A DNA stretch of 64,000 nucleotides from Mycobacterium sp. ACS1612. GTDB lineage: Bacteria > Actinomycetota > Actinomycetes > Mycobacteriales > Mycobacteriaceae. This document shows positions 1 through 64,000 of this stretch, piece by piece. How positions within the stretch are numbered: position 1 is the stretch's first letter; the number at the start of each line of letters is the position of its first letter. The position numbers and the translations under genes were made by a program. The DNA lies in NCBI RefSeq assembly GCF_001667505.1, contig NZ_LZHZ01000022.1:1-64000 (forward strand), read 5' to 3'. The notes under the pieces are model-generated. The model had not been told where the DNA came from. It did no database searches and saw nothing but the letters and a program-made list of their open reading frames with translations.

Positions 1-76
1 GCGCGGCACGGGCGGCGAGGGCGGCTCCTCGACCGGCAAGAGCGGCGGCAGCGGCTCCGACGGCGCGGACGGCTGA
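1..76 (+). CDS. C-terminal tail of an unidentified protein (5' partial)
   Basis: An open frame runs in from the left edge and stops at the TGA at 74-76. The visible 24 residues are almost entirely Gly, Ser and Asp with a few Lys and Thr, so this is a disordered low-complexity C-terminal tail. No domain is visible and I do not identify the protein. It converges on the oxidoreductase that follows and ends just before a GC-rich hairpin. The frame is supported only by the absence of stops and by the codon bias; it could be another actinobacterial protein with a Gly/Ser tail. Confidence 0.5.
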   Translation, partial: RGTGGEGGSSTGKSGGSGSDGADG

Positions 77-100
77 CGCCTCAACACCTCAACGCAAGTC

Positions 101-128
101 GGGGCCCCCCCCACTGGGGGGGGGGCGC
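101..128. terminator. GC-rich hairpin between convergent genes
   Basis: A run of eight C (105-112) faces a run of ten G (116-125) across the three-base loop ACT, giving a strong stem-loop. It sits between the end of the partial plus-strand gene (stop at 76) and the end of the minus-strand oxidoreductase (stop at 136), so it could end transcription from both sides. There is no long T tract, which is usual for mycobacterial terminators. The function is inferred. Confidence 0.5.
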
Positions 129-135
129 CTTCTCG

Positions 136-1152
136 TTACGTCATATCCGGGAAGGCCGGCAGCACATACCGCGCGAAAAGCCGCATCTGGTCGAGCATTT
201 CGTCGACGGTGTTCGCGACAAACAGCGTCGCGAAGAAGCCGTCCAGGCCGGCCTCCGCGAACGCAGCGACCTTGGCGCACACGTCGTCGGGCGTGCCGAT
301 CAGGTTGTCGGCCAGGTACTTGTCCAAATCGATCCCCTTCATCATGGTGTCCTTCAACGACCTGCGGAAAAGATCGAAGGTGGATCGCTGCAGCCGGTCG
401 CGCGCCTCATCAGCCGTATCGGCAATGCAGACCACCGATTGCAGACCGATCGTCACCGCCGCCGGATCACGGCCCGCCGCGCGGGCATACGCCGCCACCT
501 TGTCGCGGCCCGCGGCGATCTCCGCGGGACCGATCTTCGCCGGCAGCCAGCCCTGGCAGCGCTCGCCTGCCCGCGCAAGCGCACCCTTGCCGTTACCGCC
601 GGAGAATATCGGCAGGGGATCCTGCACCGGCTTCGGATACGACTCGACGTCGACGAAACGGCGGTACTTGCCTTCGTAGGTGGATCGCGGCCGCTCGAAC
701 AGGATCCGCAACGACTCGATGCCCTCGGCCATCAGGTCGACGCGCGACGCGTCGGCGAGATCCGGCGCGACGCTTTCGAATTCGTCGCGGTATCCGCCGG
801 CGGCGACGGCCAGCGTGACACGACCGCCGCTGATGTGGTCCAGCGTGGCGACCTGCTTGGCCAGCAGCACCGGCTCGCGCATCGGCAGCACCAGAATGCC
901 CGTGCCCAGTCGCACCACAGACGTCTTGGCCGCAATGGTGGCCAGCATCATCAGCGGTTCGAAGTAGTCGGGGGGCTGCGGCCATGCGTCCCGGACGAAC
1001 CGCTGGGTGCTCAGGTGATCGTTGCCCGATACCTCGTGATAGCCGAGTTGCTCGGCCTCGACGGCGATCCGGACCACTTCGTCTGCGGTCGCGAACGGCA
1101 CCGGGTATGCCATCCCGGCCAGGCATGTGGGGACGTCGACTCCGAACTTCAT
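136..1152 (-). CDS. LLM-class F420-dependent oxidoreductase
   Basis: 338-residue luciferase-like (TIM-barrel) oxidoreductase of the type that in mycobacteria usually uses coenzyme F420 or FMN; the substrate is unknown. The N-terminus MKFGVDVPTC, the segment RLGTGILVLPMREP and the segment PKPVQDPLPIFSGGNGKG are typical of the family. The frame is open much further upstream, but I place the start at the ATG at 1152 because homology-like sequence begins there and the extension runs into the next gene. It lies downstream of the LuxR-type regulator on the same strand (38 bases apart) and could be co-transcribed with it. It is soluble, with no signal peptide. Confidence 0.85.
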   Translation of the reverse strand: MKFGVDVPTCLAGMAYPVPFATADEVVRIAVEAEQLGYHEVSGNDHLSTQRFVRDAWPQPPDYFEPLMMLATIAAKTSVVRLGTGILVLPMREPVLLAKQVATLDHISGGRVTLAVAAGGYRDEFESVAPDLADASRVDLMAEGIESLRILFERPRSTYEGKYRRFVDVESYPKPVQDPLPIFSGGNGKGALARAGERCQGWLPAKIGPAEIAAGRDKVAAYARAAGRDPAAVTIGLQSVVCIADTADEARDRLQRSTFDLFRRSLKDTMMKGIDLDKYLADNLIGTPDDVCAKVAAFAEAGLDGFFATLFVANTVDEMLDQMRLFARYVLPAFPDMT

Positions 1153-1190
1153 GCGGCAACCATGACGGGTGCACGCCCCTGCCGAATCTG

Positions 1191-3914
1191 TCAGATGACT
1201 GTATTGGCGGACAGGTCGAGCGAAGCCAGTTCGTGTCTGCCCGCGACGCCGAGTTTCGGGAACGCCTTGTACAGGTGGTAGCCGGCGGTGCGCGGGCTGA
1301 TGAACAACTGCGCCCCGATGTCCCGGTTGGACAAACCGGCCGCGGCAAGACGCACGACCTGCAGTTCCTGCGGGGTCAGTTGGGCGCCGCGGGGTTCCCC
1401 CTGCGCAGAGACGGTCTCGCCGGTCGCACGCAGTTCGGCACGCGCGCGCTCGGCCCACGACCGCGCACCGATCCGGTCGAACACCCGCAACGCACCGCGC
1501 AGTGGTTCGCGCGACTCCGACCGTCGCCGCATGCGTCGTAGCCACTCCCCGTAGAGCAGTTCGCAGCGAGCCTTGGTCATCGGCCGGTTGATGCCGTCAT
1601 AGAGCCGAATCGCCGCCCGATAGTGCGCTTCTGCTTCGTCGTCGGGACCGAGCAGGGCGCGACAGCGGTGCACGTTGGCCTGGACGACGGGGCTGTCGCG
1701 ATGGGTCGCCCACGCCAGGTAGGCCGTCATCGTCTCCGCCGCACGTTCGGGCTGCCCGCTGCGCGCCGAGGCCTCGGCCCACTCCGGCGGCGACAGATAG
1801 GCAAACGTGGGATGCCGACGCAGCTGTGGGGGCAGCGACGCCAGCCGCTCTAGCGCCGCCGAATACCGTCCGTATCCGAGTTCGAGCACCGCCAGCGCGA
1901 GCACCGCCAACCCGACGCTGGACGAATGCCGTTCCGCACCAACGTGTATCGCTTCACTCGCCAATGCGACGCAGGTCTGCTCGTCGCCGGTCATCGCGGT
2001 GATCCTCGCGACCACCCCGCGTAGGTTCGCCGCAGAATGCAATTGGCCGGTGTCCTCTGCGATCTGCACGCCCTCGTTCGCGGCACGCAACGCCTCACGG
2101 AGCCGGCCGCTGACCAACGCCGCCTGTGCGTGCTGCAACAAGATGTGCGGCAATCCACCGATCAGCCCACGCGCGCGCGCTTCGACCAGCATTCGTTCGG
2201 TCTGCGCCAACGCCTCGTCGGCGTCACCGATCACCATCAGCAGAAACGCGTGGTGGACGGCCAGATTGCCGACCGTCATTCCCAGCTGTTCGGGCTGAAT
2301 CGCGCGCACCGCGGGTGGCAGCGGCGGAATCTGGTCGTCCGGCTCGCCGGACTGCAACCGGGCAAGGATCGCGCTGGCCGCCAGCATCGGCCGCAGCGGA
2401 TGGTCGGCGGTCAGTGGCACCGCGTCGATCAGTTGAGCGGCACGGCGGAGTTGCGGTGCGGCATCGGCGAAATAGGCCATCCGGACCACCTCGATCAGCA
2501 TCCGGGCAGCCTCTTGCGCATCACAGCCATACACCGTCTCGGCACCCGCTAGCACCATCTCTGACGCGTGCCGGGGTGTGCCGCGTTCGAACTCCAATCG
2601 GGCCCTGACCCAGGCCAGCTTCGCCAACGCCTTTATATCTTCGGTCAGTGCGGACGCCTCGTGCGCTAGGGCAGCGGCGCGGGGTAGCTGGCCAGAGTCG
2701 CGCGCGCTCATCGCGGCGGCGGTCAGTCGGTCGCCGCGCACAAGCCGATCCGCGGTCAGCTGCGCCGCCCGCTCGTGCGCGGCGGCGCTGGCCGCGTAGC
2801 CGCCGCGCCGGTCGGCCCGCAGCGCGGCGGCTTCCATCGCATCCGCGGCCTCGTCGTCGAATCCTTCCGCCGCGGCGGCGAGGTGCCAGGCGCGCCGATC
2901 ATCGTGGTCGCCCAGCGCATCGGCGAGCGCACGATGCACCGCAACGCGATCGGCGGCAGGCGCGCGCTGATAGACCGCCGAACGGATCAACGGGTGCCTG
3001 AATGCGACGACATCGTCACCGACGCGGACCAGCCGGCGGCGCTCGGCAGATTCGAAGTCCTTGAGCCCAAGTCCTATCCGAGTTCCCGCAGCAAGTACTG
3101 AGCCGAGCTCACCGGTCCCCTCCGCAGCCGCCAACAACAGGGCCAACCTGGTGGTCGGCGGCAACCGGTCGACCTGCGAACCGAATGAGTCGAGCACCCG
3201 ATGCGCGGCCATCGGTGGTGCGGCCGGGGTGGGCTCCCCGGCGCGTGCGGCGGTAGCAAACTCGATGAGCGCCAACGGGTTTCCGCGCGCCTCGGCGATC
3301 AATCGGTCGCGCGTCTGCGGCATGAGGTCCGCTGCGTGCTCAGCGACCAGCCCCGCGGCGGCCGAGTCATCGATGCCGCCGACCGCCATCATCGGCAGCC
3401 CGCGCAAGTCCGTCGTCGTATGCTCATGCACCGCGAACAACACGACCACGCCTTCCTCGCCCAGCCGCCGGCCCGCGAAGAGCAGCGCCTCCCGCGATTC
3501 GCGATCCACCCACTGGGCGTCGTCGATCAGACACAGCAGCGGACGTTCCGCCGCGGCCTCGGAGAGCAGCGTCAGGGTGGCCAACCCGGTCAAGAAGCGG
3601 TCGGTGCCGGGACTGTCGAACAACCCGAACGCGGACCGCAAGGCCGTCGCCTGCGATGGCGGTAACACGTCCACTCGGGGCAGCAAGTCGCGCAGCAGCA
3701 CGTGTAGCGCCGCGAACGGCAGTTCGAACTCGGATTCGACTCCGGCACATCGCAATACCAGGAAGTCCTCGGCTTCCGAAGCGGCATGTTCCAGGAGGGC
3801 GGTCTTGCCGCTGCCCGTCTCGCCTGCGAGCACCAGCATCGAACTGTGCCCGACGCGGGCAGCGGCGAGCAGTTCCTGAATCTGGCCCAGCTCCGCCGCC
3901 CGTCCGTGCAGCAC
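1191..3914 (-). CDS. Large ATP-binding LuxR-family (LAL/MalT-like) regulator
   Basis: 907-residue transcriptional regulator with three parts. The N-terminal AAA/NTPase domain has Walker A GETGSGKT (residues 31-38) and Walker B-like LLCLIDDAQWVD. A long alpha-helical, Ala-rich middle part has TPR-like helices. The C-terminal LuxR-type HTH starts LTPQELQVVRLAAAGLSNRD and ends with GVAGRHELASL. LAL proteins usually respond to a small ligand and activate carbon-use or secondary genes; the ligand cannot be read here. It starts 9 bases after the end of the aldR-type gene, so the two are probably co-transcribed. The downstream oxidoreductase may be its target; that is inference. Confidence 0.85.
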   Translation of the reverse strand: MLHGRAAELGQIQELLAAARVGHSSMLVLAGETGSGKTALLEHAASEAEDFLVLRCAGVESEFELPFAALHVLLRDLLPRVDVLPPSQATALRSAFGLFDSPGTDRFLTGLATLTLLSEAAAERPLLCLIDDAQWVDRESREALLFAGRRLGEEGVVVLFAVHEHTTTDLRGLPMMAVGGIDDSAAAGLVAEHAADLMPQTRDRLIAEARGNPLALIEFATAARAGEPTPAAPPMAAHRVLDSFGSQVDRLPPTTRLALLLAAAEGTGELGSVLAAGTRIGLGLKDFESAERRRLVRVGDDVVAFRHPLIRSAVYQRAPAADRVAVHRALADALGDHDDRRAWHLAAAAEGFDDEAADAMEAAALRADRRGGYAASAAAHERAAQLTADRLVRGDRLTAAAMSARDSGQLPRAAALAHEASALTEDIKALAKLAWVRARLEFERGTPRHASEMVLAGAETVYGCDAQEAARMLIEVVRMAYFADAAPQLRRAAQLIDAVPLTADHPLRPMLAASAILARLQSGEPDDQIPPLPPAVRAIQPEQLGMTVGNLAVHHAFLLMVIGDADEALAQTERMLVEARARGLIGGLPHILLQHAQAALVSGRLREALRAANEGVQIAEDTGQLHSAANLRGVVARITAMTGDEQTCVALASEAIHVGAERHSSSVGLAVLALAVLELGYGRYSAALERLASLPPQLRRHPTFAYLSPPEWAEASARSGQPERAAETMTAYLAWATHRDSPVVQANVHRCRALLGPDDEAEAHYRAAIRLYDGINRPMTKARCELLYGEWLRRMRRRSESREPLRGALRVFDRIGARSWAERARAELRATGETVSAQGEPRGAQLTPQELQVVRLAAAGLSNRDIGAQLFISPRTAGYHLYKAFPKLGVAGRHELASLDLSANTVI

Positions 3915-3923
3915 GAAACCAAG

Positions 3924-4478
3924 CTACAGCGGCGACGCGCCGCGCAGGTGTTCGAAGATCAGCGACGTCTGGGTGCCGGCCACGTCGGCGTCGGCGTTGA
4001 GGTTCTCCACCACGAACGCGCGCAGATCGTCGGTGTCACGCGCCGCGACATGCAGGATGAAGTCGTCCGCCCCGGCCAGGAAGTACACGCCCATCACCTG
4101 CGGCCGGGTCCTGATGTGCTGAATGAAGTTGCGGATCTTCCCGCGGGCGTTGGACTGCAGGCTGACGGAGATCATCGCCTGCAGCGTCAACCCGAGCGCA
4201 GCCGGATCGATATCGGCGTAGAAGCCGCGGATCACGCCCAACTCCTGGAGCCGGCGCACCCTGCCGTGGCAGGTCGAGGCGGCGATGCCCACGGACTCGG
4301 CGAGCGCACTGTTCGACATCCGTGCATCGGCGTGCAGGGCGGTCAGAATGCGCCGGTCGACGTCGTCGATCTCCACTGGCCGAACATCCTTCGACGACCG
4401 GGCCGGCGGGCGCACAGTTTTCGACGATCCTTCTGGCATGACGCGATCATATCGAATTGTCATCGGAGTTATTGCCAT
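3924..4478 (-). CDS. aldR: Lrp/AsnC-family regulator, AldR-like
   Basis: 184-residue Lrp/AsnC regulator. An HTH begins at IDDVDRRILTALHADARMSN, and a RAM (ligand-binding, oligomerising) domain follows from about residue 85. It is divergent from ald. In mycobacteria the protein at this position (AldR, Rv2779c in M. tuberculosis) controls alanine dehydrogenase expression and senses amino acids; that knowledge and the gene order support the name. The start is uncertain: ATGs at 4478, 4463 and 4439 are all in frame, and none has a good ribosome binding site. The two longer forms would cover much of the AT-rich divergent region. The HTH begins well after all three. Confidence 0.85.
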   Translation of the reverse strand: MAITPMTIRYDRVMPEGSSKTVRPPARSSKDVRPVEIDDVDRRILTALHADARMSNSALAESVGIAASTCHGRVRRLQELGVIRGFYADIDPAALGLTLQAMISVSLQSNARGKIRNFIQHIRTRPQVMGVYFLAGADDFILHVAARDTDDLRAFVVENLNADADVAGTQTSLIFEHLRGASPL

Positions 4479-4532
4479 CCCACCGAAACTTCTTCACACT
4501 TTACCTAGCCAACTGGACTTTTAGGAGCCGTC
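4440..4532. promoter_or_regulatory. Divergent aldR/ald control region
   Basis: The stretch is distinctly AT-rich against its surroundings and holds short imperfect dyads such as ATTCGATATGAT, as expected for Lrp/AsnC operators. It ends with the ald ribosome binding site TTAGGAG at 4521-4527, six bases before the ATG. Known mycobacterial biology (AldR binding between aldR and ald) fits. I cannot define individual operator boxes by eye with certainty. Confidence 0.5.
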
Positions 4533-5648
4533 ATGCGCGTCGGAATCCCGACCGAGATCAAAAACAACGAATACCGCGTCGCCATCACCCCGGCGGGCGT
4601 CGCCGAGCTGGTTCACCGCGGTCACGAGGTGATCGTCCAGTCGGGTGCCGGCGAAGGCTCTGCCATCACCGACGCGGACTTCAAGCGCGCGGGTGCGCAG
4701 CTGATCAACACCGCGGACCAGGTCTGGGAAGAGGCCGAACTGCTGCTCAAGGTCAAGGAGCCGATCGAGGCCGAATACTCGCGTCTGCGCAAGGGCCAGA
4801 CACTGTTCACTTACCTGCATCTCGCGGCGTCCAAGCCGTGCACCGATGCACTGCTCGCGTCCGGCACCACGTCGATCGCCTACGAGACCGTGCAGACCGC
4901 CGATGGGGCGCTGCCCCTGCTGGCTCCGATGAGCGAGGTCGCCGGGCGGCTCTCGGCACAGGTCGGTGCGTACCACCTGATGCGCAGCCACGGCGGTCGC
5001 GGCGTGCTGATGGGCGGTGTCCCGGGTGTGGCCCCCGCCGAGGTCGTCGTCATCGGCGGCGGCGTGGCCGGATACAACGCGGCCCGCATCGCCAAGGGCA
5101 TGGGCGCGCACGTGACCGTGTTCGACCTCAACATCAACACACTGCGCAAGATCGACAACGAGAACAGCGGCGCCATCGAGACCCGCTACTCGTCGATGCT
5201 CGACCTAGAGGATGCGGTCAAGAAGGCCGACCTGGTGATCGGTGCGGTGCTGGTGCCGGGCGCCAAGGCGCCCAAGCTGGTGACGAATTCGACTGTCGCG
5301 CATATGAAGCCGGGCGCGGTGTTGGTCGACATCGCCATCGACCAGGGCGGCTGCTTCGAGGACTCGCGGCCCACCACCCACGACGACCCGACGTTCGCCG
5401 TGCATGACACGCTGTTCTACTGCGTGGCCAACATGCCGGGTGCGGTGCCCCGCACGTCGACCTACGCGCTGACCAACGCGACGATGCCGTTCGTGCTGAA
5501 GCTGGCCGACAAGGGTTGGCAGGCGGCGTGCAAGGCCGACCCGTCGCTGGCCAAGGGCCTGTCCACGCACGACGGCGCGCTGCTCTCCGAGCAGGTGGCA
5601 ACCGATCTCGACCTTCCGTTCATCGACCCCGCAGGCGTGCTGGCCTGA
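4533..5648 (+). CDS. ald: L-alanine dehydrogenase
   Basis: 371-residue NAD-dependent alanine dehydrogenase, which interconverts alanine with pyruvate and ammonia and also has glyoxylate aminating activity in mycobacteria. The catalytic/substrate residues K75 (LLKVKEP) and H96 (YLHLAAS) are at the canonical positions. The Rossmann motif [20 protein letters not shown] lies near residue 172, and [20 protein letters not shown] forms the nucleotide-site region. Start ATG 4533 has an AGGAG six bases upstream. It is divergent from its presumed regulator aldR and is followed by a clear terminator. Length matches the family. Confidence 0.97.
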
Positions 5649-5666
5649 TCTTCTCCACCCCCCGCG

Positions 5667-5700
5667 AACCCGGGCGCCGCAATCAGCGGTGCCCGGGTTT
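5667..5700 (+). terminator. Rho-independent terminator of ald
   Basis: A near-perfect inverted repeat starts 19 bases after the ald stop. AACCCGGGCGCCGC (5667-5680) pairs with GCGGTGCCCGGGTT (5686-5699) around the loop AATCA. A short T run (TTT to 5700) follows the stem. This is the clearest intrinsic terminator in the window. Confidence 0.85.
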
Positions 5701-6330
5701 GTCATTGTGGCCACCCGGGCGCCTCCAGCAAATCAACGACCGCGCCGACAGCAACGCCCGTCGCCCGGATCTCCGCCGCGTGCGCTATCCATCAAACGAA
5801 GCATAGCCACCCCCGCGCCCTGCTGTCCCCGCCACGTCACTGGCCTCGGCTTCACAGCTTGGGACCAATTGCTCTATATTTGCTGTCATCGATAGTGCAA
5901 GACTCGACACGAGCAGAGACGAGTAGTGCTCTACCCGTGTGGACTGGGGCTTCAAGGCATAGGCTCTCAGTACATTCGGACAGCACCGAAGGGTAAAGTC
6001 CGACTACAGAGAAGATGCAGCGGTATCAGCGGGTAACGCGAACGCCACTGAGCCGGAGGTAACAGAAGGCCGGTCGCCCGACCACGAGGGGTTGTCGGGC
6101 GGCTCGGTCACTAACCGGCGCATGTTGCTCGTTTCGAAAGCCTGTGCACGAGCTGTACCGCTGCCCCATGTCTATGCCGAATAACGGCCCGGGCCCCACA
6201 ACAAAGTCGGGAGGCCCCTTCTCAGAGTTCGCGAAGCGGCCCACCCGTCTGCGCAGGCAACTGATTAGACCGGCTGACGGCTATCTCTGAGCTGCTGTTT
6301 GGCAACAGCGTCAAAATTGCGGCGGTGCCG
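5701..6330. other. 630-base non-coding gap with an orphan promoter-like element
   Basis: No convincing gene is visible between the ald terminator and the orphan response regulator. Base composition is less GC-rich than the neighbours and the short open frames lack start sites or recognisable protein character. A sigma-A-like promoter reads rightward: TTCACA at 5851-5856, an 18-base spacer, then TATATT at 5875-5880. About 190 bases further on is a hairpin whose arms CGCCCGAC (6075-6082) and GTCGGGCG (6094-6101) pair over 8 bases. Promoter plus hairpin could delimit a small RNA, or the gap may be a decayed gene. Confidence 0.4.
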
Positions 6331-7020
6331 CTAGATGTCGTCGACGCTGACGATGCCGTCCTGGATGGCACGGGCCACCAGCGCGGCCTTGGTGGTGGCA
6401 GGCCTCCCCACGGCCGCGTACTTGGCCCGCACGCGCTGCAGATGCGTTCGGACGGTGGTCGGCGCGATCTGCAACTGGCGCGCAACCAGATCCTTGCTCT
6501 CGGTGCGGAACCAGGCGACGAGCACTTCCTTCTCCCGTGGCGCGAGATTCGCACGGCCGACGGTGCTGTCGTTGATCATCGCCAGCGCCATCCTGGGACC
6601 CACGTAGGGGGTGTCCGTTCCGGCGGCCCGTATCGCGTCGATCAGATGTTCCTTGCTCTCCGCCTTCGTCAGGTAGGTGACCGCGCCGCGGTCCAACGCC
6701 GTCAGGATCACTTCGTCAGTTGCGAAGTGCGAGTAGACGATTACCCGATGCCGACGCGAAACGATGCGATCGAGCGCGGAGAAGTCCACGCCGTCGCGGT
6801 GTTTCTGCAGTTCGAGCACGACTGGGCCGACCGCGGGGGCGGACGGGTGCTCGGCGAGGAATTGGTCAGCCGAAAAGTAGTTACCCGCGAACGGAATCGA
6901 CGGCTGTGCCTGATGGCACCACAGTTGGACTGCGGCGTGGATGGCGTCGTGTTCGTCGATCACCGCTACCGCGGCCGTGCCATTGTGCGGTATCGAGCGC
7001 GGTGCTTGACGGCTGTCCAT
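6331..7020 (-). CDS. Orphan LuxR/NarL-type response regulator with Glu at the phospho-site
   Basis: 229 residues from the ATG at 7020. An N-terminal receiver-like domain starts TAAVAVIDEHD (acidic pocket D22/E23) and carries a conserved Ser (S97 in VIVYSH) and Lys (K119 in YLTK). The C-terminal LuxR HTH is LAPREKEVLVAW...TVRTHLQRVRAKY. At the position of the phosphorylated Asp, the strand reads PVVLELQKH, with Glu (E70) in place of Asp, so the receiver may be constitutively active or act without phosphorylation. No histidine kinase is nearby. The frame is open to 7176, overlapping bla, but the extra N-terminus looks non-coding. It lies 148 bases downstream of bla on the same strand. Confidence 0.8.
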   Translation of the reverse strand: MDSRQAPRSIPHNGTAAVAVIDEHDAIHAAVQLWCHQAQPSIPFAGNYFSADQFLAEHPSAPAVGPVVLELQKHRDGVDFSALDRIVSRRHRVIVYSHFATDEVILTALDRGAVTYLTKAESKEHLIDAIRAAGTDTPYVGPRMALAMINDSTVGRANLAPREKEVLVAWFRTESKDLVARQLQIAPTTVRTHLQRVRAKYAAVGRPATTKAALVARAIQDGIVSVDDI

Positions 7021-7168
7021 CTCGCGGTGGATCGCAAATGTTTCGATGGCCAACGTGTATCGCTCCCCCCGTTTGCCCGGTCGATAGCGGGCAGGACCCG
7101 ACTGCCTCGCAAAAAGGTATTGCAGAAGGGGCGGCGGAGGAATCAGGTGTTTCCCTCGAACTTGCGGC

Positions 7169-8047
7169 CTATGCAAGCAGTTCGGGTATCAGCAGCGCGG
7201 TGACCTCGCCGATCATTGGCCGCAAACTCGCGGCGTGCGGGTCGCTGAGCTGCGATCGCGTCATCACCGCGAGTAGCAGTTGACCTTCGGGACCGTAGGC
7301 GACGCCGACGTCGTTGGCCGTGCCGTAGTCCCCGCTGCCGGTCTTGTCGGCACTGGTCCACCCCTGGGGCAGGCCCGCCCGCATGCTCGACGTCTCGTTT
7401 GCCCGCATCCAGTCCTCGAGTTGTTGTCGTTGCGCCGGAGCGAGCGCGTCACCGGTCAGCAGGGCGCGATATCCGCCGCCCAGCGCTTCGGGCGTGCTGG
7501 TGTCGCGGGGGTCGCCGGGGACCGCGGAGTTCAGTTCGGTCTCCCAGCGGTCCAGCCGCGAGCCCTGGTCGCCGATGCTGCGCGCGAAGGCTGTGACGGC
7601 GGGCGGGCCACCGATGGTGTTCAGCAACAGGTTGCCCGCGGTGTTGTCGCTGACCTGTAGTGCGGCCTGGCACAGCTCGTCGAGAGTCATGTTGCCGCCT
7701 GCCCTCGGCTCGGTCCGCGGGGAGTTGGCGACCACGCCTGCCGGGTCGACGAACACCTGCTGATCCAGCGTCAGCTGACCTTGTTCGACCATCTGCAGCA
7801 CCCGCCCCGCGGCGTAGGCCTTGAAGGTGGAGCACATGGCGAACGGCTGCTGGCCGCGGTGCGAGAACGACCGGCCGCCGCCGAGGTCGACGGCGAACAC
7901 GCCGATATAGGCGTTGTGGCGTCGCTCCAGCGCCGCGATCCGATCCGCGACCGGCGGCTGGGCCAGCGCGCTCTTCGGCGTCGACGCGGCTGCGGCCGCG
8001 AGTGCCAGTCCACCGAGCAGCGCCGAGCGCCGCGACAGTCCGGTCAT
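7169..8047 (-). CDS. Class A beta-lactamase, Tat-exported
   Basis: 292-residue serine beta-lactamase. The N-terminus carries a twin-arginine signal ([18 protein letters not shown], residues 5-22) ending near SALAQP. Catalytic motifs are S73-T-F-K76, S133-D-N135, E169 in RWETELN and K235-T-G. SDN is the ordinary class A form (M. tuberculosis BlaC has SDG). The start at ATG 8047 is fixed by the signal peptide; the longer open frame overlaps pepR. The gene sits 17 bases after pepR on the same strand. Rapid growers such as M. smegmatis carry their chromosomal beta-lactamase (blaS) near ald and pnp, which agrees with this position. Confidence 0.95.
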
Positions 8048-8064
8048 CAGGCCCAGGCTACCGG

Positions 8065-9411
8065 TCAGCCCGCGATGATCCGAAGCGGCTGCGGCAGAGA
8101 CCGTTTCGACCGGTGCGGGCCCAGGACTGCGGCACCGAAAGGACGCGAGAGCAGTTGGTGCGCGACGGCGTTGACCTCTTCCAAGGTGACGGCGTCGATT
8201 TTGTTGAGCGTTTGCGCGATGCTGCGGTGTTCGCCGTAGTTGAGTTCGCTGCGGCCGATCCGGTTCATCCGCGAACCCGAATCCTCGAGGCCGAGCACCA
8301 GGCCGCCGCGCATGGAGCCCTTGGCTATTCGGCATTCCGACTCGGTGATGCCGTCGCGCGCAACCTGTTCGAGCACCTCGGTGGTCACCCGGACCACTTC
8401 GTCGAACCGCTCGGGTTGACATCCGGCGTAGATCGACAACGCCCCGCTGTCGGAGAACGTGTCGACGGTCGAGTACACCGAGTATGCCAGCCCGCGCATC
8501 TCCCGGATCTCTTGGAACAGACGCGAACTCAGGCCACCGCCCAGTGCGGTGTTCAGCACCGACAGCGCCCACCGGTGATCCCAGTGTCTGCCCGGGGTGC
8601 GTACTCCGAGCGAGAGGTGGGTCTGCTCGGCGTCGCGATTGGCCAACCGCAGTGTCGGTTTCCCGGTGACCCGACCGGCGCCCTTGCGCGGTGGCACCGG
8701 TCGGCGCCCGCGAATCATGCTGGGCCCGAAGTGTTCCCGCGTCAGCGCCACGACCTCGTCGTGGTCGACATTGCCTGCCACCGCGACCACCATCCGTTCC
8801 GGGGTGTAGCGGCGGACATGGAACGAATGCAGCTGCGCGCGTGTCATCGCCGAGATCGACTCGACGCTGCCGATCACCGGACGGCCGACCGGGTGGTCAG
8901 TGAACATCGCGGACAGGAACAGGTCGCCGAGGGTGTCCTCGGGGTCGTCGTCGCGCATCGCGATTTCCTCGAGCACGACGTCGCGTTCGACCTCGACGTC
9001 CTCGGCCGCACACTGGCCGCGCAGCACCACGTCGGCGACCATGTCGATGGCCAAGGCCAGGTCGGTGTCGAGCACGTGGGCGTAGTAGCAGGTGTGCTCC
9101 CTGGCGGTGAACGCGTTCAGTTCACCGCCGACCGCGTCCACCGCCTGGGCGATGTCGACGGCTGTGCGATTATGGGTTCCCTTGAACAGCAAGTGTTCGA
9201 GGAAGTGTGCGGCGCCGGCCACCGTGCGGCCCTCGTCGCGCGATCCGACGCCCACCCACACACCGACCGATGCCGAACGCACCGCGGGAATGAACTCTGT
9301 GACAACTCGCAGGCCACCGGGCAATGTGCTGCGGCGCACGACGTTCGACGATTTGTCGGCGCCGGCGCCGCGATGCAGTGCCCGGGACCTAGCTGCTGGC
9401 GGTCGCGGCAT
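8065..9411 (-). CDS. pepR: M16-family zinc protease PepR
   Basis: 448-residue M16 (pitrilysin/processing-peptidase-like) metalloprotease. The inverted zinc motif is HFLEH (H69, E72, H73), and the distal glutamate region is [19 protein letters not shown]. The second half has the R/Y motif [10 protein letters not shown] and the [14 protein letters not shown] segment. The start is the ATG at 9411, because the N-terminus [10 protein letters not shown] resembles the M. tuberculosis protein; it overlaps the 3' end of pnp by 23 bases, indicating coupling. The pnp-pepR order is conserved in mycobacteria. The enzyme is cytosolic by sequence, with no signal peptide; its substrate is unknown. Confidence 0.95.
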
Positions 9412-11686
9412 CGGCGGGCGCGTCCGCGGGTGCCTCGGCGGCGGTGTCCGCGGCATCTGCTGCAGTGTCCGCTGTCTCTTCTTCGGCGACCAGCACCAGT
9501 GAGATCTTGCCGCGGTTGTCGATGTCGGCGATCTCCACGCGCAGCTTGTCGCCCACCTTGACGACGTCCTCGACCTTGGCGATGCGCTTGCCCTTGCCGA
9601 GCTTGGAGATGTGCACCAGCCCGTCACGTCCCGGCAGCAGTGACACGAAGGCGCCGAAATCGGTTGTCTTGACCACGGTTCCGAGGAACCGCTCGCCGAT
9701 CTTGGGCAGCTGAGGATTGGCGATGGCGTTGATCTTGTCGATCGCGGCCTGCGCGGACAACCCGTCGGACGCGCCGACGAACACCGTGCCGTCGTCCTCG
9801 ATGGAGATCTGCGCGCCGGTCTCCTCGGTGATCGAGTTGATCATCTTGCCCTTGGGGCCGATCACCTCGCCGATCTTGTCCACCGGCACCTTGATGGTGG
9901 TGATGCGCGGCGCGTGCGGGCTCATCTCGTCGGGGGTGTCGATGGCCTCGGCCATCACCTCGAGGATGGTCAGCCGGGCGTCCTTGGCCTGGCTCAGCGC
10001 GCCGGCCAGCACCTGCGACGGGATGCCGTCGAGCTTGGTGTCCAACTGCAGCGCGGTGACGAAGTCCTTGGTGCCCGCGACCTTGAAGTCCATGTCGCCG
10101 AACGCGTCCTCGGCGCCGAGGATGTCGGTCAACGCGACGAACCGGCGCTCAACTTTATTGCCCTCGGCTGCTTCAATTTCTATGTCATCGGAGACCAGGC
10201 CCATCGCGATGCCCGCGACCGGGGCCTTCAACGGCACACCGGCGTTCAGCAGCGCCAGCGTGGACGCACAGACCGAACCCATCGACGTAGAACCGTTGGA
10301 GCCCAACGCTTCCGACACCTGCCGGATGGCATACGGGAACTCCTCGATGCTGGGCAGCACCGGCACCAGCGCTCGCTCGGCCAGCGCGCCGTGGCCGATC
10401 TCGCGGCGCTTGGGCGAACCGACGCGACCGGTCTCACCGGTCGAATACGGCGGGAAGTTGTAGTGGTGCATGTAGCGCTTGCTGGTTTCCGGCCCCAGCG
10501 AGTCGATCTGCTGGGCCATCTTCATCATGTCGAGGGTGGTGATGCCCAGGATCTGGGTCTCGCCGCGCTCGAACAGCGCGCTGCCGTGCGCCCGCGGCAC
10601 CACGGCCACCTCGGCGGAGAGCGCGCGGATATCGGTGATCCCGCGACCGTCGATACGGAAGTGGTCGGTCAGGATCCGTTGGCGCACAAGCTTTTTGGTC
10701 AGCGACCTGAAGGCAGCGCCGATCTCCTTCTCACGGCCCGCGAACTGCTCGGCCAGCCGCTCGAGCACCTCGGCCTTGATCTCGTCGGTCCGGTCGTTGC
10801 GCTCGTTCTTGCCCGCGATGGTCAGCGCCTCTGACAAGGCGTCGGTCGCGACCGAGGCGACGGAGTAGTAGACGTCTTCGGTGTAGTCGGGGAAGACCGG
10901 GTACTCGCCGGTGGGCTTGGCGGCGCGATCGGCCAGCTCCTGCTGGGCGGCGCACAGCGCCTTGATGAATGGCTTGGCGGCCTCGAGGCCCTCGGCGACA
11001 ACGGATTCCGTCGGCGCCTGGGCGCCGCCGCCGACCAGCTCCACGACGTTCTCGGTGGCCTCAGCCTCGACCATCATGATCGCGACGTCACCGTCTTCCA
11101 GGACGCGGCCCGCGACCACCATGTCGAATACGGCCTTCTCGCCCTGCTCGACGGTCGGGAACGCGACCCAGGTGCCGTCGATCAGCGAAACACGCACGCC
11201 ACCGATCGGACCCGAGAAGGGCAGACCGGCCAGCTGGGTGGACATCGACGCCGCGTTGATCGCGACCACGTCGTAGAGCTCGTGCGGATCCAGCGACAGC
11301 ACAGTCACCACGACCTGGATCTCGTTGCGCAGGCCGTCGACGAACGACGGGCGCAGCGGCCGGTCGATCAGCCGGCAGGTCAGGATCGCGTCGGTGGAGG
11401 GCCTGCCCTCACGACGGAAGAACGAGCCGGGGATGCGCCCGGCGGCGTACATGCGCTCCTCCACGTCGACGGTCAACGGGAAGAAGTCGAAGTGGTCCTT
11501 GGGATTCTTGCTGGCGGTGGTCGCCGACAGCAGCATGGTCTCGTCGTCGAGATAGGCAACGGCTGAGCCTGCGGCCTGCTGGGCGAGTCGCCCGGTCTCG
11601 AAGCGGATGGTGCGGGTGCCGAAGCTCCCGTTGTCGATCACGGCGGTGGATTCGTACACGCCGTCTTCAATTTCGACTACAGACAT
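9389..11686 (-). CDS. pnp: Polyribonucleotide nucleotidyltransferase (PNPase)
   Basis: 765-residue PNPase, a phosphorolytic 3'-5' exoribonuclease. There are two RNase PH repeats: the first starts [20 protein letters not shown] and the second contains the catalytic segment [23 protein letters not shown] sequence. A KH domain ([20 protein letters not shown]) and an S1 domain ([20 protein letters not shown]) follow, then an Ala/Glu/Asp-rich tail. I start it at ATG 11686 (MSVVEIEDG); the 42-residue upstream extension lacks family character. The 288 bases upstream (11687-11974) hold no gene and probably contain the promoter and a structured leader, with a small GCGGG/CCCGC hairpin at 11863-11880. 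Confidence 0.97.
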
Positions 11687-11974
11687 GGTTGTCCGTATGG
11701 CCTCTCTTGGTTCAGTGTTGTCACTGTTCAGCTGTTTTCGCGTCCTCACAGCGTCTGAACCACCGGCCTCGATGCGGCTACGGCCATCGATCGAAGCTGT
11801 CGGGATTGGCACCCGGCAGCCACTACCGAAGACCGCGCGATCAGGGCGGGTCCCGATATGAGACGCGGGAACGATACCCGCGGATATGCGAGAACCGACC
11901 CAGTGTTCGAGCCGAACCGGCTGGCGAACGAAGCCATCCTACCTTGTCGCAGGTACGCGGCCGAAACCGCGCGT

Positions 11975-12790
11975 TCACGGGCGGCGTCCCCAGCCGCCGA
12001 CCACGGTCGGCATCGTGATCACCGCGTTGGCATCGCTCAAGGCATCGCCGAGCCGTTGCCCAAGCGTGTCGAGCTCCATCTCTTCTTCGGTCGTGATGCC
12101 GGAGCCGACGATCGCGCGTTTCATCGCGCGTGCCACCCCCGCCACGTACTCAGCGCCCTGCCGGTTGGTCGGCGAAGAGTAGGACTGCAGTCCGAGCGTG
12201 CCGATGTCCTGGTAACCCGCCTGGTGGAAGAGCACAGGAAACCGCATTCCGATACAGACGTCGGCCTGGGCGTACCGGAAGCCGGCCATCAGCCACTGCC
12301 TGGTGCGGCTGTACAGCTCGACCTCGGGCAGTGCGCGCAGCCCGCCCGCGTCGTAGTCCACGGCGACGAATACGCCGCCGGTGCGAAGGTTGCGCATCTG
12401 ATGGGCCAGCACGTCGACGGCGTCGGGCAGGTGCATCAGCAAGAGCCGGCACACCACGGCGTCAAACGGTTTGTCGTCGACGAAGATGCGCGCGTCGCCC
12501 TCGCGAAATTCGACATTCTCCAGGCCTGCGCGGTCGCGACGCTGCAGGGCCGCGGCCAGTTGAGCAGGGTCCTGCTCGACTCCCACCACGGAGCCTTCGG
12601 GGCCGACGAGCTCGGCCACCTGGAACGCGACGTCGCCTGGGCCGCTGCCGAGGTCCAGGACGCGCATGCCGGCCCGAATGCCGCCGCGCTGTAAGAGGAA
12701 AGCCGTCGGTTCGGCGAGGATTGCGGCCTGCGCCTGGAGCCGTGCAATCTCGGATTCGTCGCTGCCTAGAACGTATGCGGGTTTGGTCAC
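11975..12790 (-). CDS. SAM-dependent methyltransferase, class I
   Basis: 271-residue class I methyltransferase. Motif I is VLDLGSGPGDVAF, the acidic end of strand 2 is VGVEQDP, and the post-motif segment is DAVVCRLLLMHLPD. A cap-like C-terminal part of about 120 residues probably binds the acceptor, which cannot be identified. It sits between rpsO and pnp on the same strand, where M. tuberculosis has the lipoprotein gene lppU, so this locus varies between species. ATG at 12790; a hairpin separates it from rpsO. Confidence 0.85.
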   Translation of the reverse strand: MTKPAYVLGSDESEIARLQAQAAILAEPTAFLLQRGGIRAGMRVLDLGSGPGDVAFQVAELVGPEGSVVGVEQDPAQLAAALQRRDRAGLENVEFREGDARIFVDDKPFDAVVCRLLLMHLPDAVDVLAHQMRNLRTGGVFVAVDYDAGGLRALPEVELYSRTRQWLMAGFRYAQADVCIGMRFPVLFHQAGYQDIGTLGLQSYSSPTNRQGAEYVAGVARAMKRAIVGSGITTEEEMELDTLGQRLGDALSDANAVITMPTVVGGWGRRP

Positions 12791-12824
12791 ATGGCCTTCA
12801 ACGCCGGACCCCGCCTAATTAGTC

Positions 12825-12847
12825 AGCGGCTGAATCGATTCGCCGCT
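12825..12847 (-). terminator. Probable rpsO terminator
   Basis: Immediately after the rpsO stop the minus strand reads AGCGGC, then GAATCGATTCA, then GCCGCT. The outer arms (12842-12847 and 12825-12830) pair over six bases and the inner GAATCGATTC is itself palindromic, so the whole 23 bases are nearly self-complementary. An A/T-rich stretch (GACTAATTAG) follows. Function is inferred from position and structure. Confidence 0.5.
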
Positions 12848-13116
12848 CAGCGGCGCAGGCCGAGCCGGTCGATCAGCGACCGGTAGCGCTCGACGTCCAC
12901 CTGGGCGACGTACTTCAGCAGCCGGCGGCGGCGGCCGACGAGCAGCAGCAGGCCGCGTCGTGAGTGGTGGTCGTGCTTGTGCACCTTCAGGTGCTCGGTC
13001 AGGTCGGAGATGCGTTTGGTCAGCAACGCGACCTGTGCCTCCGGCGAACCGGTGTCGGTGTCATGCAGGCCGTACTGGCCCAGAATGTCTTTTTTCTGTT
13101 CGGCAGTGAGCGCCAC
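12847..13116 (-). CDS. rpsO: 30S ribosomal protein S15
   Basis: 89-residue ribosomal protein S15, which binds 16S rRNA early in 30S assembly. The segments [20 protein letters not shown] and [20 protein letters not shown] are diagnostic, and the length matches the family exactly. It lies between ribF and the methyltransferase on the minus strand, as in other mycobacteria, where S15 precedes pnp. S15 is often autoregulated through its leader; the 94-base upstream gap (13117-13210) could hold such a leader, but I cannot identify the fold by eye. Confidence 0.98.
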
Positions 13117-13210
13117 GAAATAACTCCATCAAATCGGTCCGCGACAATTTCTAGGGCGGGCCACCGCGAACTGCAGCACACGCCGGGTCGCAGGGCAGTC
13201 TAGCAGCGGG

Positions 13211-14185
13211 TCACGTCGCGGACAGAATCGTGCGGGCGTGCTCGGTGTCTTCGCCCATCGTCGCGACCAGATCCTCGACCCGCTCGAATTTCTCCTGGCC
13301 GCGGATCCGGGCGACGAAATCCACCGCGACATGCTGGCCGTAGAGGTCGGCGCTGGTGTCGAGGACGAACGCCTCCACGGTGCGGGTGCGCCCGGAGAAC
13401 GTCGGGTTGGTGCCCACCGACACCGCGGCCTGATACCGCTCCCCCGGGATGACGCTGCCCGTGATGGGGCCGTGGCCCAGCACGGTGAACCAGGCGGCGT
13501 ACACGCCGTCGGCGGGGATCGCCGAGTACATCGGCGGCGCCACGTTCGCGGTCGGGAAGCCCAGCACCTGACCACGGCCCTCGCCGCGGACCACCACACC
13601 CTCCACCCGGTGCGGCCGGCCGAGCGCCTCGGCGGCGGCCACCACGTCGCCGGCATCCACGCAGGACCGGATGTAGGTCGACGAGAACGTGATGTCCTCG
13701 TTCTGGTGGTGCTCGCTGACCAACGACATGCCCTGCACCGCGAACCCGAACCGCTCACCGGCCCTGCGCAGGGTGTCGACCTTGCCTGCGGCCTTCTTGC
13801 CGAACGTGAAGTTCTCCCCCACCACCACTTCGACCACATGCAGGTGCTCGACGAGCAACTCGTGGATGTAGCGGTCCGGGGTCAGTTTCATGAAATCGGT
13901 GGTGAACGGCATCACCAGGAACACGTCGATGCCCATTTCCTCGACCAGTTCGGCGCGCCGCGTCAGCGTGGTCAACTGCGCGGGATGGCTGCCGGGGAAC
14001 ACGACCTCCATCGGATGCGGATCGAAGGTCATCAGCACCGAAGGGACGCCGCGGGTGCGGCCGGCCTTTACGGCGTGATTGATCAATTCCTGATGCCCGC
14101 GATGTACACCGTCGAACACACCGATGGTGACCACGCATCGGCCCCAGTCCGGCGGGATGTCTTCCTGCCCCCGCCAGCGCTGCAC
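13211..14185 (-). CDS. ribF: Bifunctional riboflavin kinase/FAD synthetase
   Basis: 324-residue RibF makes FMN from riboflavin and then FAD. The N-terminal FAD synthetase domain carries TIGVFDGVHRGHQELI (nucleotidyltransferase motif) and TFSSTYIRSCVDAGDV. The C-terminal flavokinase domain contains GVVVRGEGRGQVLGFPTANV, SVGTNPTF and DLYGQHVAVDFVARIRGQEKF. I choose the GTG at 14185 because family members begin with a residue stretch like MQRWRGQDEIP; an in-frame GTG at 14206 would add seven residues. It is divergent from mntR. Confidence 0.96.
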   Translation of the reverse strand: MQRWRGQEDIPPDWGRCVVTIGVFDGVHRGHQELINHAVKAGRTRGVPSVLMTFDPHPMEVVFPGSHPAQLTTLTRRAELVEEMGIDVFLVMPFTTDFMKLTPDRYIHELLVEHLHVVEVVVGENFTFGKKAAGKVDTLRRAGERFGFAVQGMSLVSEHHQNEDITFSSTYIRSCVDAGDVVAAAEALGRPHRVEGVVVRGEGRGQVLGFPTANVAPPMYSAIPADGVYAAWFTVLGHGPITGSVIPGERYQAAVSVGTNPTFSGRTRTVEAFVLDTSADLYGQHVAVDFVARIRGQEKFERVEDLVATMGEDTEHARTILSAT

Positions 14186-14252
14186 AGCAGCTAGCCTACG
14201 GCGCACCAGTGCGGGTGGCTGCGCAGGACCACCGGATGAGGTGAAGATTGCC

Positions 14253-14258
14253 TAAACT
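14253..14258 (+). promoter_or_regulatory. Candidate -10 of mntR giving a leaderless transcript
   Basis: TAAACT matches the mycobacterial TANNNT -10 consensus and ends eight bases before the GTG start at 14267. That spacing would place transcription initiation at or next to the start codon, a common leaderless arrangement in mycobacteria. The surrounding ATTGCCTAAACTTTCCAAT could also be an autoregulatory DtxR/MntR-type site. Both are inferences. Confidence 0.4.
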
Positions 14259-14266
14259 TTCCAATC

Positions 14267-14968
14267 GTGAGTCCTGAAGCCGACCCCCGTGACCTGACCA
14301 CGGTTGCTCAGGACTATCTCAAGGTCATCTGGACCGCGCAGGAGTGGTCGCTGGAGAAGGTCAGCACCAAGCTGTTGGCCGAGCGGATCGGCGTGTCGGC
14401 CTCCACCGCCTCGGAGTCCATCCGCAAGCTCGCCGATCAGGGGCTGGTGAATCACGAGAAGTACGGTGCCGTCACGCTGACCGACGCGGGCAGGCGGGCC
14501 GCGCTGGCGATGGTGCGCAGGCATCGGTTGATGGAGACGTTCCTCGTCCGCGAACTCGGCTACAGCTGGGACGAGGTGCACGACGAGGCCGAGGTGCTCG
14601 AGCACGCGGTGTCGGACCGGATGTTGGACCGCATCGACGCCAAGCTGGGGCATCCGACCCGCGACCCGCACGGCGATCCGATCCCGGCCAAGGACGGTCA
14701 GGTCCCGACGCCCGATGCGCGGCAACTGTCGGTGTGCCGCGACGGCGACTCCGGCACGGTGGCCCGCATCTCCGACGCCGATCCGGAGATGTTGCGCTAC
14801 TTCGACACCGTGGGCATCAGCCTGGACTCCCGGCTGCGGGTGGTGGCCAGGCGCGATTTCGCCGGGATGATCTCCGTCGCCGTCAACAATCCCGAGTCCG
14901 CCGGCGACGCGGAAGTGACCGTCGACTTGGGAAGCCCTGCGGCAGAAGCGATCTGGGTGGTCGGCTAG
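14267..14968 (+). CDS. mntR: DtxR/MntR-family metal-dependent repressor (SirR-like)
   Basis: 233-residue metalloregulator with three parts. The N-terminal winged HTH carries ISASTASE-type recognition sequence (GVSASTASESIRKLADQGLV). The central metal-binding and dimerisation domain has MVRRHRLMETFLVRELGY and WDEVHDEAEVLEHAVSDRML. The C-terminal SH3-like FeoA domain starts near residue 150. The M. tuberculosis orthologue Rv2788 (sirR) acts as the manganese-responsive MntR. GTG start at 14267. It is divergent from ribF and convergent with an MFS gene: the two stop codons overlap in the palindrome CTAG at 14965-14968, so there is no space between the genes. Confidence 0.93.
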   Translation: MSPEADPRDLTTVAQDYLKVIWTAQEWSLEKVSTKLLAERIGVSASTASESIRKLADQGLVNHEKYGAVTLTDAGRRAALAMVRRHRLMETFLVRELGYSWDEVHDEAEVLEHAVSDRMLDRIDAKLGHPTRDPHGDPIPAKDGQVPTPDARQLSVCRDGDSGTVARISDADPEMLRYFDTVGISLDSRLRVVARRDFAGMISVAVNNPESAGDAEVTVDLGSPAAEAIWVVG

Positions 14969-16644
14969 CTGCGGGACGCGCGGCCGCGAGCCAGCGAGGC
15001 GACACCGGCCAGCGCGGCAAGGGCGATCGAGACGCCGAACACGACGATCAGTCCGTGATGGAACGGATCCGAGATGAGGTGCGGGAAGAACTGCCCGCCG
15101 GTGATCGTGGCGACGTTGTCGGCGGGCAGGTGCGTCAGCACTCCGCTTGGGGCAAGCAGGTGTTCGAGCGGATTGACGCCCAGCACCGCGGCGAACAACG
15201 TCGACACCGGCGGCAACGCGGCGACCTGGTCGGCGACGGCGTTCGGCACGCCCTGGTTCTGCAAGCCGGTGGTCAGTGCGTAGGGCAGCGTGTAGGCCAG
15301 ACCCACGATCATCAACGAGAAGAACACTCCGATCGACAGCGCGGTGCCGCTGTTCTGAAACGTCGCGCGCATACCTGACACCACGCCGCGCTCTTCGGGC
15401 GGCACGCTGCCCATGATGGCCGACGTGTTCGGCGCCGCGAACATACCGCTGCCGATTCCGTTGAGCCCGATCAGCAGTGCGAACGCCCAGTACGGGAAGT
15501 CGATGGGCAGCAGGAGCAGGCCGACGAAGCTGAGCGCGAACGCCAACATGCCGATCGACGCGATACCGCGCGCGCCGAAGCGGTCCGACAGCGCGCCCGC
15601 CGCGGGTCCGGCGACCAGGAAGCCCGCGGTCAGCGGCAGCATGAAAATGCCCGCCCACAACGGTGTTTCGGCATAGTCGTAGCCGTGCAGCGGCAACCAG
15701 ATGCCCTGCAGCCAGATGATCAACATGAACTGCAGGCCGCCTTGCGCCAGCGCCGCGGACAGCGTCGCCATGTTGCCTGCGGTGAACGCGCGGATCCGGA
15801 ACAGGCTGGGCCGGATCATCGGTTCGGCCACCCGGGTCTCGATCACGACGAACGCGATCAGCAAAAGTATCCCGGCCGCCAGCGTCGTCAGCACGAACGG
15901 GCTGTGCCAACCGGTGGTGTGTCCACCGTGGGGTTGGATCCCGCTGGTGATCGCGACCAGCACGGCGGAGAGTCCGATTGCGAAAGTGATGTTGCCCCAC
16001 CAGTCGATGTGTCCGCGGTGGCGTTGGCCGTTGTCGCGCAACCGCCGGTACGCCCACACGGTGCCGAACACCCCGACCGGCACGTTGACCCAGAACACCG
16101 CCCGCCAGTCCCATGCCGCCAGCAGGCCGCCCGCCACCAGGCCGATGAACTGGCCTGCCAGCGCGGCCACCTGGTTGAAGCCGAGCGCGAAACCGCGCCG
16201 GTCGGGCGGGAAGGCGTCGGTCAGGATGGCCGCCGAATTCGCCGTCAGCATCGATCCGCCGACGGCCTGCAGCAATCGCCAGCCGATCAGCCACTGCGCG
16301 GCCGCCGCGCCGCTGAACGGGTCGAACGACAACAGGATCGACGCGACTGTGAAGACGCTGAAGCCGAAGTTGTAGACCCGAACCCGGCCGTACATGTCGC
16401 CGATGCGGCCGAGGGTGACAACGAGCACCGACTGCACCAGCCGGTAGCCCATGATCATCCACAGCAGATAGGCAATGTTGGCCGGCGCCAGCGGATCGAG
16501 ATCGATACCGCGAAAGATGGCGGGCAGCGAGATGATCACGATGGACCCGTCGAGCGCGGACATGAACACCGCGGCGGTGGTGTTGGTCAGCGCGACCCAC
16601 CGGTAGTTGTCGCGGGTCGTCGCCTCGATCTGGTCGGTGGCCAT
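14965..16644 (-). CDS. MFS multidrug exporter, DHA2 (14-TMS) type
   Basis: 559-residue proton-drug antiporter of the DHA2/EmrB type. The first helix carries VFMSALDGSIVIISLPAI (family motif D1), the loop 2-3 has GRIGDMYGRVRVYNFGFSVF (motif A), and helix 5 has the GFNQVAALAGQFIGLVAGG motif C-like run; about 14 hydrophobic segments follow. A long loop near residues 460-510 precedes the last helix. Its ATG immediately follows the TAG of the upstream marR gene (TAGATG), so the two form an operon and the exporter is probably derepressed by the MarR ligand. The substrate is unknown. Confidence 0.9.
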   Translation of the reverse strand: MATDQIEATTRDNYRWVALTNTTAAVFMSALDGSIVIISLPAIFRGIDLDPLAPANIAYLLWMIMGYRLVQSVLVVTLGRIGDMYGRVRVYNFGFSVFTVASILLSFDPFSGAAAAQWLIGWRLLQAVGGSMLTANSAAILTDAFPPDRRGFALGFNQVAALAGQFIGLVAGGLLAAWDWRAVFWVNVPVGVFGTVWAYRRLRDNGQRHRGHIDWWGNITFAIGLSAVLVAITSGIQPHGGHTTGWHSPFVLTTLAAGILLLIAFVVIETRVAEPMIRPSLFRIRAFTAGNMATLSAALAQGGLQFMLIIWLQGIWLPLHGYDYAETPLWAGIFMLPLTAGFLVAGPAAGALSDRFGARGIASIGMLAFALSFVGLLLLPIDFPYWAFALLIGLNGIGSGMFAAPNTSAIMGSVPPEERGVVSGMRATFQNSGTALSIGVFFSLMIVGLAYTLPYALTTGLQNQGVPNAVADQVAALPPVSTLFAAVLGVNPLEHLLAPSGVLTHLPADNVATITGGQFFPHLISDPFHHGLIVVFGVSIALAALAGVASLARGRASRS

Positions 16645-17079
16645 CTAGAGGCGGTACGCCAGTCGCTCGATCAGGGGCGCGGCGACCGCGAGCTGCTCGA
16701 GCTCCGCGTCGGTGAACTCGGCGAGGCCCTTGGCGAGCTGTTCCACGCGTGCGTTGCGCCGCCGATTGAGCGCGCGCCTGCCTGCGGCGCTGAGCGACAA
16801 CAGGATTCGCCTGCCGTCGGCGGGGTCAGGCTGCCGCTTGACGAAGCCGCTGGCCTCGAGCTCGCCCAGCGTCGCACCCATCGACTGCGGGCTGATCTGT
16901 TCCTGGCGGGCCAGGTCGGCCGCCGTCGCAGGACCACAACGGTCGAGCCTGCCCAGTGCCGCGATCTGAGGGAAGCTGAGCTCGTCGGTGACGGGGATCT
17001 GCCGCAGCCGTCGCTGCAGCAGGCCCACGCACAGCAACAGCGCCCTGGCCACGTCCTCGGCGCGTGAGTCGGCGGACAT
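16645..17079 (-). CDS. MarR-family transcriptional regulator
   Basis: 144-residue MarR-type dimeric winged-helix repressor. The DNA-binding part contains LSFPQIAALGRLDRCGPATA and the wing segment FVKRQPDPADGRRILLSLSA; helices at both ends form the dimer interface. It is first in a two-gene operon with the DHA2 exporter, with no gap between them. A perfect 20-base palindrome ends two bases before its ATG, an obvious autoregulatory operator. Classic MarR-efflux logic (ligand releases the repressor and induces the pump) is inferred from this arrangement. Confidence 0.93.
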   Translation of the reverse strand: MSADSRAEDVARALLLCVGLLQRRLRQIPVTDELSFPQIAALGRLDRCGPATAADLARQEQISPQSMGATLGELEASGFVKRQPDPADGRRILLSLSAAGRRALNRRRNARVEQLAKGLAEFTDAELEQLAVAAPLIERLAYRL

Positions 17080-17081
17080 GA

Positions 17082-17101
17082 TTATCAGCCTAGGCTGATA
17101 A
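17082..17101. promoter_or_regulatory. Perfect 20-base palindrome, MarR operator candidate
   Basis: The half-site TTATCAGCCT is followed directly by its exact reverse complement AGGCTGATAA, with no spacer. It lies two bases upstream of the marR ATG at 17079 and overlaps where a -10 element or ribosome binding site would be. MarR proteins typically bind 16-20 base palindromes of this kind, so binding would block both promoter and translation start. No second copy was seen in the window. Confidence 0.75.
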
Positions 17102-17120
17102 GGCGGGCCTGATCAAACCC

Positions 17121-18002
17121 TCACAGCGTTGCCGGGCGCAGCACCACCACCGACTTGGTGCGGGTGGCGTGGTCGGTCAACAACGCGATGACCTTCCCGT
17201 CGGCGGTCGTCGCGGCGTAGACGCCGTCGATGCCCGCCGGCTTCAACGGCCTGCCGTGGCGGGTGTCCTCGGCCTCGGCGTCGGACAGGGTCCGGCGCGG
17301 AAACGACTGCAGGCAGGCGGCATCCAACGAATAGCTCAGCTGCGGACGCTCGGCCAGATCATCGAGGGTGCGGGCCTGGTCCAGCCCGAATTGGCCGACC
17401 CTGGTGCGGCGCAGCGCGGTGAGGTGACCACCGACCTTCAACGCCACGCCGACGTCACGGGCCAGCGCGCGGATGTAGGTGCCGCTGGAGCAGTCGACCT
17501 CGACGTCCACGTCGACCAGGTCGTCGTGCCGACGAACGGCCAGCACGTCGAACCTCTCGATGCGGACGTCGCGTGCTGCGAGTTCGACGGTCTGCCCCTC
17601 CCTGACGAGCTTGTACGCGCGCTGGCCGCCGATTTTGACGGCACTGACCGCCGACGGTACCTGCGCGATCTCGCCTCGCAGCGCGGCGACCGCGTCTCGG
17701 ATCTGCTGATCGGTCACCCCACGAGCCGAAACAGACTGCAGCAGCTCACCTTCGGCGTCCTCGGTGGAGGTGGTCTGACCCAGCCGAATGGTGGCGGCAT
17801 ACGACTTGTCGGTCGCGGTCAACAGACCGAGAATCTTTGTGGCCCTTTCGATTCCGACGACCAGCACGCCGGTGGCCATCGGGTCGAGGGTGCCCGCGTG
17901 GCCCACCTTGCGGGTACCGAAGATCCGCCTGCAGCGGCCCACCACGTCATGGCTGGTGACTCCTGCGGGCTTGTCGACGACGACCAGACCTGCTTCGGTC
18001 AC
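17121..18002 (-). CDS. truB: tRNA pseudouridine-55 synthase TruB
   Basis: 293-residue TruB, which makes pseudouridine at position 55 of tRNA. The N-terminal motif is [17 protein letters not shown], and the catalytic Asp is in [14 protein letters not shown]. Further conserved stretches are [20 protein letters not shown] and [15 protein letters not shown]; a C-terminal PUA-like part ends the protein. I choose the GTG at 18002, which overlaps the TGA of pptT in the four-base sequence GTGA, a sign of translational coupling. A longer frame to 18044 runs inside pptT. Confidence 0.96.
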
Positions 18003-18682
18003 AGCACTATCGCCGTCAGCGCGAGGCCGTCGCGAACCGACCAACGTCCCGACAGGGTCTCCAGCGGCGGTCCGTGTTCGGCAGCCGGGTCGATGAGGAT
18101 GCGCGATTCGAAGGCCCCCGCGGTGCCGGTCTCATCGACGTCGAATGTGATGTGGGCGTCCTCGAAGCCCAGCCAGCGACGGGTCAGCGGAAACCACGCC
18201 TTGTAGGTGGCTTCCTTGGCGCAGAACAGGATTCGATCCCAGTGCAGGTCTGTCGGCATGGCCGCCAACTCGGCGCGCTCCGCAGGCAGGCTGATCGCCT
18301 CCAGCACGCCGTTGGGCAACACGTCGTGGGGTTCGGCGTCGATGCCCACCGATCGCACCGCACCGGTTCTGCCGACCGCCGCGCCGCGAAACCCCGTGCA
18401 ATGGGTCAGGCTGCCGACGATGCCGTCGGGCCAGCACGGTTCGCCCTTGTCCCCCTTGAGGATCGGCACCGGCGCCACCCCGAGTTCGCCGAGCGCTTGT
18501 CGGGCGCAGTAGCGCACAGTGACGAATTCGTTGCGCCGCTTGGCCACCGACTTGGCGATCAGCGGCTCCTCTTCGGGTAGCGGTGCCAATTCCGGTGGGT
18601 CGTCGTACAGTTCGGCGGCGGCGAGGGCGTCGGCGCCGCGGGCGCCGGGCAGCACCACGGCCAGCAATGGCGCCGTCGTCAT
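17999..18682 (-). CDS. pptT: Sfp-type 4'-phosphopantetheinyl transferase PptT
   Basis: 227-residue type II phosphopantetheinyl transferase, the length of M. tuberculosis PptT. It moves phosphopantetheine from CoA to carrier proteins of mycolic-acid, PKS and NRPS enzymes. The magnesium-binding motif is VGIDAEP (D115, E117), the second signature is [12 protein letters not shown] (K156, E157, K161), and the CoA-binding segment is [15 protein letters not shown]. The ATG at 18682 overlaps the upstream metallophosphoesterase stop as ATGA, and its own stop overlaps truB as GTGA, so three genes are chained. The short upstream extension of the frame is rejected. Confidence 0.97.
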
Positions 18683-19629
18683 GGCTGCCGCGTCCTGATG
18701 CGCTCCTGCACCTTCTCGGCGTGCTCGCGCATCTCCTGGGTGATGTGGAAGTGGCCGCCGAACTCGTTGAGGTACCCGGGCGCGTATTGCGGGTCCGGCA
18801 GGATCTGCCGAAGCCATCGATATGGCTTGCGCCGCCGCCATTCTCGCGGATAGCCCACCGACACCTCCTCGTGCCGCACGCCGTCATACCAGGTGGTGCG
18901 CGGGATGTGCAGATGGCCGTACACGGAGCAGACGGCGTTGTAGCGGGTGTGCCAGTCGGCGGTCGCGGTGGTGCCGCACCACATCGCGAACTCAGGGTAG
19001 AACATCGCATCGCAGGGTTCACGGACCAGCGGGAAATGGTTCACCAGCACTGTGGAATCCATCCAGTCCAGATCGTCGAGGCGCTTGCGGGTGTAGGCCA
19101 CCCGGTCGTGGCACCACGCGTCGCGGGTGGCGTAGGGCTCTGACGACAACAGGAACTCGTCGGTGCCGACGACGTTGCGCTCGCGGGCGATGGCCAACCC
19201 CTCGGCCTTCGTCGCCGCGCCCGGCGGCAGGAATGTGTAGTCGTAGAGCAGGAACATCGGCACGATGGTCGCCGGGCCACCCTCGTCGGTCCACACCGGA
19301 AACGGGTGCTCGGGCGTGATGATGCCCATCTCGTCGCACATGTTGACGAAGTAGTCGTAGCGCGCCTTGCCGAAGATCTGCATCGGGTCCCGGTTGGTGG
19401 TCCACAACTCGTGGTTGCCGGGCACCCAGATGACTTTGGCGAACCTCTTGCGCAACAGGTCGAGGCTCCAGTGCACCTCGTCGGTGCGTTCGGCGACGTC
19501 GCCCGCGACGATCAGCCAGTCGTCGGGCGACGAGGGATGCAAGGACTCCGTGACCGGCTTGTTGCCGGTGTGACCGGTGTGCAGGTCGCTGATCGCCCAG
19601 AGCGTGGGTCGGCGGCCGTCTCGTGTCAC
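18679..19629 (-). CDS. pptH: Metallophosphoesterase PptH-like (phosphopantetheinyl hydrolase)
   Basis: 316-residue calcineurin-type metallophosphoesterase. Metal-binding motifs in order are SDLHTGH, GDV (VAGDVAERTD), GNHE (VPGNHELWTT), VNHFP and GHLH (VYGHLHIPRT). The M. tuberculosis protein at this position, Rv2795c, removes phosphopantetheine from carrier proteins, opposing PptT; sequence and gene order support the same role here. I place the start at the GTG at 19629 because the family N-terminus begins just before RPTLWAISDLH; the frame stays open to 19674. Its stop overlaps pptT as ATGA. Confidence 0.9.
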   Translation of the reverse strand: MTRDGRRPTLWAISDLHTGHTGNKPVTESLHPSSPDDWLIVAGDVAERTDEVHWSLDLLRKRFAKVIWVPGNHELWTTNRDPMQIFGKARYDYFVNMCDEMGIITPEHPFPVWTDEGGPATIVPMFLLYDYTFLPPGAATKAEGLAIARERNVVGTDEFLLSSEPYATRDAWCHDRVAYTRKRLDDLDWMDSTVLVNHFPLVREPCDAMFYPEFAMWCGTTATADWHTRYNAVCSVYGHLHIPRTTWYDGVRHEEVSVGYPREWRRRKPYRWLRQILPDPQYAPGYLNEFGGHFHITQEMREHAEKVQERIRTRQP

Positions 19630-19758
19630 AACCGACCAGCGTACTTGCGATACGGTTAGCGCCCGGACCGGCAACTAGAACCTGTTCCTATTTTCTGTCC
19701 GGACGCCAGCGGCGGGCCGCTACACTCCCCCGCAGGGTCGGACAACGAAGGGGGTGTG

Positions 19759-20328
19759 ATGGCCGCCAGACTGCGCGTCCTGTTGGCACTGTGTGCGCTG
19801 GTCGCGGCGGTGATCGTGGTCTGGCAGCCGGATCCGGCCAGCCCCATGCGGGTCGACGCCACCGATATCCCGATGACCAATGTCGAGACGTCCATCAAGT
19901 GGCCCGTCGTCGACACCGTGAACCCGCGGCCGTTCGATCCCTGCGAGGACATCCCGCTCGACGTCGTCCAGCGGATCGGCCTGGCGTTCACCCCGCCCGC
20001 CCACGAGGACGGGTTGCGCTGCCATTACGACGCGGGCAACTACCAGATGACCGTCGAAGCGTTCGTCTGGCGCACCTACGAGGCGACGCTGCCGCCCGAC
20101 GCCCTCGAGTTGGACATCAATGGCCACCGGGCCGCGCAGTACTGGGTGATGAAGCCCACCGACTGGAACGACCGCTGGTGGATCACCTGTGGGATCGCCT
20201 ACAAAACCAGCTACGGCGTCATCCAGCAGACGCTGTTCTACTCGCCGAAGTACTCCGCCGACGACGTCGACTGCCTGCAGACCAACCTGCAGCGCGGCCG
20301 CGAGCTGAGCAATTTCTACAAGTACTAA
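19759..20328 (+). CDS. DUF3558 family exported protein
   Basis: 189-residue protein with an N-terminal hydrophobic signal or anchor (RVLLALCALVAAVIVVW) and no lipobox cysteine. The mature part contains RPFDPCEDIPLDVVQRIGLA, typical of the mycobacterial DUF3558 family, and a conserved pair of Cys later (GLRCHYDAGNYQ and WWITCGIAYK). Family members are envelope proteins or lipoproteins of unknown function; LppV lies at this place in M. tuberculosis. Start ATG 19759 has GAAGGGGG just upstream; an adjacent GTG at 19756 is also possible. It is divergent from pptH and probably co-transcribed with the hydrolase 10 bases downstream. Confidence 0.82.
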   Translation: MAARLRVLLALCALVAAVIVVWQPDPASPMRVDATDIPMTNVETSIKWPVVDTVNPRPFDPCEDIPLDVVQRIGLAFTPPAHEDGLRCHYDAGNYQMTVEAFVWRTYEATLPPDALELDINGHRAAQYWVMKPTDWNDRWWITCGIAYKTSYGVIQQTLFYSPKYSADDVDCLQTNLQRGRELSNFYKY

Positions 20329-20338
20329 CCTTTGTTAG

Positions 20339-22039
20339 GTGACCGCAGTAAGCACCGGCACCTCGTCTTTCCCCCTCGTCTCCCGGCTCCAGCGGCTCAC
20401 CGACCGCGCCATGAGCAGCCTGCTGGACCTGCCGCCGCGCACCACCGAGTACCGCGTCGAGGGCGGCCTGCGGGTGCCGATGCGCGACGGGGTCGAGTTG
20501 GTCGCCGACCATTACAGCCCCGCGGCGGCCCATCCGGCGGGCACGCTTCTGCTGCGCGGCCCGTACGGCCGTGGGTGGCCGTTCTCGGCGCTGTTCGCGC
20601 ACCTCTACGCGGCCCGCGGCTATCACGTGGTGTTCCAGAGCGTGCGGGGCACGTTCGGCTCGGGCGGCGAGTTCAGTCCGATGGTCAACGAGATCTCCGA
20701 CGGCGCCGACACCGCGGCGTGGCTGCGCGATCAGCCGTGGTTCACCGGTTCGTTCGCCACCATCGGGATGTCCTACCTGGGTTTCACTCAGTGGGCGCTG
20801 CTCACCGATCCGCCGCCGGAGATGAAGGCGGCGGTCATCGTCGCGGGCCCCCACGACCTCAGCGGACCACGTTGGGGCACCGGCTCATTCGGTCTCACCG
20901 ATTTACTCGGTTGGTCCGACATGGTGGCCCATCAAGAGGAGCCACGCAACATCGCCTCCCTCGTCCGGCAGATCAGGGCACGCCGCGCTGTCACCGAGGC
21001 CACCCGCGGGCTGCCCCTCGGCGAATCAGCCCGCCGACTGCTTGGCACGGGCGCCCCGTGGTTCGAGTCGTGGCTCGAACACCCGGAGTACGACGACCCG
21101 CACTGGGCGCCGCTGCAACTGCATCAGGCGCTGGATCGCACTGCGATCCCGGTGCTGCTGCTGAGCGGCTGGCAGGACGTGTTCCTCGAGCAGACGCTGA
21201 CGCAGTACCAACGCCTACGTGAGCGTGACGTCTCGGTCGCACTCACCGTCGGGCCGTGGAACCACAGCCAGATGATGACCAAGGGCGCCGCGACCGTCAT
21301 CCGAGAATCGCTGCGCTGGTTGGACGCTCACTCCCCCGCAAGCGGGAGGTACCCCCAGGCGGGCACCCGCACGGTGGCGCGCAAACCGGTGCGGTGTCAC
21401 CTCAACGGGTACGGCTGGCAGGACTTCGACGACTGGCCGCCCGAGATGCCCGAGCACGTGCTGTATCTGCGGCCAGCCGGCCACCTCGGCAGTGCCGCCC
21501 CCGACCAGAACACCCCGCCGAACCGTTTCACGTTCTATCCGGGCGACCCGACGCCAACCGTCGGCGGCCGGCTACTGGCCCCGGAAGGCGGCTACCGCAA
21601 CGACACCCGCCTCGCCGAACGCGCCGACGTGCTGACCTTCACCAGCGCACCGCTGCCCGCGGACCTCTACGTCGTCGGGAGCCCGCTGATGCAACTGTCG
21701 CACTCCTGCGACAACCGGTACAACGACCTGTTCGTCCGGCTCAGCCAGGTGGACGCGCGGGGCCGGTCCCGCAACGTCAGCGACGGATATCTCTGTAACA
21801 CACCGGATTCGCGCGACGTGCGGATCGAATTGAACGCGATCGCCCACCGCTTCCCCGCGGGGTCGCGGGTCCGGGTGATCATCGCGGGCGGATCGCATCC
21901 CCGGTTTGTCCGCAATCTCGGCACGGGCGAACCGCTGCTCAGCGGGCGGCGGTTGGCGGCGGCGACGCACACCGTGCACCTCGGCGACGGCGGCACGTCG
22001 CGGCTGGTGCTGCCGGCGGGACCGCATCCGCCGCGGTGA
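20339..22039 (+). CDS. CocE/NonD family serine hydrolase
   Basis: 566-residue alpha/beta hydrolase of the CocE/NonD (X-Pro dipeptidyl-peptidase-like, S15) family, resembling Rv2800. The nucleophile Ser is S145 in GMSYLG; the acid and base are probably in LLSGWQDVFLEQTL and VGPWNHSQ. The C-terminal jelly-roll domain begins around GYRNDTRLAERADVLTF. Conserved N-terminal features are VPMRDGVELVADHYSP and GPYGRGWPF. GTG start at 20339, 10 bases after the DUF3558 gene. Likely an esterase or amidase of unknown substrate; no signal peptide. It converges with an oxidoreductase whose stop is one base away. Confidence 0.92.
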   Translation: MTAVSTGTSSFPLVSRLQRLTDRAMSSLLDLPPRTTEYRVEGGLRVPMRDGVELVADHYSPAAAHPAGTLLLRGPYGRGWPFSALFAHLYAARGYHVVFQSVRGTFGSGGEFSPMVNEISDGADTAAWLRDQPWFTGSFATIGMSYLGFTQWALLTDPPPEMKAAVIVAGPHDLSGPRWGTGSFGLTDLLGWSDMVAHQEEPRNIASLVRQIRARRAVTEATRGLPLGESARRLLGTGAPWFESWLEHPEYDDPHWAPLQLHQALDRTAIPVLLLSGWQDVFLEQTLTQYQRLRERDVSVALTVGPWNHSQMMTKGAATVIRESLRWLDAHSPASGRYPQAGTRTVARKPVRCHLNGYGWQDFDDWPPEMPEHVLYLRPAGHLGSAAPDQNTPPNRFTFYPGDPTPTVGGRLLAPEGGYRNDTRLAERADVLTFTSAPLPADLYVVGSPLMQLSHSCDNRYNDLFVRLSQVDARGRSRNVSDGYLCNTPDSRDVRIELNAIAHRFPAGSRVRVIIAGGSHPRFVRNLGTGEPLLSGRRLAAATHTVHLGDGGTSRLVLPAGPHPPR

Positions 22040-22040
22040 G

Positions 22041-23024
22041 CTACCCGGCGGCTACCGCCATGAATGCTTCGAGTTCCCGTGCGATGTCGGGTCCCTCTGG
22101 TTGGTAGGCGATTTCGCTGAGGCCGCTGGCGGCGATCGCCTCGAGCTGGGCGCGTACATCATCAGCGCTGCCGGTCACCGTCATCTCCGGGATCACTTCA
22201 CGTGGCAGGGTGTCCCTGTCGATGTCGCTGAGCCGGATCAGGTGGCCGTCGTGCACCGCGAGGTGACGCTGCGACTCCGGGATCGTTGCAATCCGATCCA
22301 CCCAGGCGGCGCCGTTGGGTAACGCCTGCGAAACCGCGTCGGCCCCACCCAATTCGTAGAGGGCGTGATAGGTCACGGCCGCCGCGGGGCCCGCGGCTTC
22401 GAGCACACGATCCGACGCCGGCGCCTCGCCGTCATCCAGCACGGTGCCCCACAACAGCCGGATCGTCCAGTCGAAGTCGTCGGGAGGTTGTACGCCCATC
22501 CCGGTGACGAACAGGCCCTGTGCCAGTCGGCGCCCAACCGCGAGGCCTTTGGGTCCTTCCGCCGCGATCACGATCGGAATGTCGATCGGCCGGGTCGGCG
22601 CGAACCCCTGCGACTGCAGCATCCGGATGGCACCGCCTTCCCAATCGACGGTCTCTCCCCGCAGAAGTGCCTGCAGAGCCTCGACATACGTCGCGACGTC
22701 GGCCCACTTCATCGCTTTTTGGCCAAGCGCGCGGCTGCCGGTGAACCCGGTCCCGATGCCGAGCACAAGCCGCCCGGGAGCCAGCAACTCGATCTGCGCG
22801 GCCGCCGCCGCGGTGACAAGCACGTGGCGCAGACGCGGCACCAGTACGCCTGTGCCGAGTCCGATCGTGCTCGTGCGCTGTGCGGCGAGGGCAAGAGTGA
22901 TCCAGACGTCGCTACACAGGGCGGGCGTGTCATAGAACCAGGCTCTGCGGTAGCCCAACCGCTCGGCGATCTCGACGTGCTCTGGGGTGTCGGGTCCGGT
23001 GGCGAAGGCGCAGGAGATGTCCAC
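22041..23024 (-). CDS. LLM-class F420-dependent oxidoreductase
   Basis: 327-residue luciferase-like oxidoreductase. Family features are TSTIGLGTGVLVPRLRHVLV, LAPGRLVLGIGTGFTGSRALG and the C-terminal half GSADDVRAQLEAIAASGLSE. It probably uses F420, as most mycobacterial members do, but the cofactor is not readable from sequence alone. ATG at 23024. It stands alone on the minus strand between CocE (convergent) and the DUF1802 gene (29-base gap upstream), so it may belong to that operon. It differs from the oxidoreductase at 136-1152 in its active-site segments. Confidence 0.88.
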   Translation of the reverse strand: MDISCAFATGPDTPEHVEIAERLGYRRAWFYDTPALCSDVWITLALAAQRTSTIGLGTGVLVPRLRHVLVTAAAAAQIELLAPGRLVLGIGTGFTGSRALGQKAMKWADVATYVEALQALLRGETVDWEGGAIRMLQSQGFAPTRPIDIPIVIAAEGPKGLAVGRRLAQGLFVTGMGVQPPDDFDWTIRLLWGTVLDDGEAPASDRVLEAAGPAAAVTYHALYELGGADAVSQALPNGAAWVDRIATIPESQRHLAVHDGHLIRLSDIDRDTLPREVIPEMTVTGSADDVRAQLEAIAASGLSEIAYQPEGPDIARELEAFMAVAAG

Positions 23025-23053
23025 CGACCGACCATAAGTCGTCGGTCACGCGG

Positions 23054-23614
23054 TCACCCCACTGAATGGCGCACGCGCTGCGCGATCTCGGCCAGCACGG
23101 TGACGTCTTGCACCGGGTCGGCCCACGTCGGGTCGACCGGCAGCGGCACCCAGCTCTTGCAGCCCGCGTAATCGGGGCTGCGGGCCAATCGGATGGGCGC
23201 GACGAGCGGGCTGGCCTGCACCACCAGCACGGTGAGCCGGTGCTTGGGCCGAAAGTCGAGGCGGTCGGTTTTCACCGAGTCGGCGGTCCAGATGTGCAGC
23301 GGCGCGATCTCGTCGATCCCCTCGGGGCGGTTGACCTCAACGGCGGCAACGACTTTCGCGCCTGCCCGCAACGTCAACATGTCTTCGGTGCTGTCGGCCG
23401 CGGCGGCATCGAGCAGGTCACGATGTTCGGGCCGCACCCGTTCGGCGTGGCTGTGGGCGACGGTGGGAAACAGCAGGAAGCGCGAAGCCGTTACGTCGAA
23501 CCGCTTTTCGTGGATGCCGCCTTTGCGCAGCAGCACGGTCTGCCTGCCGTCCAGCAGCGCGTGCACCGCCGCGCCCCACTCCTTGAGCGCGGGCTGCGTC
23601 AGCGCGGTGGTCAT
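23054..23614 (-). CDS. DUF1802 family protein
   Basis: 186-residue DUF1802 protein: the N-terminus LKEWGAAVHALLDGRQTVLLRKGGIHEKRF and the segment RFLLFPTVAHSHAERV are the family signature. Its function is unknown. The ATG at 23614 overlaps the stop of the upstream DUF2277 gene as ATGA, so the two are translationally coupled. A longer open frame continues inside the DUF2277 gene but is a shadow. No signal peptide or membrane segment is present. Confidence 0.88.
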   Translation of the reverse strand: MTTALTQPALKEWGAAVHALLDGRQTVLLRKGGIHEKRFDVTASRFLLFPTVAHSHAERVRPEHRDLLDAAAADSTEDMLTLRAGAKVVAAVEVNRPEGIDEIAPLHIWTADSVKTDRLDFRPKHRLTVLVVQASPLVAPIRLARSPDYAGCKSWVPLPVDPTWADPVQDVTVLAEIAQRVRHSVG

Positions 23615-23877
23615 TTTGCCGCGAGCCGCGCCCGCACTTCGGGGCGCCGCAGCGGCGGCACGGTCTTGGGGGGTTGACGGCGCGGCGCCAGACCGGCCAG
23701 CAGCCGCGTGGTCACGTCGGTGACCTCGGCGACGGCGGCCTCGAACGGCTCGACGTTGGCGCCCGTCGGGCGGATCATGCCGCTGACCTTGCGGATGTAC
23801 TGGCGCGCGGCGGCCTCGATCTCCTCGGCGGTGGCCGCCGGTTCCAGGCCGCGTAGCTCGGTGATATTTCGGCACAT
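23611..23877 (-). CDS. DUF2277 family small protein
   Basis: 88-residue DUF2277 protein with the family's characteristic MCRNI start and a helical body including AARQYIRKVSGMIRPTGANV. The C-terminus is Arg/Pro-rich. Its function is unknown, though members are widespread small helical proteins. The start at ATG 23877 is fixed by the MCRNI signature. It is divergent from echA16 across only 22 bases and coupled to DUF1802 by a four-base overlap. Confidence 0.9.
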   Translation of the reverse strand: MCRNITELRGLEPAATAEEIEAAARQYIRKVSGMIRPTGANVEPFEAAVAEVTDVTTRLLAGLAPRRQPPKTVPPLRRPEVRARLAAK

Positions 23878-23899
23878 ACCGCCACGATAGGTTGCTTGC
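23878..23899. promoter_or_regulatory. Divergent leaderless promoters, DUF2277/echA16
   Basis: Only 22 bases separate the two ATGs. On the minus strand TATCGT stands six bases before the DUF2277 ATG; on the plus strand TAGGTT stands six bases before the echA16 ATG. Both fit TANNNT -10 elements for leaderless transcripts, and they overlap, so the two promoters probably exclude each other. Neither start has room for a leader with a ribosome binding site. Inference from spacing. Confidence 0.45.
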
Positions 23900-24655
23900 A
23901 TGGCTGACCAGATTCTGCTCATCGAGACCGAGGACCGCGTGCGGACCCTGACGCTGAACCGACCGCAGTCACGCAACGCGTTGTCGGCCCAACTCCGTAG
24001 GGAGTTCTTTCGTGCGCTGCGCGACGCGGAGGCCGATGCGGACGTCGACGTCGTGATCGTGACCGGCGCCGACCCGGTGTTCTGCGCGGGCCTGGACCTC
24101 AAGGAGCTCGGCGACACGTCGCAGCTGCCGGACATCTCGCCGCAGTGGCCGCCGATGAGCAAGCCGGTGATCGGCGCGGTCAACGGCGCCGCGGTAACCG
24201 GCGGCCTGGAGATCGCGCTGTATTGCGACATCCTGATCGCCTCCGAGCAGGCCCGGTTCGCCGACACGCACGCCCGCGTCGGGCTGCTGCCGACTTGGGG
24301 GCTTTCCGTGCGACTGCCGCAGAAGGTCGGCGTCGGGCTGGCCCGCCGGATGAGCCTGACCGGTGACTACCTGTCCGCGCACGACGCGCTGCGGGCCGGC
24401 CTGGTCACCGAGGTGGTGCCGCACGACCAGTTGCTGCCGACGGCGCGACAGGTCGCGGCGTCGATCGTGGGCAACAATCAGAAAGCCGTCCGCGCGCTGC
24501 TGGCGTCGTACCACCGCATCGACGCCGCGCAGACAGATGCGGGACTGTGGATCGAGGCGATGTCAGCCAAGCAGTGGATGAACTCGGCGACCGGTGACGA
24601 CATCGCCGCCAACCGCGAGGCCGTGCTGCAGCGGGGAAGGGCGCAGGTCCGATGA
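23900..24655 (+). CDS. echA16: Enoyl-CoA hydratase/isomerase family protein, EchA16-like
   Basis: 251-residue crotonase-fold protein. The first oxyanion-hole element is VFCAGLDLKELG and the second is GAVNGAAVTGGLEIALYCD; the following ADTHARVGLLPTWGLSVRLP segment carries the region of the catalytic residues. At the usual second-Glu position the sequence reads LLPTWG, so hydratase activity is not certain and another crotonase reaction is possible. The position between the CocE-type hydrolase and dinF matches echA16 (Rv2831) in M. tuberculosis. Its stop overlaps the next ATG (ATGA). Confidence 0.88.
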   Translation: MADQILLIETEDRVRTLTLNRPQSRNALSAQLRREFFRALRDAEADADVDVVIVTGADPVFCAGLDLKELGDTSQLPDISPQWPPMSKPVIGAVNGAAVTGGLEIALYCDILIASEQARFADTHARVGLLPTWGLSVRLPQKVGVGLARRMSLTGDYLSAHDALRAGLVTEVVPHDQLLPTARQVAASIVGNNQKAVRALLASYHRIDAAQTDAGLWIEAMSAKQWMNSATGDDIAANREAVLQRGRAQVR

Positions 24656-25215
24656 ACAAGGCACATGAGGCGTGCGGCAGCGACGAATGGCGCCAGACGA
24701 TTCGAGAGGTCATCCTGCCGTGGGCGTTGGGTGAGACGACGCTCGGCGACAACGTGCTCGAGGTCGGGCCCGGCTATGGCGCGACGACCGACGTGCTGAG
24801 CCAAACGGCGCCGCGACTCACAGCGGTCGAGATCGACGGCGACCTCGCGGCGATGCTGACCGAGCGGTTCGCCGACGTGCCGTCGGTGCAGATCGTGCAC
24901 GGCGACGCGACCTCGCTCGCCTACCCGGACGACACCTTCTCCGGCGCGGCGTGTTTCACGATGCTGCACCACGTCCCAACGGCCGAACTGCAGGACCGGC
25001 TGTTCGCCGAAGTGGCCAGGGTGCTGCGACCCGGATCGGCGCTGGTGGCCAGTGACAGCCTCGCCAGCGAGGAGTTGAGGGCCCACCACGAGGACGACAC
25101 GTATAACCCGGTCGATCCGGCGTCGCTGCCGGACCGGTTGGCGGGCGCGGGGTTCGGCGACGTCGCGGTGAGAACCAACGACTTCGGCTGGGCGGTAATC
25201 GCCAGGGTTGGTTAG
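24652..25215 (+). CDS. SAM-dependent methyltransferase
   Basis: 187-residue class I methyltransferase. Motif I is VLEVGPGYGATTDVL, strand 2 ends in TAVEIDGDLAAML, motif II is near IVHGDATSLAYPDDTFSGAA, and LRPGSALVASDSL follows. It is a compact methyltransferase11-type protein lacking an extra substrate domain, so the acceptor cannot be predicted. Translation is coupled to echA16 through ATGA at 24652-24655. It is the last gene before the accessory island; its end lies 32 bases before the first ECF-type promoter motif. Confidence 0.88.
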   Translation: MNKAHEACGSDEWRQTIREVILPWALGETTLGDNVLEVGPGYGATTDVLSQTAPRLTAVEIDGDLAAMLTERFADVPSVQIVHGDATSLAYPDDTFSGAACFTMLHHVPTAELQDRLFAEVARVLRPGSALVASDSLASEELRAHHEDDTYNPVDPASLPDRLAGAGFGDVAVRTNDFGWAVIARVG

Positions 25216-25246
25216 GAGCCCACCGCCCAAAATCCTTTTCGAGAAA

Positions 25247-25281
25247 TTGTCAGAGTGGCGCCCGCTCGGTGCTCCTACCTG
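25247..25281 (+). promoter_or_regulatory. ECF-type promoter motif, copy 1
   Basis: TTGTCAGAG (TGTC at 25248-25251) is followed after exactly 19 bases by GCTCCTACCTGT (GCTCC at 25271-25275). The same bipartite pattern with identical spacing precedes three other genes of this island. It lies 53 bases before the ATG of the proline-rich membrane protein and would drive that gene and the sigma gene behind it. The A-rich flank (GAGAAA) just upstream also recurs. Confidence 0.6.
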
Positions 25282-25328
25282 TAACCGCGGCCCAACCGGG
25301 GCAGCGCAAGCAGACCAAGGAACCGATC

Positions 25329-25946
25329 ATGACCGCCACCGATCCGAACACCGCGACCATCGCCGCCGCGTGGGCGTCCAGCGAACTCGGCCAGCCGGAA
25401 CGGGAAGTCCGCTACGGCTTCCCACCCGCCGATCCGCCCGTATTCGAGCAGCGCAGGCCGCAACCCAGGCGGGCCATCCTCGTCGCGGCGCTGGCCGCCG
25501 GCGTCATCGGCGGCGCCGTCCTTGGCGTCACGCTGTTCGACTTCGGCGCCTCCTCACAGCCCCCGGTCGTGACACCGGCGCCTGAGCGTGCGGTCGTGGT
25601 CGGGCCGAGCATTCCCGCGCCCGTACCGCAGCAGGCCCCGGTCGTCGCGCCCGCACCTACGCGCGCACCGGCCGCCGTCGGCACGCCATCTGCCCCGGCG
25701 CCGGACTATCCGCCGCTGCCGCCCAAACCGGACGACTCGACTCCCGAACAGGAGCACCCCCAGCCCGAACCGCCGGATCCGGTGCCGCCGGTGCCGGACG
25801 ATCTGGGCTTCAAGCTGCAGGATCCGCCGAAGCCGAAGCCGGATCTCACGCCAGACCTGCCGCTGACGCCCGCACCCAAGCCGGACCCGAAGCCGCAACC
25901 GCCGAGCCTTCCGGACTTCGGCTTGCAGGCCCCGGTCAAGCCCTAG
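25329..25946 (+). CDS. Single-pass membrane protein with proline-rich outer domain
   Basis: 205 residues: a cytoplasmic N-terminus of about 48 residues, one transmembrane helix (ILVAALAAGVIGGAVLGVTL, about 50-69), then about 135 residues dominated by Pro, with Lys/Asp-Pro repeats near the end (PKPKPDLTPDLPLTP). No known domain. ATG 25329 is preceded by AAGGAACC. It lies 26 bases before the first sigma/anti-sigma fusion and is almost certainly co-transcribed with it from the ECF-type promoter at 25247-25281. The outer domain resembles in composition the C-termini of both sigma fusions, suggesting they work in the same cell-envelope space. I do not recognise a function. Confidence 0.75.
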   Translation: MTATDPNTATIAAAWASSELGQPEREVRYGFPPADPPVFEQRRPQPRRAILVAALAAGVIGGAVLGVTLFDFGASSQPPVVTPAPERAVVVGPSIPAPVPQQAPVVAPAPTRAPAAVGTPSAPAPDYPPLPPKPDDSTPEQEHPQPEPPDPVPPVPDDLGFKLQDPPKPKPDLTPDLPLTPAPKPDPKPQPPSLPDFGLQAPVKP

Positions 25947-25972
25947 CGGCAACGGAGTTGGGGGTCGACGTG

Positions 25973-27280
25973 ATGACCGCTGTACCGCATTGGAACATCG
26001 TGGAGCCGTCCGGATCCGACGGGGATCTGGTCCGGGCATCCGCTGCGGGCGACCGGACGGCGTTCGCGCTGCTCTACGACCGTTACGCCGACCGGTTGCA
26101 CGATTTCTGCGCCGGCATGCTGGCCGACCGGGACGGCGCGGCGGACTGCGTGCAGGACACGTTCTGCATCGCCGCGACGCGGCTGCCGCAGCTGCGCGAC
26201 CCGGACAAGTTGCGCCCATGGCTGTATTCGATCGCCCGTAACGAGGCGCTGCGCCGCATCCGCGGGCGTCGGCGCGAAACACCGTCGGAAGAGCTGCCCG
26301 ATATGGCTTCAGATGAAGCGGGTCCAGACACCCTGGCCGCGCGAACCGAACTCGCCGATTTGATCGCCGCCGCCGCGGGCGGGCTGTCGGATCGCGACCG
26401 CTCCGTGTTGGAGCTGGCGTTCCGGCACGGTCTCAGCGGACCCGATCTGGCCCACGCCCTTGACGTCACGCCAGCGACCGCCAATACCATCGTCAAGCGG
26501 CTGCGCGACACCATCGAACGATCGCTCGGTGCGCTGCTGGTGTCGCGGCGAGTGCGCAGCAACGGCGGCTGCGGTGAGCTCGCCGCGATGCTCGACGGAT
26601 GGGATGGCCATTTCAATGTCCTGATGCGCAAACGCATTTCGCGTCACATCGAGTCGTGCGCATACTGCGACGAGGAGCGTCGACGACTGGTCACCCCGGC
26701 GGCGCTTCTGGGCGCGGCCCCGGCGTTCATCCCAGCGCCGCAGTGGCTGCGCGAGCGCACGCTCAGCGAGATCAAGCTGACGTCGGCGACGAAACCCATT
26801 GGCGGCGAACGGGCCAGGCGCGGTCCGCCGGCGCCGGTCGCGGCGTTCCTGGTCGCGCTGCTGGCCGCGCTGGGGTTGACCGTCGCCTGGGTGAACACAC
26901 AACCAGCGGCCACCGTCGCGCCACCGATCACCGTCAGCGAGGCGGCGCGGCCGCCTGCGGTGCCTGCGCCACCGGTGATCGGTGTGCAACCGTCCGTGCC
27001 CGTCGCACCACCACCGCCGCCGCAGTGGACGCCGCGCGTGACGTCACCGACGTCGGCGCCAATATCTGTTGTACTGCAGCCAGTTTCAGAGCCGACACCG
27101 CAGCCACAGTCGAGCCCGGAGCCGCCCCCACCGCCGCCACCGCCGCCGCCGGACTGGACGGACTGGTTGCCGCCCTTACCACCCTGGCCGCTGCTGCCTG
27201 CGCCACCACCTCCGGGTGGTGACGTCACAGGTCCGGGCGACCTCGTCGCCCCGTCACCCGGTGGGTCGGCGGTGCCCTAG
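25973..27280 (+). CDS. ECF sigma factor fused to zinc-finger, TM helix and Pro-rich outer domain (copy 1)
   Basis: 435 residues. Sigma region 2 spans about 25-95 (FALLYDRYADRLHDFC, DCVQDTFCIAATR, LRPWLYSIARNEALRR). Sigma region 4 spans about 136-185 (LSDRDRSVLELAFRHGLSG, VTPATANTIVKRLRD). A zinc-binding anti-sigma-like motif H225-x3-C229-x2-C232 (SRHIESCAYCDEE) follows, then one membrane helix (about 288-306) and some 125 outer residues rich in Pro, with a run of ten Pro. Sigma and anti-sigma modules normally lie in two proteins; here they are one. ATG 25973 matches the paralogue's start (MTAxPxWNxV). It converges with the paralogue, stops seven bases apart. The regulatory role is inferred. 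Confidence 0.88.
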   Translation: MTAVPHWNIVEPSGSDGDLVRASAAGDRTAFALLYDRYADRLHDFCAGMLADRDGAADCVQDTFCIAATRLPQLRDPDKLRPWLYSIARNEALRRIRGRRRETPSEELPDMASDEAGPDTLAARTELADLIAAAAGGLSDRDRSVLELAFRHGLSGPDLAHALDVTPATANTIVKRLRDTIERSLGALLVSRRVRSNGGCGELAAMLDGWDGHFNVLMRKRISRHIESCAYCDEERRRLVTPAALLGAAPAFIPAPQWLRERTLSEIKLTSATKPIGGERARRGPPAPVAAFLVALLAALGLTVAWVNTQPAATVAPPITVSEAARPPAVPAPPVIGVQPSVPVAPPPPPQWTPRVTSPTSAPISVVLQPVSEPTPQPQSSPEPPPPPPPPPPDWTDWLPPLPPWPLLPAPPPPGGDVTGPGDLVAPSPGGSAVP

Positions 27281-27287
27281 CCGAGGT

Positions 27288-28595
27288 TCACGCGCCGCCG
27301 ACCCTGCTTCCGCCGGTCCTCGCACCGCCGCCGTCGTCGTTTCCGCCTGGGGTCGGCGGTCCTGGGCGGGGAGCGATCACGGTGGGGCTGAACGACATCG
27401 GTGGCTGCTGGGACGGTGGCGCGGCGTCGGGTGGCTCAACGGCTGGGGGTGCAGGCGGTTCGGCGGCGGGTGGCTGTTCGTAGACCGGCGACTTGCTGGG
27501 TGGCGCAGGCGAGTTCGGTACGGCAGGCGGTTGTGACCGTGGCTGCACGAGGGGTTGCTGCACGACGGGCGGCGGCGGCAACGGGCTGGGCGGCGCGGGA
27601 TTTTCGACGACGGGTTGCGGCGATGGCTCGCTGACCTCAGCGGGGATGATCGCCACCGGGTCCTTGTTCAGCCAAGCCAACGTCAGCGCGGCCGAGCCGC
27701 CGAGCACGGCGAGCACCATCGCGACCGCCACCGCCCACCGACGCTTGTGTGGGGTTCGACGACTGATCGCGCTGCCGTGCGAGGTCAGCTGGATCTCGCC
27801 AAGTGTCTTGTCGCGCAACCACTCCGGTGCGGGCATGAACACCGGTGCGGCACCGAGCAATGCGGCCGGGCTGACCAACCGTCGGCGCTCGTCGTCGCAC
27901 TTGGGGCACGACTCGATGTGCCGCGATATGCGTTTGCGCATCAGCACGGTGAACTGGCCGTCCCAGCTGGCGAGCATCTGGTCGAGTTCCGGGCAGTTGC
28001 CCGCTCGGCCTTGCGCACGCTGAGCCACCAGCAGCGCACCCAGTGACCGCTCGATCGTGACGCGTAGCCGCTTGACGATGGTGTTGGCGGTGGCCGGAGT
28101 GACCCCGAGTGCGTCGGCGAGAGCAGAACCGTTGAGGTCGTGGCGATACGCCAAGTCGAACACCGCCTTATCGCGGTCCGACAACCCGCCGGCGGCGTCG
28201 GCCAGCATCTGGGCGAGTTCGGTGCGGGCGGCCAGGGTGTCCGGTCCGGCGTCCTCGGACTGGACGTCGGGTAACTCGTCGGTGGGTGTCTCGCGACGCT
28301 GTTGCCGGAGTCGGCGCAACGCTTCGTTGCGGGCGATCGAATACAACCAGGGCCGCAGTTTGTCGGGTTCTCGTAGTTGGACCAGCCGTGTGGCGGCCAG
28401 GCAGAAGGTGTCCTGCACGCAGTCGGCGGCGCCGTCACGGTCGCGCAGCATGCCGACACAGAAGTCGTAAAGCCGATCGGCGTAGCGGTCATAGATCTGG
28501 GCGAACGCCGCTTTGTCGCCCGCGACGCTGCCGCTCACCAGTTCGGCGTCGGTGTTGCGCGGATCGACAAGGTTCCAGTCAGGAATCGCGGTCAT
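27288..28595 (-). CDS. ECF sigma factor fused to zinc-finger, TM helix and Pro-rich outer domain (copy 2)
   Basis: 435 residues, the same length and module order as its convergent neighbour. It has sigma region 2 (FAQIYDRYADRLYDFC, LRPWLYSIARNEALRR), sigma region 4 (LSDRDKAVFDLAYRHDLNG, VTPATANTIVKRLRV) and the zinc motif H226-x3-C230-x2-C233 (SRHIESCPKCDDE). One membrane helix (about 287-308) and a Pro-rich outer tail ending in Gly/Arg-rich sequence follow. The first 260 residues are very similar to copy 1, whereas the outer tails have diverged, so the copies probably share promoter recognition but sense different things. ATG 28595 has GGAGG upstream. Its own upstream region lacks a good copy of the island promoter motif. 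Confidence 0.88.
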   Translation of the reverse strand: MTAIPDWNLVDPRNTDAELVSGSVAGDKAAFAQIYDRYADRLYDFCVGMLRDRDGAADCVQDTFCLAATRLVQLREPDKLRPWLYSIARNEALRRLRQQRRETPTDELPDVQSEDAGPDTLAARTELAQMLADAAGGLSDRDKAVFDLAYRHDLNGSALADALGVTPATANTIVKRLRVTIERSLGALLVAQRAQGRAGNCPELDQMLASWDGQFTVLMRKRISRHIESCPKCDDERRRLVSPAALLGAAPVFMPAPEWLRDKTLGEIQLTSHGSAISRRTPHKRRWAVAVAMVLAVLGGSAALTLAWLNKDPVAIIPAEVSEPSPQPVVENPAPPSPLPPPPVVQQPLVQPRSQPPAVPNSPAPPSKSPVYEQPPAAEPPAPPAVEPPDAAPPSQQPPMSFSPTVIAPRPGPPTPGGNDDGGGARTGGSRVGGA

Positions 28596-28700
28596 TACGC
28601 CTCCTGCCAGGCAACTCCCTGACTAATTGGAGCAGCTGAGGACGTCATGCGCAAGGTTGGTGAATTTGCTGTCGGTCGCGAAAAATTCCTTGCCAAAAAG

Positions 28701-28736
28701 TTGTCGGCATGCCGCCGCGACGACGCTCCTACCTAT
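28701..28736 (+). promoter_or_regulatory. ECF-type promoter motif, copy 2
   Basis: AAAAAGTTGTCGGCATG (TGTC at 28702-28705), then after exactly 19 bases GCTCCTACCTATGA (GCTCC at 28725-28729). It lies 45 bases before the ATG of the four-helix membrane protein. Together with copy 4 this is the best match: the two share TGTCGGCATGC and the A-run upstream. It lies in the divergent region between the second sigma fusion and the membrane protein and points to the latter. Confidence 0.65.
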
Positions 28737-28774
28737 GAAGGGCCACCTCGCGACCACCGGGATAGGAGCACTAC

Positions 28775-29341
28775 ATGACAACCACCGTAAGAAAAGCACC
28801 GATACTCGAAGCGATCACCATCGGACACTTCGACTTCTGGGGCGTCACATTCTGGCGCTGCTGCGGCGCCGTCTACGGCGCTCTTCTCGCGGCAGCGGCC
28901 ATCTGTGTTCTCGTGCTCGACGCGGTGGGCGTCAGCGATATCCCGAATATTGTGTGGCATCTGGTCATGTCGGTCGCCTTGCTGTACTGGGCCGCACGCA
29001 TGACGACCGAGGCCCGACGCGTGCAATCGGGCTGGATTGGCCGGACGACCGCGCTGTGGAGCACGAAGAAGAGCCGGTCGGGCACTCATGAGCAGTTCGC
29101 GAAGACGTGTCGCCGAGGGCTCGCGGTGTTGGGCAGTTTTTGCGTGTGCGTCGGCGCATTGTTGATCGTTCTCTGGGCGACCATCTGGCTTCGCGACGTG
29201 TACGCATCCGCGCTGCACAACGAGACTCGCCCCGAACTGTTCATCGACTTGCTTCATGTGTTCATCGGTTTGGCGTACCTGGCGTTCGGTGCAGTGGCCA
29301 TCGACAGCCACCGCGCCCTGGCCTCGCCCCGGCAGATCTGA
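28775..29341 (+). CDS. Four-helix integral membrane protein of unknown function
   Basis: 188 residues with four predicted membrane helices at about 26-52, 57-76, 113-139 and 155-176, and a basic cytoplasmic loop between helices 2 and 3. A Cys pair (RRCC-like WRCCG) lies at the start of helix 1. No family is recognised. ATG 28775 is preceded by ATAGGAGC at good spacing. It is divergent from the second sigma fusion and has the ECF-type motif 45 bases upstream, so it is a predicted target or partner of the sigma proteins. The gene looks intact. Confidence 0.7.
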   Translation: MTTTVRKAPILEAITIGHFDFWGVTFWRCCGAVYGALLAAAAICVLVLDAVGVSDIPNIVWHLVMSVALLYWAARMTTEARRVQSGWIGRTTALWSTKKSRSGTHEQFAKTCRRGLAVLGSFCVCVGALLIVLWATIWLRDVYASALHNETRPELFIDLLHVFIGLAYLAFGAVAIDSHRALASPRQI

Positions 29342-29391
29342 TGACGAGTTTCCCGTCACGCTGAGCTGCGACCGGAGCCCGAGCCACAAAA

Positions 29392-29427
29392 GTGTGGCTG
29401 CACCGCGGTGGCAGACCTCCTACCCAT
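29392..29427 (+). promoter_or_regulatory. ECF-type promoter motif, copy 3
   Basis: ACAAAAGTGTGGCTGC (TGTG at 29393-29396), then exactly 19 bases, then CCTCCTACCCATA (CCTCC at 29416-29420). The -35 has TGTG instead of TGTC and the -10 starts with C rather than G, so it is weaker than copies 2 and 4, but spacing and A-rich flank are the same. It lies 49 bases before the GTG of the small secreted ORF. Confidence 0.5.
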
Positions 29428-29469
29428 ATGCACGGCCCACCCGGGCCGCGATGACGTAGGGAGACCATC

Positions 29470-29687
29470 GTGAACGTCAACACCCATACCCGAAAGGGGC
29501 TTACTACCTGTGCGGTCACCGCGCTCGCCTTTGCCGCGGCGGGCGCTACCGCCAGTCCGGTCACCCGCCGTCGGCTGCCAAAGGCACTGCAGCCGTTGCA
29601 ATTTCGTCACCCACGCCGGCGTTGACCGCACTCGTCGCACCGAACCGGCTCTATGCGGAGACCGGCGCAGCGCCGGATACCGCGTAA
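29470..29687 (+). pseudogene. Small secreted protein gene, apparently frameshifted
   Basis: GTG 29470 has GTAGGGAGACC upstream and opens a good signal peptide: a basic start (NVNTHTRKG) then TCAVTALAFAAAGATASPV. This frame ends at 29623-29625 after an Arg-rich, protein-unlike stretch. In another frame, sequence from about 29565 reads PPSAAKGTAAVAISSPTPAL and goes on to a stop at 29685, looking like the true mature part of about 40 residues. A one-base shift between about 29556 and 29575 would join them. It has its own ECF-type promoter motif. It may be a recent loss-of-function mutation, a sequencing error or recoding. Confidence 0.5.
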
Positions 29688-29704
29688 AAGATTCTCGGCA
29701 AAAA

Positions 29705-29742
29705 GTGTCGGCATGCGGCCGCCTCGGCGCTCCCACCTATGA
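29705..29742 (+). promoter_or_regulatory. ECF-type promoter motif, copy 4
   Basis: CAAAAAGTGTCGGCATGC (TGTC at 29706-29709), then exactly 19 bases, then GCTCCCACCTATGA (GCTCC at 29729-29733). It is nearly identical to copy 2 over both elements. It lies 32 bases before the ATG of the lipoprotein gene, a normal promoter-to-start distance. Confidence 0.65.
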
Positions 29743-29765
29743 CACAACGAACGAAGGAGCAATTC

Positions 29766-30434
29766 ATGCCGAGCATCCAGACCCTCAAGAAAGTCATCCT
29801 TCCCGCCGCGATGGTTGGGCTGATGATTCCGCTGAGCGCCTGCGTCGCCCAAGGACCAGCCGACGCCAAGGACGCCGAGCCGGTCGCGCTCACAGCCACC
29901 GCGAGCGAGTGCACACGCGTCGACGCGCCGATGCTGGATATTCCGAGCGCACGCGACACCGAACCGCGGCTGCGGATACCGCAGCCGTCGGGGTGGCGGC
30001 CCACCAACGAGCTCGACGGAGTCGACGAAGCCGTTCGTTTCGCCATCGCGGCAGGGGACGGCCAGCGCCCCCAGGAGGTCGCGGTGGTCACGATGGAGCC
30101 GATCCCCGATGTCGATGCGCAACTGATCTTCGACGATTACCGGGCTCAGCTCGAGGACATGCTTGCCGCCAAGGATCTGTCGATGACCGTGCGGGCGACC
30201 GCCACCACGGTTTGCGGGCAGCCTGCCGAAACACTGTCCGTCACGAATCAGGCCGGCGGCGGACGGCAGGGCGCTCCTGCCACCCAGCTCGCGGTGGTGG
30301 CCGAGGGCGCCGACCAGACCTACTTGGTCACGCTGGTGACCACCGCGGCGCCCAACAGCGCGAAGTCGGAACACGAGGTCGCGACGATCTTGGCGGGATT
30401 CGCGGTGTTGCCGCCCGCGGCGAGCCAGTTGTGA
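29766..30434 (+). CDS. Lipoprotein, LpqN/LpqT-like
   Basis: 222 residues. The N-terminus has a basic start (MPSIQTLKK), a hydrophobic core (ILPAAMVGLMIPL) and the lipobox LSAC, so it is exported and lipid-anchored. The mature part contains IPQPSGWRPTNELDGVDEA and later VCGQPAETLSVTNQ, resembling the mycobacterial LpqN/LpqT family, although I cannot be certain by eye. ATG 29766 with AAGGAGC seven bases upstream is preferred over an upstream in-frame ATG at 29739. The ECF-type motif lies 32 bases ahead. A surface lipoprotein as sigma target fits an envelope-stress role. It converges with dinF. Confidence 0.75.
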   Translation: MPSIQTLKKVILPAAMVGLMIPLSACVAQGPADAKDAEPVALTATASECTRVDAPMLDIPSARDTEPRLRIPQPSGWRPTNELDGVDEAVRFAIAAGDGQRPQEVAVVTMEPIPDVDAQLIFDDYRAQLEDMLAAKDLSMTVRATATTVCGQPAETLSVTNQAGGGRQGAPATQLAVVAEGADQTYLVTLVTTAAPNSAKSEHEVATILAGFAVLPPAASQL

Positions 30435-30440
30435 CGGCGG

Positions 30441-33235
<2,795 letters not shown>

Positions 33236-33236
33236 G

Positions 33237-35960
33237 CTAGGTGCGCTCCTTCTCGACGAGCTCGTACGTCTCGATGACGTCGCCTTCCTTGATGTCGGAG
33301 TACGTCAGCGTCAGACCGCATTCGTAGCCCTCGCGCACCTCGGTCACATCGTCCTTCTCGCGACGCAGCGACGCCACGGTGAGGTTCTCCGCGACCACGA
33401 CGTTGTCCCGCAGCAGCCGGGCCTTCGCGTTGCGGCGGATGATGCCCGACTGGACGAGGCAGCCGGCGATGTTGCCGACCTTCGACGACCGGAAGATGGC
33501 GCGAATCTCGGCGCGGCCGAGTTCGCGCTCTTCGTAGACCGGCTTGAGCATGCCCTTGAGCGCGCTCTCGATCTCGTCGATGGCCTGGTAGATCACCGAG
33601 TAGTAGCGGATCTCCACACCTTCGCGATTGGCCAGCTCGGTGGCCTTGCCCTCGGCGCGGACGTTGAAGCCGATGATGATCGCGTCCGAGGCCGACGCCA
33701 GGTTGACGTTGGTCTCGGTGACGCCACCGACGCCGCGGTCGATCACGCGCAGCTCGACTTCGTCGTCGACCTGGATGCCCAGCAGGGCCTCCTCCAGCGC
33801 CTCGACCGTACCGGCGTTGTCGCCCTTGAGGATCAGGTTCAGCTGGCTGGTTTCCTTCAGCGCCGAATCCAGGTCCTCCAGGCTGATCCGCTTGCGGCTG
33901 CGCGCGGCCAACGCGTTGCGCTTACGCGCGCTGCGCCGGTCGGCGATCTGGCGGGCGATGCGGTCCTCGTCGACGACGAGGAAGTTGTCACCGGCGCCCG
34001 GCACCGACGTGAAGCCGATGACCTGCACCGGCCGCGACGGCAGCGCCGCCTCCACGTCCTCGCCGTGCTCGTCCACCATGCGGCGCACGCGGCCGTAGGC
34101 GTCGCCTGCCACCACCGAGTCGCCGACGCGCAGCGTGCCGCGCTGGATCAGCACGGTAGCCACCGGACCGCGACCGCGGTCCAGGTGCGCTTCGATCGCC
34201 ACGCCCTGGGCTTCCATATCGGGGTTGGCCCGCAGATCCAGCGAGGCGTCCGCAGTCAGCACCACGGCTTCGAGCAAGGCCTCGATGTTGGTTCCCGCCT
34301 TGGCCGAGATGTCGACGAACATGGTGTCGCCGCCGTACTCCTCGGGGATCAGCCCGTACTCAGTGAGCTGGCCGCGGATCTTCTGCGGATCGGCACCTTC
34401 CTTGTCGATCTTGTTGACCGCCACCACAATCGGCACTTCCGCGGCCTGCGCGTGGTTGAGCGCCTCCACCGTCTGCGGCATCACACCGTCGTCGGCGGCG
34501 ACCACCAGGATCGCGATGTCGGTGGCCTTCGCACCGCGCGCACGCATGGCGGTGAACGCCTCGTGACCGGGAGTGTCGATGAAGGTGATCGGCCTCGGCG
34601 TGCCGTCGAGTTCGACCTCGACCTGGTAGGCGCCGATGTGCTGGGTGATGCCGCCGGCCTCTTCCTCGCGGACGTTGGCCTGACGGATCGAGTCCAGCAG
34701 TCGGGTCTTGCCGTGGTCGACGTGCCCCATCACCGTGACGACCGGCGGACGGGTCTCGAGATCCTCCTCGCCGCCTTCGTCCTCGCCGTAGGTGAGGTCG
34801 AACGACTCGAGCAGTTCGCGGTCCTCGTCCTCCGGGGACACGACCTGCACCTTGTAGTTCATCTCGCTGCCGAGCAGCTCGAGGGTGTCGTCACCGACGG
34901 ACTGCGTCGCGGTCACCATCTCGCCGAGGTTGAACAGCGCCTGCACCAGCGCGGCCGGGTTGGCGTCGATCTTCTCGGCGAAGTCGCTCAGCGATGCGCC
35001 GCGGGCCAGCCGGATGGTCTCGCCGTTGCCGTGCGGCAACCGCACGCCGCCGACGACCGGCGCCTGCATGTTCTCGTATTCGGCGCGTTTCGCCCGCTTC
35101 GACTTGCGGCCGCGCTTCGGCGCGCCACCGGGACGACCGAACGCGCCTGCCGCGCCGCCACGCTGGCCTGGGCGGCCACCGCCGCCTGGGCGACCGCGGT
35201 AACCGCCGCCGCCACCGGCAGGTGCACCGGCTCCGCCACCGGCGCCGCCGCCGCCGCGGTAGTTACCGCCGCCGCCACCACCACCGGGACGACCACCGGT
35301 GCCTGCACCGGGACCGCGACCGCCGGGGCCGGGACGGGGGCCGCCGGTGCGCGCGCCGGGACCCGGGCGGGGTCCGCCGGGACGCGGCGGCATGTTGCCC
35401 GGCGACATGCCGGGTCGAGGGGCGCCCGGCCGCGGGGCGCCGGGACGCGGCGCCTGCGGGCGGGGAATCGGCCGGTCGACCGGCTGCTGTGAGGAGAACG
35501 GGTTGTTGCCCACCCGCGGGGTGCGCGCTGCGGGCTTGGGTGCGCCGGGCATCGGCCCAGGCCTGGGACCTGGGGTTGCGCCCGGAGTTGGCGCGGCAGG
35601 CCGGGCCGGTGTCGCCGGCGCGGGCGGCGCCGACGCGGCAGCCGCGGGCGGCGGTGCGACCTCGGGCTCCGCCGGGGCTGGCGGCGGCGCCGGCGGTGCG
35701 GGTTTGGGGGCGGCCGGCTTCGCGGGCGAGGCCTTCGGCTCTGCGGCCTTGGCAGGCGCGCCATTGCCTGCGGCCGGGACCTTCTCGGCGGCGGGCTTCG
35801 AGCCGCCGAACGATTCGCGCAGACGACGCGCGACGGGGGCCTCCACGGTGGAGGACGCTGATTTGACGAACTCGCCCTGTTCGCTCAGCCGGGCGAGAAC
35901 TTGCTTGCTGGTGACACCGAGTTCCTTGGCCAACTCGTGTACACGGGCCTTACCTGCCAC
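33237..35960 (-). CDS. infB: Translation initiation factor IF-2
   Basis: 907-residue IF-2. The N-terminal IF2N domain ([20 protein letters not shown]) is followed by a low-complexity linker of over 200 residues rich in Ala/Pro and then Gly/Arg/Pro repeats. The G domain has G1 GHVDHGKT near residue 410, G3 DTPGHEAF and G4 NKID. Domains II-IV carry [17 protein letters not shown] and [21 protein letters not shown] start at 35960 with AGGAGA nine bases upstream. It recruits fMet-tRNA to the 30S subunit. The Gly/Arg-rich linker is typical of actinobacteria. The 78 bases between ylxR and infB hold no gene. Confidence 0.98.
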
Positions 35961-36038
35961 TACATCTCCTGTCTAAGAGGCGACAGCGGTGGTAGGCGCC
36001 GCGCCTCGGGTTAGCTATGACGCATGGTCATCGGGACT

Positions 36039-36407
36039 TCACGGTGTGCTCATGTTCTTCGCTACCTGTTCTCTTGCCGCGTGTTCAAGCCCCTCAACTG
36101 CTTTGAAGTGCTCTACCACCGCGGTGATGTCCGGTGAACCGGCGATCCGCAGCGCTCGGACGAATGCTCGCCGCCGAATTGCCGCGTCTAGACACGCCTG
36201 CTCGGGATGCAGCCACGCACCCCGCCCCGGCAGCTTTCTCGCTGGGTCAACGGTCACGGCGTATTCGCCATTCCCGTCGACGGCGACTACCCGAAGCAGT
36301 TCGACGGCCAGCTCTCGCTTTCGGCAGCCGACGCACGTCCGCACCGGCCCCGTGGGGGTGTCGGTGGCGGAGCGGGCCTGCGTAGCCGAAGTCTCGCGCT
36401 GGATCAC
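36039..36407 (-). CDS. ylxR: YlxR (DUF448) RNA-binding protein
   Basis: 122-residue YlxR protein with the family signature GPVRTCVGCRKRELAVELLR and GRGAWLHPEQACLDAAIRRRAFVRALR. It is a small basic protein of the nusA-infB operon that binds RNA; the bacterial role is still poorly defined (linked elsewhere to RNase P). I choose the GTG at 36407 (VIQRETS), matching the M. tuberculosis N-terminus MIQRRTS; a TTG at 36443 would add 12 residues. The C-terminal tail after residue 100 is acidic and longer than usual. Confidence 0.92.
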   Translation of the reverse strand: MIQRETSATQARSATDTPTGPVRTCVGCRKRELAVELLRVVAVDGNGEYAVTVDPARKLPGRGAWLHPEQACLDAAIRRRAFVRALRIAGSPDITAVVEHFKAVEGLEHAAREQVAKNMSTP

Positions 36408-36468
36408 AGCTGAGTCTACCGTCCTACTGCTTGCAAACGACAAACGGCGGTGCGCCTCTGACGGGCTG

Positions 36469-37500
36469 TTACCGGTCGCGCGCCGCCCCGTGGGCCGGAT
36501 CCGGCTTATCCGCCGGTACGGCGTCGCTGCGGATGTCGATGCGCCAGCCGGTCAGCCGGGCCGCCAGGCGGGCGTTTTGACCCTCCTTGCCGATCGCCAG
36601 CGACAGCTGGAAATCGGGCACGACGACCCGCGCGGCGCGGGCCGCCTCGTCGATGACGCTCACCGACACCACCTTGGCCGGGGACAGCGCGTTGGCGACG
36701 AACCGGGCGGGGTCCTCGTCGTAGTCGATGATGTCGATCTTCTCGCCGGACAACTCGCTCATCACGTTGCGCACGCGCTGACCCATCGGGCCGATGCAGG
36801 CACCCTTCGCGTTGAGGCCCGGCACCCGCGACGTCACCGCGATCTTGGAGCGGTGCCCGGCTTCGCGCGCCACGGCGACGATTTCGACGGACCCGTCGGC
36901 GATCTCGGGCACCTCCAGTGAGAACAGCTTTCGCACCAGATTCGGATGCGTGCGCGACAGCGTGATCAGCGGTTCGCGGGCGCCGCGGGTGACGCCGACG
37001 ACATAGCAGCGCAACCGGTCGCCGTGCTCGTAGCGCTCACCGGGGACCTGCTCGGCGGCGGGGATGACACCCTCGGATCCCTTGGTCTCGCTGCCCATTC
37101 GGACGACGACCAGACCGCGGGCGTTCGCGCGGGCGTCGCGCTGGATGACGCCTGCGACGATGTCGCCCTCACGGGCCGAGAATTCGCCGTAGTTCTTCTC
37201 GTTCTCCGCGTCGCGCAGACGCTGAAGGATCACCTGGCGTGCGGTTGTCGCCGCGATGCGGCCGAAACCCTCTGGGGTGTCGTCCCATTCGTGAATGACG
37301 TTGCCATCATCGTCGGTCTGCCGCGCGATCACCTTGACCACACCGGTCTTGCGGTCGATGTCGATGCGGGCGTCGGCCTCGTGGCCCTCGGTGTGCCGAT
37401 ACGCGGTCAGCAGCGCTGACTTGATGGTTTCCACGACGACGTCGACGGAGATGCCCTTGTCGGCCTCGATGGCGTGCAACGCCGCCATGTCGATGTTCAC
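36469..37500 (-). CDS. nusA: Transcription termination/antitermination factor NusA
   Basis: 343-residue NusA. The N-terminal RNA-polymerase-binding domain starts [20 protein letters not shown]. An S1 domain follows ([22 protein letters not shown]), then two KH domains with [20 protein letters not shown] and [20 protein letters not shown]. The C-terminal acidic repeats of proteobacterial NusA are absent, as usual in actinobacteria. GTG start at 37500 overlaps the rimP stop as GTGA; the open frame extends seven codons upstream. It acts in pausing, termination and rRNA antitermination. Confidence 0.97.
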
Positions 37501-38030
37501 GCTGAAGCCTCCTTCCCGCATTGCCCCGCCAGCTCCAGCTCGCGCTGATTTGGCGGCGAAAACTCAACCTGCACAACGGCATTGGTGATCGCGTCGACTG
37601 GAAGCTCCCGCACGGAGAAATCGGCTCTCGCACCTTCGCGAACCACGAGTCGCACGGTGCCGTCGCGCAATTCGCCGAGCCGCCCGGTCAGTTGCGAGCC
37701 GTCGGAGAGTGTGACCTCGACCTTGCGGCCGCGCGCGCGGCGGAAATGCTTCTCAGCGGTCAGCGGGCGGTCGACGCCTGGTGAGGTGACTTCCAGCACG
37801 TAGGGCGGCGAGTCGACGTGGTCGAGCGCCGCGGAGGCCGACCGCGACAGCGCGGCGATCGAATCGAGATCGAGGGGTTCATCGCCGTCGGCGACGACGG
37901 TGATCCTCGGCGGGCGCGCGGCGGTGTCGATCACCACGTCTTCGATCTCGTAGCCCGCTTGCGCGAACTCTTCATCGAGTAGCTCGATCACCTGTTTCTG
38001 CGTCGGTAATCCCGCAGACCGCTCCGTCAC
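37497..38030 (-). CDS. rimP: Ribosome maturation factor RimP
   Basis: 177-residue RimP, required for 30S maturation. The N-terminal domain has [20 protein letters not shown] and the central signature is [30 protein letters not shown]. It is the first gene of the rimP-nusA-ylxR-infB-rbfA-nrnA-dinF operon. GTG start at 38030 with GAGGAGCTC upstream. It is divergent from the Tat lipoprotein gene; 146 bases separate the starts and must hold both promoters. Confidence 0.96.
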
Positions 38031-38176
38031 GGCGAGCTCCTCATCTTGAATTGTCCGGACACGATTCCGCGCGGCGCAGCTTGGAAACGTCTATCAACGA
38101 TACGCCAGCGCAGCGGCCGCACGCGGCAAACGCGCAGCGGCGTGCAGCGAAGGCACGAACCGCGGGAAATGGCAGG

Positions 38177-38695
38177 ATGTTGCACGTGCCGAGCCCGCCG
38201 CCGACCGTGAGCAGACGTCAGATGTTGTTCGGGGCCGTGACGCTGGCGTTGCTTGGCGGCGCCGTCGCCGCGTGTGCTGAGCCGCCGCCGCCGGCTGAGG
38301 TCGCCGAACTCGCCGCGCAACTCGACCGGGCGCGCGCCGACAGTCAACTCGCCACCGACGCCGCGTCGGCGACACCGCCGCCCCCGACGGCGCAGGCGCT
38401 GACGGCGGTCGCCTCCGAGCGCGCCGCGCATGCGCAGGCGTTGTCCGACGAACTGGTGCGGATCGCGGGCAGCAAGGCGCCGACCGCGACGACGCCCACG
38501 ACCACCACCACCGCCGCGGACGCCAAAGCGCCCAGCACCGCGGATGTGATCGCGGCGCTGCGTCGGTCGGCGGACGCCGCCACCGAATTGGCGGCCAAAC
38601 AATCCGGCTATCGCGCCGGTCTGCTGGCCTCGATCGCCGCCTCGTGCACCGCGGCGTACACCGTCGCACTGGCCCCGGCGAAGGCAGCGCAATGA
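38177..38695 (+). CDS. Tat-exported Ala-rich lipoprotein, Rv2843-like
   Basis: 172 residues. A twin-arginine signal (VSRRQMLFGAVTLALLGGAV) ends at a lipobox-like AVAAC, so the product is predicted to be a Tat-exported lipoprotein. The mature part is Ala-rich and helical (AELAAQLDRARADSQLATDA), with a Thr-rich stretch TATTPTTTTTAADA. In M. tuberculosis the same position holds Rv2843, of unknown function. I start at ATG 38177; the open frame begins earlier but lacks protein character. Its stop overlaps the next ATG (ATGA), so it is coupled to the ferritin-like gene. Confidence 0.8.
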   Translation: MLHVPSPPPTVSRRQMLFGAVTLALLGGAVAACAEPPPPAEVAELAAQLDRARADSQLATDAASATPPPPTAQALTAVASERAAHAQALSDELVRIAGSKAPTATTPTTTTTAADAKAPSTADVIAALRRSADAATELAAKQSGYRAGLLASIAASCTAAYTVALAPAKAAQ

Positions 38696-39222
38696 CGTCA
38701 CCGGAGACAACAACCACCACCACCACCACCACGACGACCACCACGACGTCGTCGCGGGCCGCCGAACCCACTACACCGGGGCGGCCGTCCAACGCGGCGG
38801 ACGGCGCGCTGTTCGACGCAATCGCCACCGAGCACGCGACGATCTACGGCTACGGGTTGGTGTCGGCGCATTCCACGCCCGACGTCAACGACCTGGTGTC
38901 CGACGCGATGGCTGAACACAGGGACCGCCGCGAGGCCGCCATCGCGATGCTGCAGGCCCGCTCGATCGACCCGCCGCTACCTGCCGCCGGCTACCAGCTG
39001 CCGACCGAGGTCGACAACCCCACTGCCGCCGCCAATCTCGCGGTCCGGATGGAAGAGGACGCCGCCGTCGCGTGGCGCGCCGTTGTCGAGCAGGCGACCG
39101 ACGAGAAGACCCGATCCTTCGGGGTGACCGCGCTGACGCAGTGCGCGGTGCGGGCCGCCCAGTGGAGCAAGGTGCTCGGCATCTCGCCGATCACCGTGGC
39201 GTTTCCAGGCGGCAGCGAGTAA
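38692..39222 (+). CDS. Ferritin-like DUF4439 protein, Rv2844-like
   Basis: 176 residues. After an unusual N-terminal run of 14 Thr, a ferritin-like helical domain of the DUF4439 family begins at about residue 35 (ALFDAIATEHATIYGYGLVSAH). It has Glu/His-containing helices (ATEHATIYG, AMAEHRDRREAAI, MEEDAAVAWRAVVEQA) that could bind metal. There is no signal peptide of its own. Coupled to the Tat lipoprotein by ATGA, as in the Rv2843-Rv2844 pair. The two probably act together, but the reaction is unknown. It converges with proS, stops one base apart. Confidence 0.82.
   Translation: MTSPETTTTTTTTTTTTTTSSRAAEPTTPGRPSNAADGALFDAIATEHATIYGYGLVSAHSTPDVNDLVSDAMAEHRDRREAAIAMLQARSIDPPLPAAGYQLPTEVDNPTAAANLAVRMEEDAAVAWRAVVEQATDEKTRSFGVTALTQCAVRAAQWSKVLGISPITVAFPGGSE
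38707..38748 (+). repeat. 14-codon threonine triplet repeat
   Basis: Fourteen consecutive ACN codons (ACA x2, ACC x6, ACG x2, ACC x2, ACG x2) near the start of the DUF4439 gene. Six ACC codons in a row make it a short tandem repeat that could slip in whole codons, changing the length of the Thr linker without breaking the frame. It is coding, not intergenic. Confidence 0.85.
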
Positions 39223-39223
39223 T

Positions 39224-40966
39224 TTACGACGCCAGCGCCGCCGAGATGTCGGCCGCCGCGCTGGCGACCGGGATCTGCTGCGTCTCGCCGGTGAACCGGT
39301 TGCGCAACTCCACGATGCCGTCGGCCCAGCCGCGACCCACCACGACGATCCACGGCACGCCGAGCAGTTCGGCGTCCTTGAACTTCACCCCCGGTGAGGC
39401 CTGCCGGTCGTCGAGCAGCACCTCGACGCCCAGCCCGTCCAACGCCTCGGCCAGTTCGACGGCGCCCGCCCGCGCGGCCTCGTCCTTGTTCGCGATCACC
39501 ACGTGCGCGCCGAACGGCGACACCGACGACGGCCACCGCAAGCCCAGCTCGTCGTGGTGCTGTTCGGCGATGACGGCCACCAGCCGCGACACCCCGATGC
39601 CGTAGGACCCCATGGTCAGCCGGACCGGCTTGCCGTCCTCGCCGAGCACGTCGACCTCGAACGCGTTCGTGTACTTGCGGCCGAGCTGGAAGATGTGGCC
39701 GATCTCGATGCCGCGGGCCGACACCAGCGGGCCCGCCCCGTCCGGTGAGGGGTCGCCGTCGCGCACCTCGGCCGCCTCGATGGTGCCGTCGGCGACGAAG
39801 TCGCGTCCGGCGACCAGGCCCACCACGTGCTTGCCGGGTTCGTCGGCGCCGGTGATCCACGACGTGCCGTCGGTCACCCGCGGGTCGACGAGATAGCGAA
39901 CTCCGTTGGCCAGCAACCCTTTCGGACCGATGTAACCCTTCGCCAGGAACGGATACTTCGGCCAGTCGGCATCCTCGAGCAGCGCGTACTCGGCGGGATC
40001 CAGCGCGGCCCCGAGCCGCTTCTCGTCGACCTCCCGATCGCCGGGCACCCCGACTGCGAGCAGCTCCCAGTCGCCGCCGGGTTGGCGCGTCTTGAGCACC
40101 ACGTTCTTCAGGGTGTCCGCGGCGGTCACCTCGCGGTCCAACGCGGAATTGGCCCAGTCCACGAGCGTGGCGATGGTCGGGGTGCCCGGGGTGTCGTACA
40201 CCTTCGCCTCGGGCTGGCGCTCGATCGGCAGCGGTTCGGGCACCGCGGTCACCACGGCTTCGACGTTGGCGGCGTAGCCCGATTCCAGGCACCGCACAAA
40301 CGTGTCCTCGCCGATCTCGCTCTCGGCGAGGAACTCCTCGGATGCGCTGCCGCCCATCGCCCCGGACACCGCGGAGACGATCACGTAGCGCACGCCCAGT
40401 TCGGCGAAGATCCGCTGGTATGCGTCCCGGTGCCGCTGATAGGCGGCCTCGAGACCGGCGTCGTCGACGTCGAAGGAATACGAATCCTTCATCAAGAACT
40501 CGCGGCCGCGCAGGATGCCCGCGCGCGGCCTGGCTTCGTCGCGGTACTTCGTCTGGATCTGGTACAGCAGCACCGGAAAATCCTTGTAGCTGCTGTACTC
40601 CCCCTTGACCGTCAGCGCGAACAACTCTTCGTGTGTCGGGCCGAGCAGGTAGTCGTTCTTGCGCCGGTCCTGAAGCCGGAACACGCCGTCTCCGTACTCG
40701 GTCCACCGGTTGGTGACTTCGTAGGGCCCCTTGGGCAGCAGCGCGGGGAACAAAATCTCCTGTCCGCCGATGGCGTTCATCTCGGCGCGCACGATGTTCT
40801 CGATCTTGCGCAGGACGCGCAGGCCGAGCGGCAGCCAGCTGTACAGCCCAGGACCGACCGGGCGGACGTAGCCGGCCCGGATCAGCAGCTTGTGGCTGGG
40901 CACCTCGGCGTCGGCGGGGTCGTCACGCAGGGTGCGCAGGAACAGCTCGGACATGCGGGTGATCAC
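39224..40966 (-). CDS. proS: Prolyl-tRNA synthetase
   Basis: 580-residue bacterial-type class II ProRS. Class II motifs are [19 protein letters not shown] (motif 1), [19 protein letters not shown] (motif 2) and [10 protein letters not shown] (motif 3). The editing (INS/YbaK) insertion covers about 230-390 and includes the segment [12 protein letters not shown]. The C-terminal anticodon-binding domain has [24 protein letters not shown] start at 40966, beginning [20 protein letters not shown] as in M. tuberculosis. Length and domain order are normal. Confidence 0.98.
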
Positions 40967-41009
40967 AGCCGATCACCTTACTGACCCCAGCGTTTCGGCA
41001 CATTCGGGT

Positions 41010-41324
41010 GTGGCATGGCCGCCCTGGGATTCTGCACCGATGGGCGACGTCGGCGAGCTCGGCGTGCGGTTGTCCGACCGCGTGCTGTCCCGAGGTGGTC
41101 TTCGTTGCTCTTCGGGAAATGCGCTGCTGATCACGCTCACCAGCTTCATGCGGCTCACGAACCATCGCGCTCATGTGCTCCTGGTGAGCGCAGTCACGGT
41201 CCTGCTCGGGTTGCTGTTGTATCTCGTGTCCGTGCTGGATCATCCGTTCGGCCCGATGGGCGTCACGGGGGAACCGTTCAGTCACGCCGTCACGGTGTTT
41301 GACCTGGTCGACCAGGAGTCGTGA
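41010..41324 (+). pseudogene. Decayed 3' fragment of a DUF4239 membrane-protein gene
   Basis: The C-terminal 45 or so codons read NHRAHVLLVSAVTVLLGLLL then YLVSVLDHPFGPMGVTGEPF, closely like the end of DUF4239 proteins, where a last membrane helix is followed by a LDRPF-type motif. The preceding part is split: VVRPRAVPRWSSLLFGK is in the frame starting at 41015, and ALLITLTSFMRLTN in the frame used by the C-terminus, so a frameshift lies near 41110-41120. No 5' half is present, because proS begins at 40966. I read this as a relic. It converges with the permease gene. Confidence 0.6.
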
Positions 41325-42299
41325 TCACCCTTGTGCTGCAACGGCTTTCGAGTTGCGCACGACGGCGGCGCCCGCCAGCGTCGCCACGACACCCGCGGTG
41401 ATCCACACTGCCAGCACGCCGATCGGCTGAGTGAGGCCGTTGGCGTCGAAGTACACGATGCGCCGGAGCGCCTCGGTGCCCGCGCCGTTGGGCAGCACAC
41501 CGCCGATCACCCGCCAGAACGGCGGCAGCACCGTCGGCGGGGATGCACCGCCCGCCGACGGGACACCGAGGATCACGAAGATCACCGCGGCCAGGCCGAT
41601 GCCGACGAGCCTGAACGGCGTCTGCAGCGCCAATGTCACAGCCGTGGCCGAAAGTGTCACCAGCACACCGATTCCAGCGACCGGCCAGAAGTGGCCGTCG
41701 ATCGCGCCGAGCACCGTGTCGGCGATCGCCGCGCCGCCGATCCCGGACGCCAGCGCGTAGCCGAGCGCCGCGCCCAGTCGCCAGGCCGCGCGCGGCGTGA
41801 CGCCGACCAGCACCGCGAACAGCCAGCCACCGACCACCCAGCCGATGACCAGATAGAAGCCGGCGAGACCGCCCGCGTCGCCCGGATCGAGTGGCACCGC
41901 GTCGTGCACCGACACCGTCCGGTCGTGGACTTTGGCTGCGGTGTCGAACAGGTCTTCCACCACCGACGCCACCGACGGTCCCGCGGCGGAGGCCACCACC
42001 GCGAAGTCGTGGGTGTCTGCGGCGCTGACCACATACACCCCCGCGGCCTCGCCTGCGCGCAGCGACGCGAGCGCGACCCGCACGTCGTCCGAGGCGCTGG
42101 CCAGCAGCGGCTGTCCCGGTATCGCGTTCAACTGGTCGGCGACCTGGCGGCTCACGTCCTGCGCCGCGACCACGATCACCGGAATCCGGTGCGGCTGTGG
42201 CGCGTGCAGCGCACCGATGCAGGACAAGATCAACGCCAACTGCAGCACTAGCACCCCGAGGCCGAGCAGAACTGCGCGCCGCGCCGTCCCGTCAGTCAC
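41325..42299 (-). CDS. ABC-2/YhgE-Pip-like membrane permease
   Basis: 324 residues with one N-terminal helix (VLLGLGVLVLQLALILSC), an outer domain of about 120 residues, then five helices (for example FYLVIGWVVGGWLFAVLVGV and VIFVILGVPSAGG). This topology and the conserved P-P-T-V-L-P-P-F-W segment before the last helix fit DUF3533/ABC-2-type permeases. No ATPase gene is adjacent. The GTG at 42299 overlaps the end of the VOC gene by eight bases, so it is last in an operon with that gene and the MFS exporter. The substrate is unknown. Confidence 0.72.
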   Translation of the reverse strand: MTDGTARRAVLLGLGVLVLQLALILSCIGALHAPQPHRIPVIVVAAQDVSRQVADQLNAIPGQPLLASASDDVRVALASLRAGEAAGVYVVSAADTHDFAVVASAAGPSVASVVEDLFDTAAKVHDRTVSVHDAVPLDPGDAGGLAGFYLVIGWVVGGWLFAVLVGVTPRAAWRLGAALGYALASGIGGAAIADTVLGAIDGHFWPVAGIGVLVTLSATAVTLALQTPFRLVGIGLAAVIFVILGVPSAGGASPPTVLPPFWRVIGGVLPNGAGTEALRRIVYFDANGLTQPIGVLAVWITAGVVATLAGAAVVRNSKAVAAQG

Positions 42300-42966
42300 G
42301 TCCCTGCCAGGTGCAGATGCATGCTTCGTTGCCTTCGGGATCGGCCAGCACCCAGAACGCGGGCGCCGCCTCGTCGGAGAGCAACCTGCCGCCCGCGGCG
42401 ATCGCCGCGTCGATGCGTGCCTCGGCCGCACGGTGCGGGACGTCGACGTCGAGGTGGATCCGATTGCGTTGCGGCCGTGGCGAATCCATCTGCTGGAACC
42501 AGATGACCGGTGCCCGGCCAGCGGGATCGATCAACGCCGCGTTCAGTTCGGAACCGGGTTCGTCGACGTAGCCGGTGACCGCCTTCCAGAACGGTCGCAC
42601 CCGTTCGATGTCCAGCGCGTCGATCGCGATCTCGAGCGCCTGCACGGCGCCGGGCATTGGCTGCCATCCACGCGAGGCCAGGGCCGCCGACACCTCGCGG
42701 GCCAACCGGATATCGCGACCGGTGACCCGGCAGTCGTCGCTGGACTGCAACCGCAGCACGGCGCGGTCCGCGCGGATGTCGACGCTCAGATGCGTCTGGC
42801 CGTCGGCGCCTGTCGTCGAAACCGCAAGTGCGGCAATCTCGCTGGCCTCGGCGAGCGTTGACGCGGTCACCTCGGTGTACAGCGCGCCGAGAATCAGGCA
42901 CCAGCCTGTCGGGTCGACGGCGTCGGAGATCTGCTGCCGTGTCGGTCGTGCGTCGTCGTCGCTCAC
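42292..42966 (-). CDS. Pterin-carbinolamine-dehydratase-like and VOC/glyoxalase fusion
   Basis: 224 residues. Residues 1-105 resemble pterin-4a-carbinolamine dehydratase (RQQISDAVDPTGWCLILGAL, then THLSVDIRADRAVLRLQSS). The usual catalytic His pair is reduced to a single His (TH), so dehydratase activity is doubtful. Residues 110-224 form a VOC/glyoxalase-like domain (IDALDIERVRPFWKAVTGY, RNRIHLDVDVPHR, FWVLADPEGNEACICTW) carrying metal-site-like His and Glu. GTG 42966 overlaps the MFS stop as GTGA. It may bind or modify a small molecule handled by the adjacent exporter; that is inference. Confidence 0.75.
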   Translation of the reverse strand: MSDDDARPTRQQISDAVDPTGWCLILGALYTEVTASTLAEASEIAALAVSTTGADGQTHLSVDIRADRAVLRLQSSDDCRVTGRDIRLAREVSAALASRGWQPMPGAVQALEIAIDALDIERVRPFWKAVTGYVDEPGSELNAALIDPAGRAPVIWFQQMDSPRPQRNRIHLDVDVPHRAAEARIDAAIAAGGRLLSDEAAPAFWVLADPEGNEACICTWQGRD

Positions 42967-44456
42967 AACTCGCCGGCCTCCACCGCGTCGCGGGTGTGTT
43001 GCGCGGTGGCGATCTGGCGGGCGGAGAAGCCGATCCAGAATGCGGCCACACCGACGATCACCGCGATGCCCGCAACCCACAGCAGCGAATAGGTGTAGCC
43101 GTGGCCCAGCGCGTCCAACTGAGCGGGCGTCATGTCCTTGACCGGTCCGGTGGTGCCGCCCAACCACAGCGTGCGCGACGTCTGCACGGCCTGGATCACC
43201 ACCAACACCAATGGGCCGCCGAGGTTCTGCACCATGAGCGTGATCGACGACACCGGGCCGATCTCCCGCGGACCAACCTCCGCCACCGCGCACAGCGGCA
43301 GGATCACCGCGATCATCCCGATGCCGAATCCGCCGACGACGATCGGGGCGAACAAGTCGGGGAAATACGGGATGCTGCGGTCGAGCGTCGAACCGTAGAG
43401 CATGGCGGCGAGCACGAACACGCCGCCGCCGATGATCAGCCAGCGCGGCGCGATCCGCGGCGCCAGGCGGGCCGCCACCGCGCTGCCGATGCCGAACGCG
43501 ATCGCGAACGGGATGAAGCCGACGCCGGCCTTCAACGCCGAATAGCCGAGCACGTCCTGCACCAGTAGGCCGATCATCACGGTCAGCGTCAGCAGGACCC
43601 CGCCGGCCAGGAACAGCGACACGAACGTCATCACCCGGTTGCGGTTGTCGAACACCGAGAACGGCACGATCGGATGCTCGGCGGTGCGTTCGACGATCAG
43701 GAACGCGATGAAGAACGCCGCCGACGCGACGCCCGCGCCGATCACCCACGGGTCGACCCATGCGCGCGGCGGGCCCTGCGTGAAGACGAACACCGCCGAC
43801 GTGCAGCCCAGGGTGGCCAGCAGAGCGCCGGTGACGTCGAGCTTGAGTCGTTCGTGATGCGTCTCGCCCAGTCGCCGCACCGCGATGGTGATGATCGCGA
43901 TGCCGATCGGCACGTTGATCAGAAACGCCAAACGCCATGAAATCACCGTGAGCGCGCCGCCGAGCACCAGGCCGAGCACCGAACCGATGCCCTGCATCGC
44001 CGCCGACACCGCGAGCGCTTTGTTGCGGGCCTGGCCGACGGCGTAGGTGGTGGCGATCAGGGCCAGGCCGGTCGGGGCGGCCACCGCGGCGCCTGCGCCC
44101 TGCACCGCGCGGGCCACGATCAGCGTGACGGGTTCGGTGGCCAGCCCGCACATCAGCGACGCGATGGTGAACACGCCGACGCCGGACAGGAAAGCCCGCT
44201 TGTGCCCGATCGCGTCGCCGACCCGCCCGCCGAGCAGCAACAACCCGCCGAACGTCAGCACGTAGCTGGTGATGACCCAACTCTTGGCGGCGTCGGAGAG
44301 ATCCAACTCCGCCTGCATCCGCGGCAGCGCGACGATGACGATGGTGCCGTCGAGCGTCGACATGAGTTGCATGCCGGTGATCGCGATGATCGCGATGCCC
44401 AGCACCGAGGAGGACAGGGGCGCCGTGGAGCGCTCAGTTGACTCCCCGGCAGACAT
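42963..44456 (-). CDS. EfpA-type DHA2 MFS exporter (tandem paralogue)
   Basis: 497 residues, about 14 membrane helices. It closely parallels the upstream efpA: GMQLMSTLDGTIVIVALPRM, SWVITSYVLTFGGLLLLGGR, LGYSALKAGVGFIPF, GPVSSITLMVQNLGGPLVL and TLWLGGTTGPVKDMTPAQL all have near-identical counterparts there. The N-terminal cytoplasmic tail is shorter than in EfpA. It is probably a second drug or lipid exporter from a tandem duplication. ATG 44456, 57 bases after efpA ends. Translation is coupled to the dehydratase/VOC gene. Confidence 0.88.
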   Translation of the reverse strand: MSAGESTERSTAPLSSSVLGIAIIAITGMQLMSTLDGTIVIVALPRMQAELDLSDAAKSWVITSYVLTFGGLLLLGGRVGDAIGHKRAFLSGVGVFTIASLMCGLATEPVTLIVARAVQGAGAAVAAPTGLALIATTYAVGQARNKALAVSAAMQGIGSVLGLVLGGALTVISWRLAFLINVPIGIAIITIAVRRLGETHHERLKLDVTGALLATLGCTSAVFVFTQGPPRAWVDPWVIGAGVASAAFFIAFLIVERTAEHPIVPFSVFDNRNRVMTFVSLFLAGGVLLTLTVMIGLLVQDVLGYSALKAGVGFIPFAIAFGIGSAVAARLAPRIAPRWLIIGGGVFVLAAMLYGSTLDRSIPYFPDLFAPIVVGGFGIGMIAVILPLCAVAEVGPREIGPVSSITLMVQNLGGPLVLVVIQAVQTSRTLWLGGTTGPVKDMTPAQLDALGHGYTYSLLWVAGIAVIVGVAAFWIGFSARQIATAQHTRDAVEAGEL

Positions 44457-44513
44457 GGCTTGCCAGCCTACCGAGGATCAAATCGATAGAGCTCGCTCAG
44501 GCTTGATGTCGAG

Positions 44514-46094
44514 CTAGAGCTCTCCGCTGTCGATCGCGTCCTTGACTTCCTGCGCGTGCGCCACCTGCTCGGAGGTGTAGCCGATGAACAGCGCCACCGC
44601 GCCGACGATCACCGCGACCGCGGCCACCCACAGCAGCCCGTAGGTGTAGCCCTGATCCAGGGCGTGCAGTTGCGCGCTGTCCATGTTCTTCACCGGCCCG
44701 GTGGTGCCGCCGAGGTACAGCGTGCGCGACGTGATGACCGCCTGGATCACCGCCAGCACGACCGGCCCGCCGAGGTTCTGCAGCATCAACGCGATCGCCG
44801 ACACCGGCCCGATCTGGTCGAAGCCCACCCCGGCGATGGCCGAAACGGTCAACGGGACGACGATCATGCCGATGCCGAAGCCACCGACCACGATGGGCAC
44901 CACCAGGTTCGGGAAGTACGGGATGCCGCCGTTGAGCGTCGAGCCGTAGATCATCGCGCCCAGCACCAGCACGCCGCCCGCGATCACCAGCACCCGCGGC
45001 GGGAACAGCGACACCAGATGCGACGACAGGCCGAGGCCGACGCCGAGTGCGACCACGAACGGGATGAACCCGACGCCCGCGCGTAACGCGCTGTAGCCCA
45101 TGATGTCCTGCACGTACAGGCCGATCAGCACGGTCAGCGTGAACATCACGCCGCCTGCGAGGAAGACGGCGGCGAACGTGGCAACCCGGTTGCGCTCCTT
45201 GAACAGTTCGAAAGGCACGACCGGGTTTTCGGCGGACCGCTCGACGTAGAGGAACGCGATGAAGAAGGTCAGCGCGGCGAGTCCGGAGCCCACCGTCAAC
45301 GGCTTGAGCCAGCCGTGTTCGGGGCCCATCGAGAAGCCGAACACCGCGAACGTGCACGCCAGCGTCGCCAGGATGGCGCCTGCGGCGTCGAGCTTGAGCC
45401 GTTCCCGGTGCGTCTCGCGAAGCGTGGTGCGGGCCAACTGGATCATCAGCAGGCCGATCGGGATGTTGATCAGGAACGCCCACCGCCAGGACACCTCGGT
45501 CAGCGCACCGCCGACGATCAGGCCCATCACCGAGCCGACCCCGGTCATCGCGGCGAAGATCGCGGTGGCGGCGTTGCGCGCGGGCCCCTTCGGGAACGTG
45601 GTCGCGATCAGTGCCAGCGCCGTGGGCGAAGCGATCGCCGCGCCGACCCCCTGCAGCAGTCGGGCGGTGACCAGGGTGGCCTCGTTCCACGCCAGTCCAC
45701 ACAGTATGGAGGCGATGGTGAACAGCGCGACGCCTGCGATGAACGTGCGCTTGCGGCCGATGGTGTCGCCGAGCCTGCCGCCGAGCAGCATCAGCCCGCC
45801 GAAGGTCAGCACGTAGGCGGTGATCACCCAGCTGCGACCGGCGTCGGACAGGCTCAGCTCGTCCTGAATCTTAGGAAGCGCGACGATGGCAACGGTGCTG
45901 TCCATGGTGGCGAGCAGCTGCATGCCACCGATCGCGATCACCGCGGCGACGAACCGCCGCGAGGGTAGCCAAGCTAGTGACCTGCCTGTTTGCTCGAGCC
46001 CAGAGTGGTCCACGTTTATCGGAAGCCCCCTGTTAGCCCCACCTTCGGCATCACGACGGATGGCAGCTCGCTCTGCGTCATTGAGAGCCGTCAT
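44514..46094 (-). CDS. efpA: MFS efflux pump EfpA
   Basis: 526-residue DHA2 exporter. The start MTALNDAERA, the core LLATMDSTVAIVALPKIQDE and SLSDAGRSWVITAYVLTFGG, and the C-terminus GYTSEQVAHAQEVKDAI are nearly the same as in M. tuberculosis EfpA (Rv2846c). Motif C-like and A-like (GRLGDTIGRKRTF) segments are intact. EfpA is an essential or drug-induced pump implicated in lipid transport and isoniazid response. It lies between proS and cysG as in M. tuberculosis. An inverted repeat and a possible leaderless -10 lie just upstream. Confidence 0.96.
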   Translation of the reverse strand: MTALNDAERAAIRRDAEGGANRGLPINVDHSGLEQTGRSLAWLPSRRFVAAVIAIGGMQLLATMDSTVAIVALPKIQDELSLSDAGRSWVITAYVLTFGGLMLLGGRLGDTIGRKRTFIAGVALFTIASILCGLAWNEATLVTARLLQGVGAAIASPTALALIATTFPKGPARNAATAIFAAMTGVGSVMGLIVGGALTEVSWRWAFLINIPIGLLMIQLARTTLRETHRERLKLDAAGAILATLACTFAVFGFSMGPEHGWLKPLTVGSGLAALTFFIAFLYVERSAENPVVPFELFKERNRVATFAAVFLAGGVMFTLTVLIGLYVQDIMGYSALRAGVGFIPFVVALGVGLGLSSHLVSLFPPRVLVIAGGVLVLGAMIYGSTLNGGIPYFPNLVVPIVVGGFGIGMIVVPLTVSAIAGVGFDQIGPVSAIALMLQNLGGPVVLAVIQAVITSRTLYLGGTTGPVKNMDSAQLHALDQGYTYGLLWVAAVAVIVGAVALFIGYTSEQVAHAQEVKDAIDSGEL

Positions 46095-46100
46095 AGGTGG

Positions 46101-46114
46101 TTACCTTACAGTAA
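46101..46114. promoter_or_regulatory. Inverted repeat and -10-like element before efpA
   Basis: TTAC and GTAA flank CTTACA, six bases before the efpA ATG at 46094, inside an AT-rich 33-base gap between cysG and efpA. On the minus strand TAAGGT (46108-46103) matches TANNNT and ends eight bases before the ATG, suiting a leaderless transcript. The repeat could be an operator for a dimeric regulator. Its short arms make this tentative. Confidence 0.35.
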
Positions 46115-46127
46115 TCTTAAGAATCCT

Positions 46128-47327
46128 TTATCCGGCGAAGGCCGCGACGGAGCCGATCACGATGATCGCCGGGGGCCTGATGCCCTCTTCGCGGATCCGC
46201 TCCGAGGCGTCGGAAAGCGTCGCACGCAAAGTTCGCTGAGCGGACGTCGTCCCGTGCTGCACCACGAGCACCGGCGTATCCGCAGGTCGACCGCCTTCCA
46301 ACAACGCCTTGGCGAACAACTCGATGCGCTCGACGGCCATCAGCAACACGATCGTCCCCGACAGCGCGGCCAGCGCATTCCAATTCACTAACGATTCGGG
46401 GTGGTCGGGCGCAACGTGGCCGCTGACCACCACGAATTCATGCGTGACGTGCCTATGTGTGACCGGAACACCCGCCAGCGCGGGAACCGCTATGGCGCTC
46501 GTCACACCCGGCACGACGCTGACCGGAATCCCGGCTTCCGCGCACGCGATCACCTCCTCGTAGCCGCGTGCGAACACGAACGGGTCACCGCCCTTGAGTC
46601 GGACGACGAACTTGCCCTGTTTGGCCCGTTCGATCATCACCTCGTTGATCGCGTCCTGCGCCATCGCCCGGCCGTACGGGATCTTCGCGGCGTCGATGAC
46701 CTCGACCTGCGGCGGCAGTTCGGCCAGCAGTTCCTGCGGGGCAAGCCGGTCGGCGACGACGACGTCCGCGTGCGCCAGCAGGCGCCTGCCCCGCACGGTG
46801 ATCAACTCCGGGTCGCCAGGTCCGCCGCCGACCAGCGCGACACCGCCCTGTACTGCGCCTGGCGCGTCGGCCGTGATGACTCCTTGTTGCAGCGCCTCGT
46901 GGATGGCCGACCGGATGGCCGCCGAGCGGCGGTGCTCACCGCCGGCCAGCACCCCGACCGACAGACCCTCGTAATCGAATGAGGCGGGTGTGACGGCAGT
47001 GCCCTCACGGGCGATGTCGGCGCGCACGCAGAAGATGTGCCTGCGGTCGGCCTCGGCGACAACGGCGGCGTTGACGGCCGGATCGTCGGTGGCCGCGATC
47101 ACATACCAGGCGTCGTCGAGGTCGCCGTCGCGAAACTCCCGCAGCGTCAACGTGATTCCGGGCATACCCTCGACGGCCGGGGTGGCGCTGCGGGTGATGA
47201 CGTGCACGTCGGCACCGTTGGCGATCAGCAGCGGCAGGCGGCGCTGGGCCACCGTGCCACCCCCGACGACCACGACCTTCTTGCCGGCCAGGCGCAGGCC
47301 GACGAGGTAGGCGTTGTCCGAGGTCAT
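46128..47327 (-). CDS. cysG: Siroheme synthase CysG-type (precorrin-2 dehydrogenase + uroporphyrinogen-III methyltransferase)
   Basis: 399 residues. The N-terminal NAD-dependent precorrin-2 dehydrogenase/ferrochelatase domain has GKKVVVVGGGTVAQRRLPLL and the C-terminal SUMT methyltransferase domain has LVGGGPGDPELITVRGRRLL, VRLKGGDPFVFARGYEE and VPGVTSAIAVPALAGVPVTH. It supplies siroheme and precorrin-2 for the corrin branch. I prefer the ATG at 47327 (MTSDNAYLVGLRL), which matches the M. tuberculosis start; a GTG at 47342 is also possible. It is downstream of cobB on the same strand. Confidence 0.95.
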   Translation of the reverse strand: MTSDNAYLVGLRLAGKKVVVVGGGTVAQRRLPLLIANGADVHVITRSATPAVEGMPGITLTLREFRDGDLDDAWYVIAATDDPAVNAAVVAEADRRHIFCVRADIAREGTAVTPASFDYEGLSVGVLAGGEHRRSAAIRSAIHEALQQGVITADAPGAVQGGVALVGGGPGDPELITVRGRRLLAHADVVVADRLAPQELLAELPPQVEVIDAAKIPYGRAMAQDAINEVMIERAKQGKFVVRLKGGDPFVFARGYEEVIACAEAGIPVSVVPGVTSAIAVPALAGVPVTHRHVTHEFVVVSGHVAPDHPESLVNWNALAALSGTIVLLMAVERIELFAKALLEGGRPADTPVLVVQHGTTSAQRTLRATLSDASERIREEGIRPPAIIVIGSVAAFAG

Positions 47328-47364
47328 TTCCGCGGAACTCACCCGGCGAGCTTAGAGGTTGCCG

Positions 47365-47420
47365 CCGCGGGAGCTAAAGCGCGGCTCAGCCGCGGGAGCT
47401 AAAGCGCGGCTCAGCCGCGG
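47365..47420. repeat. 25-base direct repeat at the cobB 3' end
   Basis: The 25-base unit (CCGCGGGAGCTAAAGCGCGG plus CTCAG) occurs twice in tandem at 47365-47389 and 47390-47414, followed by its first six bases again. Each unit junction contains the palindrome GCGGCTCAGCCGC, a potential hairpin. The cobB stop (47386-47388) lies inside the repeat. Because 25 is not a multiple of three, the second copy is out of frame with the first. The repeat may act as a terminator between cobB and cysG. Confidence 0.8.
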
Positions 47421-48738
47421 CCACGAAGCGGGATATCGCATGCGGATGCGCGGCGGGGTGGGTGTGCAGATACGACGCGTGCACGCCGCGGTCGACGGCG
47501 CCGTCGCGGACCCCGCCTGCGAAGACCCAGGCAGGCGGGTAGCTGTCGGCGAAAGTGACTGTGGTGCGGTGGAATTCGTGTCCCATCGCCCGCTCGCCGA
47601 CGGCATGCAGCGCCGAGTCGGTGACCGCGACGGCCTCCCGGTAGCCCAGGGTCAGCCGATCGGTGAACCGCGCCGATCCGGCCAGCACGCCGCACATCGG
47701 GTGCCCGTCGAGGTGGTCGACCAGATACGTCAGACCCGCGCATTCCGCCTGAATCGGCGCGCCGCCCGCGGCCAGGTGATGGATCTGTTGGCGGACAACA
47801 TCGTTGGCCGACAGATCCGTGCCGAACTGCTCGGGAAATCCGCCGGGAATCACCAGCGCATCGGTCGACGACGGCAGCGGATCGGCCAGCGGGTCGAATT
47901 CGACGACGTCGCCGCCGGCGGCCCGCAACAGTTCGCCGTGTTCGGTGTAGCCGAACGAGAAGGCCCTGCCCGCCGCCAGCGCGACCGTGACGCCCGCGGC
48001 CACCGGATCGGCCGCGGCGGGCTGCCACGGCGCGTCGGTCACCCTGCTGGCCGCCACGGCGACGACGCCCGCCAGGTCGACGTGTCTGCCCACCAGTTCG
48101 GTCATCGCGTCAACGGCGGCCCGCGCCTGCTCGCCGTGTTCGACGGCGGTGACCAGGCCGAGGTGCCGCGACGGGACGGCCAGTTCGTCGGCGCGCGGGA
48201 TCGCGCCCAGCACCGGCACGCCCGCGTGTTCGCAGGCCTGTCGCAGCACCTCCTCGTGGCGCGTCGAGCCGACGCGGTTGAGGATCGCCCCCGCGATGCG
48301 CACCGACTGGTCGAACGTCGAAAAGCCGTGCAGCAGGGCCGCGATGCTGTGGCTTTGGCCTCTGGCGTCGACTACCAGCACCACCGGCGCGCCCAGCAGC
48401 GCGGCGACGTGCGCGGTGGATCCCTGGGCCGTCGCGCTGTCGGTGATGCGGCCGTCGAACAAGCCCATCACGCCCTCGACGACGGCGATGTCGGCATCCG
48501 CACTGCCGTGCCGGTACAGCGGGCCGATCAGGTGCTCCCCCACCAGCACCGGGTCCAGGTTGCGGCCCGGCCGCAGCGCCGCCAGCGCGTGGTAGCCGGG
48601 GTCGATGAAGTCCGGGCCCACCTTGAACGGTGCGACGCGGCGCCCGGCGCGCCGCAGCGCACCCATCAAACCCGTTGCGACAGTAGTCTTTCCGCTGCCC
48701 GACGCGGGCGCGGCGATGACCACCGCTGGCGTACTCAC
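47386..48738 (-). CDS. cobB: Cobyrinate/hydrogenobyrinate a,c-diamide synthase
   Basis: 450-residue glutamine-dependent amidase of the corrin pathway. The N-terminal P-loop domain has APASGSGKTTVATGLM, VGPDFIDPGYH and VEGVMGLFDG; the C-terminal class I glutamine amidotransferase domain has the nucleophile Cys in IQAECAGLTYL and the His in YLHTHPAAHPHAI. GTG 48738 is preceded by GGAGAGGTGAC. The last nine residues (AEPRFSSRG) come from the 25-base tandem repeat and are absent from the usual family end, so the tail has been altered locally. Confidence 0.94.
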   Translation of the reverse strand: MSTPAVVIAAPASGSGKTTVATGLMGALRRAGRRVAPFKVGPDFIDPGYHALAALRPGRNLDPVLVGEHLIGPLYRHGSADADIAVVEGVMGLFDGRITDSATAQGSTAHVAALLGAPVVLVVDARGQSHSIAALLHGFSTFDQSVRIAGAILNRVGSTRHEEVLRQACEHAGVPVLGAIPRADELAVPSRHLGLVTAVEHGEQARAAVDAMTELVGRHVDLAGVVAVAASRVTDAPWQPAAADPVAAGVTVALAAGRAFSFGYTEHGELLRAAGGDVVEFDPLADPLPSSTDALVIPGGFPEQFGTDLSANDVVRQQIHHLAAGGAPIQAECAGLTYLVDHLDGHPMCGVLAGSARFTDRLTLGYREAVAVTDSALHAVGERAMGHEFHRTTVTFADSYPPAWVFAGGVRDGAVDRGVHASYLHTHPAAHPHAISRFVAAAEPRFSSRG

Positions 48739-48822
48739 GTCACCTCTCCCCGCGAGTGACCGTGTCTGCACGCCGACACGCCGCAATTGTTGGCAATTCG
48801 GGGTCGCTCGCGCCGGTGGAGT

Positions 48823-49437
48823 TCACCACTCGATGCCCTTCTGACCCTTGCGGCCGACGTCCATCGGGTGCTTCACCTTCGTCATCTCGGTCACCAGATC
48901 GGCGGCGTCGAGCAACTGCTGCGGCACATCACGGCCGGTGATCACCACATGCTGGGTCCCCGGCCGCGACGTCAGCGTCGCGACCACCGAGTCGACGGAC
49001 ACCCAGCCCCACTTCAGCGGATAGGTGAACTCGTCGAGCACATAGAAGTCGTGCCGCTGCTCGGCGAGTCGCCGCGTGATCTCGGCCCACCCATCGGCGG
49101 CGGCCGCGGCGTGGTCGACCTCGCTGCCCTGTTTACGCGACCACGACCACCCCGAGCCCATCTTGTGCCACTCGACCGGCCCGCCGACCCCGTGCTCGTC
49201 GTGCAACCGGCCCAACTCCCGGAATGCGGCCTCTTCGCCGACTTTCCACTTCGCGCTCTTGACGAATTGGAACACCGCGACGTCGAAGCCCTGGTTCCAG
49301 GCCCGCAGCGCCATGCCGAACGCCGCGGTCGACTTGCCCTTGCCCGCGCCGGTGTGCACCGCCAGCAGCGGCGCGTTGCGACGGGCGCGTGTCGTCAAGC
49401 CGTCGTCGGGGACGGTGAGCGGTTGACCCTGTGGCAT
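48823..49437 (-). CDS. cobO: Cob(I)yrinate a,c-diamide adenosyltransferase
   Basis: 204-residue CobA/CobO-type ATP:corrinoid adenosyltransferase, which attaches the upper ligand. Signature: P-loop HTGAGKGKSTAAFGMALRAW, VFQFVKSAKWKVGEEAAF, VEWHKMGSGWSWSRK and VLDEFTYPLKWGW. The start MPQGQPLTVPDDGLTTRARR matches M. tuberculosis CobO. ATG 49437 with TAAGGAG upstream, ten bases after the chelatase-like gene. Part of a minus-strand run from mqo to cysG. Confidence 0.97.
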   Translation of the reverse strand: MPQGQPLTVPDDGLTTRARRNAPLLAVHTGAGKGKSTAAFGMALRAWNQGFDVAVFQFVKSAKWKVGEEAAFRELGRLHDEHGVGGPVEWHKMGSGWSWSRKQGSEVDHAAAAADGWAEITRRLAEQRHDFYVLDEFTYPLKWGWVSVDSVVATLTSRPGTQHVVITGRDVPQQLLDAADLVTEMTKVKHPMDVGRKGQKGIEW

Positions 49438-49447
49438 CGCGGTCTCC

Positions 49448-51271
49448 TTACGCGGCAGTGCGCACGACGTCGGTGAGTGCGTCGGCGCGCAAATGCGCCA
49501 ACCGCACCGCAGGCGCGCCGAGTTGGTGGGCCAGCTGCTCCGCCAAACCCAGTCGCACATAAGAGGTTTCACAGTCCACCACGACGGCTGTTGCCCCCTC
49601 CGCGACCAGCAGGCCCGCGGCGGTCCGCGCGCGGCCCAGCGGATCGGGTCCACCCGTCGCGCGCCCGTCGGTGAGTACGACGACAAGGCTGCGCCTGACC
49701 CTGTCGCGCGCCTTCTCCCGCACCACCACGTCGCGGGCGGCCAGCAGGCCTTGCGCCAGCGGCGTTTTCCCGCCGGTGTCGAACCGCGCCAGTCGCCTGC
49801 TCGCGATGTGCACCGACGACGTCGGCGGCAACAACAGCTTGGCGTCCTGCTGCCGGAACGTGATCACCGCGACCTTGTCGCGGCGCTGGTACGCGTCGCG
49901 CAACAGCGACAGCGTCGCCCCGCCGACGGCCGACATGCGATCACGCGCAGCCATCGACCCTGATGCGTCGACGACGAAGATGACCAGATTGCCTTCGCGG
50001 CCTTCCCGTATCGACCGTCGCACGTCCTGTGCTTCCGGACGCGGTCTGCCCGGCATCCGCTGGCGACCCGCGGCGGCCAACAGCGTCCCGAACACGTGCA
50101 CGCCGTGCCCCGCGTCCCAGTCGTCCGTCGCCGCGATCGCCTTTCCGGTGCGGTTGCGGGCCCGCGACCGACGGCCGGGTGCGCCGTCGCCGACGCCGGG
50201 CACCACCAGCGCCCTCGTCCGGAACACCGGTGATGGCGCCGCGCTCGGCCGGGTGGCTGAGTTCGAATTATGTTGTGGCACAGAATCGTCAGGACCAGAC
50301 GATTTGCCCCCGCCCGGCGGGGGATCCGGGTCGGGCTCGGGCTCGTCGGCCGTTTCGCCGGCCTGTGCCATCGCGTCGTCGAGTTGGTCCTGATCCAGTC
50401 CGGGGTCGTCGAACGGGTCACGCCGCCGCCGGTGCGGCAGCGCCAGTTCGGCGGCCACCCGAATGTCCTCTTCGCCCACCGTATCGGCGCCCCGCCAGGC
50501 CGCGTGCGCGACGGCCGTGCGCGCCACCACCAAATCGGCGCGCATACCGTCGACGTCGAACGCCGCGCACAGCGCCGCGATGCGTCGTAATTCGCTGTCC
50601 GGCAACGGCACTGACGCCACCCGCGCACGCGCATCGGCGACGCGGCGGGCCAACTCGGCGTCCGCGGACGCATAGCGCTCGGCGAATCCGGCGGGGTCGG
50701 CCTCGAACGCCATCCGCTGCCGGATCACCTCGGCGCGCACCTCCACGTCGCGGGAGGCCTGCACATCGACGGTCAACCCGAACCTGTCGAGAAGCTGCGG
50801 TCGCAGTTCGCCTTCTTCGGGGTTCATCGTGCCGATGAGCACGAAGCGCGCCTCGTAGTTGTGCGAAACACCGTCGCGCTCAACGTGAACCCGCCCCATC
50901 GCCGCGGCATCGAGAATCACGTCGACCAGATGGTCGTGCAGCAGGTTGACCTCGTCGACGTACACCACGCCGCCGTGCGCGCGGGCCAGCAGACCCGGCG
51001 AGAACGCGTGCTCCCCGTCGCGCAGGACCTTCTGCAGATCCAGCGACCCGACCACCCGGTCCTCGGTCGCGCCGATCGGCAACTCGACCAGTGCCGCGCC
51101 GTCGATGTCGGCCAGCACATGCGCCAACGCGCGCACCGCCGTCGACTTCGCGGTGCCCTTCTCACCGCGGATCAGCACACCGCCGATCTCCGGTCGCACC
51201 GCACACAACAGCAGCGCCAACCGCAGCCGCTCATGGCCGACGATCGCGCTGAACGGATAGCCCGGCGTCAC
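49448..51271 (-). CDS. Magnesium/cobalt-chelatase-like AAA+ and VWA fusion
   Basis: 607 residues combining ChlI and ChlD modules. The N-terminal AAA+ domain has Walker [11 protein letters not shown] (36-43), Walker [21 protein letters not shown] and sensor [20 protein letters not shown]. An acidic Pro-rich linker lies near 300-330. The C-terminal VWA domain has the MIDAS motif [13 protein letters not shown] and [11 protein letters not shown]. With no chlorophyll genes around and cobO, cobB and cysG next to it, I infer a motor for cobalt insertion with a CobN-type subunit, which is not in this window. GTG 51271 overlaps the GNAT stop as GTGA. Confidence 0.9.
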
Positions 51272-51726
51272 GTGTGCACGCCCGCCTTGATCATCGGCAC
51301 GTGCGGGATGCCGTCGTCGAGGAACTCGTCACCGTCGCGAACGAAGCCGTGCCTGCCGTACATCTCCTCGAGGTAGGTCTGCGAGTTGATGCGGCACGGA
51401 TAGTCGCCGACCTCCGCCAAGGCGGCTTGCAGCAGCCGGTTGGTGTGGCCGTGGCCGCGCGCACTGCGTTTGGTGCAGACCCGCCCGATGCGGAAGCCCT
51501 TGTGCCCGCCCGGATGTTCCTCCATCAGCCGCAGCGTCGAGATGACCTCGCCGTCGGGCGTTTCCAACCAGAAGTGCCGGGTTTCGGCATCCAGGTCGCG
51601 GCCGTCCAACTCCGGATACGGGGTGGCCTGCTCCACCACGAACACCTCGACGCGCAGCTTGAGCAGCTCGTAGAGGGTCGCGGCGTCCAGGTCCTTGGCC
51701 CAACTGCGGCGCAACGCAACCGTCAT
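51268..51726 (-). CDS. GNAT-family N-acetyltransferase (ElaA-like)
   Basis: 152 residues. The acetyl-CoA-binding motif A is [20 protein letters not shown], and the N-terminal part [20 protein letters not shown] with PYPELDGRD is typical of ElaA-type acetyltransferases. The substrate is unknown. ATG 51726 overlaps the mqo stop (ATGA) and its own stop overlaps the chelatase start (GTGA), so it is coupled on both sides, in the same order as Rv2850c-Rv2852c. Confidence 0.9.
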
Positions 51727-53222
51727 CGGGCCGTCACCGACTCATTCAATTTCAGTACCTTGGTGCCCCACGACCAGACCTCCTCGAACAGCGCCGGTTC
51801 CTTCGACAATGCGGTGCCGAGCGACGGCACCATCTCCTTGAGCTTGGGCAACCACGTCGGATAGCGGTCGGGAAAACAACGCTGCATGACGTCGAGCATC
51901 GCAGGCACCGCAGTCGACGCGCCGGGCGAGGCACCCAGCAGCCCGGCGATCGTGCCGTCGGCGGCGGCCAACACCGAGGTGCCGAAGTCCAACACGCCGC
52001 GACCGCCCTTGACCCGACGGATCACCTGCACCCGCTGCCCGGCCACATCCAACTGCCAGTCGGAATCGACTGCGCCAGGCATGAATTCGCGCAGCGCATG
52101 CACGCGTTCGGAATCCGGCTGCACCAGCTGGCCGATCAGATACTTGACGAACTTGGTCTGCGACGCCGCGGCGGTGACCATCGGCATCAGGTTGTTCGGC
52201 CGCACCGACAACAGCAGATCAGTCGGATTGCCGTGCTTCAAGAACCTCGGTGACCAGGCGGCGAACGGCCCGAACACCAGCCACGGCTTGCCGTTGATCA
52301 CCCTGGCGTCCAGATGAGAGCCGGCCATCGGCGGCGCCCCCGGTGGCGGCATGCCGTACACCTTGGCGCGGTGCGCGGCAGTCAGCGCGGGCCGGTCGCT
52401 GCGCAGGAACGCACCGCCGACCGGAAAACCCCCGAACCCGGCGGATTCGGCGATGCCGGACTTCTGCAACAGCGGAATGGTGCCGCCGCCTGCCCCGACG
52501 AACACGAACTTGGCGGTCAGCTTTCGCGTCTCCCCGGTGCGGCGGTTGGCGACCGACAGTGTCCAACTGCCGTCGGCCTGCTTGCTGAGACGCCGCACTT
52601 CGTGGCCGAACATCGTGGCCATGCCCTGGGCGGCGCCATAGCTGATGAGCTGTCGTGACAACGCCCCGAAATCGACGTCGGTGCCGTCCTGCGCCCACGC
52701 CAGCGCGATCGGCTCGGCGAAATCGCGCCCCCGGGCCATCAGCGGTAGCCGTCTGGCGAATTCGTCGCGGTCCTCGATCAGCTCCAGCGAGGCGAACAGC
52801 GGATTGCCGACGAGCGCGTCGTGCCGCCGTTTCAGGTAGCCGACGGGTCCTGCGCCGCGCACGAAGCTGACGTGTGGGATCGGATGCAGAAAGCCGCGGA
52901 CGTCGGGCAGCAGCCCGTTTTCCACGGCGTACGCCCAGAACTGGCGGGTCACCTGGAACTGCTCGTTGACCTGGACGGCCTTGCTGATCTCGATCGAACC
53001 GTCCGGGCGCTCCGGCGTGTAGTTGAGCTCGCACAGCCCGGCGTGCCCGGTGCCCGCGTTGTGCCACGCGTAGCTGCTCTCGGCCGCCGCCGCGTCCAAC
53101 CGCTCGATCAGGGTGATCGACCAGTCCGGCGCCACCTGCCGCAACAGCGCGCCCAGCGTGGCGCTCATGATGCCGGCGCCTACCAGCACGACGTCGGTCT
53201 GTGCGGTCTTCGGGTCAGACAT
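51723..53222 (-). CDS. mqo: Malate:quinone oxidoreductase
   Basis: 499-residue membrane-associated FAD enzyme that oxidises malate to oxaloacetate and reduces quinone, an alternative to malate dehydrogenase in the TCA cycle. The FAD motif is [40 protein letters not shown] and the C-terminal [20 protein letters not shown] are diagnostic. ATG 53222. It heads a minus-strand chain mqo-GNAT-chelatase-cobO-cobB with overlaps. It is divergent from the hydrolase gene, with 66 bases between starts. Confidence 0.96.
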
Positions 53223-53288
53223 CGCTGTTCAGGCTATCCCGCCGGGCTCGGCCCGGGTCGATACGGGCGCGCCGTTAAGGTGGCTGTT

Positions 53289-54302
53289 GTGCCTGGATGG
53301 GAGCCCGATGTGCTGCCTGGCTATTGGCAGCAGACATTTCAGCTCGGCCCGGATCCGGACGGCGAGGGCGACCTGGTCGCCACGTTGGTGCGCCGCGGCG
53401 AGGCCGACCCGTCCGCGAAACACGCCGTGCTGCTGGTGCACGGGTTCACCGACTACTTCTTCAACACCGACCAGGCCGACCACGCCGCCGCCAGAGGCTT
53501 CGCCGTCTACGCACTCGACCTGAACAAGTGCGGGCGGTCGTGGCGCGAGGGCCAGACACCGCATTTCACCACCGACCTGGCCCGCTACGACGCCGAACTC
53601 GAGCGGACGCTCGACGTGATCGCGCAGGAATCACCCAAGGCCGCCATTCTGATCAACGGCCATTCCACCGGCGGCCTCATCGTCGCGCTGTGGCTGGACC
53701 GGGTGCGGCGCCGCGGTGACACCGCCAGGCGACGCATCGCGGGCCTGGTCCTCAACAGTCCGTGGCTGGATCTGCAGGGCCCCGCGATTCTGCGCACCGC
53801 GCCGACGGGCGCCGTGATCGGCGCCATCTCCCGGCTCCGCAAGACGCGGGTGCTGAGGTCGCCCACCGAGGGCGGTTACGGCGCGACGCTGCACCGGGAA
53901 TACGGCGGTGAATTCGACTACAACCTGGCGTGGAAGCCGATCGGCGGGTTCCCCGTCACGTTCGGCTGGCTGCACGCGATCCGCCGGGCGCACGCCAGGC
54001 TGCACCGCGGTCTCGACGTCGGCGTGCCCAACCTGATCCTGCGGTCCGACCGCAGCGTGCGCGAAGCCAGGGACCCCGACAAGATCCAGCGCGGCGACGC
54101 GGTGCTCGACGTCAAGCAGATCGCGCGCTGGGCGGGCTGCATCGGCAACCACTCGACGATCGTGCCGATTGCCGACGCCAAGCACGACGTCTTCTTGTCG
54201 GTGCCCGAGTCGCGGCAAGCGGCGTACCGGGCACTCGACCAGTGGCTGGATTTGTATCTGGCCGAACCCACCGATGCGCCAACCCGATCCGAACGAGGGT
54301 GA
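53289..54302 (+). CDS. Alpha/beta hydrolase (monoacylglycerol-lipase-like), Rv2854-like
   Basis: 337 residues. Oxyanion-hole motif [11 protein letters not shown], nucleophile elbow NGHSTGGL, acid probably in the [12 protein letters not shown] region, and catalytic His in [10 protein letters not shown]. The fold suggests a lysophospholipase or serine esterase. The start is uncertain: GTG 53289 gives [13 protein letters not shown], fitting the family; GTG 53280 adds three residues. It is followed four bases later by mtr, so the two are co-transcribed, as in M. tuberculosis. No signal peptide. Confidence 0.9.
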
Positions 54303-54306
54303 TCAC

Positions 54307-55722
54307 ATGAGCCATTTCGACATCGCAATCATCGGCACCGGTTCGGGTAACTCGATCCTCGACGAGCGCTACGCCGACAAGAAGGTGGCGATATGCGAGC
54401 AGGGCACCTTCGGCGGCACCTGCCTCAACGTCGGCTGCATCCCGACGAAGATGTTCGTCTACGCCGCCGATGTCGCCCAAAGTGCCCGGGAGTCATCACG
54501 ATTCGGTGTCGACGCACACATCGACGGGGTGCGGTGGACGGACATCGTCTCGCGGGTGTTCGGCCGTATCGACCCGATCGCTCTCGGCGGTGAGAACTAC
54601 CGCCGGTCCTCACCGAACGTGCAGGTGTTCGCCAGTCACACCCGGTTCCGGCCGACGCTGCCCGACGGCCGCTACGCGCTGCGCACCGAGGACGGCGACG
54701 AGTTCACCGCCGATCAGGTGGTGATCGCGGCCGGGTCCCGCGCCGTGGTGCCCGACGCGGTGGCCGAATGCGGCGTACCGCACCACACCAGCGACACCGT
54801 CATGCGCATCGCCGAGGTGCCCGAGCACGTCGTCATCATCGGCGGCGGGTTCGTGGCTTGTGAGTTCGCCCACGTCTTTTCGTCGCTCGGCAGCCGGGTG
54901 ACGATGTTGATCCGCGGCAGCTCGCTACTGCGCGGGCACGACGACGACATCACGATGCGCTTCACCGACCTCGCCAGCCGCAAGTGGGAGATCCGCAACC
55001 ACCATGAGTTGGCCGACGCCCGCGCGGTCGGCGACGGGGTGGAGATTCGGTGCACGGACGGCTCGACGGTGCGCGGCGACGTGCTGCTGGTGGCGACCGG
55101 CCGGGTGCCCAACGGCGACCTGCTGGACGCCGAACACGCGGGTGTGAAGGTCAACGCGGGCGGCCAGGTGGTGGTGGATCAGTTCCAACGCACCTCGGCG
55201 CGCAACATCTTCGCGCTGGGCGACGTGTCATCGGACTATCAGCTCAAGCACGTCGCGAACCACGAGGCCCGCGTCGTCAAGCACAACCTGTTGCAGGATT
55301 GGGACGACACCGAGGCGCTGATGCCGTCCAGTCACCGGTATGTGCCGTCAGCGGTGTTCACCGAGCCACAGATCGCCAGCGTCGGCCTCACCGAAAACGA
55401 GGCCAGAGCAAAGGGTTTCAACATCAAGGTGAAGATCCAGGACTTCGGTGACGTGGCGTACGGCTGGGCGATGGAGGACACCACCGGCATCGCGAAGATC
55501 ATCGTCGACGAGGACACCGGGCTGCTGCTCGGCGCGCACATCATGGGGCACCAGGCGTCCTCGCTGATCCAGCCGCTGATCCAGGCGATGGCGTTCGACC
55601 TGCCGGCTCAGGAGATGGCCCGCGGCCAGTACTGGATCCACCCGGCGCTGCCCGAGGTGGTCGAGAACGCGTTGCTGACGCTATGCGGCGAGCCGCCGTG
55701 GCCGCCGTCCAAACGACACTAG
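54307..55722 (+). CDS. mtr: Mycothione reductase
   Basis: 471-residue FAD-dependent disulfide reductase that uses NADPH to reduce mycothiol disulfide, the actinobacterial thiol buffer. The redox-active Cys pair is C39/C44 in [13 protein letters not shown]; the NADPH-binding motif is [20 protein letters not shown]; the catalytic His-Glu pair lies in [20 protein letters not shown] 54307. Its TAG stop overlaps the nicT stop in the sequence CTAG, so the convergent genes leave no spacer and no room for a separate terminator. Confidence 0.96.
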
Positions 55723-56813
55723 GACGCGTCCACGGCTGGCGCCCAACGCTTTTCGACCTGCCCGAAGCGCCAGACCGCCACGGCGATCAGCCATGCCGCG
55801 ATGAACAGCCCGACGATCATGAAGCCGACGAACTCGAGGTTCGCCGACGCGATCGCGGCCAGCGGACCCGAGTGGATGCCGAACCGCTCAGCCACCAGAC
55901 CCGAGAGCAGGATGACGCCGATCACCAGCGCGACGATCACCGACAGCACCGTCACGGTGAGGTTGTAGTACACCTTGCGGACGGGCTGCAGGAACGCCCA
56001 CCCGTAGGCTCTGGACATCAGGATGCCGTCGACCGCGTCGAACAGGCTCATGCCCGCGGCGAACAGCACCGGCAGCACCAGGATGGCGTACCAGGGCAGC
56101 GTGAACGCCGCCGTTCCCGCGGCGAGCACCAGCAGCGCCACCTGCGTTGCGGTGTCGAAGCCGAGGCCCATCAGCAGGCCGACCGGGTACAGGTGCCACG
56201 GCTTGCTGACCCGGCGCATCACCCTGGCGAAGATCCTGGCCAGAAATCCGCGGCTGGCGAGTTGCCGTTCGAGTTCGGCCTCGTCGAGGTCGCCGCTGCG
56301 CATCCGGCGGAACACCTTGGCGATGCCCACCGCCGCGAACATGTTCGACAGCCCGATCAGAATCAGGAAGGTGCCAGCCACCAGTGAGCCGATCAGGCCG
56401 AGCGTCTGCAGTAGCGGCGAACCCTCGTCCTGCACCGGGCCCACCACCGCGCGCACGCCGATCGCCAGCAGGAACGCCAGCCCGAACACCACGCTGGAAT
56501 GTCCCAGTGAGAACCAGAATCCCGCCGACAGCGATCTGGTGCCCTCACCCACCAACTTGCGGGTGGTGTTGTCGATGACGGCGATGTGGTCGGCGTCGAA
56601 CGCGTGGCGCACCCCGAGCAGGTATGCGGTCACGCCGAGTCCGACGCCGAACACCCCGGCCGATCCCAGGGTGATGTGCTGCGGCGCCACCCCGAAGACC
56701 AGCACGCCCCAGCCGAACAGGTGGAGCGCGGAGACCACGCCGCCCATCGCGGTGATCGTCGTCCAGTCCGTACGGTCGAATCGCTTGCTGTCAGGCTGTT
56801 CGACGACGGTCAT
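55719..56813 (-). CDS. nicT: High-affinity nickel/cobalt permease NicT
   Basis: 364-residue NiCoT-family transporter with about eight membrane helices. The metal-selective signature in helix 2 is [14 protein letters not shown] (H70, D73, D75, H76), with [17 protein letters not shown] and [12 protein letters not shown] further on. It supplies nickel (urease, hydrogenase) or cobalt; nearby cob genes make cobalt plausible. ATG 56813. A perfect 7+7 inverted repeat lies 26 bases upstream, a likely metal-regulator operator. There is no riboswitch-sized leader. Confidence 0.95.
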
Positions 56814-56838
56814 GGGGCGAGCCTATGCCGCCATCGGT

Positions 56839-56862
56839 TCATCTGTCTAGATGTTCAGATGA
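56839..56862. promoter_or_regulatory. 24-base inverted repeat upstream of nicT
   Basis: TCATCTG (56839-56845) and its exact complement CAGATGA (56856-56862) flank ten bases, TCTAGATGTT. The dyad ends directly at the stop of the upstream methyltransferase and lies 26 bases from the nicT ATG, within the only space for its promoter. It suits an ArsR/SmtB- or NikR-like metal-sensing dimer; the regulator is not in this window. Confidence 0.55.
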
Positions 56863-57708
56863 TCATGCCAACCGTTTGGTCGCGGTGACCAACAGATACT
56901 CGGCGTTCCACCCACCGTCTTGCTGCCACTCTGTCAGGAAAGCCTCCAAGTCGCGATCCAGGGCGTCGACGCGGTCGGGTTTGTCCTGGTTGAACCGGTA
57001 GGTCGCGATGGTCGGGCCGTAGTTGCGCTTCCAGTACTCGCGGAACTCGACCGGGTCGGTGCAGTGGTCGAGCCGCACGGTCTGCCGCCGCGCCGTCAGG
57101 TCGGCGATTCGGTCACCCAACAGCGACCGCACATGGTCCTCGTTGCCCCACAGCGGCGCCGGACTGGCGCCGGGCGGGGGCGGCGGAGCGTACGGCTTCA
57201 TCGTGGCAAACAGGTTGCCGAGGAAACCGTCGGGCGTCCAGTTGATCAGGCCGATGGTGCCCCCCGGCCTGCACACCCGGATCAACTCGTCGGCGGCCAC
57301 CTGGTGGTGCGGAGCGAACATCACCCCGACGCAGGACATCACAACGTCGAAACTGTTGTCCGCGAACGGCATTGCCTCCGCATCGGCCTCGACCCACTCG
57401 AGTTCTACGCCGCGTTCGGCCGCGATCCGCCTGCCGGTGTCGAAAAGTTCCGGGGTCAGGTCACTGGCGGTCACGATCGCACCGGCCTGCGCGGCGGGAA
57501 TCGCCGCGTTGCCCGAACCGGCTGCCACGTCCAGCACGCGGTCACCTGGTTTCACTCCGGTAGTCCGCACAAGCTCGGGCCCGAGCGCGGGGATGAGTTC
57601 GGCGGCGACAGCCGGATAGTCACCCGACGCCCACAGCGCGCGGTGTTTGGCCTTGAGCGCCCGGTCGGCGCCCGCGTCGTACAGCCGTTCTTGTTCAGCA
57701 GTGCTCAC
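56863..57708 (-). CDS. SAM-dependent methyltransferase, UbiE-like
   Basis: 281 residues. Motif I VLDVAAGSGNAAI, strand 2 TASDLTPELFD, then EADAEAMPFADNSFDVVMSC and RVCRPGGTIGLINWTPDGFL place it among UbiE/methyltransferase11 proteins with a substrate-binding C-terminal part. The acceptor is unknown. ATG 57708 with GGAGGAC-like sequence upstream. It lies 49 bases before nicT on the same strand and 93 bases after the AfsR-type regulator; it could be co-transcribed with either. Confidence 0.87.
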   Translation of the reverse strand: MSTAEQERLYDAGADRALKAKHRALWASGDYPAVAAELIPALGPELVRTTGVKPGDRVLDVAAGSGNAAIPAAQAGAIVTASDLTPELFDTGRRIAAERGVELEWVEADAEAMPFADNSFDVVMSCVGVMFAPHHQVAADELIRVCRPGGTIGLINWTPDGFLGNLFATMKPYAPPPPPGASPAPLWGNEDHVRSLLGDRIADLTARRQTVRLDHCTDPVEFREYWKRNYGPTIATYRFNQDKPDRVDALDRDLEAFLTEWQQDGGWNAEYLLVTATKRLA

Positions 57709-57801
57709 AATCGTCCTCCTCAGGTCTACTGCTGATATTCACGGTGGCTTACGGGCATTCGACGACGGTTCGGCGATCGTGAAATGCGCAGGTCAAACTG
57801 C

Positions 57802-60624
57802 CTAAGCGAGGCGGCGCAAGGCTGCGATCGCCGTCGCGACGGCTTGCGCGCCGGTCAGCGCCGCGCCGGGCACCTGCACTTCGTGCAGCGGCGAGGGTTT
57901 ACCCGCCGACACCAGCGCGTGGTGCAGTGCGCGCGCGTCGTCGTCGGCGCCCGATCGCGCCAGCAACCGCGCGACGTACCGCAGGTTGAGCCACTGCTGG
58001 CTCCAATCCCCCACCCGGTCCCAATGGTCGAGCACGTCGATGAAAAGCCGTGCCGCCGTTGCCGGATCGCCGTGCACACCCCGCGTCGCCGCGGCCTCCA
58101 TCAACGCGATGCCGTGCCACCAGAAATTCTGCACCGAAGCGGCCAGCTCCGCGGCCTCGTCGAAGAGGGCCAGAGCACGGTCCGGTTCGGACTTCTTCAG
58201 CACCAGGCCCAGCGCGTAGCGTGCCATCGACCGCGCTGTCGGGTTGGCCGTGGCGTCGGCCACCCGCTCCGATTCCTCGGCGGCGGGTAAGCCTGCGGCG
58301 GGATCGCGCAGCACGGCGTGACAGATCGCGACATAGAACAGCGTCCACACCAACCGAATCGGGTCCTCGTCGCGATGAGCCCGGGCCACCTCGGCGTCGT
58401 AGTGGATCAGCGCGGCGTGCGGATCCCCTTCGTAGAGCGCCAGATCCGCGAGCACGTCGCCCGGATAGCCGACGCGGCCGGTGCCGCGGCCGGGATTGCG
58501 TCCCTGCGCCTTGCCCGCCAGGGCCCTCGCGCGCGCGAAGTCGCCGCGGTTCCACGCGCCCCGCGCAGCGAAACCGACGGCGGCGGGATACAACCGATGT
58601 TCACGGTCGGCCACCTCGACGAGATGTTCGGCCCAGCCCGAGGCCTCGTAGCCGACGCGCAGATGCGCGAGTTCGGCCATCGACGTGACCAGGCGCAGCG
58701 CCAGATCGACATCGCCTGCCGCCGCGGCGTATTCGTATGCGGCACGCAGGTTGTCGTAGTCCGGCAGGATCCGGTGCACCCACGCGCGTTCGTCGGCGGT
58801 GTGCATCCCCGCGGCCGCCTGCTCGGCCAGCGCCGTGTAGTACGCAGCATGCCGCACTGCATAGAGATCGCCAACGTCGGCGTCCCGCAACATCTTTCGA
58901 CCGTATCCGCGCAGCGTCTCCAGGACGACGAACCGGGACCGGTCGGCGCCGCCGCGCACCGTCACCATCGACTTGTCGACGAGGCCGGTGAGCGACTCGA
59001 GCGTGTCGTGGTCGTCGGTGTTCTCGTCAGCGCACACCCCGTGTGCCGACTCGAGGTCGAACCCGCCCGCGAAGACCGACAACCGGGTGAACAACGCCTG
59101 CTCGGGCTGCGATAGCAGGTGATAGGACCAGTCGATGGTGGCGGCGAGGCTCTGCTGGCGCGGGTGTGCACCGCGGGCGCCGCCGCTGAGCAGGCGCAGC
59201 CCGTCGAGTCGGCGCGCCACGTCCAGGCTGCTCATCACGCGCATCCGAGCCGCCGCCAATTCGATTGCCAGCGGCAGCCCGTCGAGTCGCCTGCAGATCT
59301 CAGCGACCGCGCCGACGGGTTCGTGCTCGAGGTCGAAGTCAGGCCTGCCTGCCTTGGCCCGCTCGGCGAACAATCGCGCGGCGTCGTCGTCGGTCAGCGG
59401 CGGAACCGGCAGCACCCGTTCGCCTGCCACCCCCAGCGCCTCCCTGCTGGTAGCGAGCACCGTCACCTTCGGGCAGTGCTGTGCGATCCGGTCGAGTATC
59501 GCTGCGGCCGCGTCCAGGACGTGTTCGCAGTTGTCCACGACCAGCAGTAGGTCGCGGCTGCGCAAGTACTCGATCACAGTGTCCTCGATGCCGAGCCCTT
59601 GTTGCTGCTGCAACCGCAGCGTGGCCGCCAGCGCGTGGCTCACCGCACCGCTCTCCACGGGCGCGAGTTCGCAGAACCACACACCGTCGAGGTATCGCTC
59701 GGCCTCGGCGCCTGCCGCTTCGAGGGCGAGGCGGGTCTTGCCGACGCCGCCGACACCGGTCAGCGTGACCAGCGCCGCCTCCTGCAGGGCCGCGGCGACC
59801 TGGCGCACCTCCTGCGTGCGGCCCACGAAACTCGTTGTCCTGCGCGGTAAGTGAGGCTGGGGCCGACTGACGCGCGACGGCTTCGATACGACGGGTTCGC
59901 CTTCCAGTATCGACTGGTGCACCCCGCGCAGCAAAGGCCCGGGATCGACCCCGAGTTCGTCGACGAGACGTTCCCGCACCCGCGCGTAGGTGTCGAGCGC
60001 GTCGGCCTGCCTTCCGCTGCGGTACTGCGCCAGCATCAACTGGCCGGCAAGCCGCTCGTCGAGCGGATGCGCGTGCACCGCCGCGGTGAGCTCACCCAGC
60101 AGTTCGGCATGCCTGCCTGCACGCAGCGCGGCGTCGTTGCGGTCGAGCTGCACTGAAAGCCGTTCGGCGGTAAGGGCAGTGCGGACGTCGTTGACCCACG
60201 GGGTGTCGATCGCGACGAACGGGTCGCCGCGCCACAAGCTCAGTGCGCTGTCGAACGCCGCCGCGGCTTCGACCGGTTCGGCAGCCGCGCGGGCCTGCGT
60301 CACCAGGTGACGGAATCGGTGCAGGTCGACGGCCAACGGGTCGACAGCCAACTTGTATCCGCCGGGCTCGCGGACAATTTGCACGTCCGCTGCGTCGGCG
60401 AACAGTTGACGAAGCCGGGAGATGTACGCCGCAAGCGCATTGCGGCCCTTGTGCGGCGGGGTGTCAGCCCAGACGCGGTCGATGAGTTGATCGACCGGCA
60501 CAGGACGATTGGCATCCACGAGCAGGGCGACCAGGACGCACCGTTGGCGGACGTGGCCGATCTCCAGACGCTGCCCGTCGACGCGCGCTTCGACGTCGCC
60601 GAGCAAACGGAATTCGGTCGTCAC
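57802..60624 (-). CDS. AfsR/SARP-type regulator with BTAD, NB-ARC and TPR domains
   Basis: 940 residues. An OmpR-like winged HTH spans about 1-95 (VRQRCVLVALLVDANRPVPV, NALAAYISRLRQLF). A BTAD domain follows to about 245 (LDERLAGQLMLAQYRSGRQA, LVDELGVDPGPLLRGVHQ). An NB-ARC ATPase has Walker A GVGGVGKT (290-297), Walker B LLLVVDNCEHVLDA and GLPLAIELAAARM. TPR-like helices fill the C-terminus. Such proteins often activate secondary metabolite or accessory genes. GTG 60624. It is followed by the UbiE-like methyltransferase and preceded by an oxidative demethylation module; its targets are unknown. Confidence 0.92.
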   Translation of the reverse strand: MTTEFRLLGDVEARVDGQRLEIGHVRQRCVLVALLVDANRPVPVDQLIDRVWADTPPHKGRNALAAYISRLRQLFADAADVQIVREPGGYKLAVDPLAVDLHRFRHLVTQARAAAEPVEAAAAFDSALSLWRGDPFVAIDTPWVNDVRTALTAERLSVQLDRNDAALRAGRHAELLGELTAAVHAHPLDERLAGQLMLAQYRSGRQADALDTYARVRERLVDELGVDPGPLLRGVHQSILEGEPVVSKPSRVSRPQPHLPRRTTSFVGRTQEVRQVAAALQEAALVTLTGVGGVGKTRLALEAAGAEAERYLDGVWFCELAPVESGAVSHALAATLRLQQQQGLGIEDTVIEYLRSRDLLLVVDNCEHVLDAAAAILDRIAQHCPKVTVLATSREALGVAGERVLPVPPLTDDDAARLFAERAKAGRPDFDLEHEPVGAVAEICRRLDGLPLAIELAAARMRVMSSLDVARRLDGLRLLSGGARGAHPRQQSLAATIDWSYHLLSQPEQALFTRLSVFAGGFDLESAHGVCADENTDDHDTLESLTGLVDKSMVTVRGGADRSRFVVLETLRGYGRKMLRDADVGDLYAVRHAAYYTALAEQAAAGMHTADERAWVHRILPDYDNLRAAYEYAAAAGDVDLALRLVTSMAELAHLRVGYEASGWAEHLVEVADREHRLYPAAVGFAARGAWNRGDFARARALAGKAQGRNPGRGTGRVGYPGDVLADLALYEGDPHAALIHYDAEVARAHRDEDPIRLVWTLFYVAICHAVLRDPAAGLPAAEESERVADATANPTARSMARYALGLVLKKSEPDRALALFDEAAELAASVQNFWWHGIALMEAAATRGVHGDPATAARLFIDVLDHWDRVGDWSQQWLNLRYVARLLARSGADDDARALHHALVSAGKPSPLHEVQVPGAALTGAQAVATAIAALRRLA

Positions 60625-60654
60625 ACGCTATAGCTTTACCCAAGCTGACGTCTG

Positions 60655-63102
60655 CTATGGGCGAATGCGCGCGTTGGTGGGATCGTAGAGCGGCTTGGTC
60701 GACACCGAGATCGGGTACAGCTGGCCGCCCACGTTCACCTGGTAGCTGCCCGCGTTGATCCAGTCGATGGTGACGACCGAGTGGTCGGACGCACGTAGAT
60801 ACGCCAGCCCGACGCAGGACCCGGTCGTCTCACCCCACGCCGCGGACGTCACCTGGCCGGCGACCTCGCCGTCACGGATGACCAACTCGCCGCCCCACAG
60901 CATGGCGTCGGGCGAGTCCACTTTGAATCCCGCCAGTTTCTTGCGCGGACCTTCGGCCTTGGCCTTCTCGACTGCTTCGCGGCCGAGGAACGCGATATCC
61001 GATTTCAGCTTGCACGCGAACAACAAACCGGCCTCGACCGGGTTCTCGCTCGGGGTCAGCTCCCTGCCGAACGCACGGTACCCCTTCTCCAGCCGCAGCG
61101 ACTCGATCGTGTAGTAGCCACCGCGGCCGGCGCCCGCTTCGATCAAATCTTCGTAGACGCCGACGGCGAACTCAGCGGGAACGTAGAGCTCCCAACCCAA
61201 TTCGCCGACGTACGTGATCCGGGTGGCCCGCACGGTGGCATAGCCGAGTGAGATCAGTCGGCTGGTGCCGAACGGAAAGCCGTCATCGGAGAGGTCGGCC
61301 GACGTCAGCGAGGACAACAGGTCGCGGGACTTCGGCCCCATCACGCCGAACACCGCGTACGCCGAGGTGACGTCGACCAGTGCGGCGTTCGCGCCGTCGG
61401 GCAGGTTCTTTTGGATGTGGTCCTTGTCGCGTTCGGTGGTGGCTGCGCTGCTGACGATCAGGTATTCCTCGGCGCCGGTGCGCGTGACCGTGACGTCGGA
61501 CTCGTAGGTGCCGCGTGCGTTGAGCATTCCGGTGTAGACAGACGTGCCGATGCCGACAGCCATGTCGGCGGTGCACAGCCACTGCAGCGCCGTCTCGGTG
61601 TCGCGTCCGACGAGCAGGTACTTCGAGAACGAGGTCTGGTCGAACACCGTGACGCCGGTGCGGGTGGTGGTCTGCTCGGCGGCCGACCATGGCAGCCAGT
61701 TCGGTTTGCCCCAGGTGTATTCGATCGCCGGGGTGGCGCCGTCAGGGGCGAAGAAGTTGGCCCGCTCCCAGCCCATCTTGCTGCCGAAGTTCGCGCCCGC
61801 GGCTTGCAGCAGGTGATGTACCGGTGACCGGCGGAACGGCCTCGCAGTCGTCATTTCGCGATTGGGCCACGGGATTTCGTAGTGGATGCCGAGCACCTCG
61901 GCGACCCGGTCGCGCAGCCACCGGTTGTTGCCGTTGAACGGTGCGAACCGCCGAATGTCGACGCCCGTCAGATCGCTGGTCGCCGCGCCGTTGACGATCC
62001 ACTCCGCCAACGCACGGCCGGCACCGCCTGCGGTTGCTATCCCGACCGAGTTGAACCCCGCGCCGACGAAGAAGTTGGCGACCTCGGGCGCTTCGCCGAG
62101 GATGAACTGGTTGTCGGGGGTGAAGCTCTCCGGTCCGTTGTAGAACTTCTTGATTCCCGTCGCCTCGAGGGCGGGAATCCGCAGCAGCGCGCTGTTCATC
62201 AGAACCTCGAAGTGGTCCCAATCCTCGTCAAGGAGTTGGAACTCGAACGGGTAGGGAATCGCGTCGGGCGCCACCCACGGTTTGGCTTGCGGTTCGAAGC
62301 CGCCGATGACCAGGCCGCCGACCTCCTCCTTGAAGTACGTGTAGCCGTCCGGGTCACGCAGGATCGGCAGATCGGGGTGCACACCGTCGATGTGCTCACT
62401 GACCACGTAGAAGTGTTCGGCCGAATGCAGGGGCACGTTGACGCCTGCCATCGCGCCCGCCTGTTTGGCCCACTGGCCCGCGCAGTTGACGACGATTTCC
62501 GCCTCGATGTCGCCGTGCTCGGTGCGGACCCCGGTGACGCGGCCGCCAGCGGCGAGAACGTCTGTGACTCTGACCTTTTCGATGATGCGAGCACCACGCA
62601 TCCTGGCGCCCTTGGCCAGCGCGAAGGTCAGGTCGGTGGGGTTGGCCTTGCCGTCGCCCGGCAGCCAGATCGCTCCGACGAGATCGTCGACGCGCATCAC
62701 CGGATAGTGCTCGAGCGCCTGTTCACCGGTGAGCAACTCGCATTCCATGTCGAACGCGGCGGCGTTGGCTGCGGTGCGCCGCAACTGGATCATCCGATCC
62801 TCGGTGCGCGCGACCGTCACTCCCCCGCATTGCTTGTAGCCCGCCGAAAGCCCCGTCTCGGCTTCGAGTTCGGCGTAGAGCTGCGTGGAGTACTGCACCA
62901 ACCGGGTCGCGCTTTCCGACGCCCGCAGTTGACCTACCAGTCCGGCAGCGTGCCATGTTGTGCCGCAGGACAATTGGCCCTGCTCGAGCAGTACGACGTC
63001 GATGATGCCGAGCTTGGTCAGGTGGTAGGCGACGCTGGTGCCGATGACGCCGCCGCCGATGATGACGACGTGCGCGCGGTCAGGAACCGAAGGGGTGGCC
63101 AT
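60655..63102 (-). CDS. FAD oxidoreductase fused to GcvT domain (dimethylglycine/sarcosine dehydrogenase-like)
   Basis: 815 residues. The N-terminal DAO-type FAD domain starts VVIIGGGVIGTSVAYHLTKL, followed by the covalent-flavin-region-like GTTWHAAGLVGQLRASES. The C-terminal half is aminomethyltransferase (GcvT)-like, with DVTSAYAVFGVMGPKSRDLL and RLEKGYRAFGRELTPSENPV. This matches dimethylglycine or sarcosine dehydrogenases that pass one-carbon units to tetrahydrofolate. ATG 63102 sits directly before MATPSVPDRAHVV; the longer frame invades the upstream gene. It is seven bases downstream of the choline-kinase-like gene, so both may serve choline/betaine breakdown. Confidence 0.9.
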   Translation of the reverse strand: MATPSVPDRAHVVIIGGGVIGTSVAYHLTKLGIIDVVLLEQGQLSCGTTWHAAGLVGQLRASESATRLVQYSTQLYAELEAETGLSAGYKQCGGVTVARTEDRMIQLRRTAANAAAFDMECELLTGEQALEHYPVMRVDDLVGAIWLPGDGKANPTDLTFALAKGARMRGARIIEKVRVTDVLAAGGRVTGVRTEHGDIEAEIVVNCAGQWAKQAGAMAGVNVPLHSAEHFYVVSEHIDGVHPDLPILRDPDGYTYFKEEVGGLVIGGFEPQAKPWVAPDAIPYPFEFQLLDEDWDHFEVLMNSALLRIPALEATGIKKFYNGPESFTPDNQFILGEAPEVANFFVGAGFNSVGIATAGGAGRALAEWIVNGAATSDLTGVDIRRFAPFNGNNRWLRDRVAEVLGIHYEIPWPNREMTTARPFRRSPVHHLLQAAGANFGSKMGWERANFFAPDGATPAIEYTWGKPNWLPWSAAEQTTTRTGVTVFDQTSFSKYLLVGRDTETALQWLCTADMAVGIGTSVYTGMLNARGTYESDVTVTRTGAEEYLIVSSAATTERDKDHIQKNLPDGANAALVDVTSAYAVFGVMGPKSRDLLSSLTSADLSDDGFPFGTSRLISLGYATVRATRITYVGELGWELYVPAEFAVGVYEDLIEAGAGRGGYYTIESLRLEKGYRAFGRELTPSENPVEAGLLFACKLKSDIAFLGREAVEKAKAEGPRKKLAGFKVDSPDAMLWGGELVIRDGEVAGQVTSAAWGETTGSCVGLAYLRASDHSVVTIDWINAGSYQVNVGGQLYPISVSTKPLYDPTNARIRP

Positions 63103-63109
63103 GTGATCC

Positions 63110-64000
63110 TCAGTCTTCTGCGTGGGCGTCTTCGAGCAGGCGGTCGATGTGCGGGCTCTTGAATTCTGCGACGGCGGCCTCATAGCGCTGTATCCCCCAA
63201 CTCCAGAAGTCGAAGTCGAGTGCGCTGGTGGCACTTTGGATGCAGCCCCACAGTGTCCAGCCGTACCTGCCGACAATGCCCTGCAGGTGGGCCCGCGCGG
63301 TCTTGTGCCGCAGCGTGCGGCCGTAGTACGCGGCGACGAGCTCGTCGAGCTGATCGGTGGTCAGTCCGCATTCCGCCCACGTGTTGCCGAGTTCGAAGCA
63401 CGGATCATTGTTTCCGGAGTATTCGTAGTCGATGATCCACACCCGGTCGCCGTCTTCGATGAAGTTTTCCGCGAGCAGGTCGTTGTTGCACGGGACCGTG
63501 GCCTGATCGATGGCCCTCAGCGCGTCGCGGATTCGGCCGAAGGTGTCCCCGTGTTCCAGATAGTCGGAGGGCATCTTGAACCCGTTGTCCAGCACGGTCT
63601 TCAGATACGACGGCTGCCGCTCGAACATGTCGAAGCAGTTGCGGAACCGGGGCCCCGAGTGCAGTGCGCGACAACCCGCGGCCACCTTCGTGAGCACCTC
63701 CGGACGCTGGAAGTCCGCGTTGGACAACGTCTTCCCGTTCAGGTAACCCAACAGCAGGATGCCGAGGTCGGGACGGTAGTCGATCACGGGGGCGCCGACG
63801 CCCGCCCGCTCGGCGGCAACGGAGTTGTGGTACTCGTCGTCGCGGTCGATGGCGAGGAAGTTGTTGGAGGTGTCGACGCACCGGGCGACGTAGACGCCGT
63901 CGGGGGTGGTGACCTTGACGTTGCAGTTCGTCAGCCCGCCCGACAGTTCCTGCAGTTGCCGCGGCCGACCGGCCAGCACTCCGATCTCGTCCAGCAGCGC
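63110..64000 (-). CDS. Choline/ethanolamine-kinase-like phosphotransferase (5' partial)
   Basis: At least 289 residues, running off the right edge in frame, so the start is outside the window; a GTG at 63979 lies within the reading frame but precedes no known N-terminus. APH/ChoK-fold features are LSGGLTNCNVKVTT (ATP-loop region), the Brenner-type motif VPCNNDLLAENFI (first His replaced by Asn) and the metal-binding WIIDYEYSGNNDPCFELGN. It probably phosphorylates choline or a related amino alcohol. It is coupled to the demethylating dehydrogenase downstream. Confidence 0.85.
   Translation of the reverse strand, partial: ALLDEIGVLAGRPRQLQELSGGLTNCNVKVTTPDGVYVARCVDTSNNFLAIDRDDEYHNSVAAERAGVGAPVIDYRPDLGILLLGYLNGKTLSNADFQRPEVLTKVAAGCRALHSGPRFRNCFDMFERQPSYLKTVLDNGFKMPSDYLEHGDTFGRIRDALRAIDQATVPCNNDLLAENFIEDGDRVWIIDYEYSGNNDPCFELGNTWAECGLTTDQLDELVAAYYGRTLRHKTARAHLQGIVGRYGWTLWGCIQSATSALDFDFWSWGIQRYEAAVAEFKSPHIDRLLEDAHAED

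Follow-up and report, generated by a model that had tools for sequence, protein, structure and literature searches.

Two genes in the window (the 64,000-nucleotide stretch of Mycobacterium sp. ACS1612 DNA that was analysed), here called alpha and beta, appear to encode duplicated ECF sigma factors that are held at the membrane, likely released by proteolysis, and drive a small regulon marked by a shared promoter-like element, a reading to which we give a probability of about 0.6. In the mechanism that we propose, both proteins would be kept silent at the membrane through a zinc segment, a transmembrane (TM) helix and an outer tail, with the zinc segment presumably folding back onto the sigma part and blocking its binding to the polymerase. 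A signal on the outer tail would then likely lead to proteolytic release, in which cleavage outside and subsequently inside the membrane may free the sigma factor; an M50 site-2-type protease is encoded and is a candidate for the second cut. The freed sigma factor would transcribe a small envelope regulon whose genes carry TGTSNG-N18-CTCCTACC, and the two outer tails would feed this one regulon.

Alpha (25973..27280, + strand) and beta (27288..28595, − strand) are each a single chain of 435 aa, and their ORFs are convergent, lie 7 bases apart and encode proteins with 65% identity over 336 aligned columns. Both are ECF sigma factors possessing regions 2 and 4, based for alpha on the ORF, profile matches, alignment and AlphaFold2, and for beta on the ORF and profile matches. 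In alpha, region 2 occupies residues 15-105 (26015..26287, +; profile match, AlphaFold2 and structure realignment) and region 4 residues 118-197 (26324..26563, +; profile matches and AlphaFold2). The profile search that had been suggested as a check was favorable for the sigma half, in that the ECF superfamily model TIGR02937 and Pfam region 2 (3.3e-13 for alpha, 1.9e-12 for beta) passed their cut-offs in both proteins, but it fell short for region 4, which was under the Pfam cut-off in both (0.0012 and 0.021, respectively), and for zf-HC2, which was also below cut-off (0.11 for beta, alpha unlisted; 4 of 51 homologues at E<=0.1). The region 4 profile PF08281 matched all 51 aligned homologues at E<=0.1, an alignment made up of the window pair plus 49 of the 118 further database proteins listed.

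The zinc-ligand (ZAS-like) segment was read directly from the sequence in both proteins, and from the alignment for alpha, as C200-x24-H225-x3-C229-x2-C232 in alpha (residues 200-247; 26570..26713, +) and C201/H226/C230/C233 in beta (residues 201-248; 27852..27995, −). The four ligands are invariant in the 51 aligned homologues, and H-x3-C-x2-C is present in all 50 family genes of the fetched loci, a count from which the duplicate loci L089 and L104 were excluded. As defined in the excerpted text of PMC7406223, zinc anti-sigma (ASDI/ZAS) domains carry H-x3-C-x2-C across helices 2 and 3, and here the motif spans helices 2 and 3 as these are predicted. Modeled in isolation, the segment gave a weak structure (pLDDT 56.7) whose sole fold match, at E 9, was too poor to be used. 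The top Foldseek match of the sigma part was SigW of the SigW–RsiW (zinc anti-sigma) complex, which according to the same excerpts also has H-x3-C-x2-C; SigW and RsiW are two separate chains, whereas alpha and beta are one chain each. Structure realignment placed SigW second, behind E. coli sigmaE region 2, and its rows cover mainly residues 10-192, making the lack of anti-sigma chains among them uninformative.

Beyond the zinc segment, each protein has a single strongly hydrophobic stretch (mean hydropathy 2.49 in alpha and 2.23 in beta), the predicted membrane helix, at residues 287-309 in alpha (26831..26899, +), where AlphaFold2 also places a helix, and at 27672..27737 (−) in beta. The Pro-rich tails follow, that of alpha (26900..27277, +; 37% Pro) ending in the motif TGPGDL and that of beta (27291..27671, −; 31% Pro) carrying PPMSFSPTV, as delineated by tail comparison. 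The order sigma region 2, region 4, zinc motif, TM helix and Pro-rich tail in one chain, which the sequence-only reading had put forward, was thus borne out by profiles, hydropathy and invariant ligands, with region 4 the weaker part. The fusion is also genuine and common to relatives: at least 118 further database proteins are listed at 56–89% identity, and a sequencing artefact or split genes were ruled out by the sigma part and zinc motif being in frame in 50/50 family genes. A scan of the genome contigs with a single protein led to one locus. Among the 50 family genes, 44 have more C-terminal chain (in one of these, the beta of G474, the frame stops ahead of any TM helix) and six are TM-less.

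The fusion itself is not new, because the architecture has already been published for ECF48, ECF52 and ECF53, in agreement with the earlier statement that it is not unique. ECF48 proteins are described in excerpts of PMC8999054 as actinobacterial, with a C-terminal extension of up to 400 residues containing a zinc finger and one or two TM helices, and with proteolytic release expected; alpha and beta fit this account and resemble members such as WP_048473130.1 of Mycolicibacterium chlorophenolicum in the C-terminal fusion of zinc-finger segment and TM helix, a likeness by description and not by group model. The general description of ECF53 (C-terminal zinc finger, TM helix) fits equally, and likewise by description only. 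ECF52 SCO4117 of Streptomyces coelicolor, for which autoregulation has been proposed (PMC5826349, in part), has the same order of sigma, zinc finger, TM helix and Pro-rich extension. However, ECF52 ends in a carbohydrate-binding domain, whereas neither tail here contains any Pfam domain up to E=1, and the motif proposed for ECF52, CSGYN-17-SRHA in those excerpts, differs from TGTSNG-N18-CTCCTACC. Although actinobacterial fused sigma/anti-sigma proteins have been catalogued, SCO4117 was the sole studied member found in the literature excerpts, and neither these nor the listings from paper searches mentioned an operon mate, a promoter or a regulon of ECF48-type proteins. The element, candidate targets and operon mate described below open the expected proteolytic release to a reporter assay and make the signal and the target genes testable, and the naturally TM-less relatives provide ready controls for the role of the membrane part.

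Those TM-less relatives, which the sequence-only reading did not mention, bear on a somewhat unlikely alternative in which the sigma factor is active at the membrane, either because a tail signal displaces the zinc segment so that the polymerase can bind with no proteolysis, or because the zinc segment has a purely structural role. The zinc ligands are kept in 6/6 TM-less genes, and in some genomes a TM-less relative is the sole family member and the element is still present. The element was found in 9 of the 15 genomes whose only family matches end near residue 250, which would make a membrane release step unneeded there; these 15 were recognized by manual reading of the match list, and the open frames of two (G349 and G455) are actually longer. 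Of the TM-less genes themselves, one in six has an upstream element match, and it is dissimilar. Against activity at the membrane stands the published expectation of proteolysis for ECF48, ECF52 and ECF53, a process that excerpts of PMC8999054 describe as shown for IutY of Pseudomonas putida (ECF243), a membrane protein in which the anti-sigma is likewise fused C-terminally to the sigma factor and release is proteolytic. Unlike alpha and beta, IutY acts in iron-starvation cell-surface signaling and belongs to another sigma group with another tail.

For the preferred reading, proteolytic release onto a small regulon, the regulon would be delineated by a shared element, a feature absent from the sequence-only reading, that consists of TGTSNG-N18-CTCCTACC (the core) preceded by an A-run (required in addition by the strict form) and lies upstream of the mate–alpha operon and of neighboring genes. 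Ahead of the operon (25243..25279, +) the core is exact, with TGTCAG at 25248-25253 and CTCCTACC at 25272-25279, and it is a core-only match because the strict pattern places the A-run one base farther away. An exact strict element (28697..28733, +) precedes the gene divergent from beta, a predicted target encoding a 188 aa hydrophobic, membrane-like protein with no Pfam match (28775..29341, +). Two further copies on the same strand are an element with two mismatches to the core and a leader stem-loop after it (29388..29424), upstream of a short ORF of 51 aa with a signal-peptide-like start (29470..29625, +), and one with a single mismatch and a leader of only 28 bases (29701..29737), ahead of the predicted target encoding an LpqN-like lipoprotein (29766..30434, +; PF10738 matched at 7.1e-7 with the longer in-frame ORF 29739-30434). 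Across the fetched loci, recurrent candidate targets were mate-type genes, an alpha/beta hydrolase and secreted-looking small proteins. There was no element upstream of the window beta on its own strand, and a search of viral contigs with one 37-base version of the element found none.

Chance occurrence of the element was rejected by reversed-pattern and shuffle controls. The window contains six matches at up to two mismatches versus 1.3 expected (0/100 shuffles reached six), and the strict pattern occurs in 40 of 396 genomes of the genus, compared with 0/396 for the reversed control. The 6.8 Mb genome of the strain has three exact core matches, two of them in the alpha–beta locus, where there is also a one-mismatch site; the excess at one mismatch genome-wide is small (11 sites versus 6 for the reversed control), and therefore only exact sites and sites in the right context were used. 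For 19 of the 50 family genes, the 1.5 kb upstream contains a slightly relaxed form of the core on the strand of the gene, the site of L047 being unlike the rest. Together these observations indicate that the element likely marks promoters switched on by the alpha/beta family, in which case TGTCNG would be the −35 and CTCCTA the −10 of an alpha/beta promoter with a spacer of 18, and the mate–alpha operon would be autoregulated.

Supporting this assignment was that 36 of the 40 strict-element genomes are among the 78 family-positive genomes (Fisher 7e-25, for genomes that are related and not independent), and that in a set of 48 selected genomes the core was present in 12 of 20 that were family-positive and in 4 of 28 picked from genomes without a family match (reversed control, 2/48). 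The kinship of the genomes also confounds the co-occurrence, and it leaves room for an unlikely alternative in which the element is the site of a different regulator (another sigma factor or a DNA-binding factor) that was merely co-inherited with the family, with the dyad after the element being its operator. Consistent with such a regulator, the strict element is absent from 42 of the 78 family-positive genomes (variants such as TGTCCC occur in some), and the remaining 4 of the 40 strict-element genomes had no family match even at 1e-10; in three of these 4, an element match is close to the end of a contig (109, 304 and 523 bases away), and G013 is unexplained. Weighing against another regulator, the sigma operon is itself preceded by the element at several unlinked loci, and the two boxes of the element are always 18 bases apart, an arrangement like that of sigma promoters.

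The dyad after CTCCTACC, readable as DNA in the case of an operator, is also a predicted stem-loop in the leader RNA. Most leaders after the element share it at a fixed distance, with at least five pairs in 32 of 41; these 41 are a non-random sample from selected fetched loci, retained from 68 records after short leaders, near-duplicates and row L058p4215 were dropped. In per-leader folds most leaders keep the pairing even though the stem sequences vary, and an operator would not require this. For the mate–alpha mRNA the stem-loop was placed at 25286..25306 (+) via the fold of the G544 orthologue leader (row L056m726), whereas the leader of the gene at 28775 folds no better than shuffles (z +1.45). 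No known RNA family matched the leader at gathering threshold, and RNAalifold on the MAFFT alignment gave no consensus structure, hence the per-leader folds. The sequence-only reading had not recorded this stem-loop.

The operon mate, another feature not remarked on earlier, is a protein of 205 aa (25329..25946, +) with the motif AWASSELGQP, one predicted TM helix, a Pro-rich tail and no Pfam match. Its gene precedes the first sigma gene (alpha) in 8/8 loci and is also beside 7 further family genes of the 50 examined, a total of 15 reached from a raw count of 20/50 by discounting four beta rows whose neighbor is alpha and one case in which it is a small protein that looks secreted. A broader picture, which we offer tentatively and at less than even odds, is that the family has a private promoter and, on most target classes, a private 5′ leader stem-loop, that the mate is a co-sensor with a look-alike Pro-rich tail, and that the pair in the lineage of the window wires two outer sensors to one DNA-reading face; elsewhere the same regulon would be run by a soluble sigma–zinc-finger protein whose membrane part has been lost, with the mate still a separate membrane protein.

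An origin of alpha and beta by duplication, as proposed earlier, is supported by the tree (alpha clade 90/91, beta clade 100/97, both jointly 98/96). Two arguments attached to that proposal were not supported. The equal length of 435 aa is, judged from orthologues, a coincidence because intact orthologues of either copy range from 429 to 452 aa (shorter, cut ones exist), and the convergent layout, taken as the original state, looks derived since sister genomes have the pair head-to-tail. The outer tails have diverged, as claimed, yet the copy-specific end motifs are mostly kept. Among hand-picked rows, 16 of 17 beta tails retained PPMSF and 12 of 14 alpha tails retained GPx(D/N/G)(L/I), a comparison that omits the G544 alpha, the G474 beta and the G473 alpha. 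In it, similarity and not the tree decided the assignment of P0005, P0036 and every beta row except P0122 and the locus rows. Plain duplication and drift, with beta redundant and decaying and the tails unconstrained spacers, is quite unlikely given these retained motifs and a beta region 2 conserved on par with that of alpha (0.92 and 0.88), even though conservation is poor in the middle of the tails (mean top-residue fraction 0.54 and 0.56), the G474 beta has an in-frame stop, the G544 alpha is truncated at 390 aa, and the 14 kb fetched from G473 contain an alpha without the tail end motif and no beta.

For the window pair, two outer sensors serving one regulon would be the simplest model, because TPATANTIVKRLR, the presumed region 4 recognition helix, is identical in alpha and beta while their tails end in different peptides. 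This presumed helix varies between the paralogues of other genomes and in the TM-less forms.

The two open reading frames reported by the sequence-only reading were both recovered from the window DNA, alpha at 25973-27280 (+) and its paralogue beta at 27288-28595 (-), each of 435 aa and 65% identical over 336 aligned columns. Both pass the curated cut-off of the ECF superfamily model, and the sigma half claimed for them was borne out by the profile search for region 2, which scored above its curated cut-off, and less firmly for region 4, which fell under Pfam's cut-off in both proteins. The proposed zinc finger likewise stood as a ligand motif but not as a profile match, zf-HC2 coming short of its cut-off. 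The ligands, C-x24-H-x3-C-x2-C, are conserved without exception across the 51 aligned homologues, and H-x3-C-x2-C was found in all 50 genes of the family (fused sigma/zinc-motif proteins like alpha and beta) in the fetched loci. The AlphaFold2 model is confident for the sigma domains and the zinc-segment helices, has a helix at 287-309 and is of low confidence in the tail. The top Foldseek matches were ECF sigma factors out of anti-sigma complexes, led by SigW with RsiW; after realignment of the matches, region 2 of E. coli sigmaE ranked first and SigW second. Three region 2 cysteines, at alpha residues 46, 59 and 65 (window 26108-26167), occupy the same positions in beta; C59 and C65 show no variation among the 51 homologues, where C46 is at least 90% conserved, and a redox role for them is possible.

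The fused sigma/zinc/TM architecture is already known. The relevant passages of PMC8999054 describe ECF48, ECF52 and ECF53 as groups in which a zinc finger and one or two TM helices are fused C-terminally, expect proteolytic release for all three, and give a Mycolicibacterium protein as the ECF48 example; SCO4117 is described in part of PMC5826349, and the zinc signature is given in part of PMC7406223. The operon mate, the promoter-like element, the leader stem-loop and the TM-less forms described below are additions of this study, not met in the literature found, and CTCCTACC was not met among the best matches listed in the literature search.

Alpha is preceded by an operon-mate gene (25329-25946, +), whose 205-aa product has AWASSELGQP in its N-terminal part, is predicted to cross the membrane by a single TM helix and ends in a Pro-rich tail. 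At each of the 8 alpha loci a gene of this type stands ahead of alpha, and seven further family genes also have one ahead of them, 15 of 50 altogether. A database search with the mate gave 43 proteins, the query counted in, for which the readable names were "hypothetical protein" and in none of which was a Pfam domain found. The promoter-like element consists of an A-run and then TGTSNG-N18-CTCCTACC, and is located 5' of the mate gene both in the window and in many relatives. Three exact matches to the core TGTCNG-N18-CTCCTACC were identified in the window's own genome: one ahead of the mate-alpha operon, one ahead of 28775-29341 and one, on another contig, ahead of a gene for a small secreted-looking protein. 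Sites with one and two mismatches lie ahead of an LpqN-like gene and a short ORF, respectively. At 29388-29625, the two-mismatch element and a leader stem-loop are followed by this ORF, of 51 aa, with a signal-peptide-like start and an early end; it is possibly a disrupted gene for a secreted protein, or one that is simply very short.

In a chosen set of 48 genomes, 12 of the 20 family-positive and 4 of the 28 family-negative ones contained the core TGTSNG-N18-CTCCTACC (reversed control, 2 of 48); the A-run was absent at all four family-negative matches and also at one match in the family-positive genome G058. The strict pattern, AAANNTGTSNG-N18-CTCCTACC, was found in 40 of 396 genus genomes (reversed control, 0 of 396), 36 with the family and four without it, and was absent from 42 family genomes; the Fisher value for this association, 7e-25, overstates independence because the genomes are related. 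None of the four exceptions (G013, G051, G378 and G462) had a family match at 1e-10. In G051, G462 and G378 the distance between an element match and a contig end is 109, 304 and 523 bases, respectively, so that a sigma gene there would be truncated; G013, unlike these three, has no such explanation. The window's own mate-alpha site is outside the strict pattern because its A-run sits one base nearer.

The gene classes that recur 3' of the element are mate-type genes, alpha/beta hydrolases (PF00561, 7e-36, one member tested), a 128-151 aa protein and small secreted-looking proteins, one of them Trp/His-rich. The 128-151 aa class was seen at loci L119, L123 and L155, and its L119 member matched only the C-terminal part of an aminotransferase class I/II profile. 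The leaders, from element to gene start, are 28-54 bases long (median 49; 62 leaders with an assigned start). In the 41 non-redundant leaders fold energy was on average below that of dinucleotide shuffles (mean z -1.31; 68% below -1), a stem of at least 5 pairs was present in 32, the best stem exceeded its own shuffle mean in 38, and the loop centre lay 16.0 (sd 1.5) bases 3' of CTCCTACC. The leader of the 28775 gene is an exception, folding no better than its shuffles (z +1.45), and the lipoprotein gene has a leader too short for the stem-loop. Across leaders the letters of the stems vary and the pairing is kept. The dyad could possibly be a DNA operator instead; we read it as an RNA structure probably common to much of the regulon.

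Taking together what was directly observed (the chain, gene orders, mate, element, co-occurrence and leader statistics), we consider the best explanation to be a membrane-held sigma pair driving an element-marked regulon, with a probability of roughly 60%, graded slightly lower because the A-run of the alpha site does not fit the strict pattern and the leader of the 28775 gene does not fold. The sigma part would recognize the element, and the mate-alpha operon would be autoregulated; the zinc segment would inhibit the sigma part, which proteolysis would set free (M50 protease genes are present), and the mate may act as a co-sensor. As the TPATANTIVKRLR stretch, which we take to be the recognition helix, is identical in alpha and beta of the window, the two would recognize the same promoters. 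This presumed helix differs between the copies in other genomes.

Six of the 50 family genes end directly past the zinc segment (250-266 aa). The element was present in 9 of 15 genomes whose sole family matches end near residue 250, and in some of these, at loci L153, L157 and L159, it lies ahead of a mate-type membrane gene. Judging from the TM-less genes and the element-bearing genomes with only short members, the sigma part and zinc segment may form a viable unit by themselves, and loss of the membrane part seems compatible with retention of the element.

Alpha and beta are the sole close members in their genome, five more matches being weaker (5e-10 to 5e-6); relatives were found in 78 of 396 genus genomes at 1e-60 and in 14 of 200 genomes of the order at 1e-25. 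The duplication proposed earlier is supported by a tree of 62 rows (alpha clade 90/91, beta clade 100/97, alpha plus beta 98/96). The convergent arrangement holds only for some loci: in the same slot, flanked by an enoyl-CoA hydratase gene on one side and a MATE/DHH/infB block on the other, the pair is convergent in the window, G544 and M. deserti but head-to-tail in G011, G281 and G447, and G089 and G473 have a single copy. A fourth head-to-tail pair, in G474, is at a different genomic site. Since alpha or the single copy keeps one orientation relative to the flanks in all 8 loci in the slot, the inversion of beta would be the derived change. Protein P0122 and the betas from the three loci with the convergent layout form one clade (100/90), and the M. 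deserti alpha pairs weakly with the alpha of head-to-tail G447 (81/81), a grouping for which one inversion would offer no simple account. Neither single copy proves a pre-duplication state, because the G089 copy falls outside the alpha-beta clade, on a long branch, and the G473 copy belongs with the alphas. Copies are sometimes lost, given that the G544 alpha (locus L085) stops early within its tail, at 390 aa, and the G474 beta (L088) has an in-frame stop. G381, G400 and G558 have a second neighbouring pair, made up of family members that are more distant; at L090, L091 and L092 both genes of such a pair are on the same strand, and the distant copy terminates in PPMSVAPPSFEAPPPP, resembling the beta motif.

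The tails had been described as diverged, and this was confirmed by weak conservation of their middles (0.54 and 0.56, versus 0.85-0.92 in the sigma domains) and by copy-specific end peptides. GPx(D/N/G)(L/I) is near the C-terminal end in 12 of 14 chosen alpha rows, seven with the form TGPxDL, and PPMSF is present in 16 of 17 chosen beta rows; the G473 alpha, outside the 14-row set, lacks the end motif. From these counts and the poor mid-tail conservation, the outer parts have diverged, but each copy has mostly retained its own end peptide. In the members L032, L033 and L034, which come from other families within the order, the C-terminal stretch is longer and less Pro-rich and follows a Ser/Thr/Pro-rich stalk; our guess is that it is Ig-like.
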